The notes beneath the pieces are model-generated. The model had not been told where the DNA came from, ran no database searches, and saw only the letters and a program-made list of their open reading frames with translations. Below are positions 1 to 64,000 of a stretch of 64,000 nucleotides of DNA, in pieces. How positions within the stretch are numbered: the stretch's first letter is position 1; every line of letters begins with the position of its first letter. The position numbers and the translations under genes are program-made. Origin of the DNA: Prototheca cutis (Eukaryota > Chlorophyta > Trebouxiophyceae > Chlorellales > Chlorellaceae); contig BCIH01000015.1 in NCBI GenBank assembly GCA_002897115.2, forward strand, positions 175,827-239,826, given 5' to 3'.

Positions 1-2160
1 TTTTCACTCTGCAGGGCAATAGGAAGGTGGACCACCGCAATGATGGACCACCTCCGGGGCTGTTTTCCCTTCCCGGGCCAAGGAGCCCAGAGCTCCTTGC
101 CCCGGGAAGGGAGCCCCCAGGGCTTCGACCCCCAGGGCTGCTTTCCCTTGCCGGGGGAGGGAAGGAGCACCGGGGGTTCCGACCCCCGTTTGGAAGGCTA
201 TAACCCCCCATGATGGATGGATGGATGTCCATCAGCACTGCGCCCTTGGGCGCTGGAAGTGCTCCAGCCGTTGGCNGGTCTTCCGCAGAGTCTGCACGAT
301 GTGCTTCATGTTCAGACATGCCATCAAGTCTCTGTTCCAGAGATGATGCTCGCCGTTCGGGGTGTGGTAGTCTTTGTCAGTGCAGCACCAGCTGATGGCA
401 CACCACCGTGAGAGTCTGATCCCTCTTGATCTCGCGGCGACCTGGCATCAGCAGTGTTCCCCAGATGAACGCCAAGTTGGCCGCGAATGAGCCAAGCTTG
501 CTGTCCTTCAGGAACTGCTTCGCAACGATGTAGTTGTCCATCTGCACCGCCCCAGGCACATGCGAAATGTGCATGGGGATTGCGCGGAACGTGCGCACTC
601 CCTCCTCGACGCGGAAGCGGGACATCGCGATCATCGCTCGAACGTGCTCCCTCGGGTTGACCTTGGAGTCGTAGTAAAAGGTGCCCTTTTCGAAGCGGTA
701 ACCCGGGGGGTAGGCGTTGCGCAAGAGCTGCAGCAGCCGGTCGTATTTTGCCTGCTGCGTGGCGTCCATTCCCTCCACGGTCGCCTCCAGGCGCCCGAGC
801 GCCTCCTTGATGCGCCTTGCGGGCCCGTTGACCTCCTGATCGCACGTCTCGTTGCGCCTCTTGCGATCCCAGCCCTCCCTGCGCGCTCGCGCATCCACCT
901 CCTTCCGGCGGTCCTTGACGCTGAGGATCAGGTTCATGGTGCCCCGAATGTGCTCGCCAAAGTGCTTGCGAACATTGGCCTCCACCGCCGCGCACTGTGT
1001 TTCCCCCCAGTACTTGGCATCCTGCACGTCAAGGAGCAGCCAGCTCGTCTACCACGTGGTCTGGGCCATTGCGTGCCAACCCATCACAGACAATCCTGCA
1101 TTCAGCCCGCGACGCAAGCAACACATGCAACCACAACTCAATCAGTCACCTGGTTCGGTGCGTGGTAGAACTGCCGCCGCTCGTACGCAGTCGCCTGCTG
1201 GAACGTGGGCCAGGACCTCTGGAAACGGGCACGGAAGTACGTCGTTTCGTCGTTGCGTGTTTTCCTCCTAGGGTAGCTGACCATGTAAAGGAAGGCCTCG
1301 GCAAAGAACCTGGGACAGACGAACCGCGTTGCAAAGTCCGCACTGCCCGCCTCGTCCTCCTCAAGCAACACGAGCGCGGCAAAGTGCGAGGCGTGCTGCT
1401 TCACGGGATGCATCTTTTGGACATACTGCTCCAGAGGCCGATGGAACAGGCGCTTCCAGGTCGCCAGCACCGACGCCTTGGCGGCCGTAAAGACGCCCTT
1501 GAGCGCCTCCCGACCGCGGCCCAAAAGTCGCGGTCCATCNACCTTGCAATCCTGCCTGCTGTAACAATGGGTGGATGGATTGGGCAGGCCGGCGTGAAGT
1601 CTCCCACCTTCGGCACCTTCAGTTGGGGGACCGTTAGAATGCCAACGCGCACGGGACAGCGCCGCCTTCCAGAACGGGAACTCACGAGCTGATGTCGACC
1701 TGGCTCTCCTATTCGTCCAGAAGACCGTGGGACCTGCGCTGCCAGGTCGCACGCACCGACGCCTTGACGGTGGTCATGGCGTTTTGGTGCACCTCCCGCC
1801 CGCTACCCCAAAAGTCGCGGGCCATTCGCTTTGCACCCGTTATTGTAATGGGTGCCTGAAATGGGCAGGTCAGCAGGGAATCCCCGTATGTTAGACCGGG
1901 TTCCCACTGGCCGACCCGCCTCGGGAGACGCAGGGCCCTTGCTAGGGGGTCGATGTGTAGGACCTTTCTCCTTGCACGACCTGTCCTGCCAAGAAGGAAC
2001 GAAACCCATTCTCTGAGCGACGCGGCCAGGGAATGCGGTCCAACAGGCATTTCGAGAGACATGCCCTTGCTGTGCAGGTGGGAGTCGATGGATCTCGATA
2101 AGGTTTCATCATTTTTGCCCTGCATTCTACAGCGCGCTCACGCTCGCACCGCAGCGTATA
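1..2160 (-). mobile_element. Decayed Fanzor (eukaryotic TnpB-like) element, copy 1
   Basis: The element reads on the minus strand and runs off the left edge of the window. Its parts share two blocks of near identity with a shorter copy at about 41.76-42.26 kb: a 5' block (here about 2125-1960) and a 3' block (about 410-1). The 3' block encodes the Fanzor-type C-terminal motif and ends in a GC-rich stretch with inverted repeats (GGTGGTCC / GGACCACC, about 20-60) and an ATGG tandem repeat (about 211-226). Between the blocks lies coding sequence resembling the Fanzor N-terminus, with an internal imperfect duplication (about 1452-1600 and 1738-1880). Left boundary is unknown; the right boundary is set only by where similarity to copy 2 stops. 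Confidence 0.65.
232..1752 (-). pseudogene. Fanzor-like nuclease remnant lacking the RuvC core
   Basis: Fanzors are eukaryotic RNA-guided nucleases related to TnpB. Readable pieces on the minus strand are an N-terminal part (about 1752-1151, with a good GTGACT donor after 1151), an acceptor before 1021, then a 200-residue segment whose motif YDSKVNPREHV followed by FRAIPMHISHVPG matches the conserved segment that precedes the nuclease domain in Fanzor1 proteins. After that the reading jumps at about 405-430 into a different frame that gives WNRDLMACLNM and ends at the stop at 232, the last catalytic motif of TnpB/Fanzor. The region that should hold RuvC-I (DPG) and RuvC-II (E) is missing at this junction, and copy 2 joins the same 3' block. 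N bases at 275 and 1540 obscure details. Non-functional as a nuclease, by inference. Confidence 0.6.
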
Positions 2161-2396
2161 CAGCATGATCCACATGTGATTTTTTCTGAAAGAACCATCA
2201 GTGACCACGCAAACGCCTGACGCCTGGGGGTGAGAGCCGGGCGGCGTGGTGCGGCCCAGGGTGCGAGGCGCAGGAGGAGGAAAAAGGCACCACTGCGGCA
2301 TGCAATGATCTGAGCGTCAGGTTGGTATACAAGATTTGAGAAGGGCGCCACCTGGAGGAAATCATTGAGCACCAAGGTGACCCGCCCCAATCAAAC

Positions 2397-5300
2397 ATGG
2401 TCAGCTGGGTGGATGCCACGGCCTTCATTGACTCGTGCTGCTCCCGGCTCCATGAGGAGGAGCTGGTGCATGGCGAGGGCTTCAGCCTGTTTGAAGCCAT
2501 GGTGGGCATCCTGATTGGCCATGATAAAATGGACATTGGACTGCGGCGGGAGGCCGGGCCCTCCGCCAGCGAGTTGATCGCCGGCGGCGCGGCACCCCTG
2601 GACCTGGACCCCACGCAGCTGGAAGCCCTGGCGCGGCAACTCATGCAGGCTGAAGCGACGTGGCACCTGGGGGGGATGCTGCCCACCACCGTCTTTACCT
2701 CCCTCTACATGCTCGACATCCCCAGGTGGGTTGGGGTTGCAGGGGATTCTTGGGGGAGCCCCAAGCGAATTGCGCATTCTTGCTGGGGTTGTCGCGTTGC
2801 ACAGCAAGCGGCCCCTCTCTGCCGCCCTTGCCCGTTTAAGACCCCCTCATCCACCAAAGCTACGGAACCAAAATGAACCGTGCAGGCTCCAGGACCGGCC
2901 AGAGCTGCATGCGCTGTGCCTTTCCGTGCAGCTCTGCTGCACCGCCGTCCATGACTTTGTGCTCAATGGCCACGTCTGCGAGGTGTGGTTTTCTCCTTTC
3001 CTTTTTTGATCTCGTATGTCTGTGTCTTTGCCTGTTGGCGGGGGATGTGGTGTTTGAGATTGGAGGGCATAGGGATGGACCCCCCCACCCCCACCTGCCC
3101 GCCCACCGAGTCGTCACCCTTCCCTGACAATGAATGCACATGCAGGATGAGGACATCAGCATCCACACCTTCGGCATGCCGATGCTGGTGACAGGCGGCG
3201 CACCAACGATGCGGCGGCTGTGCGGACAGGTGTCCCGTGCGCTCGAAGGCCTCGAGCCCAAGCTGGCAGGCCTGGGACACCACCTCGCCTTCCGCATCCA
3301 TTTCCTGAGGGTGGGTCCATCCGTGTGGTGGTTGGCCATGGGGCCTTGCTCGGGCGGGTGGGGGGCCATGTATGCAGAAAGTCGCTCTTGGCGGATGTTT
3401 GTTCTTTTGCTCCTTGAGTATTGACCGTCCTCGTTGACCGTCCCTGGGACCCACATGAACAACTCCAACCCGAACACACTCCATGAACCAACAGTGCGTC
3501 TACTGCCTCCGGGCGGGGACGGTGGATGCCTTGGATGAGGGCCTGCGCCACGTGGAAGCCGCGCTGACGGAGCTGGCTGCCTTGCAGGAGGAAGTCGGGG
3601 GAGGGAACGGCAGCGCGGCCTCGGGGGTTGGTGGCGTTGCCGCAGGCGGCGGCGACACGACACGCAATGCTGCAGAAGCCAAAGCCGCCTCCCCAAGCAC
3701 CGGACCCATTGAAACCAGCAACGGCTCCGCCGCGGCCCCCACTGGGGACGTTGGCCCGCGGGAGCTGGGTTTCGTCCCCGGGATCAACCTGCAGGCCATG
3801 GGTATCGCGCCGCCGCGCATGCAGCCCTGGGCGAGCTGGCCCGAAACGCAAGCGCATTGGCGGCGCACGCTGTGCGCACTGCGCGACACCGCGACCGCAC
3901 TCCGCCGCGTTCGCAAGTGGCCCGCGCTGCGCGAGGCGCTGCTCGAGTTTGCCGCCATGGATTCGCATGCGCTCGTCCGGTCGGTGGTGTACTCCCTCCT
4001 GACCAGGCCAGTCACACTCAACCGTGATGGGCCCCGGTCACTCTTACACGGTATGCGTATAGCCTTGTTAGTGGCATTCGGTTGATAATGTGTGTTGCTT
4101 GCTCAACGAGGTTGATTGCTGCAGCGCTAGTGCTTGCAAAGAACACCACCCTCTCCCCAACAACCCCCCGCTCCCCTCAACCATCAACCACCCGCTGAAC
4201 AGGCTCCCCCCCACCCGCGCCGGCATGGTGTCCGACCGAGGCGATGGTGAGCGCGGACGTGCAGCTGTGGGCCGACAAGGAGGCCGGCAGCTCGGCCCTG
4301 GCGGTGTTCCTGGAACAGGGCGCCATCGCGCTGCAGGCCTGGGCCCACACCGCGTGCCTGAACCGGTGCCGGCAGCGCCGGCGCTGGCGACGCGCGCTGG
4401 CCGACTGGGCCAACATGCTGGACCATGCCATGGAAGTGCAGCGCGCGCTGCGGTACGGCCCTGAGGTGGGGAACCCCGGCGGTCCGGGTCCTAGTAAGCA
4501 CAAGTCCCGCGGCGCTTCCCGGCCCCATGTGTACATGGCACTGGCGGGGTGGGCGACGGCCGAGGCGGCCGGGTGCGCGCTGCAGCACCTGATGCTGGGT
4601 TTTCCACTGGAGCTCTACGCGCCGCACGAGCTGGGCGCGGTGTACTGGTACGTGGAGCGGCTGCTGCCGAGCGTTCGCGACCCGCGGAGCGGAGACGCCG
4701 TGGCCAAGCTTGATGCGGCGGCCTGCCGTGCGGCGGTCATGCTGGTGGGGGTGCTGGCCCGCGTGCCGGGCGCGGTGCCCCGTCCGCCCCAGGCCCAGAA
4801 CAGCGACGCCGAGGTGTGGGAGCAGCGCTTTGGCGCGCTGCGCGGCCTGCGTGTACCGAGCCCGATGACGTTGGAGGCGTACGAGGCCGCGATTCCCAGC
4901 ACCAGCTCGCAGACCCCGCTGCCGTGGCTGGTGCTCCTCGCGGGTAGGGGTTGGGCAGACGTGGCAAGCAACGCGGGGCAGCTGGCACGCAGCCATGCCG
5001 ACAAGCTCTCCCCAGCACAGGTCTGTCTGTGTGTGGTCTGGGGAGGGAATCGGTTCTGTGCTCTGTGCACATCCAACCATGGCATGGTTTCATGCCAATT
5101 GCAGCTGCTTTGGCATCATTCGTCATGTTTTTGTCCATGCATGCCAGCTGCTGTCGTCCTGGAGTGCGTGCTGGTTGAGCCCCATGCCAACCGTGGCCGT
5201 TGTTAACAATGGGCCATGACTGAAGGAACAGCCACAATCAGCACCTACCCCCCCCCATCCGTGTACAATGCAGCTCAAACATCTCCAGGGACTGAAGCGC

Positions 5301-5462
5301 ATCGCAAGCATGAACAACATTGCCGCACAGGTGCTTGCCCGAACCATGGACGAGAGAGGACAAAAGGGACTGCCCTTTGAGCTGGTCTGGGACTTTAGTA
5401 TTGCCCTCGAGCACAGCACGCTCATGTATTTCCCGGCCCTCACACTGAAGCGGCGGAAATGA
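2397..5462 (+). CDS. NAA35: NatC auxiliary subunit NAA35 (Mak10)
   Basis: Auxiliary, ribosome-anchoring subunit of the cytosolic NatC N-terminal acetyltransferase. Six exons: 2397-2725, 2886-2982, 3146-3310, 3495-4050, 4203-5020, 5274-5462, giving 717 codons with correct phases. The first exon carries the Mak10 signature around residues 25-45 (GFSLFEAMVG then DKMDIGL), and exon 2 has the typical HDFVLNGHV stretch. The middle (about residues 215-270) is a Gly/Ala/Pro-rich insertion at an exon 4 position where the family is usually shorter. The C-terminal helical region (LEHSTLMYFPALTLKRRK) closes the protein. No in-frame stop precedes the ATG closely, so a slightly earlier start is possible. 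Head-to-tail with the next gene, 220 bp apart. Confidence 0.85.
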
Positions 5463-5682
5463 AATGTACCGATTTTCTTCGCGGAGCGAAGTGCCGTCGT
5501 GCGTGTCCCAGGGCAAGTTTGTTGAGGGGCGGGGCGGCAAAAAACGCATCCATTCAAACTTTCCTGCAAGCCAGGTGGTTCAATTTACGGTTGCATCCTC
5601 CAATATCTGCGCGCCACGCGCTTTGGGAGCTCGACTCACTGCAAACCTTTGGAAACATGTTCATATAGAATTTTACCACGAT

Positions 5683-8600
5683 ATGAGGGCACGAGAGCGG
5701 CCAGAGATGGGCCGGACGGCCCATCGATGGTTCGTCTTGGTGCTTGCAACCACGCTGCTCGGAAGCGCGGTTGTGGCTTCGAACTCGAGCGAATGCAGCT
5801 TCATTCAGTCATCCCCAAGATATGCAGCTCTGAGAGGCGAGATTAAGCTCACCGGCGTGACGCAGAGCGAGCTGCTGGGAGATGCCATGGTCACCGCGCT
5901 GGAGACCGGGCTCGGGGTGGCGTCTTGCGCCATCCAGCTCAGCACGGGCAGCTCCTGCGACACCGCCACCGCCTCCGCGTCATGCTCCAGTCCTTTTTAC
6001 GTGTGCGGCGACCAAATCGTGGACGCATCCCTTTACGAGCTGGCCATGGCCGGGACCTGCACCTCTGGCACCGACTCTGTCTCCACAAGCGCGGGGTGCG
6101 CCCTGCTGGCACAGGCCCCCGATCTCTTGGCTGCGGTGCAGGCCGACGAGTGCCAGACCGGCTGCATCCTCACTGAGACGGGCCAGGTCCTGGGAGCGGC
6201 CGAAAATGCTACCCTGATTGATGATTCCACTGCAAGCTGCAGCGCCTTTGAGATTCAACTCCTTGCTTCAGATGCCGAGCAAGCGGCAGCACTGGGGACC
6301 ACCCTGACCAGCGCCTCCACGTCGGCCGCGCTCGTCGGCGCTGTCGCTCCCTTTGCCACCCGGTCCACCCAGGTCGACGCCTCTGTGACCAGTATGTGCT
6401 TGTTTTGACGTGGGTGCTGGGGCATCGGAAGGCATGCTGCGTTGAGGGACGCGTGGGGCCAGGCTCTATTGACACTGCCTTGCCAGCCAGCTACCCACAC
6501 AAACCTTCATCCACCCTTCTCCCTTTCCTCCCCAGAAATCATCACCATGGTCGGGTTTGGCTCGTTCCCTCCCCCTCCCCCTCCCCCAAGTCCCCCACCC
6601 CCACCGTGCGTCGGAGATGGGCGCAGAGGTGTTGTCCTGCGTGTCACTGGATTCACTGCAGTGGAGGAGCATGGAAAACAGTTTCATCGCACAGTATCCG
6701 TTCCAACTTGTCCTCCTCCCCCCTCCTAAACCCTGACGATCGACAGGCCGCCAAGCCCACCGCCGCCCATGTTCCCTCTCGTGCCTGCTCCCTCACCCCC
6801 GCCACCCTCCCCGAGCGGAAGTAACTCGTCGACTTCTGGTGCTCACGTGGTCCTGGGCTCCTGGGGCGACTGCATCGGCTCGTGCGGGACAGGTGTCCAG
6901 TCTCGGACCGCGACATGCACAGCCCTCGATGGCAGCATCCTCCCACTGGCCGACTGCTCCACCTCACAGTCCTCTCTGACCCTGCTGCAGTCATGCACGT
7001 ACGTTTTGCTTGGTGGTTGTTATTCTTTAGAGTACTGTTATGTTTCTTGGACTTTTGCATGTGCACTGTCCCCTTGGGTTGATTTTCCGTCACGATGACC
7101 TCAATTCTTGGCAACTGGCAGCCGGTGTGGTGGCACCAGGCAGGGCCAACCTCCCATGCACAACCTCATAATAACCACAGGGTGAACGTGACGTGTTCGG
7201 AGCCTCACTGGGAGTACGGAGTCTGGTCTGCATGCAGTGCCGAGTGCGGCGGTGGACTGGCCAACCGGACGGCGGCCTGCGTCGCCAATGGCACGGCCCT
7301 GGACGCCGAGTGGTGCGCTGCTTCGGCAGCGCAAACTTCCCAGTCGTGCAACGTGGCGCCCTGCTCAGCACGCGTCTGGTCCGTGGGGTCCTGGGGTGCC
7401 TGCAGCGTTTCCTGTGGAGGCGGCACCCAGTCACGGACGGTCCAATGCCGTGACGTGGCCACGGGCGCGATGGTCGGAGCCAGTGCATGCAGCGCCTCTT
7501 CTCGGCCCGTCTCGACCCAGACCTGCGGCACGACTGCCTGTGCCAGCTGTGCTGCAGCCACCTGCGTCCATGGCAGTTGTTCGCTTGAAAGCGCCGGCAG
7601 CACCGCCTCGTCGCCCAGCGGCGAGGGAGAGGCGCCGGAAACTGATGAAGGAGGTCAACAAACCTCTGTTGCCGCCCTGTGTTCCTGCGACAGTGGCTGG
7701 ACGGGCAGTCGGTGTGAGGTACCGACAGACTGTGCATCGGGCATGGTGTCTTCCAACGGCACGTGCTGCGCATCCGGCCTGGTATCTGCCACCGGTTCCT
7801 GCTGCGGACAAGGTGCTTCGCTGGATGCATCCGGCGCGTGCTGCCCCGCCGAGTCATCGCTTGATGCGTGTGGCGTGTGTGGCGGCAACGCCACGGTCGT
7901 CGATTCAACGGGCGCATGCTGCGCTGGGGTGTTGGATGCCGCAGGTCTGTGTTGTACTGCCGAAATGGGTGTCGACGACTGCGGCGTCTGTGGCGGTCTG
8001 GGCACCACCTGTGCGGTGTCCATGTCGCTCAGGCTTTCCGTGCCCTCGGACCTCGTCAGCGCCGACGGCGTCCTGGCCGAACCCATTGCCGAGTACATCG
8101 ACGAGTTGGGCGCTGCGGCGGGCTTCGAAAACATCACCCGAGGGAGCGGGGGCAGTGGTGGGGGGGNGTCCCTGTCGCTCAACGGTACCAGCAACGACGG
8201 TGATGGTACCACTGATAATGCAACCACCACCACGACACAGGGCCCCCCACCCCCGCCGCCAGCTGGCAGCGGTGGGCGGAGGGCACTTTTGACGAGCACT
8301 CCTCCCCCCGCTGCGCCCGGTCCCGAAGCTTCTGCCACAACTGTGGTTGTTTCCGCGCGCTTCAACGTGACGGCGGACGCTCAGGCCAACGCCAGCGTCC
8401 CTTTTTCAGCGGCCTGGCTGCAGTCTGCGCTGGCCGATGCGGCTGCTGGAGGCTCGTCTTCGTCGACCGGCAACGTGTCGTCATCAGGGATTTCCTCGCT
8501 TCCAGGCGGTTCTGCGACGGCCACGGCGATCTGCGGCAACGGCGTGTGTGAACTGGGCGAAATCGGTTCCCCCGGGTCAAACGCCACAGGCTCTTGCCCC

Positions 8601-11600
8601 GCCGATTGTCCGTTGTCCACGCCTGCAGGCTGCCCCGCCGCGGGCTGCGGCGCGGGTGTCTGTGACGCAACGGCCGGCGCGTGCCGCTGTCGCGTGGGCT
8701 ACACCGGCGACGCCTGCAGTGACTGCGCTGATGGTTTTTCGGCAAACTCGGAGGGCGCGTGCTCTGGTGATGTCGCAGCCATGGGCCTGCTTTCCCAGAC
8801 GGCCTTTGCCAGTCCGCCGCCGCCACCACCTCCCCCTGCGACGCTGGCACCGTCCCCGGGCATTGGCCCCGGCCAAGCCCCCGGACCCGGCCCTGATGTC
8901 GCTACAACCAGTCCGCCGCCACCCCCATCTCCCTCGGACCAGCTGGACGGGGAGCCGTCCGGCGACGGGAACAAGCTGGGCGTGATTCTGGGGTCGGTCT
9001 TTGGCGTGCTGGCGGCCGTGATCGTCGCCGGCGCAGGGTTCTGGATCCTGGCACGCCGCCGGCGCAACAACCGTGCGCTGCGTCGGTGGGCAGCAGACAC
9101 ACCCGGCTCGACGTCGTGGTCTTCTGGCGATGACAGCGGGGGAGCCGCCTGGCGTGATGTCGAGGGTGGCGGCGGCGGCCCGCCCAGCCCCAGCACCGCG
9201 CTGCGGGACGCCAAGCGCAAGGAGATGTCTTTGCGTCAGAAATACGGGACCTCCTCCGCCTCCAACGCCGGCAGTGCCGGGACTGGGAGGGAGGCTGACG
9301 CCATCGTGGCGGTGCACTGTGGCTCGATCGGAAATGGTGGCGCCAACAAGGGCGGCGCTTCTGATGGTCACCCCGCCGGCGACGATGACGCCAGCCCCAA
9401 CAACAATAATAATGCTGCTGGGGACATCCGGCGGGCGACGACGCTGCTGCCACAGGTGCAGCCCGTGTCAGAGGGGCCCTATTATAATTCGGCACTGTAC
9501 CAGTGCGAGTCGAGCGCTTCGCACGGGCCCAGCCTGGACGCTTCATCAGACGCCCGGCGATGCAGACCCGTCGCCGCGGGCTCCACGACGATGGTGTCCC
9601 AGACCCCGGCGAGGGGCGGTGAAGCCGCGCCACGACCCCTGTCCTCCAGCGACCGCTCCAGCGCCTCTTCGTCGTCGAATGCCGGCGGGCAGCGAGGGGC
9701 AGTGCGTTCGGGGGCTGTCGCTGTCGTCGCCGCAGCCACCAATGGTGGTAGCACTGCGAGTGCCATCTCACAGTCGGCCCCAGCCCACCCACAACGCCCG
9801 GGGCCATTCGCTGCCGAGGAAAGCGAGGCAACATGGGCAACGGACGGCGAGAGCGCAGCGGCACGGGCGAGTCTGGCGGTGTGCCCCAGGTCTGTGGCCC
9901 CACAGGCCTCGGACGCTGCTGGGCCTTGGATGTCAGGCTTTGGAGACCACGGCATGATGGCCATGGTCGACGGACAGCAGCAGCAGCAGTACCGACAAGC
10001 GGTCTTGGCGGCGCATGCCCCCTCGCCGGCAGACCCCCATGCCCGTCTGTTCCACAATCCAGCGTTTGGCTATGCACCCACGCCTTCCCAAATGGGGGTA
10101 GGAATGACGGGCGGCGATGCTGCTGGGGAAGGTGCAGTCGCTGGTGCAGTTGACAGCAAGACACCCGCTGCGGCTCCACCTCAGCCTGCATCTCGACCGA
10201 TGGGTCTTTACACGGGCATGGCCGTGCGCCGTGCGCGGCTGGCAGCGCTGCGGGAGGACGAGGCGTTTGTCCCCGGCGAGCACGACGGGGATGATGGCGG
10301 TGCGGAGGAAGAAGAGGAGGATGGTGCCAGCTCTGCGGGCGGCTCGGCCCATATGTGGTGAGCGAACGAGGGTGCCGCTGCTTGGGACGGAGCTGTTGCA
10401 TTTTGCGTCTATTTGGGGGGGGGGCCATCTATTCAGGCTGTCGATTCCCCTGTGTAAATATCCCACCGAAATAAAATTCGATATCCACCGACATGGTGCC
10501 ACTGTCTGTCTGCGCAGGCGCGACAACCCCGTGGCTGCAGAGCTGGTGCCGCCACCACGGTTCACGCCCGCGGCAGGCCTGGGACGACTGCCTGCTTCCG
10601 AGCAGAACCCAGAAGGCAACGGTCGCGGTGACCGGGGTCCTTCCCCAGCCCTGAGCCTGGCCAGTCTGGGCAGCGTACTTCGGGCAGCGCCACCCCTGTC
10701 CCTGGGCAGTGCCGCGACCGATGCCTTTGGCACACGCAGTCTGGGCACGGGCCTGACCAGCGGTCCTCATGCCGACCACGAAGCCTCGGTGGGGTACTAC
10801 CGCAGCGGCGGTGGTGACGGTGGGGGTGTTGAGGTGTCCACGGCGAACGGCGCTGTCCCTGCGGCGGCTGTCACGACTCGTGGCCGACCCGACTCGGCAC
10901 AGTCTGGCCTCACCGAAGAAGAGGAAGAGGGACAAGACGACAATGTGTACGCCGAGCTGGCGCTCCCTGCGGTGGGCGTCTTTGCCAGCGCAGCACCCAG
11001 CCAGACTGGAAGCGGAAGTGGCAGCGGCAGTGGTGGCTTGCCTCGCCCCGCGGGCGTGCCGCGCCTGTCCCTGGCCGGCATTTCTGGTGCTACTGGTGGT
11101 GCTGCTGGTGCTGGCCGCGAGCCGCAGCAGTCCCCACCGTCTGTGGCGGGTCGGCAGGTATGGCCTCCAGTTGTGTGCGCTTTGGGGGCCGGGTACTTGG
11201 AGGCACAACAGAATTTTCTGTCCAACGTGCAATGGATGATCGTGTTTTCCGCAACGCAACTTTGTCACTCATGTACCGCCTCGCGCATCACCCACCATCA
11301 AACAGCAGCAGCAGAGCGAGACACCTGGAGTCTCCGGGGGGCCCGCGCATTCGTCCCCATGGCCAGTCTCGACGGCCAGCGGGTCGAGCCCCGGTGGCGG
11401 GGCGTCCAGCACCGACGTGCGCAGCAGCCTGGCAGGCGGTCTGCGCCGTCTCCTCTCGCCGTTCATGGGCGCAAAGTGCGTCCAAGGGCTGATGGTGGTG
11501 GTGACAGCGTTTTGGGGGGAGAAGGCGAGGGAGTGCTCTAATGGGCATTCTGACGGCTACAGTGAAGAGACCAGCAGACTCGTATGCCCACCACAGATCG

Positions 11601-12095
11601 CCAATCAATCCTCCCACCAAAACGAAAACCGGCAGGTCGACCGGCGGCGAGACAGCGCAGGGCAGCAGCCTGCAGGGCGCCAGCCGGTCTCGGTCGGCTC
11701 AGGACTGGGCCGCACAGCTGTCCGAGCGAGGCCAGGCCACCCCTCGGTCCTGGCGAGGAGACTCTGGTAAGCGTTGTTTGTCTGTTGGTGGGTGGATTTG
11801 TTAAATGAATAGGTAGAAGAGCATTGCAAATGAATGCTTCATGCATAGCATCAGGGCACACCTCACGACATCCCAGCCATGGCAAACAACAATCCAAGTA
11901 ATAAATGTAATCCCACATAAACACACACATACAATAGGGATGCTTCGGAGCAAAGCCCATGACTCACTGGACACCACCTCCCCCGAGCGTGAGGGCAAGC
12001 GGCCTGGCAGCTCGGTGGACGTGCCTGCTGGCGCCCAGAAGCGGCAAAACCTCAATGCCTCCCCGACCCGCCTGGCCGGGGGCCGCCGCGGCTGA
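5683..12095 (+). CDS. Large transmembrane thrombospondin-1 repeat protein with proline-rich hinges
   Basis: Eight exons: 5683-6391, 6536-6605, 6747-6998, 7181-10357, 10518-11157, 11306-11475, 11636-11766, 11956-12095, summing to exactly 1,763 codons. Residues about 12-32 are a signal peptide. A Cys-containing N-terminal domain (to about 236) is followed by a pherophorin/extensin-like PPPPSPPPP hinge created by splicing of tiny exon 2 to exon 3. Three TSP1 repeats follow (about 287-338, 352-405, 408-460, each with W..C...C G G), then two CGVCGG modules (about 573 and 611), EGF-like modules (about 794-860), a second poly-Pro hinge and one TM helix (about 943-967, ending in RRRR). The roughly 795-residue cytoplasmic tail is Ser/Gly/Ala-rich. 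Probably a cell-wall or surface adhesion/receptor protein; no kinase domain is visible. An apparent stop at 10359 is avoided by a GTGAGC donor at 10358. Confidence 0.75.
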
Positions 12096-12644
12096 TTCTG
12101 AGGGCATTGGTTCGGGGCGGGGGNGACAGCTCAGTCATCATCCAGACACCGGTCAAACGACCGCTGGCACCACTCCCCCGCCAAGTCCCAATACCTCCCC
12201 ATGCATTCACATCGAAACGCGCATTCTTCGTGCATGTGCACACACAGCGACCTGCAGCCTTGCCGAGACCGTGTGTTACCCGTGATGACGTAATGACTGC
12301 CCTGAAACACGGGCCGGGGGCACTCTCCACTCCGAGAGCCCAGTCCTGGCCCCCGGGTTTTGAGTTTTTCGTTGTGGGAGTCTGTCCCGCCGTTGCACTG
12401 TCCAGCCCACGACCGACGATCAGCTTCGCCCACTCATCCTTGCTCCTGTCTGATGATTTCCGATGGACGTGTAAAATGGCCATGACCATGGTACTGTACC
12501 TGTGCAGCCTGCCCTGATAGTACTATGGTTGACACATCATGGAAAGGAAAGGCCCTGCACCCAGTCTGACACATGCATGCACGGGAAAAGAAAATGTAAG
12601 ACAGGTGCAAGCACAAAAAGCAAAAAAGTTGTCGACGAGGCGTA
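12096..12644. other. Intergenic, no gene seen
   Basis: 3' flank of the thrombospondin-repeat gene. It contains TGTAA at about 12469 (a chlorophyte-type polyadenylation signal) and a T6 run on the minus strand at 12627-12622 that serves the adjacent tRNA gene. No supported ORF. Confidence 0.5.
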
Positions 12645-12727
12645 TGAGAGCCGTGTATACTAACCANCTATACGATATGCGAAGCGGTGTTTTTCGCATA
12701 CGGGGACTCGAACCCCGGTCCCACGGG
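12645..12727 (-). tRNA. trnE-CTC: Circularly permuted tRNA-Glu (CTC)
   Basis: Minus strand. The 3' half comes first (12727-12693): anticodon-stem strand CCGTG, a 4-nt variable loop, T-arm CGGGG/TTCGAGT/CCCCG, acceptor strand TATGCGA and discriminator A. A 10-nt spacer (12692-12683) follows, then the 5' half (12682-12645): acceptor strand TCGCATA, a D-arm with one N, and anticodon strand CACGG. The two acceptor strands pair over 7 bp and the anticodon strands over 5 bp. Joining 37 to 38 gives loop CTCTCAC, canonical for tRNA-Glu with anticodon CTC (12648-12646). A T6 Pol III terminator lies about 18 nt past the 5' half. The flanks give only a weak 4-bp helix (TACG with CGTG). The order of halves is directly visible; function is inferred. 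Confidence 0.88.
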
Positions 12728-13179
12728 AGATCACGTAATCCTACGCAACCCTAGGATCCTCGGTTTGGATGTCTGGGCGAGAGATTTCGCCCTTAATATT
12801 CTGCTGATGTCCAATAGATTGGGGCAGTGAGAGTGCCGCAACGACAACGACTGGCAGAACATCGCAAAGGCCTCCATGTTTTTATATTACAGATTTTTAC
12901 AGTTGACCCAAGCTCCTGTTGGCTCGAAATCCGTCTGCACTTTTCTGCTGGGCCCTGTTCCGCGAGGGGTCCCTCGGAGCTTCGACACCAGAGCTGCATT
13001 GGGCACGCAGTGGCTGATTATCGGGACACCCGGGCATTGATATCGGTTCATCTCCCTCCTAATATATCTGGGTACCCCCCCTTGCGGGCGTAGATTGACG
13101 CGGGGCCAGCTTGGCCTCGTGGGCGATCTTGCCGAGGCGGCAACACTGATCCGAGCATTTGGAAGTGCCTGTCTCCAGT
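12728..13179. other. Intergenic, no gene seen
   Basis: Upstream of POLD4 and of the minus-strand tRNA-Glu gene, so it should contain both promoters. No motif I can call with confidence. Confidence 0.4.
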
Positions 13180-13642
13180 ATGAGCACGGGCGTGTGGGGT
13201 GGATTTCGACAGCAGCGTCCCGGAGCACAGGCTCGGCCCAAGGGCGCTGCAGAAGGGAAGCCTGATGTTGGGCCACCTGCCGTCACAGCGAGTGCGGGTG
13301 CCACTGCCCTGTCAGAGCCCTCACTCAGTGTGGAGGAGGCAGAGGATGTCCTCCGGCAGTTTGACATGACCTATAAATATGGTCCCTGCATGGGTCTGTC
13401 ACGGATGGAAAGGTATTGGGTTTTGGTGAGGGACAACTGCGGACGCTTGTGTCCTGGGGGATGACTCTGCACTACGGGCGATGTGTGCCGCGCTTGGTCG
13501 CCGTCGAACCATCCTCCTTCCCTTGCTGCCCTGCAGGTGGCAGCGCGCGGCAGATCTGGGCCTTGAACCACCCGGGCAAGTGCGCCAGGTGCTGGAGAGT
13601 GGGCTGCCAGTCAACCCCAAGAGCTGTTTTGACTGGCCCTGA
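13180..13642 (+). CDS. POLD4: DNA polymerase delta subunit 4 (p12)
   Basis: Small accessory subunit of replicative DNA polymerase delta in the nucleus. Two exons, 13180-13412 and 13537-13642, give 112 residues, close to the usual length of about 107. The family signature spans the intron: VLRQFD..YKYGPCMGLSR then MERWQRA, followed by LGLEPP..V..VL and the C-terminal F.WP. The N-terminal half is low-complexity, and I do not see a clear PIP box there. The start is the first ATG in frame. Downstream gene is convergent. Confidence 0.9.
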
Positions 13643-13897
13643 CCAGGACATGGTTGTGAATGAGCGTCTGTGGGAACCCCCAGCTCCCATCAGGAGCATC
13701 TGTAGCCTCAGCGCACCAAGCCACTCCATGCACTCAACAACAACATGTAAAAAATATTACATAATCATGCGCAGGCAAGGCTATGTGCCGAGGGCGAGCA
13801 CAACATGTTGGCCTCTCGGCCACGCATGCAGGCGCTCTGGGTACCCCGCTGCAACGCAGCCACCAGGCCAGCGCCAGGTCAGCGTCATCAGCACCAC

Positions 13898-15109
13898 TCA
13901 CTCTTCGGGCCCAAGACCCAGTGCTGAATCGACGGCTCGCTCGAGTTCGGTGGCGGTGTGAGAGATGGCGTCTGCAAGAGCAGGCCACTGGCCAGCGGTA
14001 CCGCTTTCTGCGAGCTCCGCGCGGCCAAGGTCTGAGAGCCTCTTGGCCCTGGCGCGCACGACTGCCAGCTCCCGCCGCATCTCCCCCCGGTCCAGCGGCG
14101 GGTACGACAGCGCTGCCGCCGAATCGATCGCGTTGGCCATCTCATCAGCTAAACGCTTGGCCAAGTCCCAGGCCTTCCAGTCCGAAGCATCGGGCGTCCG
14201 CACGATTCCATCAAAAAGGCTGCGCACCAGCTCCTCGCCGGCTTCCAGCAGCGCCAAGGCAGACGCAGTCACGCAGCGCGGACTGCTGTCTGCGGCGCGC
14301 TGCGACTCATCGGCATCAGCATCGTTGTTCTCGCTGGCGGTGCCTTCGGCCTGCGGGGGCTCTTCAGCTGCAGACGTGCTTTCCTCTTGAGCAGCAGTTG
14401 CTGGCACGTCCTCTTGAGGAGTGGCGGTGGCATTCTCTGCGGCAGTCTCGTCGTCCTCCTCCTCCCCCACTGCGTCAGCAGCACTATCTGCCTCCTCCTC
14501 CTGCTCCTGCTCCTCCTCGAGCTCCTGCTGCAGCTCGCGCTTGGCGTCTGCGAGCACACGCAGCCGCGTCTCGACAGCGTCTTTCAGCGCGCTGCGGTTG
14601 GTCCAAGGTCCCTGGAGCGCAGGCGTGCTCACGACCAAGCGGGCCAGGGCCTCTGCGGTCCTCTGAATCCGCATCTGGCTCGCTCCCCCTGCGCCAGCGC
14701 CCATCTCAGGGGGTACTCTCTCCCCCGTGGCGGCGACCAGCCGGAGCAGGTCCATGCCTTGAAGCAGCAATGGGTCGATGCGGGCCTCCATCAGCACACG
14801 CAGCGCACCGGCCACGTGAGTCATCGTGGCGAATAAGATTCGGTCAACTTCCCGGGCCTTGACCGCGATGTGGTGGCTCACCTTGGCCAGTGCCTCGGCC
14901 GGCGGCGTGCCAGAGCTGTAGCACTGGCCCAGCAGCTTCAGGGCAGTGGCCAGGGAGACCAGCGCATCACCAAACATATCAGACATGCGCTGCGGGATGT
15001 CGGCGCGCACCTCTGGTGATTGCGGACACTCCGTCAGCAGCTCGCGCAGTCTCAGAAGCATCTCGTACCCATCCTCCCTCGGGTTGGCTGCTGCCCTGCT
15101 ACCAGCCAT
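13898..15109 (-). CDS. CCNDBP1/GCIP-like acidic helical protein
   Basis: A single uninterrupted ORF of 403 residues, unusual among intron-rich neighbours. The N-terminal 170 residues are predicted all-helical. A Glu-rich segment (about 205-275, with EEEQEQEEE) follows, then a C-terminal helical block. The overall plan (helical N-domain, acidic linker, then a segment with an LSYPPLD-type motif near residue 345 followed by basic helices) resembles the cyclin-D1-binding protein 1 / GCIP family, which is implicated in cell-cycle control. No catalytic motif. The family assignment rests on architecture and short similarities only; an unrelated coiled-coil protein is possible. Confidence 0.5.
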   Translation of the reverse strand: MAGSRAAANPREDGYEMLLRLRELLTECPQSPEVRADIPQRMSDMFGDALVSLATALKLLGQCYSSGTPPAEALAKVSHHIAVKAREVDRILFATMTHVAGALRVLMEARIDPLLLQGMDLLRLVAATGERVPPEMGAGAGGASQMRIQRTAEALARLVVSTPALQGPWTNRSALKDAVETRLRVLADAKRELQQELEEEQEQEEEADSAADAVGEEEDDETAAENATATPQEDVPATAAQEESTSAAEEPPQAEGTASENNDADADESQRAADSSPRCVTASALALLEAGEELVRSLFDGIVRTPDASDWKAWDLAKRLADEMANAIDSAAALSYPPLDRGEMRRELAVVRARAKRLSDLGRAELAESGTAGQWPALADAISHTATELERAVDSALGLGPEE

Positions 15110-15220
15110 GGCTGTAAAGCTGCGCTATGTACCGGAGAGCTGCCGGCAGCGATCTCCCACCCCGGCACGAGGGGCTTGCTTGTGTAAACAGGCAACAGGC
15201 TCAGTCCAAGCGCCAGACAC

Positions 15221-15731
15221 TCACTGCTGCGGGGCAGGCTTGACGCGACCACACGAGTTGTTAAATGCCTCCACCTGCTCTTTGCACTGCGTATTGTTTT
15301 GGGGGTGTTTGATTGAGCGCCAGGCATTGATGCTGTCAGGCAGGAGGGTCACGCTACTTCTGGACCTTCCTTCCCACTGTCCTTGCAGATCCGGCAACTG
15401 GCGCCCGCACAGAAAACCCACTCCAGGATGGAAAGTGTGATCCAGATTGGGGCATAGACAGAAAGCATGCCCGAGCTCCCCCCCACCCGCCCCAACCCAG
15501 GCTCGAGCCAAGTCAAAGCACCTTGCTGTGATCGCCCTTGTGCTCTTTCAGGCAGGCTTGCAGCGCATCGACGGCGCAGGGGCTTTGGATCTTGACCAGG
15601 GGCTGGCTCTGCAGGATTTGGAATCGGGATACGCACTGTGAACACCGTCGCATCCAACGACTCCCGCGACTTTCCTCCCTGGACCCATGGGTCCAGCGGC
15701 CCGAATGAGCAACGCGCACCTGCGCGTCCAT
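15221..15731 (-). CDS. 54-residue twin-cysteine-pair (CHCH-like) protein
   Basis: Three exons on the minus strand: 15731-15720 (four codons, MDAQ), 15608-15522 and 15286-15221, total 55 codons including stop, all phase 0 with GT-AG borders. The core is a helix with CAVDALQAC, a short turn (KEHKGDHSK) and a second helix with CKEQVEAFNNSC, the helical-hairpin plan of CHCH proteins imported into the mitochondrial intermembrane space by Mia40. The cysteine spacings are CX7C and CX10C rather than CX9C. The specific family was not recognised. The tiny first exon makes the start less sure than the body. Divergent from TIP41. Confidence 0.65.
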
Positions 15732-16060
15732 CTAAAGCCGACCCTGCTGAAAAGAGACACAATGTCACAGTGACAATTCAAATAAATGGGCGAGCCTCCT
15801 TTGCAGGGCTCCTCTACTCAAATGGATATAGCGCTGTGTGTGAGTGCGCCCTGCCATTTCACGGATGGGATGGGTTTTCCTTTCGCGAGCGAATCCCCTG
15901 ATGCATGGAGCTCGGGACTGCTCACTCGTCACGGACAGCATCACACAGATCATAAATCGATTTCCTCTCACTTCTGGACATTCATTTCATGTGCAGCGAC
16001 ATCATTGCATGCCTGATCGAATAGTGGATTGGCGCCCCATTTTGAGGCAGCGAGCCGAGC
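15732..16060. promoter_or_regulatory. Shared divergent intergenic region
   Basis: The 329 bp between the starts of the minus-strand cysteine-pair gene and plus-strand TIP41 must contain both promoters. I cannot identify a core element with confidence. Confidence 0.4.
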
Positions 16061-17884
16061 ATGAGGGTGACTCGCACCCTGGATGAGAAGGGTGTGCAAG
16101 AGAACAGTTGGGTTGATTGGGAGGTGTCAATGGTACTGTCGGTGAGGTCTTTGGGCCACAAACCCAATACACTGGTCCAACCAACCGTGTGAACTCACGA
16201 CATTCCTGATTCAATGCAGCTGTTCAAGCCGCAGGAGCCCAGGTGGTGGGGGCTGAGACCGGCGTGCGGATCCAGGGGTGGGAAGTCACCTGTGCTGAAG
16301 CACCCATCACCCGTAAGAGCCGTGCTGTGGTGGGGTTGAGAGTTTGGTGATGGTAATGGCAAGGAACGGCACTGGTTTAGCGCATGCCAGGGTGACGTGT
16401 GTGTGTGTTTTTTTTTTTTTGGGGGGGGGGGGGGGGGTTGATACTGTAAAGGCGTCCTTCCCCCAAGACTGGAGAGATGTTGTGGCAGCCTCAAATCCCA
16501 AGCCCCTCTCCCCTTACAACACAGCCGATGCAGAGGTAGAAATCTTGAAGGAGCGGTGTTCGAGCATCGGTTGGCCCGAGCAATTTTTCGGGGGCAACCA
16601 TCTAACTCTGCGGCACGAAGAAAGTGGGATCGTCCTCCGATTCACGGCCGAGGATGCCCTGCAAGGTCTGCATGATTGAGTCGGCACATTGAATGTACCT
16701 GGGGCGTGCTAGCAGTGTAGCAACAGCTGGGAGGTCTTGATTTTGGGGGTTGGGGCTGTGCTTGAGGTCCTTGGGCGGCCGTTGGTGGTCCCTCGCGGTG
16801 CGATGTGCGTACCCCCGTTTGTACCAGCATAGGCCCCCCCAAACTCTAAGACACAGCCAACTCCACATCGACAATTCTCCAGACTGGCTCAAAGGAATCG
16901 AGCAGCCGGTGCATGTCAAGGATGCGGCAAAGTGGATGAGGGCGCATGAGCGGGAGGCGGCCTACCAAGACGCCAAGGTCCTCCACTACGACTGGTGCGT
17001 GAGGGGGCAATGGATGCGCTTGTTACCCCAAGACCGATCCCATCCCAGCAGCGACGAGCATTCACAGCCACCAGGTCTTGACCCCAGCCATCGACGATCA
17101 CACGCAGGACGTACACGACTGCGTACCGGGGAAGCACGCTGGGGAGTGATGCAGAGTGGGAAGAAAGCGAGAGCGTGATGGACCGGGCACTGCTGACGGC
17201 ACGGGACCCCATCCTGCTCTATGCCGACATTCCGCTCTACGAAAGCGAGCTGGAAGACAATGGCATTGCCTCTTTGTCCGTCAAGGTTAGACTTGTTGGG
17301 GTCTTACCCTCTTTTATACATACCCGTTGGCCTTGTTTATCCGTTTGTCTGCTTTTATGGGAAAGAGCCGAGTCACCGGTCCCAAGTCCAAACCCGGCAA
17401 CCATCAGCAGGTGCGGGTGATGCCTCGGTGCTGGTACGTCTTGCTGCGCTTTTGGCTCCGAGTGGATGGCGTGCTGGTACGCCTCCGTACCAGCCGCGTC
17501 TTTTGCGCATTCAGCAGGCCCAACACCGTCCTGCGAGAGGTAAGGGGGTGTGCGGGTTGCGAGGTTGGTGCGCGGGAGAGTGTGGAGCCCGGGCGAGGGA
17601 CCAGCACCCCGCGCGTCCTCGCAGTCTGAACAACCTGCCCGTGGCTGGTGAACCCGCGACACCACCAATACCGCCAACAGCGACTCCCGCAACTGCTGCA
17701 GACGACGTTCCATGAGGGAACAATGGCGGCACTGGCAAGCGCGGGCATCCCGCCGTCCTCTGGCGCATTTACCGACGCCGACAGCCTGGCCGCCGCGCTC
17801 GGGGCCATTGCACCAGATGGTGTCAAGCTGCACGAGAGGAGGCGGCTGGTATTGGACTTGAAACCCGGTGGAATTGCGGCGTGA
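16061..17884 (+). CDS. TIP41: TIP41-like protein (PP2A/TOR pathway regulator)
   Basis: TIP41/TIPRL binds the catalytic subunits of PP2A-type phosphatases and links them to TOR signalling. Seven exons: 16061-16091, 16220-16312, 16534-16665, 16883-16994, 17108-17285, 17411-17539, 17681-17884, total 292 residues. Family landmarks in order are IQGWEVT near residue 35, YDW.YTT..RGS.LG near 120, LLYADIPLYESEL, the ELEDNGIASLSVKVRVMP core near 180, and RFWLRVDGVLVR. The short first exon was chosen because it is the only upstream ATG exon that splices in phase into exon 2. One intron (16313-16533) contains a T11-G18 tract. Followed within 100 bp by a permuted tRNA gene. Confidence 0.88.
16409..16437. 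repeat. T-run/G-run tract in a TIP41 intron
   Basis: A run of about 11 T followed directly by about 18 G. It is the reverse complement of the C-run/A-run tracts seen in several other introns of this window. Confidence 0.9.
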
Positions 17885-17979
17885 GGTTTTCGCCGTGTCG
17901 GAGCGAGTTCCGAAAGTGGAGGCTGGGATATGAAGAGCGCCGGAAATTCGTAAAGAAACTTAGAACAACCCTGGATGAC

Positions 17980-18087
17980 ATGCACTCTCCTTTACCGGAG
18001 GCCCAGGTTCGAACCCTGGTGCGGGCAATCTCCGGGAATCCCCCCCCCCGCCCGTATGACGGAGTGGTCTAACGTGGTGCACTTAAG
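17980..18087 (+). tRNA. trnL-TAA: Circularly permuted tRNA-Leu (TAA)
   Basis: The 3' half comes first (17980-18027): anticodon-stem strand TGCAC, a class II variable arm (CTCC/GGAG), T-arm CCAGG/TTCGAAC/CCTGG, acceptor strand TGCGGGC and discriminator A. A 22-nt spacer (18028-18049) includes a C10 run. The 5' half (18050-18087) follows: acceptor GCCCGTA, a D-arm, anticodon strand GTGCA and loop start CTTAAG. The acceptor strands pair over 7 bp (one G-U) and the anticodon strands over 5 bp. The rejoined loop CTTAAGA contains anticodon TAA (18084-18086). Leader ATGA (17975-17978) can pair with trailer TCGT (18088-18091), a 4-bp helix as expected for a bulge-helix-bulge splice site. T4 terminator at 18093-18096. 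Confidence 0.93.
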
Positions 18088-18096
18088 TCGTGTTTT

Positions 18097-18731
18097 GCTG
18101 AATGTGTTAGGCAAATACAGCTGCGCAACGGCATACTGCGCTTTTGGGGGATTGTCATGGATGCATAGCTCCATTGTTTAACATCAAGTCCATGGCTACC
18201 GATTTTGTTCTGCGCAAGTGCTGCGATGCATCTGACCACTTGCCAGCAAGCAAGCTCGAGCACTTGCTTTATTTGGCCAGCAGGCAACCCTTGGGATCGA
18301 ATGTCAGGAACGGTGTCACAGGCAGACGGGAAGGTAGCCATGGTTCTGGGTCATGCTGCACACTCGAGGGAGCAGTGTCCGTATCAGGCTAGATCATGAT
18401 TTTTATGCTGATTTTTATTTGTACTGCTGATCTTGTGTCCTGCTTTGCTCTTTGGTAAGGTTGCATTGAACTAGGCAGGTCCCTGGGTCTGTGGCCTGGC
18501 CGCCATCAGGTGAAGATGACTTTCCAGGGGGGACAGCAAGGGCAAAGGCTCCATTTCGGGAGAGCCTGGACGCCCCCTCCCCAGCTCAAAAACGTCACAG
18601 CATCCGGCGAACTCTCGAGGACCCACATTTTCTCGAAGGACTCACATTGTGAGCATCAGACCCGCCGCGCGCTGCCCTGCTCGCGGTGAGCGGGCAGGTC
18701 TCTCGGGGCCTGTGCTTTGGCTGGCCCCGCC
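18097..18731. other. Intergenic, no gene seen
   Basis: AT-richer than the genes around it. Small ORFs are scattered and lack consistent splice partners. It holds the promoter of the TFIIA small-subunit gene at its right end. Confidence 0.4.
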
Positions 18732-19443
18732 ATGGCGGACCAGCTGTACATCCGGTCCAGCATCGGCGAGAGCCTGATGGTGGCTCTGGAGACCATGGTG
18801 GAGGATGGCAAGATCCCGGAGGCCCTGGCGTACCGCGTCAAGCAGGAGGCAAGCGCGAGACGGTGTCTGTGTGCAGGGCAGGCAATCTTCAAGGGGGAGG
18901 CGCGCTCTCCTGCCCGTCGTGCCACCCGAGTTAGCACCCTGCTTGGCTGACACGTCCATCCCCTCTTGTCTCCGCATGCTGCAGTTTGGCACGTGCATCC
19001 TCAAGTCGATGGAGCAGCGCATCACTGCCAAGTCCAGCTTCAAGGGCCAGCTGGACACCTATCGTTTTTGCGACAATGTGAGCTTTGGGTTTTTTGGGGG
19101 GAAGGATCTGGATGAGTTAAGACGCGATGCTGCGGACGGGGATTGAATTGAGCGTGTGCAGGCCGGAAGCATGGACGGGTCGCCAGGGTTTCCTGCATGC
19201 GAAAGGTGTCATCCGTTCATCCTCAGCTGAGCGCCAGCGACCCTGCCACTCGTCCGTCACTGCCCGCTCTTTCTTCCAATCTCCCCTCTTTGACAGGTCT
19301 GGGACTTTAAGCTTCGGGACGTGACCTTCCGGCTGAGTCCCACGCAGTCGTCCAACAAGAAGGACGATGTCGAGCTCAAGGCTGACCGTATCCAGTTGGT
19401 CCTCGTAGACAGCAAGGTCGTAGCCGCTGCCGCCGGCAACTGA
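18732..19443 (+). CDS. GTF2A2: Transcription initiation factor IIA small subunit
   Basis: Gamma subunit of TFIIA, which stabilises TBP on the promoter. Three exons, 18732-18848, 18985-19077, 19297-19443, give 118 residues, matching the family. Landmarks: YIRSSIGESLMVALE (N-terminal four-helix bundle), then GQLDTYRFCDNVWDF.L.DV.F (the beta-barrel half), and a short variable tail ending AAAAGN. Intron 1 begins with GC rather than GT (GCAAGC at 18849), one of four such introns in the window. Confidence 0.92.
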
Positions 19444-20113
19444 GGGCCGAATGATGGAGCCTTTGTTGTGAGGGAGATGCAGCGGGCGCCTTTGGGAAGG
19501 GCGAAAGGAGATGCGGGCGCTCTTCTTGAGGTTCACCCGAGGCTGCAGTGGTTGGACTGGCAGAGTGGCATTCCCCAGGTGGAAATCCCCACTCGGGACC
19601 GCCAAACCTAGTGAGTGATGGACAGGTCTCCATCTTGAGAGGACAGGCACCCCGTGTTCCAGGCGATGCCGTGCCGAGTCGCCACCCTTGATCCCAGCGA
19701 GCCGCGCAATTGATGCACATCATGAGATGCCAGCCTTGCTTCGATCGGAAAAAGGGTCCATGCTGGGTACTGCGGGCTGAAGCGCCACGGGGCCGATGAC
19801 AGGGACAACAGTCGTTTCCGCATGCATGCATGTGCATGATGCAAAATGCTACCAGCAGACTCAATATTCTATTGCATTGAGTACAGCTGCTGGTGTCTCT
19901 TGTGAAACGAGGCAAGACGATGGAGGTGAGGGGCAGTGTGCGGCAAGCTCCCCTCAAGGGAGCACTTGATGCCTGTTCTCATTCTCACATGGCCATGCCC
20001 TCTTCCACAGCACACGAGTCGCTGGAAAGAGGCATGCCGTCATTCAAGTCATCACAGATCAAAATTGCAGGCGGCCCCGCAGCATCACCATGCTACCGTC
20101 ATGACATCGCCAT
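19444..20113. other. Convergent 3' intergenic region, no gene seen
   Basis: Lies between the stops of GTF2A2 (+) and the MFS transporter (-). The overlapping short reading frames on both strands show no family similarity and no splice support. Confidence 0.45.
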
Positions 20114-23009
20114 TCATGGGCAGAGCTGGACCCCCGCTGGCCGAGCAGGAAGCACCCCTTGCGTGGCAACAAGCTCGGTGTCCAGGCGGGTGTAGGCCGT
20201 TGCGCTGCGTGTGCGCTGTGCATGCAGGCGCCAGACCCACAGCGTCGCCAGCCCAGCCAACCACGCACCGGCAAGCAGCACGGCTCCCAGCGCATAGATG
20301 CGGGCACCGCCCAACAAAGGCCACAGACCGCCGGCTAGCAGTGCCCCAAGTCCAGCTCCAATGCCGCTGTACAGCCCCGCAAACACACTCTGTTGCCGTT
20401 GTGTAATCAGGGGGTGGGGTTGTGTTAGAGGTGGCGAGGAGAGGAAAACCGGCAGGCGTTGCAGCTGAAACCCTTTCAGGGTGATTGCCCTGCAGGCAGG
20501 CATCAGGCCGGCAGGCCACTGTAGTGGTATGCATGCATGCGTGTCAATGCAAGCCCTAATAAATATGTGCACGGTGCATTTGCAGAGGGTGGTCAGCAGC
20601 GTTCATGCAGCTGTTTCCCTGCGGACCCCAAGCAAAGATGTACACAGCAGTGGCACCCCCCCGACCGACCGACCTGAACCGTGGAGCGGGCATGCTTGGG
20701 GGCAGTTTTCTTGACGTAGACGCATGCCGCCGACCAACTCAGGGCAAAGGTAGCGCCCTGGAGCAGCTCGGCTCCCAGGACTAACCAGGTGTTGCCCAGG
20801 ACCGGCAGCACCTGGCAGGTGATGGGAAGAGATTTACAGTCGGCAGGGGGGCGGCAGGCCTTGGGCCGTGGCATCACAACCCCCACCTTGCACGCGCACC
20901 GCATAGCAGGACAGACGCAGGATGAACGCGGCCATGGCCAGGTGGAAAGCGCGAAGCACGCCCAGTCGCGCCAGAATCTTGCCGCTGAAGAAAAATACGG
21001 GAATTTCGGCAGCGCAGTTGGCCGACAGGCATAGGCCCAGCAACGTGCCCCCCGCGCCTGCATCGTTGTTCGTGGTGCCGTGGTTGTGAGATCACTACAT
21101 GCGCCCTCCATCCATCCATCTGGACTCTGGTCATTGGAAAGCAGGACCATCAGCAGCAGGACCACACACACTCAAAACCATCACACCCCAGGAAGCTGAC
21201 CGAGATTTGATAGGAAGAGGAAGAGGTAGCTGATGAGGCCGTTGGCGACGCCCATGAGCAGGGCGACCCAGAAGAACATGGCGACAGTGGGGTCGGCGAG
21301 CAGGTCCGCGACCGCGGCCCAGACACCTTGCTCCTGCCGTGCCTGAGCTACGGAACTCGTGTCGGACCCAGCGACACTGAGCACCGACCCTGCATCGGAG
21401 CAGGATTCCTCGGAGCAGGGCCCGGTGGCCTGTCGCCGCGGCGGCGTCAGCAGGCTGCTTGCTGAAGCCGGCAGCTGTGCCAGCGAGATGCCAGCGCCAC
21501 TAGGCGGAGTGGCTGCCAGTGCGGGCGTCTTGGGTGTTCTCGTCGTCGGTGCGCAGGCCCCCGGCGGCAGGAAGCCCGCCGGTGCATCAGATGGCCCCGT
21601 TGTCGCACTGACATGCAGCACGGTGTAGGGTCTCGTGTGCATGGCGTCCCCAAGGAAAGGCGTGACGTCCAAATCCGCATCCTGGTCTTGGTATGAAGGC
21701 TGCTGCAAAGCCTGCTGGGAAGGCTGCCCTTCTGCTCCGGGACCTGGACCCAACCCAGACGACGGCTGCCAGGCCAGGATCGGAGACATGGGCTCTGGCG
21801 GTTCCACCGACGCCCAAGCACGCTGCAGTGCCGTCGGCGTTGGGATGTACGTCAGACCTTCTGTGAGACCCGGCAGGGGGCCTGGATGGGCATTGGTGTA
21901 GCCTCCCTGCCCGCCGCCAGCTGGCACCATGCCGCCCTGCCTGGCCTCAATCCCAGAAGTCCCCGCCACCACTCCCTCCTCCTGTCTGGAGCCCAGGGCT
22001 GCCATGGGCATGAGGAGCGTGGGGATGAACGCAATGCTGACCAGCACGACATACAGAGTCAGGGACGCCTGCAGGCCGTAGCGTTGGATGAGTAGACCAG
22101 CCAGCGGGCTGGTGCAGCCCCAGCCAATGCTGGCCCACATCCTCGTCCTCCCATACTCGGTATCCTGGATTGTTTATTTTTTTGTGTATTGGAGGATAGT
22201 GTTGTCATCCCTTGATAAATAAAGGGCTTGGTAGGCTGGTCTTAGATGACAAAACAAAGTTGAATTCAAGGAGATCACGCTGCAAACATGGCATGCATGC
22301 CACCTCCTATTTCCGTCACTGCAACCATAACCCTTCCTCCCGGCCCCGATTCCCTCACATCTACAGCGGCGGCGACGACGGCGGCCTCAATCAGCACACC
22401 CATGGGTGCTGCGGCAGCTTCACTGATAAGCGTGAGGGCCAGATTGAGCAGAAACCCCGAAACATGCGCCAGCACCGCCCGGGCGGCCAGAGCCGCGACA
22501 AAGGTGCCTAGCAGCGCAGCGCGGTGGGCAGCCCTGGCGTCGGCGGCCGCCACCACCAGGTTGCCCGCGGGTGCGGTGATCCAGGGCCGCACCGCGCAGA
22601 GCAAGCCCAGTTGGACGGGCGGAAAGCCACGGCCCGAATACAGCAGGACCAAATAGGGCACCATGCACACCGCACCGGCGTTGTACAGCAGGTACCATGC
22701 CTAATGGGTGTGCATTCATATGTGGAAGTGGGTTTGTTTTCGATAGTGGAATGCTTGGGGCCTGGGGTCGTTGACTGGCTGTGAATGACGAGGGGCCTGT
22801 TTGAGGCCACCCGTCCGGTTCCTCTCCTAGCCAAGCCAAAATCACCCTTCACGAGGACCATGCCTCTCACCCACCCTGGCGACGTTCATGTGGGTGGTGT
22901 TTTCTAGGCCTGTTCGGGCTCTCTTGGCCATGCGCAGAAGCCTGCCGCCCCATGCCCCCGCCTTGGTCCACACTCGGGCCCTGGCCAGGCCCACGTGAGC
23001 CTTGGTCAT
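20114..23009 (-). CDS. MFSD6-like major facilitator transporter
   Basis: Multipass membrane transporter of the MFS_1_like / MFSD6 group (LacY-like fold); substrate unknown. Six exons on the minus strand: 23009-22875, 22700-22359, 22164-21201, 21057-20900, 20811-20674, 20389-20114, total 670 residues. Landmarks: PYLVLLYSGRGFPPVQLGLL near the N-terminus, YGRTRMWASIGWG, and LVLGAELLQGATFALSWSA followed by GLYSGIGAGLGALLAGG, all diagnostic of this group. Exon 3 carries a roughly 190-residue hydrophilic Gly/Pro/Ala/Ser insert between the sixth and seventh TM helices, far longer than the usual cytosolic loop. The basic N-terminus (MTKAHVGLARARVW) may act in targeting. Confidence 0.78.
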
Positions 23010-23362
23010 GATCCGGTCAGCTCGCGGGCTCGGGACACCACGCGTCCGGGCCAGGCAACCCGTCAGACCTACGCCTATACTCTTATAATGACGATTAAAA
23101 TGTGTGGAAGAGGTGTGTGCCCGGGAATATGGCCAGTCATCGAAAAAGAGTCAGGCGGTGGACTGGTCAGGCGTTGTGCGCTTGCCGCGCGGATCGCGGC
23201 CACTCCCTGCCGGGCGCAACCGTACCCCGCTGGCCATCCTCGAGCCGCTCGGGAACGTCCAGGACAGCATTGTCAGGCGTTTGTCCATTCTTACAGGCGT
23301 TTCATAGGGAAGTTGCACACCTACGGTCGGTCATCTTGGCACACGGCTGCAAGCAAAAATCT
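23010..23362. other. Intergenic, no gene seen
   Basis: Between the transporter start and the 3' end of the next minus-strand gene. Nothing recognisable. Confidence 0.4.
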
Positions 23363-25437
23363 CTATTGGAAAACTTGTGTTGGCGTGGCAGCATGGAGGT
23401 AGACCAGCGTCTGCCTTGTCAGCTGCTCCAGCGCCTCGTACACCTGCACGACACATTGTGGTTGGTGTGGGCTTGAGAGGAGCATACCAAACAAGAAAAC
23501 AGTGACAAACAGCCAAAGAAAACAAAAATTAAACCAAAAACCCCGACAATCAAAGCCTTGGCCCACCTCGGTGATCCCCGGCACGTCGAGCTCCCCAGGC
23601 TCGCGCGCGGCCCGAGTCAGCTTGCCCAGCTCCGTCGTCAGCGAAGAAAGCGCAGCATTGTTTCCTGCCAGCACTTCCGCCCTGGCCTCGGGGCCCGCGG
23701 CGTCAAGGGCCTGCAGCCGGCCCTGCAGCACCTCAGCCACGGTGGGGGTGTGGCGGAGAGCCCAGGCCAGCACCACCACCAGGAGCACGACACTTGCAGC
23801 TGTGAAAATGTATGTGACAGACTTGCGTACAAACATCGGGTTGCGCTTGGCCATTGCTGTAATTTTTTGGATTGTTGGATTTGCGTGGGGTGAGTGATGG
23901 TGCGTGGTCGGGCCCGGGCACATTTTGAAGGAGGGAAGGGCACGTATCGCAAATTGAGTGCCCCTTTCCTTTCTTCCATCCCGGCCAAGGCAACCACCTT
24001 TTTCTCACCTTGCACTGCTGGGGGTTGCGTGGTGTGCAGGGCCTCGGGTGGGGGTGGGGCCTTTGTAATGATCTCTGGTGGTGGAGCCGTCGCCGCTGTG
24101 GCCACCTCTGCTGGTGGAACTGCCGCCGCCGTCGTGGTCGCTGCGACAGCGACGGCGCCCAGTGTCGCCAATGTGCTGACCTCGCCGCTGTCCTCTACCC
24201 CCAGCCCGCCGTCCTTCCCTCCAATCCCAGGTGAACCCTCCTGGCAGAGCGAGTTCATGGGGCTGATGACGCCCTCCTCGGACTCGGCGCTGGGCGGCGA
24301 GGGTGGACCGGGGTCAAACCCGGCGGGCAGCTCGCGGCTCAGACGGATGGACGCGGCGGTAGGCGTCGCGACCCCCGACCCCAGGACACTGCCCTGCAGC
24401 GGGCCCCCCCTGGGGCTTGCGGCTCCTCTCCTGGGCGTGGCAGCCCCCGATACTGCGGCGCTGCGCTGCAGCGGGCCATCCCCCGGCGACCCGATGCCGA
24501 TCCACCGGGGGTTCGGCCCCGCGCCGTCCCGGTGTCCCGGGGAAGCCGTTCTCTCCGCGGCGGCTTGAAGCGCGCCGGTGTCCGCGGCCAGCGAGGGGAA
24601 CAGCTTGGCCGTAGGCTGTGGCTCCATGCCCATCGTGGCAAAATCTGGGTGCGCAACGGCGGCTGCGGCGCCCATGGGGCCCCCGCCGGGCCGGGGCGAT
24701 CCCGGTGGCAGGTGCAGGCCGTACCTCTCCTGCTCTTCGTCTTCTTCCTCGACCGGCGGCTCCGGGGTCATGACCCGCGAAGCCACTTTGGAACCAGCGT
24801 CCTCGGGGTAGACTGCCGCACCGTGCACCGACGTCGCGGGGCGCATGACCGCGGGCAGAAGGTGCCCCTGCTCGGCCGGTCGCCACGAGCTGGCCAGCGG
24901 CGGCGGCGAAGACGATCGCATCATCGGCGAGCTCGCGCGGGGCGAGCCCAGCGGGGACAGGTGCGGGTTGTCAGACAGGCTGCGGGCCAGGGGACCCTGG
25001 CCCAGAGGAGCCGGCTGGCCACCTGGGCTCCGCTGCTGCATCGCCGCAGCCGCCAGCGGCGAGTAGGAAGCGTCCACCTGTGGGGCCTGGTGACCCCACG
25101 GAGACGACAGCGGACCTGAGAATGAAGAGAGGAGAGTTGGCTGCTTTCGTGAGTGAATACACCGCTGCGAAAGCCTCTTGCTTTCAGGACAAGCCCACTT
25201 TTCTTTACTCCAAGCCCACTTTATTCCGAGCCAACAGCATTGCAAGAGGGTTTACTGGGTGTCGGTGTCCACATTCCCAGAAGCATGAAGCCCTCGGGGC
25301 GGGCGGGCGTGTGCTCTGGGCGTGGCTCACCAGGGTGCCCGCCCTTTTCATGCAAATCGTCCGCCAAAAATAAACGCGAACGGACCTTGTGGCTGGTGCC
25401 AGGCGGAAAAGGATCGGGGGTCGTCCCGGTACGCCAT
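23363..25437 (-). CDS. Single-pass membrane protein with long Pro/Ala/Ser-rich N-terminal domain
   Basis: Not recognised. Four exons on the minus strand: 25437-25386, 25115-24009, 23856-23567, 23443-23363, total 509 residues with matching phases. Residues 18-386 are low-complexity (Pro/Ala/Ser/Gly, with an acidic VEEEDEEQE patch near residue 125). A basic stretch (AKRNPMFVRKS) precedes one TM helix (about 398-416). The remaining 90 residues are amphipathic helices that may form a coiled coil (LQGRLQALDAAG, LTTELGKLTRAAREPGEL). The positive residues before the helix suggest the long N-terminus is cytosolic. It could be an organellar or ER tail-exposed tether; no enzyme signature is visible. 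Confidence 0.6.
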
Positions 25438-25729
25438 GGTTGCCCACGTGGAGGACCCTCGTTCTCCAAGTCGGCTCGCCGAGCCCGTGCAGTCAAGGAT
25501 GAGCTGTTTTTTAATGTTGTGATGGATCGATGCTGCTCGATGTGAGGAGATGTTCTGGCTTAACCCATGGTCGTCGCGACGTCACCCCCAAAGAAATGTC
25601 GCCCAGGGAGCTTTGGGAGCGGTGTCGTGGCGTCCTCATGGGCTGCGCCTGAGCATAGAACGAGAAATCACAGCCCGTAGCTTCCTGCCCCGCTGTTCCT
25701 GCACTACTCTCGGCCGCTCCATCCCAGGC

Positions 25730-26658
25730 ATGGCGGATGCTCGGGACCCAAAATTCCACTTTATAGCCAACAATCTTGTCGACATGGACGTGCTGGATAA
25801 GCTGGGCCTCACGACCTTCGAGTTCCATCCGGAAGGTGGGCGCGGGCTGGCAAGGGTTGGGACGTGGGGCCTAGGTTCGTCCCCTCTGGCTCCGCCAGAG
25901 CTGACCGTGCCTTTTCTTTGCATATTTTGCAGTGCGGAGGACTCTGGACACGACGCCTCGGAGCTCGATAGTGGAAGACGGGAAGCGAGTTGTCATCGCC
26001 GTCTGCCCCCGGGTGTACTGGAAGAAGCAGGTCAACTACGTGGCCAAGTTCCTGGTCCGGTCCACCCGGGACAAGGTGATTTTGCTGTACGTGACGGGGT
26101 CCAAGGACAAGGACGAGTCCATGCCGGCCCTGCTTCAGGCAGCCAAGGCCATGGTGCAGGCCAAGACCCCTCTCTCTGAGGACCGGGTACTGATAGAGAC
26201 CGTCCCCGCGGGCAAGCACTCGGTGCACACCACCATCGCCAATTTCTGCAAGGAGCACGAGGCAAGCATACTTGTCCTGGGATCCAAGAAACCAGAGCAC
26301 CACACAGGGTAAGTGTTCATTTGTGTGGTGTGTGTTTGGGGTTGGGGGGGGGGCCGGNCCACAGACGGGTGGGGTGTGCCACTGAGAGGCCAGCACGCAG
26401 CCAGCCAACCAGCCCGCTGGCATGTTGCTTTTTTGTTCGGAATTTGCTTGTTGCACGTGTCACGGTTGTTTGGAAGATGAGCAGCCGGCATTTCGAGGTG
26501 CGGGACTTTCCCAACTCCTGACCTTGGCACTTGGTCTTGCCACCTGCAGGCTGTTCCACTTCCGGAGGCACGGGCACGTGGAGGAGCACTGCCGGCAAGC
26601 ACTGGTCACCACACGAGTTGTGCACGTAGCCCCACCGGCTCACGCCATCGAAGCTTAG
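25730..26658 (+). CDS. Universal-stress-protein-like protein
   Basis: Three exons, 25730-25835, 25933-26308, 26550-26658, encode 196 residues. The central part (about residues 45-195) has the Rossmann-like pattern of UspA domains: RVVIAVCPRVYWKKQVNYV (beta1-alpha1), KVILLYVTG (beta2), then EHEASILVLGSKKP (beta4). The C-terminal ATP-binding glycines (G-2X-G-9X-G/S) typical of nucleotide-binding USPs are not obvious; the segment after the last intron has HGHVEEHCRQAL..TRVVHV instead. Probably a soluble stress or regulatory protein. Divergent from the upstream minus-strand gene, 292 bp apart. Confidence 0.6.
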
Positions 26659-27160
26659 TCGTAGGTTCCGTTAGCTTATCAATGCTGACTGCTTCGAACC
26701 GTGCGGGGTTTGTAGTTCCCATGCGAATGATCTCGCTGGCCGTCCAGCAAGGTGCCAGTGCCTTGAACCTATCCAATTGGAGTGACACGACGATTCCTGG
26801 GACCAGAATGTCCCAAGACATGGCAGGCAGGCACAATGCAAGCCCCCCTTCTGTTATGCTCCCTTGACATCAACTTGGTGACCTGTGCCTTTGCCCCATT
26901 TTCCTTTCCGTTCTGCACGATGACATTTGATGTCCCCCTTGCTCGTTGCCTGTTGCTGTTCAAGTTGGCTGAAACACACTGCGATATTCAGAGGCCGTTG
27001 ATGACGATGTTCTGAGGGGGTTGGAGCGTCGTGGCATCCGCTGCCCGCACCTTGTGTCCCACCACAACCCACCACCACCAGATTTTTGACTGGGTAAATA
27101 ACATGGAAGCTATCTAACGCTATCTGCCTCTGTTTACACCGCGGCGGCAGCTGCCATCGC
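26659..27160. other. Convergent 3' intergenic region, no gene seen
   Basis: Lies between the USP-like gene (+) and RPL6 (-). AT-richer than its neighbours; no supported ORF or RNA gene. Confidence 0.45.
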
Positions 27161-28264
27161 TCAGAACTTCATCAGGTGGGGCCGGTCGCCTGCGCGCAGC
27201 GTGAAGCGGGTTGCCAGGTATCCCTTGAGGTCATCGGACAGGGCTTTGGTGATGGCAGCGTCGACGGCCTTCTGGTTGGCGATGTACTCGGCAGGGAGGG
27301 TCTTCTTGGCGGGGGTGTCGTCGAAGAAGGCGGCCTCGGTCTTGGTGCGCTTGGTGCGCTTGGTGCCAGTCGCAAAGTACGCATCCGTGAATGCGGTGGT
27401 GTCGACGGCGCTCACGTCCACCTTGGTGGAGGTGGCGATGACGTAGGCCTGGTTCACGCGGCGCAGCGGCACGCCGTTGACCTTGAAGGGACCAGATACG
27501 AGCAGCAGGCCAGAGGGGAGCTGACCCAGGAACACCACGCGCTTGCCCCTGAACCGGCCGGCCAGCATGATCAGCACGGTGCCGGGGGTGATGGAGGCGC
27601 GCAGGCGGGCCGCGGAGCGAGTGAAGTGCCGCGTCAGGGGCTTCTTCACATCGTCGGCGGGGTAGAAGCGGGGGGCCTTGGCGGGAGCCTCGGCGGCCTT
27701 CTCAGCCTTGGCAAAAGTGGGGAACTTGCCGCCGTTCTTCTTCTTGATGGCCCACAGACCACTGCAGGGGAAATTGTGTGTTGGGGGGAGGGAAGTCAGC
27801 GACCAGGCCGCACCCGCAGAGAATGGCGGTCATCACGCGCCAGAAGGGGGAGAGACCCACCCACCCCCACCACCCCTGCAACCCAGGGACCACCGCATCC
27901 GCTCGGCACGGGTGCCCTGTTTCCCTCGCTCCACCCCGCATTCTCTACGCAAGTATATCGCATCCTCCAGCTCATTGCCGCCTCACATCCCAGCACACCG
28001 CGGGCACCCCAGGGCCCGGCGGCAATCGGGTGCTGGCCATGCCGACTGCCACGCCCCAGGCTGGTCGACGGAAGCACCGTGCCGCTCGCCGGGCCCCACC
28101 AGCAATGCATGATGCATTCCAAACTGCGCCACGGATACCTCCGCGTGCGAGCACCCTGGCCCCGCACCCCGTCCCTCTGCCCCTCGCAGGCCCGGCGCTC
28201 ACCGCTTCTTGTAGGACTTGACGCGGCCCAAGCCGCCCGCAGGCGCAGCTGCCTCCTTCGCCAT
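27161..28264 (-). CDS. RPL6: 60S ribosomal protein L6 (eL6)
   Basis: Component of the cytosolic large ribosomal subunit. Two exons on the minus strand, 28264-28203 and 27761-27161, give 220 residues. Landmarks: an N-terminal Lys/Ala-rich tail, FYPADDVKKP, the KOW-like core SITPGTVLIMLAGRFRGKRV then VFLGQLPSGLLLVSGPFKVN, and PLRRVNQAYVIATSTKVD. The C-terminus is YLATRFTLRAGDRPHLMKF. A long 441-bp intron after codon 20 is common for ribosomal protein genes and may hold regulatory sequence. The upstream region is shared with the divergent glucanotransferase gene. Confidence 0.95.
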
Positions 28265-28771
28265 CTCACTATGTATCACACCACCAGTTCTGGGTGGAGA
28301 AAGAGGCAGCTGCTGGTCGGACAGGGTGGTTTCTGGGGAGGGGTCGGCCAGGGCGGCCGATGTGAGTGCTCGCTTGGCGCCCTTTCTTTTTTGTGCCCAA
28401 CACAATTTTTCGCATGGGCCCCACCCAGCCCTCGGGGTGGAAGACCTGGGTGGACCACAACCCGACCAAAAGCGATCAGTTCTCATGTGTTGGTCTAGAT
28501 TAACAGTATTTTAAGTTTACAATCGAGAACTGGTTGGAAGGTGGGCGTCGGATTGTGCGCTTGCTTGCTTTGGGGAGCGCGAGTCGGGTGGGCTTGTGAC
28601 AGGTCTTGTGGACGGAACCCACCCGAGATCCACTTGCCTTTCCTCACATACATCTCTTCAGAGCACAAGATCGGATAGCATATTTGTACTTGCGGTGGTT
28701 GAAACAGACCACTGATCGCACTGGCGGGCGTGGTCCTCTCTGCGGGGCATCGTCTGCCTGCCTGCCAAGCC
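28265..28771. promoter_or_regulatory. Divergent promoter region RPL6 / DPE1
   Basis: 507 bp between the two start codons. No ORF with support. It must hold both promoters; I cannot name core elements. Confidence 0.4.
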
Positions 28772-29516
28772 ATGCAGCGGGCTGCGACCCCAGCGTCGCA
28801 GCTTGCCTGGCCAGGCCTGCGTCCCTCTCGCCCCGCGAGCAGGCACCGGGGGGCTTGCTTGCGCAGCTCACCCCGTGTCAGAATGCACGTGGTGAAAGCG
28901 TTTGACGGCAGTACGACCGGCCAGGAGGCCACCTCCTCCCCCGTCCACCCAGACACCCTCACTGCCTTTGCGGTCGGAGAGCAGCTTCCAAAGGCCTATG
29001 GCAACCCTCCACCTGCGCCGCCCAAGCACCGCAGGTCGGGCATCATCCTGCACCCGACCTCCTTGCCTGGACCCTATGGTTGCGGCGAAATCGGCGAGCA
29101 GGCTCTCCGCTTTGTGGACTGGCTCGCCGAGTCCGGTCAACAGATCTGGCAGGTACTGTGCGTTGATTTTTGCCTGAATTTTGTTTCAAGGGAAGAAGTG
29201 GCAAAGAGGTGGGGATCTGATCTCAAATCCGAGTACTTGACATGCTTTCCACCATCTTGTACCCAAGCCAACTCGCACGCCACCCGTCGCAGCTGCTGCC
29301 GCTGTGTCCTCCGGAGACAGAGTACTGGTCGCCGTACTCGGGCCTGGATGCTCTTTGTGGTAATCCACTCCTCATCCCACTGGATGGGCTTGTCATGCTT
29401 GGCCTGCTCGAACCCATGGATCTCCCTGACACTTTCGCGGATGGCCCCGCCGGTGCGTTGGGGAATGGGGGTTGGGGGGGCTTTCTTTTGTCCATTGTAC
29501 TACAATAATAATATAC

Positions 29517-29547
<31 letters not shown>

Positions 29548-30587
29548 AAAAAAACAAAAAAAACAGACTTCCCTGCGGTGTACAAGATGAAGATGCCGCT
29601 GCTGGAAAGAGCGGCAAAGACGTTGCTGGACGACGAGGACACCTTTGCCGAGCTGCACACGTGAGGGGGCCAAGGAGTAGGAGTGTTTTCTGGGGCATTA
29701 TTTATGGGTGAGCTGGTTGGTTGATTGGTTGATATATGGAAAGGGGTTTGTACAGGGTCATTGTGGCAAGAATAACAATAACAATACAGTGCCCAACCCC
29801 CCGGTCCCCCCCCCCAAAAAAGGGAGATGGCGGAGTTCAAGGCGGGGAATGTGTGGGTGGAGCAGTCGGCGTTGTTCAGTGCCCTGACAGAGGAGCCCAG
29901 CCTCGCAGGCAAGCCGTGGTGGGAGTGGCCGGCCGAGGTCAGGGACCGTGACCCGGCAGCGCTGGCCGCCGCCCGTGAGCGCCACACGCACCGTATCGCC
30001 ATCTTCATCGCCATTCAATACCTGTTTGACCGATTCTGGAAAGCCGTCAAGGTATTTGTGTGGGATTTGGGGCATCTGATTTGCGTTGGGGGTGCAGATG
30101 GGTGGGGTTAGGAGGGCGTTTGAGGCCACCGTTCAGACGACAGCAGTTGACACTAAAATAAGGCAAAATCCCTGTTCCCAACCAGAGTTTCCTGCATATG
30201 GAAACACCCCCTGCCTTGTTCTAAAAACGCAGAAAACAACCACCACTGCTGCAGGCCTATGCCAACAGCAAGGGTGTGATTCTGATCGGTGACATGCCCA
30301 TCTATGTTGGCGGGCAGTCGGCCGACGTGTGGGCCAACCGGGGTCTCTTTGCGCTGGGCGAGACGGGAGCTCCCGAAGAGGTGTCTGGCGTCCCCCCCGA
30401 CGCCTTTTCCGATTCCGGGCAGCTGTGGGGCAGCCCCCTCTACGACTGGCAGGTGCGTTGAAGTGCTGGGTGCTCGTTGGGTGGGGGATTGAAGGGGGGT
30501 TGACATAGGTGCACATGTGGGTCTGGCTATTGTACATGAACATTCCTTCTCTTACGAATTCATCCTTCCCCTTTCAGCATCCACTCA

Positions 30588-30628
<41 letters not shown>

Positions 30629-32215
30629 ACCCACGAAAAACGGTATTTGGCAGGCTCAGGAGGCCGACGGGTTCAAGTGGTGGATCCAGCGCTTCCAGCG
30701 CAGTCTGCAACTCTATGATGAGACACGGGTGGACCATTTCCGTGCCTTTGCAGGCTACTGGGCGGTGCCCGCTGATCACAAGACTGGTGCGCCTGGTGTT
30801 GGTCTGCAGATGCCATTGTATTTAAGATCTGTGAATTGACAATGGTGGTGCATGCAGCACTGAATCCATTGACTGACCTTACAGCCCTCCATGATCTCCC
30901 ATGCAGCCATGAATGGCGTGTGGAGAAAGGGTCCCGGGGCCAAACTGTTTGAGGCCCTGGAACGGGCGCTGGGCCACGTCCCCATCCTGGCCGAAGATCT
31001 TGGTGTCATCACTCCAGACGTCACGGCGCTCAGGTGGGCTTTAGAATTTTGTTCCGATGAAGTACTTTTTGCGCCCACCCACCATGGATATTCTGGAACC
31101 CCCCCCCCCATACGCACACCGACCAATTCATCCACCCACTGACCCACCCGCTCATCCCCCGCCAAGCACAAACACAGGGAGGCGATTGGAGCGCCTGGGA
31201 TGATTGTGCTTCAGTTTGCGTGGGGCGGTGGACCCACCAACACCCACCTGCCCCACAACATTTACGAAAACTCCTTTGTCTACCCAGGTCTGATCTGGCT
31301 GGCTGGTCAGGGTGCCGCAGGGAGGGGCGTGTCGTGCATGTGTCGACATGTGGGGCATGTGCCCTCCCACCCCCCCCCCCCCCCCCCCTCCCTGACCCAG
31401 TCCCCCCCCCCCCCCCCCCCCCCAAAAAAAACCAAAAAAAACATTGAGTCATGCTTGACACACACATATTCTCCCTTTCCTTACCCCAACCAGGCACCCA
31501 TGACAACCAGACGACACTGGGGTGGCTGAAGCAGGGCTGCCAGGCGGCCGAAGCGGATCTCATCAACGCCTACATCGGACAAGGGGCAACCGAGGACCTG
31601 GGATGGGCGTTCATCCATGAAGCTTCAAAGTCTCCGGCCCGCACCGTCGTGTTTGCCATGCAGGTAGGGTGTGAGTTTGTATGGATGGGTGGGTTCTCAC
31701 TTTCGAATACAACCACTCAAAATCCCCCCCCCACACACACACACAAAAATAATTTGCTGCTGCAGGATGTGATGCGGCTGGACGATGCTGCACGCATGAA
31801 CACGCCCGGCAAGGCCGCCGGCAACTGGGCCTGGCGTCTGGAGGGCGAAGACATCTGGGACTCGCTGTCTCGTGAATCCGCAGACCTGCTGGGTTATGCT
31901 GCCATGTGAGTTGGAGATTAGAATGAGAGGGTCATTGGCGGGGTTCTAGGTTGTTCTTGGACAGCAGGATTGCCCTGAGAATTGCAATGCTGACCAGATC
32001 GCTTTGCCTAGTGCTCCCTATCGGATCATCCAACCCACCTCTCTTCTCATGCTTGCAGGTATGACCGGCTGTCGGAGACACAAAAGGCCGCGCTGAAGAA
32101 GCAGAAAGAGGAGGAGAAAGAGGCAGTAGAGGGCGAGGCAGCCGCCGCTGGGGAGGATCCTGAAAGGAACTCTGGGACACCGGGCCCCCCGGGCGACGCT
32201 CCGGCGATTTCTTGA
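28772..32215 (+). CDS. DPE1: 4-alpha-glucanotransferase (disproportionating enzyme, GH77)
   Basis: Transfers malto-oligosaccharide segments between alpha-1,4-glucans during starch breakdown, probably in the plastid. Eleven exons: 28772-29152, 29293-29452, 29567-29660, 29823-30051, 30255-30452, 30654-30786, 30907-31033, 31178-31287, 31494-31663, 31766-31905, 32059-32215, giving 632 residues. The first roughly 60 residues are Arg/Ser/Ala-rich, like a transit peptide. GH77 motifs in order: GIILHPTSLPGPYGCGEIG, SPYSGLDALCGN, GDMPIYV, RVDHFRAF (nucleophile Asp), PILAEDLGV (acid/base Glu), THDNQTT. The C-terminus has an extra Glu/Lys/Pro-rich tail of about 40 residues. Three introns end in C-run/A-run tracts directly at the acceptor. 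Confidence 0.93.
29516..29566. repeat. C-run/A-run tract at a DPE1 splice acceptor
   Basis: About 22 C followed by about 17 A, one C, further A, then CAG at the acceptor of exon 3. There is no ordinary polypyrimidine tract between the A run and the AG. Confidence 0.9.
30589..30628. repeat. 40-nt poly-C tract in a DPE1 intron
   Basis: Near-perfect homopolymer of C about 25 nt upstream of the exon 6 acceptor. It is G-rich on the other strand, so a quadruplex/i-motif candidate. Confidence 0.9.
31370..31441. repeat. C-run/A-run tracts in a DPE1 intron
   Basis: Two long C runs separated by TCCCTGACCCAGT, the second followed by A7, CC and A8. Same C-then-A plan as the tracts near 29.5 and 29.8 kb. 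Confidence 0.85.
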
Positions 32216-32654
32216 TCCAGGCATTTCTTTCTTTCACCCCCGTTGCGTCACCGCACCCTCTGCTGTACAGCATCCAGCCGGCCTTGTTGCAGAGGCACTT
32301 GATTCTTGGGCCACCGACATGCACTCGCTGCATGCAGTCTAGGCAATTTGACCATGGCCCGAGTTTGAGGACCACACACCCTGGCGGCACCTTGGCCTTT
32401 GTACTGTGAAATTTCTTCATTGTGCGACGCCTTTTTGGAAAAGGATGTATAACAACCAAGTACATTTCTACACACACAGATTCACCCAACATTCAATCGA
32501 TTCTGCACTTCTCGTGTCACCATTTCACTTGGTGCACAGATGAACCTTGGCAGCCCAAGCTTCTTGTTACAGGCAGGCACTCAGCGGCAGCAAAAAGCTA
32601 CACGTGTCACCGCCACGCTATCCCCGCATGTTCAGGTCCCCAGCACGGCTGTGT
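32216..32654. other. Convergent 3' intergenic region, no gene seen
   Basis: Between DPE1 (+) and the next minus-strand gene. No supported ORF. Confidence 0.45.
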
Positions 32655-33537
32655 TCACCACTCGACACCGGCGGCCTCGGCGTAGTTGACATCGTCATCG
32701 GAGCTGTCATCGGCCGGGATGAGGCCCTTCTCGCGGAGGAAGGCAAAGCCCGCGTTGATGGCCTCATCGCGCATCTTCAGGGGGAACAGGCCCTTGTCGG
32801 CGTCGCCGGGGACGATGACCTTGATCACCTCCTCGGTCGTGGCGACGGTGTTGGCGCCGGAGAGGGGCTTGAGCACGGCCTCAATCCACTCCTGCACAGA
32901 CACACCCTTGGAGGCCTGGAGCTCCTTGGGCACGTGGGCAATGATCGCCAGCTGCTTGTCCCCGGCTGACAGGAACATCTTGCCTGCAGCAGGATGGCAG
33001 GGTCAAGATGCTTTGTATGTTGGCGTGTCTTGTAACTTGCACATTGGGTTTGTTGATTGATTGATTGATTAGCCATGTGACACAGCATCAATGTCGATGG
33101 CTCAAGGCCTTCAAGTCTGCCAAAATCCAAGATTCCAGTCCACCCAGCCAGGCCACCACCACCACCCTGAAAGCCAACCCACCGATGTCGCCGGCACCGC
33201 CCTTGCGCTCCTCGGCGCTCTCGTCCACGGGGACGTTGGCGCCCTCCAGGACAGCCTCCAGCAGCTCCATGTCGCCCTCGGGAGTGTCCACGGCCAGGTT
33301 GAAGAAGCAGACGCCACCCATGGCGGACACGCCGGCAAGGTCCACGCCCTTCTTGCCGCCCTCCTTCACCGCAGCCTGCGCATGCAAAAGGGGCATGATC
33401 GTCATCGCTCCACATGATGCGACGGGCCACGCGTGGCGCCGCGCGATCGCGCGTGCTCCCCCGACTGGGCACTTTCCCGGCCAGGACCCGAGCCCTCTCA
33501 TCCCGCCGCCCACCTTGACAGCCTTGTCGTTCGCCAT
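32655..33537 (-). CDS. Unrecognised 181-residue acidic soluble protein
   Basis: Three exons on the minus strand: 33537-33514, 33375-33183, 32983-32655, total 181 residues with matching phases. I do not recognise the family. The sequence is clean, non-repetitive and well conserved in character: a Lys-rich start (MANDKAVKAAVKEGGKKG), a beta-rich stretch (GGVCFFNLAVD), alternating helices (MELLEAVLEGANVPVDES; VQEWIEAVLKPL), KVIVPGD.DKGLFPLKMRDEAI, and an acidic tail with DDSSDDD. No signal peptide, TM segment or catalytic motif. It has the look of a conserved cytosolic or axonemal protein, but that is a guess. Confidence 0.7.
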
Positions 33538-34108
33538 TGCAGCAACGGGTTGTTTGATCCGATGGGAATTGATAGATGCAGAGGAGAAAGAGGGCACATG
33601 TGGGCGAGGGGAGGAGAGTTATCATGGGTCGGCATGCATTTTTGCTTCCCGCCGCAAAGGGGAGAGGGTGAGCAAATCCGCGAGGCCTGGGGTCTCCCGG
33701 CGGACGTTCTCAGTCCATCATCGCAAGCCAGAAAGAGCTCTGCTGAACGATAAAAATTCGGTATGAGTTTTGCAGCGCTCAGGGGAGCAGCTTATGAGTT
33801 TGTCACTGTTCTTGCTCGTAACCCCGGTTGGAGATGGGACAGTCCCTGGGGGAGAGACCCACACGCACACGCTGCCAGCCATGCATGTCTGCAAACGCCC
33901 AGACTGATTCCTCTTTGTGCTGTCGGTCACAGGCCTTGATACGTTGGGCTTTTGCAAGAAGGAATTCCCAACTGCATGTGCAAGCGGTCACTGCCCGCTA
34001 GACCTCTGCAAGGTACACCAAACAGGGTCTGCTTCGCACGGCCATCGGTGCCAGTACCTGGGCGAGCTGCCACACCTTGAACTCGGGGCTGGGCCTCTTT
34101 TTGCTGTC
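33538..34108. other. Intergenic, no gene seen
   Basis: Lies upstream of the 181-residue protein gene and downstream of the ARM-like gene; short frames only. It should contain the promoter of the former. Confidence 0.4.
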
Positions 34109-35219
34109 TCACAGCTTGAGCACCAGTTTTATGGGCTGACTCTGCTCTGCCGGGGCAGCCGAGCCATCCATGGGACTCGGGGCCTCGGCGTCCTCTGCCG
34201 CCGGCACATCGATGGCCTGCTCGGCATCCACGTCCTCTGCCTCTGGCGGTGTCTGCCCTGACACCTGGGTGTCCTCCCCTTGGATGCTGGTCGGCAGGCG
34301 NAGTGTTATCCGATGCCNGCCNGCCGCGTCGTCGCCGTCCTCCTCGATTACTTCTTCTGCTTCTGTGTGGCAGCAGAGGNGTGCGGAGGTTGCGTGCACG
34401 CAGACAGGGTGGCAGCCCAGCAACGGGTGGGTGCAGCCATTCCAGGCAAACCAAACTTTGCACGAGATGCAGCTTTTTTGTGCAGCGGATGGACATGGCA
34501 TCCCATAGACCAGTGTCTGCAATCCCATGCAGTTTTTCCCTGTGGACAAGGTGCAGTCACGTCCTCCCCCACCCGCAAAAAATACAATCTTCCGGCCTCA
34601 CCTGCGCCGAGCTCGTCACGCATGGCTAGCCCGCCGCCCAGGGCCAGACGCGCCATGCAGAGCAGGCAGCACAGCTCGGGGTCGGCGGTCTCCTTCGCCA
34701 TGGCCGTGAGCTCCGCGGCACACATGCTCGCGTCGCTCGGCAAAGGCATCGCGCGAGCCAGCGCCGGTGCGGCGCAGCGCACGAGGCCCAGCTCTCGGCA
34801 TGCCCGCGCCAGCCCGCCGGCCCGCGCGGCTACCGCGGCACGCGCCCAGCCCACCGCCGCGTGCAGCGGGCCATCCGCTGACACATCCACTGCGCACAGC
34901 GCCGCCAGCACGGCCCGCACGCCACACAGAACGGGGTCGTCGGCCGGCGCGGCGGCCGAGCACGCCAGCGAGGCCAGCGCGCCACACACCGCCGCTCCCA
35001 CGGCCGTGCAGGGCGAGGGGCCACGAGCTCGCGGTGCAGGCACCACTCCAGCAGCACCAGCGATGCGTCCCGGAACTGCACGTTGGGCGGGGGAGGAGCG
35101 AGAGGGGTACATGACCGAGTGGCATGCCGACTGCGGACCTGCATACTGTTCACGCCCATTGAACTTCCCTTCTCCCACTCCCAAGCACTAGAGTTGAACA
35201 CCTGTAAGATCTCTGACAT
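34109..35219 (-). CDS. Ala-rich helical-repeat protein with acidic tail; apparent 1-base frameshift
   Basis: Exons on the minus strand: 35219-35202 (MSEILQ), 35075-34602, 34362-34109. The exon 2 sequence starts in one frame (FRDASLVLLEWCLHREL) and continues in another (CGALASLACSAAAPADDP onward). The switch falls in or beside a C4 run near 35020-35030. Total length is 746 nt, and one extra base there makes it 747, so a missing C (assembly error or real mutation) is likely. The body is a series of Ala/Leu-rich paired helices like ARM/HEAT repeats. The third exon is acidic (EEVIEEDGDD, PPEAEDVDAEQ) and ends in IKLVLKL. Four N bases lie in exon 3 and beside it. Specific family not recognised. 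Confidence 0.55.
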
Positions 35220-35357
35220 CTCTCGGCTTCACATCCACGGATGGACATGCGCATGCGGAAATCTGAGCACAGGCGCACATACGAGGATGGAGATGCAGGG
35301 GGTGGGGCAGGGCAACCAAGGGTCTCCACACACCCCAACCCTCCCAAGACAGGTTCA

Positions 35358-37609
35358 TCAGCAGTTTTCAAGCTCCGCAAAGAGATCTTCCAGCTCATCA
35401 CGTGGCGGCGACGACGCTTTGCCGTTGGCGCCCGCACTGCGATCTTGCCGCCGCTTGGACGACGGGTCTGGGGAGCGGGATGCCCGTCTGTGCTTGGAAG
35501 ACTTGCTGCTCCGATACGATCCCCGGCCCTCAGAGCTCCTGCAGTCACCGTCGCTAGAACTGGAGTTCAGCGGTGTGAAGAATGGTTGCGTGACATTCTT
35601 CCACACACACCCTGCTCCTCTATCACCCTACACCGAACAACCGGCGGTCCGTAACACACCCCTTTTCAATTTTGACACCCACCCACTCTACCCCCTAGCC
35701 ACCTGTCCCGGCGCTTGTGCTTGCGGTCACGGCTGCTGCTTCGTCGGGGGGATCTGCCTGGGCTCCTGCTGCTGCCGCTGCGCTGGCGGTCCTTTGACCG
35801 GCGGCGGCCATCATCGTTGTGGCGATCCCGGCGTCGGCTGCTGGCAGAGGGCGACCGCTCCCGGCCGGGCCGCTCTTTTGTTTCAGTCTTCTCCTCGCCA
35901 CCACCGCCGCCGCCGCCGAGCCTTCTCGCCAGGGCCGCGGCGGCCGCCAGAGCAGCTGTTTTTTGAACCTCGGTCGTCCCTGTGGCCGCGCCGGCACGCA
36001 TGGCACGGGCCGACAGCACGGCGTCGGCCAGCGCAGCCTGTTGCGCTTGCAACGCCGCAAATCGAGCGGCCTGTTCGGCAGCTGCTGCAGTCACGGGGTC
36101 GTGCTGCTGCTGCAATACGGTGGCCGATGGATCCTGCTGCTGCATGGCAGGACCACCTGTACCAACACCACTACCACTCCCACTATTATTCCCTCCCGTG
36201 GCCACAACAGCCTCGGCCGCCGCGCGGGCCGCGGGGGCGGCTTGCACCCGCAGCTGCGTCCCGGGGACAAACGGGTTTGGGGCGCCGTCGAGAGCCTCGG
36301 CCGCCGCGGCCGCCTCTGGGCCGCTGAATTCCACCCATGCAAACTGGTTGGAGTGGCCGGAAAGGAGCGCCGACACCACAGCACCCCCGCAGCCCGCAAA
36401 AATGCTGCTCAACACTGCGGCAGAAGCAAAGGGTGCGGCGCTGCAGGCCAGCACCGTCCGGCCCAGACGCTCCGTGTCGGTCGCCGGGAACTGCACCCCC
36501 GACATCAGCGCCTGAGAACCCTGCGGGATGGTGGGTTGGAAGGGGGGGGGGNGTTTGGAGGNGTGGGATTTGTTGGGCAGAAAAGGAACCGAGTGAAGAT
36601 CCAGGATCCGCACCAGGCTGGCGGGCACGGCTGCGGCTTGACCAGCAGCAGCGCCGGCCAACTGGGAAGCCGGCACGGGTCCCCCAGCTGCAACTGCTGT
36701 GCTTCCTGGCAGCCCCGCAGGCTGCAGGCCGGCCGCCAGCCCCATCGCCGCACGGGCCTCGGCAGCTGGATCAGGTCCGGCGAAGAAAATAGGAAAGGGT
36801 GAATGGCCCATGGGCTCGCCGTTAATCTCCACAGACAGCTGTGTTTTTTTGTGTTCAAAGGGTGGGTGGGTGTGTGAGGGGATGTCATTATCGAGGAACA
36901 GGGAGCAGAGTTTAGCGAGTGCCTGCTCAGCATTGACAGACGGACTGTGCATACACAGTCACAAGCCAAGTGCAGGATACCAACTCCCATCCCCCAATAC
37001 TCCCCAAAACACAGCCCTCACCTCATAGCTGCCCTTGGCAGGACAGGTGTACGTCACCGTGTAGGTGCCATCCCCGTGGTCGATGACCTCCCCCTCCGCT
37101 GCGCGCTGACGGCCTGTGGGTCGGGGCTGGTCGAGTGTGACCTGGATGTAGGCGCCTCCTTCCCTGATGCGGCGCCCCGCCCCATCCTTGGCAGTAATCA
37201 CCATTTTCACGGGGGCGCCAGAGGGCCCGCCGGAGAAGCCCTGGCCCGTGGCTGTGCATCGGGCAGGGGAGATGGGGCCTGGGGGGAGCAGGGACTCGTC
37301 CTCCTCTTCCTCCGAAGACGTCTCCTCCTCGCTCTCCGACTCGGAGCCGGACAGTGCTCTGGACACGTGCAGAACCAGCGCCTGCCCTGGCCCAGGCTCG
37401 TCGGGGAGGGGAGGCACAAAGTCGTGGTCGTCGTCAGAGCCATCCTGGCTGCCAGGGCCCGGCCCGGGGCCGTTTTGGTGCTCTTCATCTCCGCTCGAAA
37501 CGTCCTCGGATCCTACAGGCAATGAAGGTTGGCCTGTGCTCCGGACTGGCGTGTCCTGCACCCCCTCTGCCTGCATGGGCGACCCTTCCGGGGCCAACCC
37601 CGAGGACAT
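35358..37609 (-). CDS. Filamin-repeat plus RRM plus RS-domain protein
   Basis: Four exons on the minus strand: 37609-37022, 36838-36614, 36520-35703, 35559-35358, total 610 residues. N-terminus (1-110) is Ser/Glu/Asp-rich. Residues about 115-220 form a filamin/ABP280-type Ig repeat (CTATGQG, DGTYTVTYTCPAKGSYE, then LSVEINGEPMGHSPFPIFFAG across the intron). After an Ala/Pro linker comes an RRM-like fold (about 290-370: RTVLACSAAPFASAAVLSSI, FAWVEFSGPEAAAAAEAL, PGTQLRV); its RNP aromatic residues are only partly present. The C-terminus is an Arg/Ser domain (SRSPGRSPRRSSSRDRKHKR) ending DELEDLFAELENC. The RS domain argues for a nuclear splicing or RNA-processing role. N bases occur in intron 2. 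Confidence 0.75.
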
Positions 37610-37838
37610 ACCTGTAGCTGCTGCCTACTCGCAGCCCGATGCCGCTCGCGCAGTCGTCAATAGAATACTACGGTGAAACCATGGCAAACACAGGACAATG
37701 CGCCTGTGAAGGGTATGCAGTCTGGTGTTGCGCACATGTATTTTGCAGCAGATCTCGGGGGGTCCCGGACGGAGACATACCGGCGGGCGGGAGATATACG
37801 GTGACAAATGGCGCTTTTTCAACAAGCATTAGCAGCTT

Positions 37839-37918
37839 CGGACCAGACCCGGGTTCGATTCCCGGCCAGCGCAACCTTCTGCGCGCTGGTGGTCTAGTGG
37901 TAGAATAGGTCCCTGCCA
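37839..37918 (+). tRNA. trnG-GCC: Circularly permuted tRNA-Gly (GCC)
   Basis: 3' half first (37839-37873): loop base C38, anticodon-stem strand GGACC, AGAC, T-arm CCGGG/TTCGATT/CCCGG, acceptor strand CCAGCGC, discriminator A. A 9-nt spacer (37874-37882) follows. 5' half (37883-37918): acceptor GCGCTGG, D-arm with TCTAGTGGTAGAATA, anticodon strand GGTCC, then CTGCCA. Acceptor (7 bp), anticodon (5 bp) and T stems (5 bp) all pair perfectly. The rejoined loop CTGCCAC is the canonical Gly-GCC loop, anticodon 37915-37917. Leader AGCAGC (37831-37836) pairs with trailer GCTGTT (37919-37924) over 6 bp (one G-U), leaving small bulges at both cut sites, as in a bulge-helix-bulge. T runs at 37928-37931, 37935-37939 and 37944-37951. 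Confidence 0.95.
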
Positions 37919-37951
37919 GCTGTTCCCTTTTGCCTTTTTGGCATTTTTTTT

Positions 37952-38433
37952 CCACAAGCAACTGTGCATATGCGTGCACCGTGACTGTCTACTACACATT
38001 TCCTTATGTGACGGATGCATGCCGGGCCACACTTTCTTGCGCCGACGTTGCACGGCTATCGCGCAAAGCCGATCCAAAGCACGGCATAAGGTGCCTTTCT
38101 GATTCTGATGACTACTCCCCACATGGATCTCCATCCTGCGCATTTTGCAGACTGTCCATGCTCCTGAAGCCCAAATGCCCTTGGTTTTTGGTCAGGTCTG
38201 CCAGCCAGATACTCTCGCCTGCCTTTTTGTCATCCCTCAGGCGCTCTGGGGTTTGGCTAGACGGCCCCCCCCGCAAGAATCAGCCTGTAGACCACTTTCC
38301 TCCAGTAACCCCCCAAACCCCATCCCAACCTCTCTATGATTATCCAGTCCCAGCGCTTCATATGCCAGCTTTACAGGAGCCTCCGGGCATGCGGCCGGCA
38401 CTGGAGCGTATGTCCGGATGTGGAGCACTGGCC
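37952..38433. other. Intergenic, no gene seen
   Basis: Between the tRNA-Gly gene and the 3' end of the eL33 gene; no supported ORF. Confidence 0.4.
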
Positions 38434-39138
38434 TCACACGCGGCTGGGGTAGAGCATGACGCGGATCTTGCAGCCGATGGCCGCGGGCGGCAGGTTCTTC
38501 TTGAACTTGGCGCGGACCGTGCCGGTGCTGCCGTGCGCGCGGGTGACCTTGCCCCAGATGACCCTGAACTTGGTGCCCTTCTTCTCAGTCTTGGCCTTGT
38601 AGACGTAGGCCAGGCGCTTGCCCAAGTAGAACTCAGTCTCGGCCTTCGAGTTGACGCCGTCGACCTTGATCAGGCTGGTGTGGTTGTACTGGTTGCTCTT
38701 GCTCCTGTGTGTGTGGGGGGGGATCGGTCGGCATGCAGGGTCACTCATTCTGAGCCTGATGGCCATAGGAGCACTGCCCACGACGGGGGAATGCACGGAC
38801 GGCCCAGAGCGGACGTCGAGCTCCCCATGCATCACACGCCGGGCTGCAAATACAAATTTGATGATACAAAGCTGCCCTGCATCAGGACATCGTATCCCAG
38901 CACAGGCCCAGGGGCCGCCCGTGAAGGCCTGCGGCACCCCTCCGCCACGTCCCACGNCCACTGCGCACCTCCGGAAGCCGAGGAACTGGCCCGTCACATA
39001 CAACCTGCATTCAAAGGTACGGGAAGGGGAAACGCCTCAGCGCACTTGGATCCCACCAGGGACCCAGCAGGGCACCATCCCCGGGGCCCAGCCACGGCCT
39101 GCCCGTGCGACTGCTCACCTCACGCTCTCGCCACCCAT
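38434..39138 (-). CDS. RPL35A: 60S ribosomal protein L35a (eL33)
   Basis: Cytosolic large-subunit ribosomal protein. Three exons on the minus strand, 39138-39119 (seven codons), 39004-38969 (twelve codons) and 38704-38434, total 108 residues, the family length. Landmarks: [69 protein letters not shown] and the terminal RVMLYPSRV. Two very short 5' exons interrupted by introns are typical of ribosomal protein genes. The start ATG (MGGESV) splices in phase and is the only one that fits. Confidence 0.95.
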
Positions 39139-39560
39139 GGCTGCCTGCTCCCTGGTCTGTGCTATGAAAACTCACAGGGAAGAGGGTGTGCCCGGCCCCA
39201 CCCGCCGTGATGTGAGGGGCCCGAGTGGGCAGGGGGTCCGAGAAAGCGCGACCACGCGAGGCCGCCAGGAAGCGGAATGGGCTGGGCGCGGGAAACCCGG
39301 TCACGGTTGCCAGCCCACGTGACCGCCTTGCCCTCCCCCAGTTTGCTTTCGAGACTTCATTCTAGACCGCATTTTCCAAATTCCTGTCACAAAAATGGCC
39401 TCATCAACACAACCTGTAATCAGCAGAATGTAGGCATCTATAAATAGTAGAGGGCGTTGAGACGCCCGATAAATTGCAGTGCGCGTGTTGACCAAGCCAC
39501 TCGGTTGGGTGCAGGGCCTTGCATTCTGGGGCCGAGGAGTCGGGCCTTGGCCCCGTCCCT
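39139..39560. other. Intergenic, no gene seen
   Basis: Upstream of RPL35A and at the 3' end of the ITPK gene. It holds the RPL35A promoter. Confidence 0.4.
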
Positions 39561-41529
39561 CTAATGGCCCCCGCTAGCCAGGATTTCCTTGTAATATCCG
39601 ACCATGAGGTCGTTGTACCCCGCGAGCTTCTCGTACCCCGGAAAGTAGTTGATATCCACGAGGAACATGCGCCGGGGTCCAGCCGCGGGCTGCTCCAGTG
39701 GCACAATCACATCAAAGTTGAACAGCGACAGACCCAGTCCCTGGCGGATGGTCGTCGCCAGTTCCTGGAATGCCCAGTTGGGAGGCGTGATAACCCCCCG
39801 GCCCTGTGGTTGATGGGGAATTGCATTGCACGATGGCTTGTCTTGTCCATGTGTGAGAGGGGCCATTGCCAGAAGGGGTTAGAGACCCGTCAGCCAGCCC
39901 GTGACCCCCCGGCCCCAAAACAAAAAAATCCCCCAGAGAACCCAGAAATCACACATCTGTACAGAAACCAAGCCTGCTTTCATGGCAAAATCAGGCATAA
40001 ATACAGAGTCCTCACTTACCTCGGGTGCGAGGTCGGCTTTGCCCCAGGACCGGGTGCGCGGGTAGGCGCTGACCCGCGCGAGCATGAGCAGTCCTGGGAC
40101 ACCAGCCGCGCCGGCGCAGGGGCCTGCTGCCGTGGTTGTCGTCGCCGGCCTAGTGCCATTCTGCACTGTCTCTGTCGCTGTGTCATGCCGCACCGCCTCT
40201 GCCGCCGGCACCTGCCAAGCCCGGGGATTCGTCAGCACGGTCGGCGAGCCCCCCTCCGTCCGGCTGCTCCTGCTGCTGCTGGCGCTGCTGCCGGCATCGT
40301 CATCACCAGGGTCTTCCTCCTCCTCTTCCAGCCACGCATCCTCCAGCACCAATGTTGGCCGAGTCACCACCCGAACCTCGCTCCCCAGCACATACACCTG
40401 GCAGCCAACACGTGGGCAATGACTGGAGTCGTTCCTTCTTCTTTTCTGGTGGGTCCATACAGCAGTGTGCCGCCGAGTCGTTTGTTTGATTGTCGCGTGG
40501 ACCGCCGACCCTGCTGCCAGTTGCAGGTTCAACAAGAGGCACAACAACAAAACCCAACTCCCCCGCCCTTTCCCGGACAAACAAACTAGTACCTTGAACA
40601 GACGGGTGCCGTGTGGGATGTACTGCTGCACGACGGCAGGTAAAGAAACTTCGAGCTCGCGGGAGCTGGATAAGAGTCGTGCCAGGGCTGGCCTGCCCGC
40701 CACAGCGGCGAGGGCATGTGTCCCCGGTCGGCCATCGGCCCAGACAGGCTTGACCACCAGCGGGTAGGGAATACCGGCGTCACGTAGCGCTGCCTCCGCT
40801 GCCCCAACATCACACCCGTCTTCTAGCACCACGTATGGCGGGGCGCGGCACAGCCAGGTCGCATCCTCTGTCGTGCTGTATCCCTCCTCCCTGGGGCCCT
40901 GTGGCACCACAGGCAGGTTTGGAGTTGTTTGGAGGGGAAATTTTCGAGTTTTGGGAGGAGTTTTTTTTTGAGTTTTCGGGATCCGAAATTGGGCGGCTGG
41001 GGTTATGTCTCTGCTGTTGGGCGAGATCCCACTGCGCCTCGCCCCACTCCAATACCCCAAAATCAAACAGTCAGAGCACGAAGACCGACCTTGAACTGCA
41101 GGTCTTGGGATTCGATGAAGGACAGCATGGTCCTGCGGTTGCCCACGGCCCGCACGGCCGCCGGGGGGTCCCGCAGCTGGAGGCCTGGGTGCGCTCGGAG
41201 GTAGCCTGCCACCTCCTCCTCCCACTCTGCAAGCCAACCAGAGAGTAATACCCCACAAAGCGTCGCACAATGACCAATCCTGCTACATCTACAAGATAAT
41301 AACAAGTCCATTCCGACAATCATGCATGCCATTGCCACGGTGGCTTGCCTGGAGTGCGGATCTTGTGAACCAGGGCATCCAGATGGCCAGCCGAGTGCAG
41401 GGGCCTGTCCTCCGGCAAGATTTTCACAACAATCCCCTGGCGCGCCGCGGCCTCGATCAACGAATCCGTCACATGCTTGTGGGCCTTTTTCTCGGGTAGC
41501 AGGACGCCCACCACACCCCGTTTCGTCAT
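39561..41529 (-). CDS. ITPK1: Inositol-tetrakisphosphate 1-kinase (ITPK family)
   Basis: ATP-grasp kinase acting on inositol tris/tetrakisphosphates in inositol-phosphate metabolism. Five exons on the minus strand: 41529-41349, 41226-41090, 40898-40593, 40397-40020, 39803-39561, total 414 residues. Landmarks: GVVGVLLPEKKAHKHVTDS at the N-terminus, ALVHKI, GNRRTMLSFIESQD, YPLVVKPVWADG (ATP-grasp), VVQQYIPHGTRLFKVYVLG, VRVVTRPTL, and the catalytic-site DINYFPGYEKL near the end. An insert of about 90 residues, acidic then Ser/Thr/Ala-rich (EEEEEDPGDDDAGSSASSS onward), sits before the last exon. Intron 1 is GC-AG (GCAAGC after 41349). The Fanzor derivative lies about 230 bp upstream of its start. 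Confidence 0.9.
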
Positions 41530-41754
41530 GCCGTTGACCCCTTCAACGAGGGAGGCGTCGAGCCTGACCGGGGGATTGCCCCACAGGCAGGGGCCAATGC
41601 AGGGCGCCTCACATGCTCCAAACACCGGGAACGGAGGCCATCCAACGCGCACATTAGAAAATGCGCGATGCGTCGGTGTCATGCTTTCTCTTTATCACTG
41701 GCTGAGTTGCCGAGAATGCGATCCACATCGTCTCCTGTCGGAAACCCACGTGAA

Positions 41755-42265
41755 TGTACCGTGCAGGGCAAAAATGATGAAACCTTTCCGAGATTCGTCC
41801 ACTCCCACCTGCACAGCAGGGGCATGTCTCCCAAACAAAATGCCTGTTGGACCGTATTTCCTTGCTACGTCACTCAGAGGATGGGCTGGATTCCTTCTTA
41901 GCAGCAGGGCAGGTCGTGCAAAGAGCAGACGCCCACGGTGGTGTGTCATCAGCTGGTGCTGCACCAACGAGGAGTGCCATCCCCCAAAAGGCGAGCATCG
42001 CCTCTGGAACAGAGACTTGATGGCGTGTCTGAACATGAGGCACATCGTGCAATCCCTGCGGAAGACCGGCGAGCGGCCTCAGCACTTCCAGCACTGCAGT
42101 GCTGGTGAACATCCATCCATCCATCCATCCTGGGGTGTTATAGCCTTCCCAACTGGAGGTGGGAACCCCCGGGCTCCTTCCCTTCCCTGGGAAGGGAAAG
42201 GAGGTGGTCCATCATTGAGGTGGTCATCCACCTTCCTATTGCCATGCAGAGTGTGAAAATTCGCG
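41755..42265 (+). mobile_element. Short deletion derivative of the Fanzor element, copy 2
   Basis: Homologous to copy 1 at the left end of the window in two blocks joined directly: 41760-41925 matches copy 1 about 2125-1960, and 41935-42262 matches about 410-1, so roughly 1.5 kb present in copy 1 is absent. Readable on the plus strand: CRAKMMKPF, then HRLWNRDLMACLNMRHIVQ and TGERPQHFQH, the TnpB/Fanzor C-terminal motif (WNRD..A..N followed by P..F). The 3' end keeps the (CATC)n tract (about 42112-42130), the inverted repeat around GGTGGTCC (about 42193-42235) and the terminal ATGCAGAGTGTGAAAA. It sits between the divergent ITPK and orphan genes. Confidence 0.68.
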
Positions 42266-42275
42266 GCCATTCGTG

Positions 42276-44025
42276 ATGCCCAGCAACCCCCAGGGTGATG
42301 TGACGCTGGTGCTGGCTGAGCTGGTTGCATTGTTTTTGCCCCGCATGGTAATGTCGGCCGCACCACATGCACCAAACAAAAAGAGCACCGACCTGCATAA
42401 TCAGCAACGGATGACCACAAAACGTCCTCAGTGCATGATAATGGATGGAGACGTTGCCTGGGTCGCCCACATCCTGACTGGGGAGGGCGATCCTCACTCG
42501 GCTCGGCCTCCAAGCCGGCAGTTCCGGGTTCGGCCCAGGGAGAGTGACGGGAATCCCGGCCCCTCGGCGCCAGCCCGACAGACGACGCAGCGCAGAGACC
42601 CGACTCGGATATCAAAGCCAAGCCCGGATGTGGCCGACCTGCGCGGACAGTGAGTGCCGGGTGGTTGAGAAGTTTGGTTGGCTCCTCAGAATCAGGACCC
42701 CATTAAACACAGTCATTGAGCGCCGAATTCATGTCCCCATTGATGACCCCCAAAAGCGCACATACTCCTTGCTCTCCTGCAGTGTCATCGTGTGCAGGGT
42801 GTGCCCCTGCATGCTTCCCATGCCCAGTACCGGCGACCGCAAGGTCTGGTGGCAGTCGTCAGACTGGCGCAGGCATGCTGAGGGTATCCGGCACCGCCGG
42901 CGGCTGGCCAGCATCATGATAGCCGGGGACACGTCCCTGTACGTTACCTCCGTGTTTGAGCACGTGCAGGCCGTGCGGCCCAGAACAACGCCGGGGGATC
43001 CGCGGACCATCGCAGCCGCCGAGGCGACCCTGCGGGCCAAGCCCTGGCTGCTCCTGGACTCGCAGGCGGCGGGGCACTGGGGCTGCGACCCCAGAATGGT
43101 ACAGCATGCGCAGGCCGCCGCGGCGAGCGAAGCCGGCGTGACGGAGGCTCAGGCCGCCGCGCTGCGCCGCGATTTTGCCGCGGCCTACGTCGACATATTC
43201 GGTTCGGGGCACACGACCCAAGCGGACCTCGCACACATCGACGCCGCTAGCGCCGGCGCCGCTCTGGCGCAGGTGGCCGAGGTGGCGGGGCGCGTGGGGG
43301 CTACTGGAACCAAAGCCCTGTGCCTCACGCACCCGCTCCACATCGCCGCGATTTCCTCGCTGAACGGCAGGGTGACCTCCCGCAAACTGCGCATCGTGTA
43401 CGACGACTCTCGAGTCACGACGGTCCGCACGCTGCATGAGGCGGAGGCGTTTGTGTCTGGTTGGAGGCCCTTTGCCGACAGTGTGGAGCCAGCGAGCCTG
43501 AGGGAGCTCAGGGCATTCCGTAGGGGCCGGCAGCCAGCAGCCAACGGCGACGGCTCTTCTTCGCCTCCAGCCTTGCTCCCGCCGTCGCGGTACCAACGAC
43601 TGCACCTCGCGGCGTGCCGGGTATTGGCGCAGGGCCTCCGCCACTTGTTGTGGGTGGGAGAGCTGGAATTTGTAATTTATCAGATCGACATGGCGTACCT
43701 CGGGCGCCTTGTGGACATTTTCGATCACGAACTCAAGGAGGTTGTCATGGTCAACCACCTCCGCCTCCGCCTGTCGTCTCTGGTCAATGAGACCTGGGTC
43801 GCCAGCCTCCAGGCACGACTCCAACAGTCAACACAAGAAGCCAGGCGACGAGCCCTGCTCGTCATGCTGGCTGCGCGCCACCCCCGTCTCGGGGCGCGGT
43901 CTTGGTTGGCAGCACTGCCGGGCCCGGCGTGGCAGGCCGTGGTCGAGGCCCTCAGCCCCGCCAAGGGCCAGGTTGCCATCGAAATCAGCTGCACGCTGCC
44001 GGTGCAAGGCGGGATGACAGAATAA
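42276..44025 (+). CDS. Unrecognised 538-residue protein beside the Fanzor derivative
   Basis: Two exons, 42276-42649 and 42783-44025, joined at a GTGAGT donor, give 538 residues. Exon 1 encodes NPQGDVTLVLAELVALFLPR, a short hydrophobic helix, then a basic Pro/Arg/Ser-rich stretch. Exon 2 begins with a cysteine cluster (CRVCPC) and continues as a mostly helical Ala/Leu/Arg-rich protein with a less repetitive C-terminal half (LEFVIYQIDMAYLGRLVDIF). I do not recognise the family. The start lies about 10 bp beyond the end of the transposon derivative, so the true 5' exon or promoter may have been altered by the insertion. Codon use resembles its neighbours. Confidence 0.6.
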
Positions 44026-44391
44026 TGTACAGTGCACCCCTCATTGGCGCCATGCATGTGCAGGGGGTGGGGGAGCGCACCAGGGAACCGAGCTGGCTGG
44101 CATGAGGCCTCCCTAGCACGTGAACTGGGGGCCTTGCATGAGTGGCGAGACTGCTTGCTCCTTCTTGTTGACTGAATGGCATCACAAGTCCTAGCTCAAG
44201 GGCCCTTGAATGTATGAACAACCATGCGACCGCCTTTTGTTCCTTTCCATTCCACTGCTCATTTCATTTTCCACGCTGTGACACGTGGCTGTTCGCCCAA
44301 GTGAAATCAGCAGAAGCATCGTCACCGCCGGGGATCGTTGTGCGAGAAGAACGTGCAATGAAATGCGGCAACAGTCAAGAAACCAATCATT
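44026..44391. other. Convergent 3' intergenic region, no gene seen
   Basis: Between the stops of the orphan gene (+) and the RING gene (-); AT-richer; no supported ORF. Confidence 0.45.
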
Positions 44392-45918
44392 CTATCCTGG
44401 GGTTGGAGTGCTCATCGGCCCGCTCATCGGCCCAAGGCTGCCAACCTGTGTCGCGGCTGTGACGACCTTGTCATCGCCGCCGCCGCAGCCTCGTCGGGCG
44501 CCGCCTCTCCGCCGCCGGCTGCGTCCCCCTTCCTTCACAGATCCCACTGGCGGTGCCGAGCCCTCGCTCGCCCTGTGAGCTGTCACCTTAGGTCCAGGGC
44601 TCTTGCCTCGGGCCGGGCATGGTGCAGTCGGCAAGGCCGGCTGGGGCCCAGAAGGCGTACTCCTGCCTCCTCGATCAGGAACAACAGCACCTGAGAAGCA
44701 CTCCCGGTCACCACCACCAGCCGCAATTGTCGCCGTCTGCAAAGGTCGCGACGCCAGTTCAGTAATAGAGACGGCGACCCTGGCGTCCACCAGGCCGCCC
44801 GCAGCACGCTGCGCTTCCAGCCCCGCACGCTGTGCACGCTGCTGTCGCCGCAGCGATGCCAGTGCCGGGCCGTCTAGCACCGCTGCGGGGTCCAATGTCA
44901 TGCTTCCCCGCCAGGCCGGGGGCTCACCGACCAGCGGGCCCAGCGCCGGCCCAGGGACAGCTGTCCGGCAGCAGGGGCATGGCACATCAAACGGGTCCCC
45001 TGGGGTTGTCTTGCTCAGCCCCGCACGAGCTAGTTCCGCTGCCGCACCGCCGCGAAAGCGCTTTCTGATATCCTCCACCTGCTTTGTGCGGTCGTCCTGC
45101 TGCCAGGCATAGTACGCGGCAAAGCATTGGTTGTGAAAGGCATGCCAGCAGGGCAGCAGCGTCGGGGAAGGCTCGGTGGTCGTGGAGCCTCCCGACAATG
45201 ACACCACTTCATCAGCTGTCGACTCTTTCATGAGCGATGCCAGGCAGATGCTGCAGTCGCCGGTGGGAGCGTTGTGCATTGTCACGAAATCCAGCGCTGC
45301 AGCCAGGAGCGGCACGACCATGGGCTCGCCCTGCAGCTCTGTCGCCAGTTCCTTCAAAGTGCTCACCAGCTCTGCCCTCACCTGGTCGCTAAACCCTGGA
45401 ACAGGTGGTGTGCATGCAGAGGAGAAGAGGGGACATGTGTGTGCGGTGCTGGCAGGATGGCAGCATGTCAAGTGCAGCACCACCACGATCGGCAGCAGCG
45501 GCGCCTGAGTGGTGCTCTGGCCGGAGACTCCATGGGTTTCGCGCGATGATGAGAGAATGACCGTGACAATCACCCCGTTACATTTGCAGAACACATGCCA
45601 CTCCTGCCCCTTCAACCACGAGTTGCGTGGGCATGCAGGACTCCAGCACCAAATGCCAGTAACACCCTTCCCCAGAGCGCCACCCCCACCACCCCCATCC
45701 CCACCTTTGACGTTGGTGAGGCGAATGCCAGGCGCCTGCTCGGGGTAGTCCTTGAGGCATAGTTCGATGTCGCAGCGCAGGTATGCAGGCCACCTGTCGC
45801 CGTCGTCCAGGTAGGGCACCACGGAGGCTCGCAGCTTGCGCAGCTGGGGATCCCACTCCACGCCGTCGTACGTCACGGCGGCAGCCTCCACTTCCTCCGC
45901 AATGGCGTCCTCACTCAT
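44392..45918 (-). CDS. RNF25: RWD-RING E3 ubiquitin ligase (RNF25-like)
   Basis: Two exons on the minus strand, 45918-45705 and 45395-44392, total 405 residues. The N-terminal RWD domain (about 1-130) contains DGDRWPAYLRCDIELCLK, YPEQAPGIRLTNVKG and the helix FSDQVRAELVSTLKELA. A RING-type finger follows (about 150-235): CSICLA, LLPCWHAFHNQCF, then CPCCR after a spacer longer than in a classic RING. This order matches RNF25 (AO7), which ubiquitinates stalled-ribosome and other substrates with its E2. The tail is Gly/Pro/Arg-rich and disordered (RSRRRRGGARRG). Divergent from the FHA gene, 290 bp apart, so a shared promoter is likely. Confidence 0.8.
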   Translation of the reverse strand: MSEDAIAEEVEAAAVTYDGVEWDPQLRKLRASVVPYLDDGDRWPAYLRCDIELCLKDYPEQAPGIRLTNVKGGDGGGGGGALGKGVTGIWCWSPACPRNSWLKGQEWHVFCKCNGVIVTVILSSSRETHGVSGQSTTQAPLLPIVVVLHLTCCHPASTAHTCPLFSSACTPPVPGFSDQVRAELVSTLKELATELQGEPMVVPLLAAALDFVTMHNAPTGDCSICLASLMKESTADEVVSLSGGSTTTEPSPTLLPCWHAFHNQCFAAYYAWQQDDRTKQVEDIRKRFRGGAAAELARAGLSKTTPGDPFDVPCPCCRTAVPGPALGPLVGEPPAWRGSMTLDPAAVLDGPALASLRRQQRAQRAGLEAQRAAGGLVDARVAVSITELASRPLQTATIAAGGGDRECFSGAVVPDRGGRSTPSGPQPALPTAPCPARGKSPGPKVTAHRASEGSAPPVGSVKEGGRSRRRRGGARRGCGGGDDKVVTAATQVGSLGPMSGPMSTPTPG

Positions 45919-46208
45919 GGCTGGAACACCTGAATGCAAGTGTTTATCCAGTATATTCCACAGTCAAATCGCTAGAGCGTTCCATGTGCTTCTGGCATAA
46001 GCGAAATGCGACAGGCATTGCAGTGCGCTCAGGCCTGCCACCCCGATCACAAATTCAAGCTCATGGGCAGCAAAGTGTCGCGATCCGGAGAACCCGCTGC
46101 AAGAACAAGTGCAGCAGCGCACAGCATGCGTTCTGGATTCCATTCATGAACAAAAGCAAATCAGGCGGTTGTCTTCTTTGAGGGGCATGGTGTAGGGCGC
46201 AACCGGGC

Positions 46209-48011
46209 ATGGCAGCGGTGGTAGCAACTCCCCCGGCAACCGGGGCGGGTCAACCCGACCTTCCCGATCCTCGCGTGGCCCAGTGCGGGTTCGCACGCCT
46301 GCTGGGCAAGGACATCGACTACATCGTGCAGAAGTATGCCGTGGTACTGGGCAGGCGCAGTAAGGCTTCCAACGTGGACGTGGTGCTGGGAGACTTTATG
46401 TCCGTCTCCCGCCAGCACGCCCGTATTCTCTACAACTTCGATGCAGGTGGGAAACATGGGTGCATCTGACCCTTCTGTGTCTGTGCGGGTTGATGTGCTG
46501 GAATGGGGGCATGCCAGCGGTGTCAAATGGTGCAGTACCCAGTCGTCCCAAGGGAGGTCAAGGCGGTGTGGTGGGCGGCTGCTGACCAGGACGCAGACAC
46601 ATGTGTACCAGGTCCCTGGGTCTCTGGACTGCATACCAGGCGTGCTTCAATGATGTCTTGATGAAAGCGTTGCTTCCCACACGCGCGCACCAAACGCTCA
46701 TTGCAGGCCGGTGGGAGGTGGAGGTGCTGGGGAAAAACGGTGTCACAGTCGACGGATCGACCTTTCTTCCTGGCGACACAAACATCCCCCTGCAATCCAA
46801 GGCGCTGTTCCAAATAGGCCAAGACGTCAGCTTCCACTTCCTGCTGCCCAAGGCCTCTGTGCTGTCAACATGGTGCGTGCATGATCCTCCCCCATTGGGG
46901 ACCAACGGGTGGTAGTGGTGGAGGGAGGGATCGTTGTATGACATGAAGGTGGTACTTCACTGTCGTGATCTGTTGCTAGGAAGAATAACGCTATCGCTGC
47001 CCATTCTTAAAAGCTATCCCATGGCCCTGTACCGCCCGTAGTCAGCAATATCGACAGACGTATAAGCAGGAGACGGCAATCTTGTCGCCGGCGCCGGCCC
47101 CGGCACTGCGGGATGAGTCGTCACCCGTGCCCCGGGCCTTGGTAGGTGGCAGCACCGCCGCCGCAGCTCTGCATCACCGGCAGCAGCCGCCTGCACCAGT
47201 GGCACTCGAGCAGCACCACACGCCGCCGATCGCCGCAGTGGACAGGGCTCACTCAGGGCAATTTGCACTGCCGCCTTCGCACCTGCCGCACGTCAATGTA
47301 GCTGTGCCGGGGCCTCCGGGTGCCGGCACCGAGCGTGTTCAAGTTGTGGCACCGAGCAACACAAGCCCCCTGGGATCTCCCTACTCAAGCGCACCAGCTG
47401 CCACGCAGGCACACACGCCATCGCCACTGGGCCGGCGGGACGACTGGAGCCCAGCATCCTCCACGGCAGCTGCACTGGCCGCTTTCTCCCAGCAGCAGCA
47501 GCAGCAACAGCAGCAGATCCTGCAGCAGCAGCGACAACTCCTGCAGCAGCAGGCGTTCCTGCAGCGGCAGCAGACACAGGCACAGGCACAGGTACTGCTG
47601 CAGCGGCAGCAGACACAGGCACAGGCGCGGCCATCACCTCCGCATCCCATCGCCCCGAGCGGCGGCGGTGGGACCCGGATGCAGCAGCAGCAGCAAGATC
47701 TCCCCGCCAACCCGGCGCTGCTGCAGCACCTGGCAGAGTCTCTGGGCACAGCTGGGGCGCAAACTTCGCTGGCGCAAATCCCACTCCAGCACCAACAGTC
47801 GGCCGTCGGTCCAGGGCTGGGCTCACCGGCTGCCGGGGGAACAGTGCCGGGATCGTACCAGCAGGCAGCCCCCAGGGCCCAGCAGCAGCAGTCCGTGGCA
47901 CTGCAGCAACTCCAACTTCTTCTCATGCACGCACAGCAGCAGCAGCAGCAGCAGCGGCGGCGGTACCCACCACCCCCTTCCGATAATGGCCAAGACCACT
48001 GGCAGGGCTGA
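46209..48011 (+). CDS. FHA-domain protein with polyglutamine tail (plant FHA2-like)
   Basis: Three exons, 46209-46446, 46707-46872, 47042-48011, total 457 residues. The FHA domain (about residues 25-135) has CGFARLLGKDIDYIVQKYAV, LGRRSK, SVSRQHARILYNF (the Ser and His that contact phosphothreonine), LGKNGVTVDG and QIGQDVSFHFLLP. This is the plant FHA2 / fungal FHL1-type FHA, linked to ribosomal-gene and developmental regulation. The rest is low-complexity with CAG-encoded glutamine blocks (about 47490-47700 and 47880-47960) and Pro/Ala/Ser runs, the kind seen in transcription regulators. The exon 3 acceptor (GTAG at 47041) is the choice that keeps frame; nearby AGs would shift it. Confidence 0.82.
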
Positions 48012-48289
48012 AGCCAGGTGCATGGAGGCGACTCGTGTCCTGCCTTGCACTGCACGCCTGTTTATCCCATACATCCCCCCCCCCGATCGCCAGCCAATCA
48101 AGAAACTACGAATATTTGGTTCGGACATTTGCACTGAGCGCTTTGATGTAACTGCCACACGCGCATGCGTTACAGGGATGTGTGACGGACACAGGTCGAG
48201 TGTGCCTTCGTATCAGCGCAGGGTTTCCAAGAAGCGCACAAGGCAGAGTGACCTCCATGCACCACACAGTCAAATCTCATCTCCATGCC

Positions 48290-49473
48290 TCAAACTGCGT
48301 CCATGGAGGCCTCCATGTCGACATCTTCCATCTCCACGCCCTCACTAGTGGATTTGCTTTTGGCGTCGTCCCACTCAATTGGAAACTTTGTCACCCGCGG
48401 CTTGTCGGCCAGGATGCTGCGCATCAACCTGGGGAGCAGGAGAAGCAAGGGGGTCGGTTTGGGAACATCAAAAAACAAACACAAATGTTCAGTGAACAAT
48501 GAAAGTGAGCCGGAAGCGGCGTTGGCGGCAACGCACAGCCAAAGCGCACACACAGACACACGCACTTGTCGAGCAGGGGGTTCTCCGGGGGCTCCTCCCG
48601 CATCACCTCGTCCTCATACTCGGTGTTCACATAGTATCCAACGCGGATAAACTCCTGCCACAGTTTGGTGAGGGCGTGCAGGATGGATGGAGAGATGGCC
48701 GGGTGGGCGGGCCGCCCATCATCGCCAGCAGGGAAGGAGGGGCACCGAAACATCAAACTTGCTTGCTTGATCCACAGAAAACGCAAAGCCCGGCCCAGTT
48801 GTCAGGCGTGCCCCAACAACAACCCCCTCCCCCCAAAACTGCTGCACCTGGTTCCGATAGGAGCATGTGAGGAGGATGACTGTCACACCAACAATGTCGG
48901 CCGCCGGGATCTGTGAAAAATCCGGTGGGTCCGCCTGTGGCATTTTTCGGAGGAGAACGTGCTGAGCGTGTGCGCCTGATGTCTGGGGCCCACATCTGTG
49001 ATGCCTAGCATGCTGGGCGACCATCGGGAGCCCTCATCACCACCACCAACGTACTCTGCCACCCAAACACATACCTGGAAAACAAAGCGGTACTGGCCCG
49101 GGGCAACGGGCCCTACATAGACCGTGTCCAGGACCTGGTCGTACTTTTCAGACTCTGCAGATCCCACGTAGGTCAGTCGCCATTCGAGATCTGTGTGTGT
49201 TTTGTGTTTTGGGGGAGCTTCTGTAACTTGGGCACACCATGCTATTCTAGTTGGACCCGTGGGGGTTCATAGATCAGGCCAACAATCCACAGTGTCCTGT
49301 CCCACGGGGAAGGGGCTGGGCTCGGCAGTCTGCCAGCAAGGACACGGTACACTCGGAAACTCACCATCCTGAAGGTCATACAAGCAATCATACTGTATCT
49401 CAAACTGAAGAGGGTTGGTAATTTTTGTGGGATTGTCTAGGACGTTCACGGAGGTGACGGAGATGGCCGTCAT
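48290..49473 (-). CDS. ASF1: Histone chaperone ASF1
   Basis: Binds histone H3-H4 dimers during replication-coupled and replication-independent nucleosome assembly. Five exons on the minus strand: 49473-49365, 49190-49075, 48934-48848, 48654-48566, 48428-48290, total 179 residues. Landmarks: VTSVNVLDNPTKITNPLQFE at the start, DLEWRLTYVGSAESEKYDQV, GPVAPGQYRFVFQADPP, DIVGVTVILLTCSYRNQEF, IRVGYYVNTEYEDEVMREEP, and RSILADKPRVTKFPIEWDD before an acidic/Met tail (EDVDMEASMDAV). Lies directly downstream of TAF11 on the same strand. Confidence 0.96.
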
Positions 49474-49966
49474 GGCTCCTCCGGCCTCCCCGCTCGCCGC
49501 GCCGCGCCCCGCTCTGAAACTGCTCCCTCGTCCAAATGGCGTCGATACCAGGAGTGATCAGCCCTTGAATCCCTTTGGTCGGCTGCAGGACGGAAGATCC
49601 TCCCGGGGCGCAGGTGCAGGAAAGAATTTCGAAAAAGGAAAATATGCGAAGCAGGGCTCGAGGTGACCTCCTAAAACATACGCTGTCGAATGAGATCGCG
49701 AAAATAGAAGGGCTTTGTCCAGGAGTTTCCAACGTCTGATTTCGTGGTGCCCCGGACGGGAGTCCGAAAATTGAAAGCAACCGAAAAGCGATCCCGGGCT
49801 CATGGACGCCCAAACCAACTTTTTGTAGGGGGTGTTTAACAGTCACAGCCGTGCCTTCAAGAGTGCACGCTCTGTGCCTCGAACTAAAGAAATACAGCGC
49901 ATGATTATCCATAAGGCATTTCAGGCAAGAGCGCCAGTCCTGCTTCCGGCCCAGCTGCCCACTGGA
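49474..49966. other. Intergenic, promoter of ASF1 likely
   Basis: 493 bp between the ASF1 start and the TAF11 stop. A minus-strand reading frame through it (49400-49912) runs into ASF1 exon 1 out of frame and shows no domain, so I treat the region as 5' flank. Confidence 0.45.
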
Positions 49967-51065
49967 TCACAAGAGTCGGCGGCGCTTGTGCACGCCTTCC
50001 ACTTTGCCTTGCTGCAACAGAATCTGGTACGCGGCATGAATGTGGGTGGGTTCCAGCGGCCCGTCGTGGCCTTGCTCACACGCCAGCATCCGGGCTTCAT
50101 GGAAAGGGGGTGGGGTGGAGCACAGCAGCAATTAGATCTGATGCCTGACAGCTCCCCGGATGGTCGGGCCAGTACAACGCCTGACCTCCCTGTCCTCTAG
50201 CTGTGAATATGGCCCCACGCAGCAAGAAGTTCACCAAAATCAAGGCTGGATTCTGGGCTGTTCTGACCCTGCTGTCACCGGCCGGCCAACACCTCAGGCA
50301 TCCCCCCCCCTCTTTCTCAAACAGTTCAACAGACTGCCACCACCCCCGCCAAACCCACCAGTCTCGATGAGTTGTCCCACGAACGATTTTGCGACGCTCG
50401 CCACGGAGATGAGCGATTTGTCCTGGGGCTTTGGATTCACGCCTGTCACCACCTGCATGACCTGCACAGGTGTCACCGAGCACCAGACCAGTGTCAGCAC
50501 GGTGGTTTCTGTGGTGGTGCGGTGTGCTTGAGGGGGGACCCGGGGTCAATCTGGCCCAACACCTCCTCACCCTTTGCAACGGCTTTTTCAGCGATGAGCG
50601 CCGGAACGCTTCGTACCGATCCAGCTCAGACTCGCTGAGCATCAAGATGACCTGCCTGCAATGCGAGAACAACAGGGGGGAGGTTCAACCAGGTGAGCGT
50701 GGGCAACCCCCCATCTGGCGATGGCACGGCACAACGCTGGGCTGGAATATTGTCACAACTTACGAGCTGAGGTCTGTGCGCTGCTCCTTACTCAGTTTGC
50801 TGACGTCCAAGGGGCCCGTGGAGTTGAGCAGGTCTACACCAGACGGCTGCTGTGGTCTGGGCCCGCCAGGTGTGGCAGGATTCACTGCAGGGCCTGCCTG
50901 CTCCTCCTTCTGGTCCTCCTTGACGGCAGTCTCCTCCACGGGTTTGTCCTCCACATCCTTCTCTCCCAGCGCTGCTTCGAGGGCAGCCTCTACATCGTCA
51001 ATGTCTGATGCCGCCGCATCGGCCGCTGCCTCCGGCAGATCGTAGTCCTCCTCGAAGTCCGCCAT
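49967..51065 (-). CDS. TAF11: TFIID subunit TAF11
   Basis: Histone-fold subunit of TFIID, partner of TAF13. Four exons on the minus strand: 51065-50764, 50655-50571, 50461-50359, 50094-49967, total 205 residues. The N-terminal half is acidic (DFEEDYDLPEAAADAA, LGEKDVEDKP). The histone fold follows: LSESELDRYEAFRRSSLKK, LQRVMQVVTG, ISVASVAKSFVGQLIETAR, QGHDGPLEPTHIHAAYQIL, and a basic tail (VHKRRRLL). All family helices are present and the length is near normal. A second general transcription factor gene (TFIIA small subunit) lies elsewhere in the window, without linkage meaning. Confidence 0.92.
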
Positions 51066-51653
51066 GCCGGCAGGCCCGTCACCAGCTCCGCGCCATGCAC
51101 GACTTACATCTCGCGCAAGAGATGCCTCGGCGTGGGCCTGGAATACAATGTGATTTTCCAATACTACAGTATTGACGCAGCGGACCGCCTAGAATGGTTT
51201 TGAAGGCTATCTCGACCACATCCATCTCCCGGGACCCCTCTGTTTTTCGTTGGTCACCCACATCCTTCTTGCATTACTGCTTGCACCCCCTCATGTGACA
51301 TTCACGCGCGGCACTCACACCGTTCCCTTTCAAAAATTGATCATGTCCTATTGCGCAGCCAGGAGATGGCCATGTGGGAGAAGACCGGTGCCAGCGCACA
51401 TGGCTCCCCGTCCTTCAGCATGGCCCCGCAGATGGGCTGCGCTGCCACTGCAGGCACGGCGTGGTGGAAGCCCGGTTTCTGTAGGCAGACCCTTTGAGGT
51501 GTACCCAATTGCGCCCTGCCAGTGGGGAATTAGGTGGGCACCTCCTTCCCCGCTGACCTAACCCTTCAGCCCATAATATCCCACAGCCCCCTGCCTTTCT
51601 CAATTCCCGTCACACCCCCCCCCCCCCCCCTCCTCCCCCGCGCTACCCTGCAT
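51066..51653. other. Intergenic, no gene seen
   Basis: Upstream of TAF11 and at the 3' end of the next minus-strand gene. Contains a C18 run at about 51616-51630. No supported ORF. Confidence 0.4.
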
Positions 51654-52245
51654 CTATCGCACCTGCTCGATGGCGACCAAAACTTCGTCGGGCACTGGGC
51701 GTGGGTAGAGCACGTCATCAAAGCTGTCCACATGCGAAAATGCCCTGCCATTTGGAAAGGGGGTTTGCTCGAGTGAGGTGCATCGAAGCAGGCACTTATT
51801 GGCTCGTCTTAGTGCTCAACCGGTAGTTGCATTCTGTTGGCCCCCTGCCTCCCCCCGTTCCGCAACAGCTGTAGTGTTTTCCAAGGCACACAAACCACCA
51901 CACACATACCCAATGTACTTGTTTCCTTCGATCATGGTGATCAATGCGTCGTCCAGCTCCGCACGCATCAGCAGCTGCCGACCGTCCATCCAGCTCACGC
52001 GCCGCTGCGTCGTCCGGCCCGTCCGTGGGTGGAACACCTTGACGGTTTTTTTAGGCAGCCAAAAGGACACGTCCCGGGGCCCTGTACCGTCTAGCGAGCC
52101 AGCCAGGGGCCCCAGTTGCCCGATCTGGACCTCCAGCATGGCAATCAGCTGGAAGATGCCGCGGCGAATGGGGGGAGCATGAGTGGACTGGAGTGGGCTG
52201 GTGTGTGCTGGGGTTGGGGGGAAGAAAAAGGGGTGCTCCCCCCCC

Positions 52246-52330
<85 letters not shown>

Positions 52331-53072
52331 GCACGCACCTTGTTGTGGAAGCGTGTGCGGATGCGCAGCATCCACCACTGCAGGCCCTTGCCACGGCCAT
52401 AGTAGTCCCGTTTCGGCACCCAGGCCCTGGAAGGGGCAGGAGGTTTCAATTAAAAGAACAACAGCCAAGTGGGCGCCAAAGATTGGGGACATCCAGGCGG
52501 AGAATATTGTGATCTTGGGCTCTTGGGCCCCTTACCCCCCACACAATCACATCCTAATAGCACAAGCTCTCCACCACCCACCCATGCCCGAACACACTTC
52601 TTCACGGCATCATAGGCGCAGAGCCGGTCCCTGTCAGAGACAGCCGCCTCCGGGTCACCCTTGGACAGTGCCCGTGTCGAGGGCCGCGCCGCGCGGCGCA
52701 GCTCCGCCTGTCGCTCCGCCTTTGCTTCGGGCTCATCCTGGGTGGCCAGGGTAAGCGGCCCGTTCCTGTTCTTGGGTCCAGCAGGGCCCCGCTGCACGGT
52801 GGATGGCGCTGGTAACTCCACCGGGCCTGCAATGGTGACGTTGGGCAACAGGGAAGCAGGAGTCCTGTGGCTGCAGCCAGCAAGGGTCACATCAAGTCCC
52901 ATTGGGCACACCCGTCCATCCCGCACCCACCCAGCCACCAGCCTCCCTGCACCCTGTCCCGATCACAGCCTATTATCAAGCCGTCGAATTTGACATCTTA
53001 ATGCCACTCCCACCTGGTAAGCGGAGCAGCCGGGCGAGGCGGCGGCTCGTGGGCCTCGAGGTCGGCAGGCCC
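51654..53072 (-). CDS. Unrecognised soluble protein, 5' end unresolved
   Basis: Minus-strand exons with consistent phases: a first piece up to about 53072 ending at 53014, then 52870 (or 52864)-52598, 52426-52339, 52148-51910, 51744-51654. The N-terminal part is Pro/Ala/Arg-rich. The conserved-looking part begins AWVPKRDYYGRGKGLQWWML, continues RIRTRFHNKLIAMLEVQIGQ, DVSFWLPKKTVKVFHPRTGR and DGRQLLMRAELDDALITMIE, and ends DDVLYPRPVPDEVLVAIEQV. No motif I can name. The basic N-terminus could be an organelle-targeting segment. An upstream ATG frame (from 53143) does not splice in phase except through an implausible 33-nt intron, so the start is open. One intron begins with an 80-nt GT repeat. 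Confidence 0.5.
52249..52329. repeat. (AC)n microsatellite, about 40 repeats
   Basis: Perfect dinucleotide array in an intron of the flanking minus-strand gene. Read in the sense of that gene it is (GT)n starting about ten nt after the splice donor GTGCGTGCGC. Confidence 0.95.
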
Positions 53073-53143
53073 TCATCGGCACCGGCGGCCCGGCAGGCCA
53101 CACCGCATGTGCGCGGCCTCTGAGCCGTGAACCACCATCTCAT

Positions 53144-53949
53144 ACTCCTCTTTGTTTTGTGATGGCATACTCATGTGCACTGAGTTTGTCACATGCCTGG
53201 TGTAGTGCATGCATGTCCATTTTTAAAGATGTTCCGGGCGGGTGCCCACGAGATCGGACCAGGGGTTTGGACTGCTGGCGGATTTGTTCCTCCCTGTTCC
53301 CCCCAAAAGAATAATTATAATAGATCCCCCACCCCTACATCCCCAAGCCCAACACCTGGTCACTACCAGTGCAGCTTCTACAGTGATGTCAGCTGTGTGG
53401 GAAGCAGAAAAACGGCAAGAGCAAGTTGAGACTACAGACGTCAGGGGCTCTCGTTGTGGACAGAGGCGCTGGGGCCGTAGGATGGCAACAGCGGTGCTTG
53501 CGGCTGCCGGGTTCAAAAGAAAGGTGCGGCACCGCGCGGGTGTGTCAGTGCCAGTGGGAGAGCGGCAGTGTGAGCACACATGCGGGGGGTGGGATTGAGA
53601 AATTGGGGGCGCATCTTGGCCCCGGGTCCAGCGCAGACTGGTGCTGTTTCCGTCGCGTTCATGGATCCAGGCATCGAAGCAGGCCATTGTTGCTGCTGCC
53701 GCAAGGGCCATCATGGGGATGGATCTCCATTGGCATTTGCATGCACATAGAAATGCATGCAGGCAGGTCAGCAATGATGGTACTGAAGGAGGGGTTGCGC
53801 TGGGGAGACGAAGGGGTTGCTTTTGTCAATCTCCCCCCCCCAAAAAACGCGGACCCAAAACAAAACCCATAACCCCCCGGGTACATGAACGGAGAGTCCA
53901 TCATCATCACCCACGCAGGGCCCTCAAGGGGGGCTGGCCGTTGCACTGT
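53144..53949. other. Intergenic, no gene seen
   Basis: About 800 bp between the unresolved 5' end of the previous gene and the carrier stop. A 183-codon frame on the minus strand (53223-53774) is Cys/Ser/Thr-rich without any domain or splice partner. A C8-A6 tract lies at about 53836-53850. Confidence 0.4.
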
Positions 53950-55430
53950 TCAGTCGGACAGCCTGATTTCGGCGCCCAGGATTTCCTTGACCTGTTCGTA
54001 GGTGACAAAGGCGATGGCGATGGAAGGCACGACCTTTACGTAGTTTGGCCCCAGCCCTTTGAACAGGGCCTGCACTCCTTCCTCGCGGACAGTGCGGACA
54101 AAGCAGTCGGTCATGCCGCGGTAGCGGATGGCGTGGCCGGCCTCGGCGTGCAGCTCCTGCGCCCCCGCCCAGCCGCTCATCTGCAGCCGCCGGCGCACGA
54201 CGTCAAAGGGATAGGCCACCGTCTGGCCCAGCGTGCCCGCCACGGCGCCGCACCCCAGACGTGTCGCGATGGCCAGGTCACGCTCGTCGCGACCGCCCGA
54301 GGCCTTGACCAGGACGTCCTTCAGGGTCTCGTACACCGCAAAATTGAGCCCCACATAAGGAACAACTCCGATGACAGAGGGCAGCCAGCCGCGCCACAGC
54401 GCGCCCAGGCCCTCGGCCGCGACAATCTGCCGCGTTGCGTCCAGCATGCCCCGGTACTGCGCGTTGGCTGTGTGCTGCACGGTCAGGCGGCCGCGGACCA
54501 TGTCCAGCGGGTAGGTCGCTGACATGCCCACGATGCCCGCGCCTGCACCGGCCACAAGGCGCAGCTCCGGAGTCAACTGACCGTCGCCCCCGGCGTCGAT
54601 CAGCGCGTGCGAGATCTTGCGGCTCAGCTGCTCGTACGTCATGAACTTGATGGCCTGGTTTGGGATGATGCGCACGCAGTTGAGCCCGTTGCCCTTGAAC
54701 AGGCCGCGCAGGCCGTCGGTGCGCCACATGTGCGACAGGCCCTGGAACACGCCGGTGTAGACCTTTTCGCTGCCCTGGACCTGCATCAGGATCTTCAGCC
54801 GCTCAAGGGGAGCCACCGACGTCCGGCTCCTGCGCAGGTTTTGGGGTTGGTGGGGCCGTGTTCGTAAACAAGTTGGTAGATGTGCTGACGAGGGTGTGTG
54901 TGGGTGTGTGGATTGGTGTGCTGAAAAAGTGCACATTGGGAAAGGGTGAGGTGACTGTTCTAGGGCTGGGGTGGGGCCATGGGGCTTGGGTGCGACGGTC
55001 CCAATTCTGCCCCCCCCTAGCCCTGCATGCCACTGCCTTGCATGTGCTCAGTCACCCTAGGGGCACCACCACCACCAGAGCACCATGTGCTGCCCACCAG
55101 CATGCGCGCGTAACCCTCAATCCAGGCGCATGCACGCATTGCGCATGCATGCATCCGCACAGGCACCCGGCCTTAGCCCCGTGGGAGAAACTCGGTAGCA
55201 CGTAATGCCCCAGGCAAACCCACTCCGACTGGCCCCACCACCCCCTCCCAAACTCACACAGCGCCCGCAATGCCTCCAGCGCAGAGGGACTTGGTCAGCT
55301 GCGCCCATGTCAGGTTCTGCTTCTCGACCTTGCCTTCGAGCTTCGCGGCCATCACCTGCTCGGCCTGCTGGACTGCTGGGGCTGGAAGCGGGAGCCGGGC
55401 CTTGGCGCCAACCTCAACAGCAGTTTGCAT
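53950..55430 (-). CDS. ADNT1: Mitochondrial adenine nucleotide carrier (ADNT1-like)
   Basis: Inner-membrane SLC25 carrier of the plant ADNT1 / SLC25A42 group (ADP/ATP/AMP or CoA exchange). Two exons on the minus strand, 55430-55258 and 54829-53950, total 350 residues. Three repeats are clear from their PX(D/E)XX(K/R) signatures: SRTSVAPLERLKILMQVQ, SATYPLDMVRGRLTVQ and TVAYPFDVVRRRLQMS, with the matching GLFKGN / LWRGWLP / LFKGLGPNY second halves. The first repeat is split by the intron (GGIAGAV before, SRTSVAPLERL after). The N-terminal 40 residues are a hydrophilic extension. The exact substrate is inferred from the closest remembered family only. Confidence 0.85.
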
Positions 55431-56883
55431 GTCAAGAGTATGTCGAAGCGAAGACCGGGGCACCCGGGCAATGCCCCGCTGCTATCAGCGTGCGAGACCG
55501 CCTGGCCGGTGGCCGCGCCGCAGGGTTCTTTGGGCGCGCCGGGAGGAAGCGAGGGAGCACCCTGCAGGATTCCCTTCCCAGTACTGCCCAAAAATGCGCC
55601 TGCACCAGCCAACAGACCACCAGATGAGGGCAGGGCTGGTTCTTGTGACGTGATCTACCATCAGCATGGCGGGGATGCAGCTGCCCACGGAGTGCCTCAC
55701 GCAAGCCCGAGTCCGAGACGAGGAAAAGAAAGAATATTGCAACGGGCCCAGATGGGACACATCGCTTCCTCCGCGCGTCGCTCCTGCCTCATGGCAACAT
55801 GAAGGGTGGGCATTGTGCCTTGTGATGAGCCTGAAGAGCTGCTAGTGGTTCGGTTTGGACCCGGTGTCTTCCCTGCTGAGCTGTCCAGCTGCGGGGCCCG
55901 GAGGGCCAAGCCGATGCGGGGCGGTGCTCCATCACCCAGTACAGGACGTCAGCATCCATGTTTTTCAAAGGCCGCGAGCGCTTGCCTTTACCCCAACGTG
56001 GAATCGGCGCAGAATTTGAATGATAAAAGTCATTTCCTTGTGCATGGATGCGCTCGACGACTGCTGTGAGAGGGGGGGGCTTTGTGGTACACGTGGCTAT
56101 GCCGGGAGGCTAGGCGCACTCGCGGTCTGCGGAGACATGATGAACCACGACAGGCTTCTGCCACGATGCTCTTTGATGAACATTGTGTGGGAAAATTGCG
56201 CTTGTGATCCCCTATCACAAGGGAGCCTGCAAGTGATGGTGCCACAAAAGAACACGAGGCAGGCACTGCACCCGTCCTGTGAAAAGAAGCCACAGATGCC
56301 CGCTTTAAGCGTCGATCCAGAGCTCTGCGTGCCTCATTTGGCCGTGAGTGCTCTCTCTCCTCACTGGGACTAGATGGTCCTGCTGCGTGCACATCTGGCA
56401 CCTGCATGTGAGAACAATTCTGTCAAACCACAGGGTGGAGTGGCTGCTCCGTGGGGGCCCGGCAAGGGAGCACAGGCATAGTTTTGGAGATTGTTGNCTG
56501 GAAGGGTGTTCTTGTCATGAACTGCAGTGACATGTTATGGACCCAGGCGATTTTCCTGGGAGCTGCTGTACCCTCATGGCGGAGATCCCGATGCACCCCC
56601 GGCGGCCCGGGCGTCATCTCACACTGCAGCGATCTGATCTTTGTGTCCCGAACAGCTGGAGGTGTCACCGACTGCTCTGCAAGGACCACGGCGATCAATC
56701 ACATTGCCATTGCGCCCATGTAATGATGTCATGAAGTTTGGATGGGATCACATTGGCAAATACAGGCTGCATGGCGCTGGCCATGAGCCGGCGTGACAAC
56801 GGGACCNTGCCCGCGGCGCACGTCGGTACCAGGTCACCACCGCAAGCCCCTTACACGGCGACGCCCCTGATCACCCCTTCCCG
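55431..56883. other. Gene-poor 1.45-kb intergenic stretch
   Basis: Divergent region between the carrier (-) and the resolvase (+). It contains overlapping reading frames (56020-56373 plus, 56030-56407 minus) with lower GC and no family resemblance, and N bases at 56497 and 56807. No RNA gene found. Probably promoters plus non-coding sequence; a small unannotated gene cannot be excluded. Confidence 0.4.
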
Positions 56884-59800
56884 ATGGGAATCTCGAGTCT
56901 GTGGAAGGTGTTGACGGATGCGAAGCTGGTGCGCCGGTGGCAGGGCTCGGATCCCGCGCAGCATGCGACTCTGCTGTCGGAGCTCGACGGCAAGGTGCTG
57001 GCGGTGGACCTGTCGGCCTGGATCATGCAGGCCGACCAGCAGCTGGCGCTGCTGCCTCACTTTAGCCGCACGGAGCGCTGCATGAAAGTGGCCCTGGAGC
57101 GCAGCAGCCAGTGGCTGCGCCACGGCGTGCTGCCAGTCATCGTCGTGGAAGGCCATGCACCCGAGGAGAAGCTGGCCGCCATGCAGGCCCGATACGCCGC
57201 ACGCAACGGCGGCCGCACCGGCGGCGGCCGAGGGTCGTCCTCCTTCCAAGTGCTGGGCAAGGCAGTGGGGGTTATGCTGCAGCAGCTGGTCCGTCGATTT
57301 ATTTTTATTTTTTTTTGCGGGGCCCCCAAGGTTCTCATGTTGCCTCAGTGGCACATGGAAATGCTGCGAATGGAACGGCCATGCCCCCTCAAACACATGC
57401 GCGCACACACGGCCTACGTCCCACAGTCAAAACACCACCGACCAACTTCCTGCAGGGCCTGCCTGTCTTTTACGCGCCCGGGGAGGCCGAGGCAACGTGT
57501 GCCGCACTGGCGGCTCTGGGAGTGGTGGACGCCTGCGCCAGCTTTGATTCAGACACGCTCGTCTATGGCGCGGAGCACGTCTATCATACCGTTAAACTCT
57601 CGGTGCGGGTTCAGGTGGTGGGCCGCAGGGGTGGGATCTGCAGGGTTGCTGGTCAAGGGGGCCAGGAGGCTGCGATGGGTCTGCGCACCCGCGTGGACGG
57701 GCATGTGTGCATGAGCGGTGGGCATGCGTGTCGGGATGACATAATATGCCTGGAACCATGACTGAACCTAAAAAAACCCAACTAACGCATGTGAAGACCG
57801 TCAAGGCAGCCGACTGCGAGGTGGTCTGTTGCTCCATGGCAGACATCCGCGCCCAGCTGGGGATCAAGCGCGGCGGGACAGCGGCCCTGTCCATCGTCGC
57901 CATGCTCTCTGGCTCTGGTGCGTTCTGTGTGTGTGTGTGTTGGGCCGGGGGTAAAAGGGGCCTGTGTGCGTAGAGGCTAGCATGCAGCATCCCGCTCAAG
58001 GAGTGCAGCTTGGCAACTGTACTGCTGCCTCTCTCACCACAGACTACGACCTGGCGGGCATCGCGGGCGTGGGCTCCATCTCAGGGTTCAAGTTGGTGCA
58101 ACACCTCTTGGGACCCGACGCCGAGGTGGGCAGCTGGGTGGGTTCTGGCACAAGCAAGGGAGGGAGAAAGGGGATGCGTGTCTCCCCATGTAGTGGTTGG
58201 TCAGCAAGCCACGACGGAAAACCAGCATCTTCAAAGTACCCACGGCTTCCCTGTGACATGACAGCCCACACCCGAATACCTGCCTCCCTGACGACCATCG
58301 CTACCACAGGACGACAGCCAGGTCATGGCTGCATTGGAGGCGCTGGTGGCGGCCCCGCCCGATCCGGAGTTGGCGGCACTGACCAAGTGCACGGGGTGCA
58401 AGCGCTGCGGACACGAGGGCGGGCGGGCGACCCGGGTGGCCCACCACACCGCCAGAAATCCCTGCGTCCTGTGCGCGGCAGAGGAGCCCTGTGGCGACGG
58501 GGGAGACAGGTGTGCCGACAGTGGGGGTGGCTCTGGAGAGGTCGCTGCCGCTGGCACCACCACGGAGGACGATAAAGTCAAGCGACCTGGCACCGACGAT
58601 GGTAGGGTCCCGTCTGGCACTTCAAATGCGGTTTCAGCCGCCACCAACAACGCAGCAGCGCCGCGCAGAAGGAAAAAAGAAGAGGTAGGTTCAGCTCTGT
58701 ATTGGCAGAGAAAAGAGAGAGGTGCCTGCATGCGAAATTAACAATGAGACACTCTCAAGCCGATAAACCCCCATGCCCGCAGCTGTGTCACTGTGTGAAG
58801 CGTGATTTCGTGCGCTGTGAGTGTGCGTTCCACCGACGAGAGGCGGAGCGTTGGGCGGCCACTGTGGCAGGCCGGATCCAGGCCGACGGCACGCCGCTTG
58901 CCGCTGCTCGAGCCGCGCTGGGCGTGTTTGGCAATCAGGCTGTTGCCGCGCGGGCCTATGCACTGCGGCGACTCGCAGAACTGGGCGGCGAGCCGGGGCG
59001 GAGATTGACCTGGTGAGGAGGAGGAATTGCTTGTTTGCCTGCTTGTGTTGAGAAGCATGAGCTGATTGTGATGCCTGCGTGGAAAACTTGACCTCGACCC
59101 CAAGAAATGCTCCCCACCATCAATCTTAGGTTGCACCGGCCGAGCACGCTGGGCGTGTATGCCGAGCTGGACCGGCGGCGCGTGCGGCTGCCGTGGGGCC
59201 TAGCGACGCTGCGGGGCAAGCTGCTGCCACTCCTGCTGGAATGGGACCTCGGGCATGCGGACAAGCCAGGAAACCTGTGCGAGTTTCGGCCCGTCCAAGT
59301 GCAGCGCATGCAAGGTCGCGGAGGTGTTGCTGGTGGGGGTGCCGCTGCTGCGAAGACGACGACGCAGCAGCAGGACTCTTTGGTCAACCTAACGACGAGC
59401 CATGCGGCGGCGGCCAAGTGGCGGTACGTCGTCAAGTGGGAGCGCGTGCCAGGCGCGGCAGCAGAGACCTACCCGCTGACGCTGGCTGTCGTCCGACGAG
59501 CAGGGCGAGCGGCACGAGGGGGACCCAAGGGTGCCGCTGGTGAAGGTGCTGCTGCTGACGGAGGCAACGATGGGACCAAGGGCACGCCGGCATCCGAGGG
59601 GCCTGGTGCCATCAGCATGGGTCCGGCGACCCAGGCCAGCGACGACGGTGAGGATGACGACCGTGGCGATGCCACGGTTGGCGCCGTCCCAGAACTGGAC
59701 GCCCAAGCCTCACAGGTGGCAGCACATCCGCCAGCAGACACCGTCGACATGACGGTGTGTGGGCGACTGCGCCATGGGTTGATTGGTTTGCGGTGAGGTG

Positions 59801-60932
59801 ACCTGTGGCGGGGGTTGCTAGGTTCTGTCTTTCTTGCTTAGGACCCTGGATGAATGACTCTGAACCTTGTCCCTTCTGGGCAATGCCCAGGTGGAGGCCT
59901 TTGACGTGGAATGGCTGCGGAATTGCAGCGCCGAAGCCAGGGCCATTCGTGTGTCGGCTGTGGCTGCTGCCGCGCCGGAGCTCATCCGAGGCTTTGAGCT
60001 CCGAAAGTATGCACGGTTGCGCACATGTGTGTGGGAGGTTTTTGTGTGTGTGTGTGGGGGGGGGGGGGGGGGTCTTGAGACAACACAGATTGATCGAGCA
60101 CCCACCCGCTGCTCTTGATCATGACCTCCGAACCCAACCCCTTGACAAACGCAGGGCCAAGTCTGGTAAGGGCTCCGGGCGAACCCAAGCACCGGTCCCA
60201 CCAGAGAGCAAGGGCCTCTTGGCGAGGCTGCTGGTGCAGCAGCGTGCACGGCAGCTGCTCGTCCCCGGGGTCAAAGGATCGGCGGCGCAGCATCCACGGC
60301 AGGCGGTCGGTGCGCGGGGGCTGTTCGGTCCTGGCCCCGGAGCCGGTGTTGAAGGGCGGCAGGCTAGCGTTGTTGAAGAGCAGGAGCGAGGAGACATGGG
60401 TTTGGACAGTAGTCGTGGCCCTTCCCTGGATACCCCGGGCATGGCAGCTGGTCATCACACCGCAGCAGAGCCATTTGCAAATGGCTCGACAGACCAACTG
60501 TGGGTGGCACCTGGTCACGTCCCGAGCGCCGAGGCCCCATCTTCAGCACGGGAGCAGCAGACGAACCCTGAGTCAGCCACAGTGCTGCCACCTACTGCCG
60601 CCCATGCCCCACTTCGTCCCCGGGCCGGCTTGATCCAGCGGACACTGCTGGGTAGCGCGCCCGCTTCAGGCCCTATGACAGTCACACTGTCCCCCAAGAA
60701 GCGGCCCATCCGCACGAGCTCGGCCAGTGAAAGCAGCACCACGTCCACGCGCTCGACCGACATCCGGCGTTACGTGGTACAGCTGTCCCCTGATCGCCCG
60801 GGGCAGGGGCAGCTGTCCCCCGCTCGCCTGGAGGCAAAGCCAAACGCTGCCGACTGCCAGGTCGTGGTCCTGGGCACCACGCCGGAGACAAAGCCGCGCA
60901 GCCCCGCCATCGATCTCACCCAGTCCACCTAG
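56884..60932 (+). CDS. GEN1: GEN1/SEND-type Holliday junction resolvase (XPG family)
   Basis: Structure-specific nuclease that cuts Holliday junctions and flaps. Nine exons: 56884-57288, 57456-57602, about 57797-57917, 58043-58125, 58310-58684, 58783-59012, 59130-59754, 59891-60006, 60155-60932, about 959 residues. XPG-N starts at Met1 (MGISSLWKVL, KVLAVDLSAWIMQ with the metal-binding Asp). XPG-I: PGEAEATCAALAALG then SFDSDTLVYGA keep the Glu and Asp metal ligands. The H2TH part has DYDLAGIAGVGSISG. A Cys/His-rich stretch follows (CTGCKRCGHEGG, CVLCAAEEPC). A chromodomain-like piece (WRYVVKWERV) precedes a disordered C-terminus. The exon 3 acceptor could be nine nt later. Confidence 0.88.
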
Positions 60933-61395
60933 GCGACAGGCGACGGGATCTGCGCTGACTGCCTCTTGCTCGACGGCAAGCGGAAGGCTGCAGTGATCGG
61001 AGTTCTTTCTTTCTTGATGGACGACACGTTCCGTCTGGTGGTCCCTTGGCATTTCCCTGGTGACGCACTCCCTCCCATGGCCCAAGCACCAGTCCACGCA
61101 TGCTCTGAACGTCTCCCAACTTGCGGCGGTTACATTCGACCTTGCCCAGGAGGCGGCACAGCCGGCACAGGCACCCATACGCGGCCAGGCATGCGCCCGG
61201 CACTGTGCAAAAAGGGAAAAAGCCACGAGCGGGCATGAGCACCGACATCTACTCAGCATTGTGCCGTCTGGGGAAGACGGCAAGGGAAAGCCTGTGCCGG
61301 GCCGCCCGTGCTACCACAGAGCCGCTCCCATGCATGGAGAAGGGGAGGGAGGAAAGGCCGCCATGCCCTCCTGCAAGCGTCTGCCGATCAGCGGC
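60933..61395. other. Convergent 3' intergenic region, no gene seen
   Basis: Between the stops of GEN1 (+) and CPN10 (-); short frames only. Confidence 0.45.
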
Positions 61396-62100
61396 TCAGT
61401 TCTCGAGCACGCCCAGGAGCTCCTCGTCGCGGTAGATGATGTACCTGCCAGTTTTATGGATAAACATGTGCAATGGAATTAGCAATGTGCATGCACCAGA
61501 GGGGACTGCTTGAAGGTCAGTGCGTCAACGGGGCGAGACATGGCCGCCGCCCACGGAGCCACACATCAACGACCCTGCCTCTAGAAACGGCAAGCCCGCT
61601 AATGTTTCATTCACAAACTCCTCATAACACTCACTCCTTGTCCTCCAGCTTGACGGGGGTCCCGCCGTACTCGGGCAGCAGCACCTTGTCGCCGGCCTTG
61701 ACGCTGATGGGGACGATGTCGCCATTCAGGTTCCTCCGGCCAGCGCCGACGGCCAGCACGGTGCCCTCGTTGATCTGCTGCACAACGGTCCGTTGAAATA
61801 AATGTAAAACAAGTGCCGGAATGCACGGTCCAGCCGCGAGTCATGCATTGGACCATCAAGGGCGGGGCTGCGCCGCGGATGATGGACTCCGTCCGAGCTC
61901 CGTCATAAGCCATCCCACTCTGGTGGCATGCTCCCGAAATTTCCCCCGCTGCAATGCGGCATGCCATGATGGAACCCTAGACCTGCCTTGGACACGGCGC
62001 TCTCCGGCAGCAGCACGCCACCGATGCTCTTGGTGGGAGCCACAATCTTCTCCACCAGGACGCGGTCCAGCAGCGGGATCAGACGCTTTGCGGCCGCCAT
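61396..62100 (-). CDS. CPN10: Mitochondrial-type 10-kDa chaperonin (GroES/CPN10)
   Basis: Co-chaperonin lid of HSP60. Three exons on the minus strand, 62100-61987, 61777-61635, 61444-61396, total 101 residues, the usual length for a mitochondrial CPN10. Landmarks: IPLLDRVLVEKI, KSIGGVLLPESAVSK (mobile loop), NEGTVLAVGAGRRNLNGDIV, VKAGDKVLLPEYGGTPVKLE and the C-terminal YIIYRDEELLGVLEN. Intron 1 has a GC donor (GCAGGT after 61987), which is required to keep frame. No N-terminal extension, as usual for mitochondrial CPN10. Confidence 0.94.
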
Positions 62101-62625
62101 CGATGCAACTCTACGGCAGAATAAATCGCAAATTCGCGTCGGGCCTATGGGTCGACAATGCGCAGAAGGGGGTTTGCCATGCCTGGCCTCCTGCTCATGT
62201 AGTGCCCATTCTAGAACCACTGTCCGCCAAGCGAGCGCGAGGCGGGGGAGCAACGATTATGTTGATGCCATTCAATCGCCGAGCCATTGCACCAGCGCAG
62301 CCCCAATACCATCCCTCAAGCTTGGAAGTCATCTCCAGACACAAATACTGCCTGTAAATTATTCATATTGATTGGAAGCCAACGGCTGCGCTGTTTGGCG
62401 CGCGCGCTGCTACTGGGTGCCGAGACGAAGCCAGTGTGGGGCCCCCGGGACCTGGGACTCCGTCCGTGCCCACATTGCCATCGCATTGCTGTGAATCCTG
62501 CGACCCCCGGAATTTCATTGAGGTGCACTGGATCGGCTACTGGGCGCTGGCTCGGCGTTGTGAGGCGGAGCACGGTGCCACAGTGGGTGGGCCCGTAACC
62601 TAACCAGGGGAAGCGCCCGGCAGCC
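62101..62625. promoter_or_regulatory. Divergent promoter region CPN10 / CDS1
   Basis: 525 bp between the two start codons; no supported ORF. Must contain both promoters. Confidence 0.4.
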
Positions 62626-64000
62626 ATGGAGCTGCACAAGACTCTCACCGCGAAGCTGCGGCGCCGCCACTGGCGCCGGCAATCCTCTGGATCCATGAAT
62701 GATCCCACAGATACGACCTCCCCGCGCCTGAGCCGCCGGGGATCAAACCTAGCTGCCCAAGTTGGGGTGCGCTCGTTTGTCTGTCGGTCGGCTGCGGATG
62801 ATGGTGATGGCGGTTGTCATAACGCATGCAATGAGTCATGCTTCGCTTCCTCTTGAGGGGGGGAAGGGGGGTACACTACTGCAACCACCACTGCCGATCG
62901 TGCCACCTCCAGCTGCTCAACGCGCCCTGTTACTACCACAGAAGTCAGAGGACCGTTTCCGGTCGTTCAGGGTCCGAGCGATTTCGACCATAGTCCTGAT
63001 CGGGGTGTTCCTAGGCGTGATTGCTGCGGGGCACGTGCCTTTGATGTTTATGATCCTTGGGATCCAGGTGGGTGAGCCGCTGATGGGGTGTGGGCAGTGC
63101 AGTGGAAGATTGTTGTAGTACCCTGTTGCGTGTATTTGCTCACGCTGCATCTTGGAAATGCTCCTCCCATCCCCCACTGTATTGCAGTGCTTGATGGTCC
63201 GCGAGATGTTTGCCCTGGCTCGCGTGGCGCAGCAGGAAAAGAAAGTCCCGGGATTTCGGGCGCAGCAGTGGTATTTCTTCTTCGTGGCTGCGTTTGCCAT
63301 GTACATCAGGCAAGGGAGGCCTTTTGACAAGGGGGTTTGGTGGCGCTCTGTTGTGTGGATGGCGAAATGATGGCGATGCAAGGACGCTGCAGTTTGCCAG
63401 GACTCATCACCAGCCAATGAGCAAACAGACACCCCCCGCGTATGTCTACATACCCCAGGTTTATTAAAAAGAATCTGACAGTGGAGTTTTCTTCCTCGGC
63501 TCGGACGGCTGCCATGTTTGGCTGGATCATCCGGCACCACACCATCCTGTCCTTTGGACTCTACACCGGCGGCTTTGTGGCATTCGTACTGACCCTAAAA
63601 AAGGGCATGTACACATACCAGTTTGGCCAGTACGCCTGGACCCACATGATCCTCATGGTGTGTAGAGGTTGTTAGCTTTCGAATTCCCCCCCCCTTTTTT
63701 TTTGGGGGGGGGGGGGGGGGGCACTTTGACCCCTGTGTGTGTGTATTTCTGTGCGTGCGTGGTGACAGTCCCAAGACAAGCATGCTGTCTCTTTGCATCA
63801 ATGCAATGCTGCTGGAATGATCCACTTCCCAAATGACTCATCACAATGCACAGACGATATTCTTCCCGTCGTCATTCTTCGTGTCGAACATCTTTGAGGG
63901 TCTGATCTGGTTCCTGCTGCCGGCAGCTTTGGTGGTGGTGAATGATATCGCCGCCTATCTCGCAGGTGCTGTGAGGATGTTGGGTAGGCTTCACCTGTGG
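62626..64000 (+). CDS. CDS1: CDP-diacylglycerol synthase (phosphatidate cytidylyltransferase), 5' part
   Basis: Makes CDP-diacylglycerol from phosphatidic acid and CTP in the ER, for phospholipid synthesis. The gene runs off the right edge. Exons seen: 62626-62766, 62942-63067, 63188-63309, 63459-63657, 63854-63965. The N-terminus is basic and hydrophilic. TM segments follow ([70 protein letters not shown]), the last matching the family FEG.IWF..P...V.NDI motif just before the catalytic region, which lies outside the window. The intron after 63309 is GC-AG (GCAAGG). A C8-T9-G17 tract sits in the last complete intron. Confidence 0.88.
63687..63721. repeat. C-run/T-run/G-run tract in a CDS1 intron
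   Basis: About 8 C, 9 T and 17 G in a row; another member of the homopolymer-junction tracts found in introns across the window. Confidence 0.9.

Follow-up and report, generated by a model that had tools for sequence, protein, structure and literature searches.

A permuted tRNA-Gly(GCC) gene with its junction at position 37/38, and further permuted tRNA genes, in Prototheca cutis

Organisation of the tRNA-Gly(GCC) locus

The window, by which we mean the whole 64,000-nt stretch of Prototheca cutis DNA analysed here, carries a permuted tRNA gene at 37831-37951, in which the 3′ half of tRNA-Gly(GCC) lies upstream of the 5′ half, both on the plus strand and separated by a short spacer. The elements of the locus, with the observations on which each assignment is based, are as follows.

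37831..37838, plus strand: AGCAGC (37831-37836), which forms the leader side of the splice helix, then two bulge bases that precede the cut; sequence, pairing and fold
37839..37873, plus strand: 3′ half of tRNA-Gly(GCC), positions 38-73; genome matches and rejoined cloverleaf
37874..37882, plus strand: 9-nt spacer ACCTTCTGC between positions 73 and 1; varies among four copies
37883..37918, plus strand: 5′ half of tRNA-Gly(GCC), positions 1-37; genome matches and rejoined cloverleaf
37919..37924, plus strand: trailer strand of the splice helix, GCTGTT; sequence and pairing
37928..37951, plus strand: T runs (T4, T5 and T8), likely an RNA polymerase III terminator; read from the sequence, with a random-position control

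In tRNA numbering, position 38 falls at 37839, position 73 at 37873, position 1 at 37883 and position 37 at 37918. The original prediction had proposed a reversed order of halves, a junction between 37918 and 37839 and a 9-nt spacer; the order is borne out to the base, the junction involves the same bases as our 37/38 assignment, and the spacer is confirmed as 37874-37882. When rejoined, the halves give 71 nt that ARAGORN identifies as tRNA-Gly(GCC) with a full cloverleaf; U8, A14, G18G19, U33 and T54T55C56 can be read from the sequence, and the CCA end is not encoded. Neither ARAGORN nor Rfam at gathering scores reports a colinear tRNA in the 64,000-nt window, which holds three permuted genes (Gly, one Glu(CTC) and the Leu(TAA) described below), a result that serves as a warning for annotation.

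The sequences flanking the two halves are able to pair, with AGCAGC and GCTGTT forming six pairs, one of which is G:U. For random flanks of the same composition the chance of the four innermost pairs is 2.1%, and that of all six 0.3%. A splice helix at the 37/38 cut had also been predicted; the 6-bp flank pairing stands, but the motif is relaxed and a central 4-bp helix was not found. The strict form (two 3-nt bulges and a central 4-bp helix) is absent from the Gly precursor and is not needed for membership of this gene class; the termini can adopt the bulge-helix-bulge arrangement in relaxed form, with a 3 by 6-nt internal loop separating the anticodon stem from the outer helix. The precursor has a cloverleaf-type fold at -37.7 kcal/mol compared with an unconstrained minimum of -38.9 kcal/mol, a difference of 1.2 kcal/mol; the T arm, acceptor stem and outer helix are retained in the minimum, in which the 3′ strand of the anticodon stem is paired elsewhere.

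Copies of the Gly gene across the genome

The genome searched was the window's own assembly (19.9 Mb, 23 contigs). With the Gly locus as query, four genomic places were found (all candidates scored), and a query in mature order gave eight matches, all of 100% identity, half of them covering bases 1-36 and the other half bases 37-71. In every locus the 3′ half comes first, separated from the 5′ half by 9 nt in three loci and by 10 nt in the fourth, and no joined copy in mature order was found in the 19.9-Mb assembly. The absence of a colinear Gly(GCC) gene, proposed earlier as a check, thus holds for this assembly, which yielded only unjoined halves, four of each. The halves are identical at 71 of 71 bases across the four loci; the spacers differ, as do the flanks outside the leader:trailer helix.

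Two permuted Gly genes stand in tandem at C13:122144-122539, minus strand (L003 1191-1586, minus), where the 5′ half of one and the 3′ half of the next lie in colinear order, 235 nt apart. ARAGORN reads this pair as a colinear Gly(GCC) gene with a 235-nt intron, and the arrangement illustrates how interconversion of tandem copies and permuted genes could come about.

Comparison of the four copies reveals that the outer leader:trailer helix is kept in each, with 91.7% of helix cells paired. Three of its six pairs are invariant, one has a one-sided change (C:G to U:G), one a two-sided change (G:U to U:A), and two copies lack the remaining pair. In register, 97.8% of the whole structure is paired; shifting it by 1 to 3 columns lowers this figure to 32.6-45.7%. 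The covariation is slight, the observed value being reached by 134 of 500 shuffles.

We consider it very improbable that the permuted Gly loci are non-functional and that the true colinear Gly(GCC) genes lie in assembly gaps. The assembly does contain N bases (1203 in a 200-kb sample, of 61.5% GC) and is possibly incomplete, and tRNA fragments do occur, as exemplified by an orphan tRNA-Phe 3′ half (L024); relics, however, would not keep 71 of 71 bases identical at four loci beside diverged spacers and, for the most part, diverged flanks, and the leader:trailer pairing and the T runs are also kept. Conservation of this kind indicates that the permuted tRNA-Gly(GCC) gene is very probably functional. 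A second possibility, that halves are joined between loci, or across the C13 tandem copies, without formation of a circle, would be permitted by the identity of the halves at all four loci and by the tandem, which would allow splicing across 235 nt. We regard this as highly unlikely, as each locus has a trailer that pairs with its own leader (in one copy with a change matched on both sides), the acceptor stem already binds both halves of one transcript, and a circle is the route taken in other algae (PMC3978253).

Further permuted genes and the colinear set

A covariance model for permuted tRNAs was built from ten training sequences, comprising eight colinear tRNAs rearranged in silico and two Gly genes. 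In the window it gave three matches at E up to 10, namely Gly, Glu(CTC) and Leu(TAA). The permutation-type search suggested with the original prediction recovered the Gly locus at 77.6 bits (E 3.4e-18), a score that is partly by construction because this gene is among the ten training sequences; a fairer test of the model is therefore provided by the families outside training, with Glu at 55.9 bits and Leu(TAA) at 27.8 bits in the window, and Gln at 23.2 bits. A control of 20 arbitrary 10-kb stretches (C1-C3, 200 kb), a sample in which ARAGORN found no colinear tRNA, yielded a single match with E no higher than 1 (L044, 13.6 bits), which was judged by eye to be due to chance.

The first set of loci contained 38 matches at E up to 1. 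Six rows represent the four Gly genes (two are counted twice, the extracts L003 and L004 overlapping) and one is Gln, whilst the other 31 are located on or beside colinear tRNAs and were set aside. A second listing of seven matches comprises four Glu, one Leu(TAA), the orphan Phe 3′ half and one weak match. The strongest set-aside match, a colinear tandem Asp-Pro pair (36.8 bits; L016, L018), mimics the permuted order and, with the ARAGORN reading of the C13 tandem, speaks for the Gly locus being a decayed or misassembled colinear tandem with its 3′ half from an upstream gene and its 5′ half from a downstream one, a reading we take to be almost certainly wrong, as ARAGORN and Rfam find no outer halves in the window, C15 has a single 5′ half and a single 3′ half of tRNA-Gly(GCC), and the same short-spacer order recurs at four loci with unrelated spacers and pairing flanks.

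Returning to permuted genes proper, at least 11 were found, representing four isoacceptors (Gly, four; Glu(CTC), four; Leu(TAA), one; Gln(CTG), two), and all 11 are read with a junction at 37/38. The original prediction for the Gly gene was silent about the Glu and Leu genes in the same window. The features outside the Gly locus are as follows.

12693..12727, minus strand: 3′ half of permuted tRNA-Glu(CTC); permuted model and reading, four genomic copies by genome search
12645..12682, minus strand: 5′ half of permuted tRNA-Glu(CTC), containing one N; permuted model and reading
12728..12762, minus strand: Glu leader, consisting of CGAGG, the hairpin ATCCTA/TAGGAT, CGTG and a bulge; copy comparison and structure test
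12636..12644, minus strand: Glu trailer TACGCCTCG, pairing with the leader; copy comparison and structure test
17980..18027, plus strand: 3′ half of permuted tRNA-Leu(TAA), with a long variable arm; permuted model and reading, single match by genome search
18050..18087, plus strand: 5′ half of permuted tRNA-Leu(TAA), after a 22-nt spacer (18028-18049); permuted model and reading
L012, about 258-371, minus strand, and L050, about 1511-1622, plus strand: permuted Gln(CTG) genes; model and reading

For Leu(TAA) the model reports a start at 17999; judging from the variable arm and the anticodon stem, we place it at 17980. Permuted Gln(CTG) is found near two colinear Leu(CAG) genes; the second Gln(CTG) gene has a diverged spacer, and its halves carry a single substitution, which turns an anticodon-stem U:G pair into C:G. 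The Gln spacers, of 41 and 39 nt, are the longest among the permuted genes found. In Leu(TAA) and both Gln genes, leader and trailer can, by eye, pair over at least 4 bp, at slightly different offsets.

About 35 nt of leader are conserved among the four Glu genes. The segments CGAGG and CGTG together form 9 bp with the trailer TACGCCTCG and enclose the ATCCTA/TAGGAT hairpin. Within this hairpin, the C4 copy has a two-sided change at the fifth pair (U:A to A:U); the C8 copy has a one-sided change at one pair and has lost the end pair. The nine leader:trailer pairs are invariant and therefore carry no covariation information, and 131 of 500 shuffles reach the covariation score observed for the structure. 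These comparisons give a hint, no more, that the Glu leader is structured.

Upstream of the permuted Glu gene on C8 there is an orphan tRNA-Phe 3′ half, followed by T runs (L024, about 1668-1730, minus strand). No Phe 5′ half was found in this 3.1-kb locus, and the orphan half is either a relic or part of a split gene.

A search with RF00005 gave 17 colinear matches at E up to 1, a lower bound because 63 of the 246 candidates were scored. These were assigned, by ARAGORN with one reread, to Leu(CAG) and Asp (three each), Lys(CTT), Arg(ACG) and Pro(AGG) (two each), and Phe, Arg(CCT), Met, Pro(CGG) and Leu(CAA) (one each). Gly, Glu, Gln and Leu(TAA) are absent from these 17, and the remaining missing isoacceptors need not be permuted. 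At L020 1501-1620, minus strand (C1), an ARAGORN call of Asp with a 628-nt intron was rejected, as the sequence reads as a tRNA-Pro(CGG) gene interrupted by an intron at 37/38. Probing the genome with plant tRNAs for Ala, Asn and Ser, a set without a positive control, gave no matches, and the permuted-Gly pattern had no matches in a collection of viral contigs, which is uninformative for this gene.

Proposed processing and relation to known permuted tRNA genes

In our reading, to which we give a probability of about 0.92, the locus is a functional nuclear tRNA-Gly(GCC) gene in circularly permuted form. Its 37/38 junction makes it type II in the review by Soma, and it belongs to a set of at least 11 permuted genes that cover four isoacceptors. 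The best inference is that its precursor is processed as in Cyanidioschyzon merolae. By this analogy, RNA polymerase III would transcribe the leader, 3′ half, spacer, 5′ half and trailer, stopping at the T runs, and a leader:trailer helix would form outside the anticodon stem. Cuts by the Sen2/Sen34 splicing endonuclease after position 37 and before position 38 would be followed by the joining of 37 to 38 by a tRNA ligase, and in the resulting circle the spacer would link the two ends of the acceptor stem; the spacer would be removed by RNase P and tRNase Z, and CCA subsequently added.

With respect to transcription, every one of the 11 permuted genes is followed by a run of at least four T residues that begins no more than 18 nt from position 37, compared with 5.7% of 20,000 random positions when the start is allowed within 30 nt. 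No TATA-like box is evident upstream of the 11 permuted genes, in which 10-nt bins reveal no distinct AT-rich position (AT of 0.39-0.55 per bin, versus 0.43-0.53 for the 17 colinear genes). A single match to the TFIIIC B-block family was obtained (E 3.5e-4; 5.2e-05 on the frame), for a family that also matches 8 of 14 prokaryote controls, four of them over the cut-off. Two PF01974 loci are present in the genome, one with its best match to Sen2 chains of solved complexes (E 3.1e-15) and the other to Sen34 (E 1.7e-10); to judge by these likenesses, both catalytic subunits of the splicing endonuclease are encoded. The Asp, Pro and Leu(CAA) genes have canonical 37/38 introns, which would be other substrates of this enzyme.

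Permuted tRNA genes are rare, but they are already known both as a kind and from this lineage. By 2014, 34 had been reported, from six algae and one archaeon, including 11 from C. merolae, and the 37/38 type and the circular RNA had been described (PMC3978253). The C. merolae genes (Soma 2007, via PMC3978253) resemble those described here in having the 3′ half first, the 37/38 type among others, pairing termini and a T run after the gene. C. merolae differs in being a red alga, with 11 genes, junctions at four positions and introns in some genes, and has an upstream TATA-like box, of which none is clear here; its circular RNA has been shown (PMC3978253). Here, in contrast, only 37/38 junctions were seen, and the families are mostly multi-copy. 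Ostreococcus, Micromonas and the chlorarachniophyte nucleomorphs (Maruyama 2010, via PMC3978253, PMC4494063) are of the green lineage, with 37/38 as the commonest type; the nucleomorph genes are Ser (PMC4494063), and Ostreococcus and Micromonas, unlike the present host, are prasinophytes.

The original prediction knew of no case from a Chlorella-like alga, a novelty claim that is out of date because permuted tRNA genes were reported in 2025 from the trebouxiophyte Auxenochlorella UTEX 250-A (Plant Cell; PMC12636532). That nuclear genome belongs to the same group as the one studied here, and in it a colinear predictor gave an incomplete set, permuted genes then being detected; Auxenochlorella is photosynthetic, and the likeness is one of gene kind (PMC12636532). 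For P. wickerhamii, 64 tRNA genes were listed using tRNAscan, and the term 'permuted' does not occur in that paper (PMC7941945). In literature lying outside most subscription journals we found no report of a permuted tRNA from a Prototheca, and literature on Prototheca, Helicosporidium, Coccomyxa, Chlorella and Trebouxiophyceae yielded, for the lineage, only the Auxenochlorella paper or its preprint; the remaining papers dealt with nucleomorphs and with red algae, the latter through a cited reference alone.

The host is probably colourless, since no light-harvesting domain was found: the chlorophyll a/b-binding family had no match in six frames, in a search whose sole detected control was a cyanobacterium. 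The range of permuted tRNA genes now includes a probably non-photosynthetic member of the Auxenochlorella-Prototheca group. The families of which every copy found is permuted, with drifting spacers and unchanging halves, offer a naturally occurring test of which flanking bases are required by the splicing machinery; they and the possibly structured Glu leader merit further study. We tentatively propose, as a conjecture that may well prove wrong, that several multi-copy tRNA families exist in permuted form alone, that permuted genes rather than colinear ancestors were copied round the genome, that the full count exceeds the 11 of C. merolae, and that the partly covarying, structured Glu leader provides the cutting and circularisation steps with an extra recognition element.

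Elsewhere in the window, a 1088-aa open frame at 7095-10361 (plus strand) has the likeness of a thrombospondin-type (ADAMTS-like) repeat protein; among the best 120 of 196 matches, its closest relative is from Auxenochlorella protothecoides, at 46% identity.
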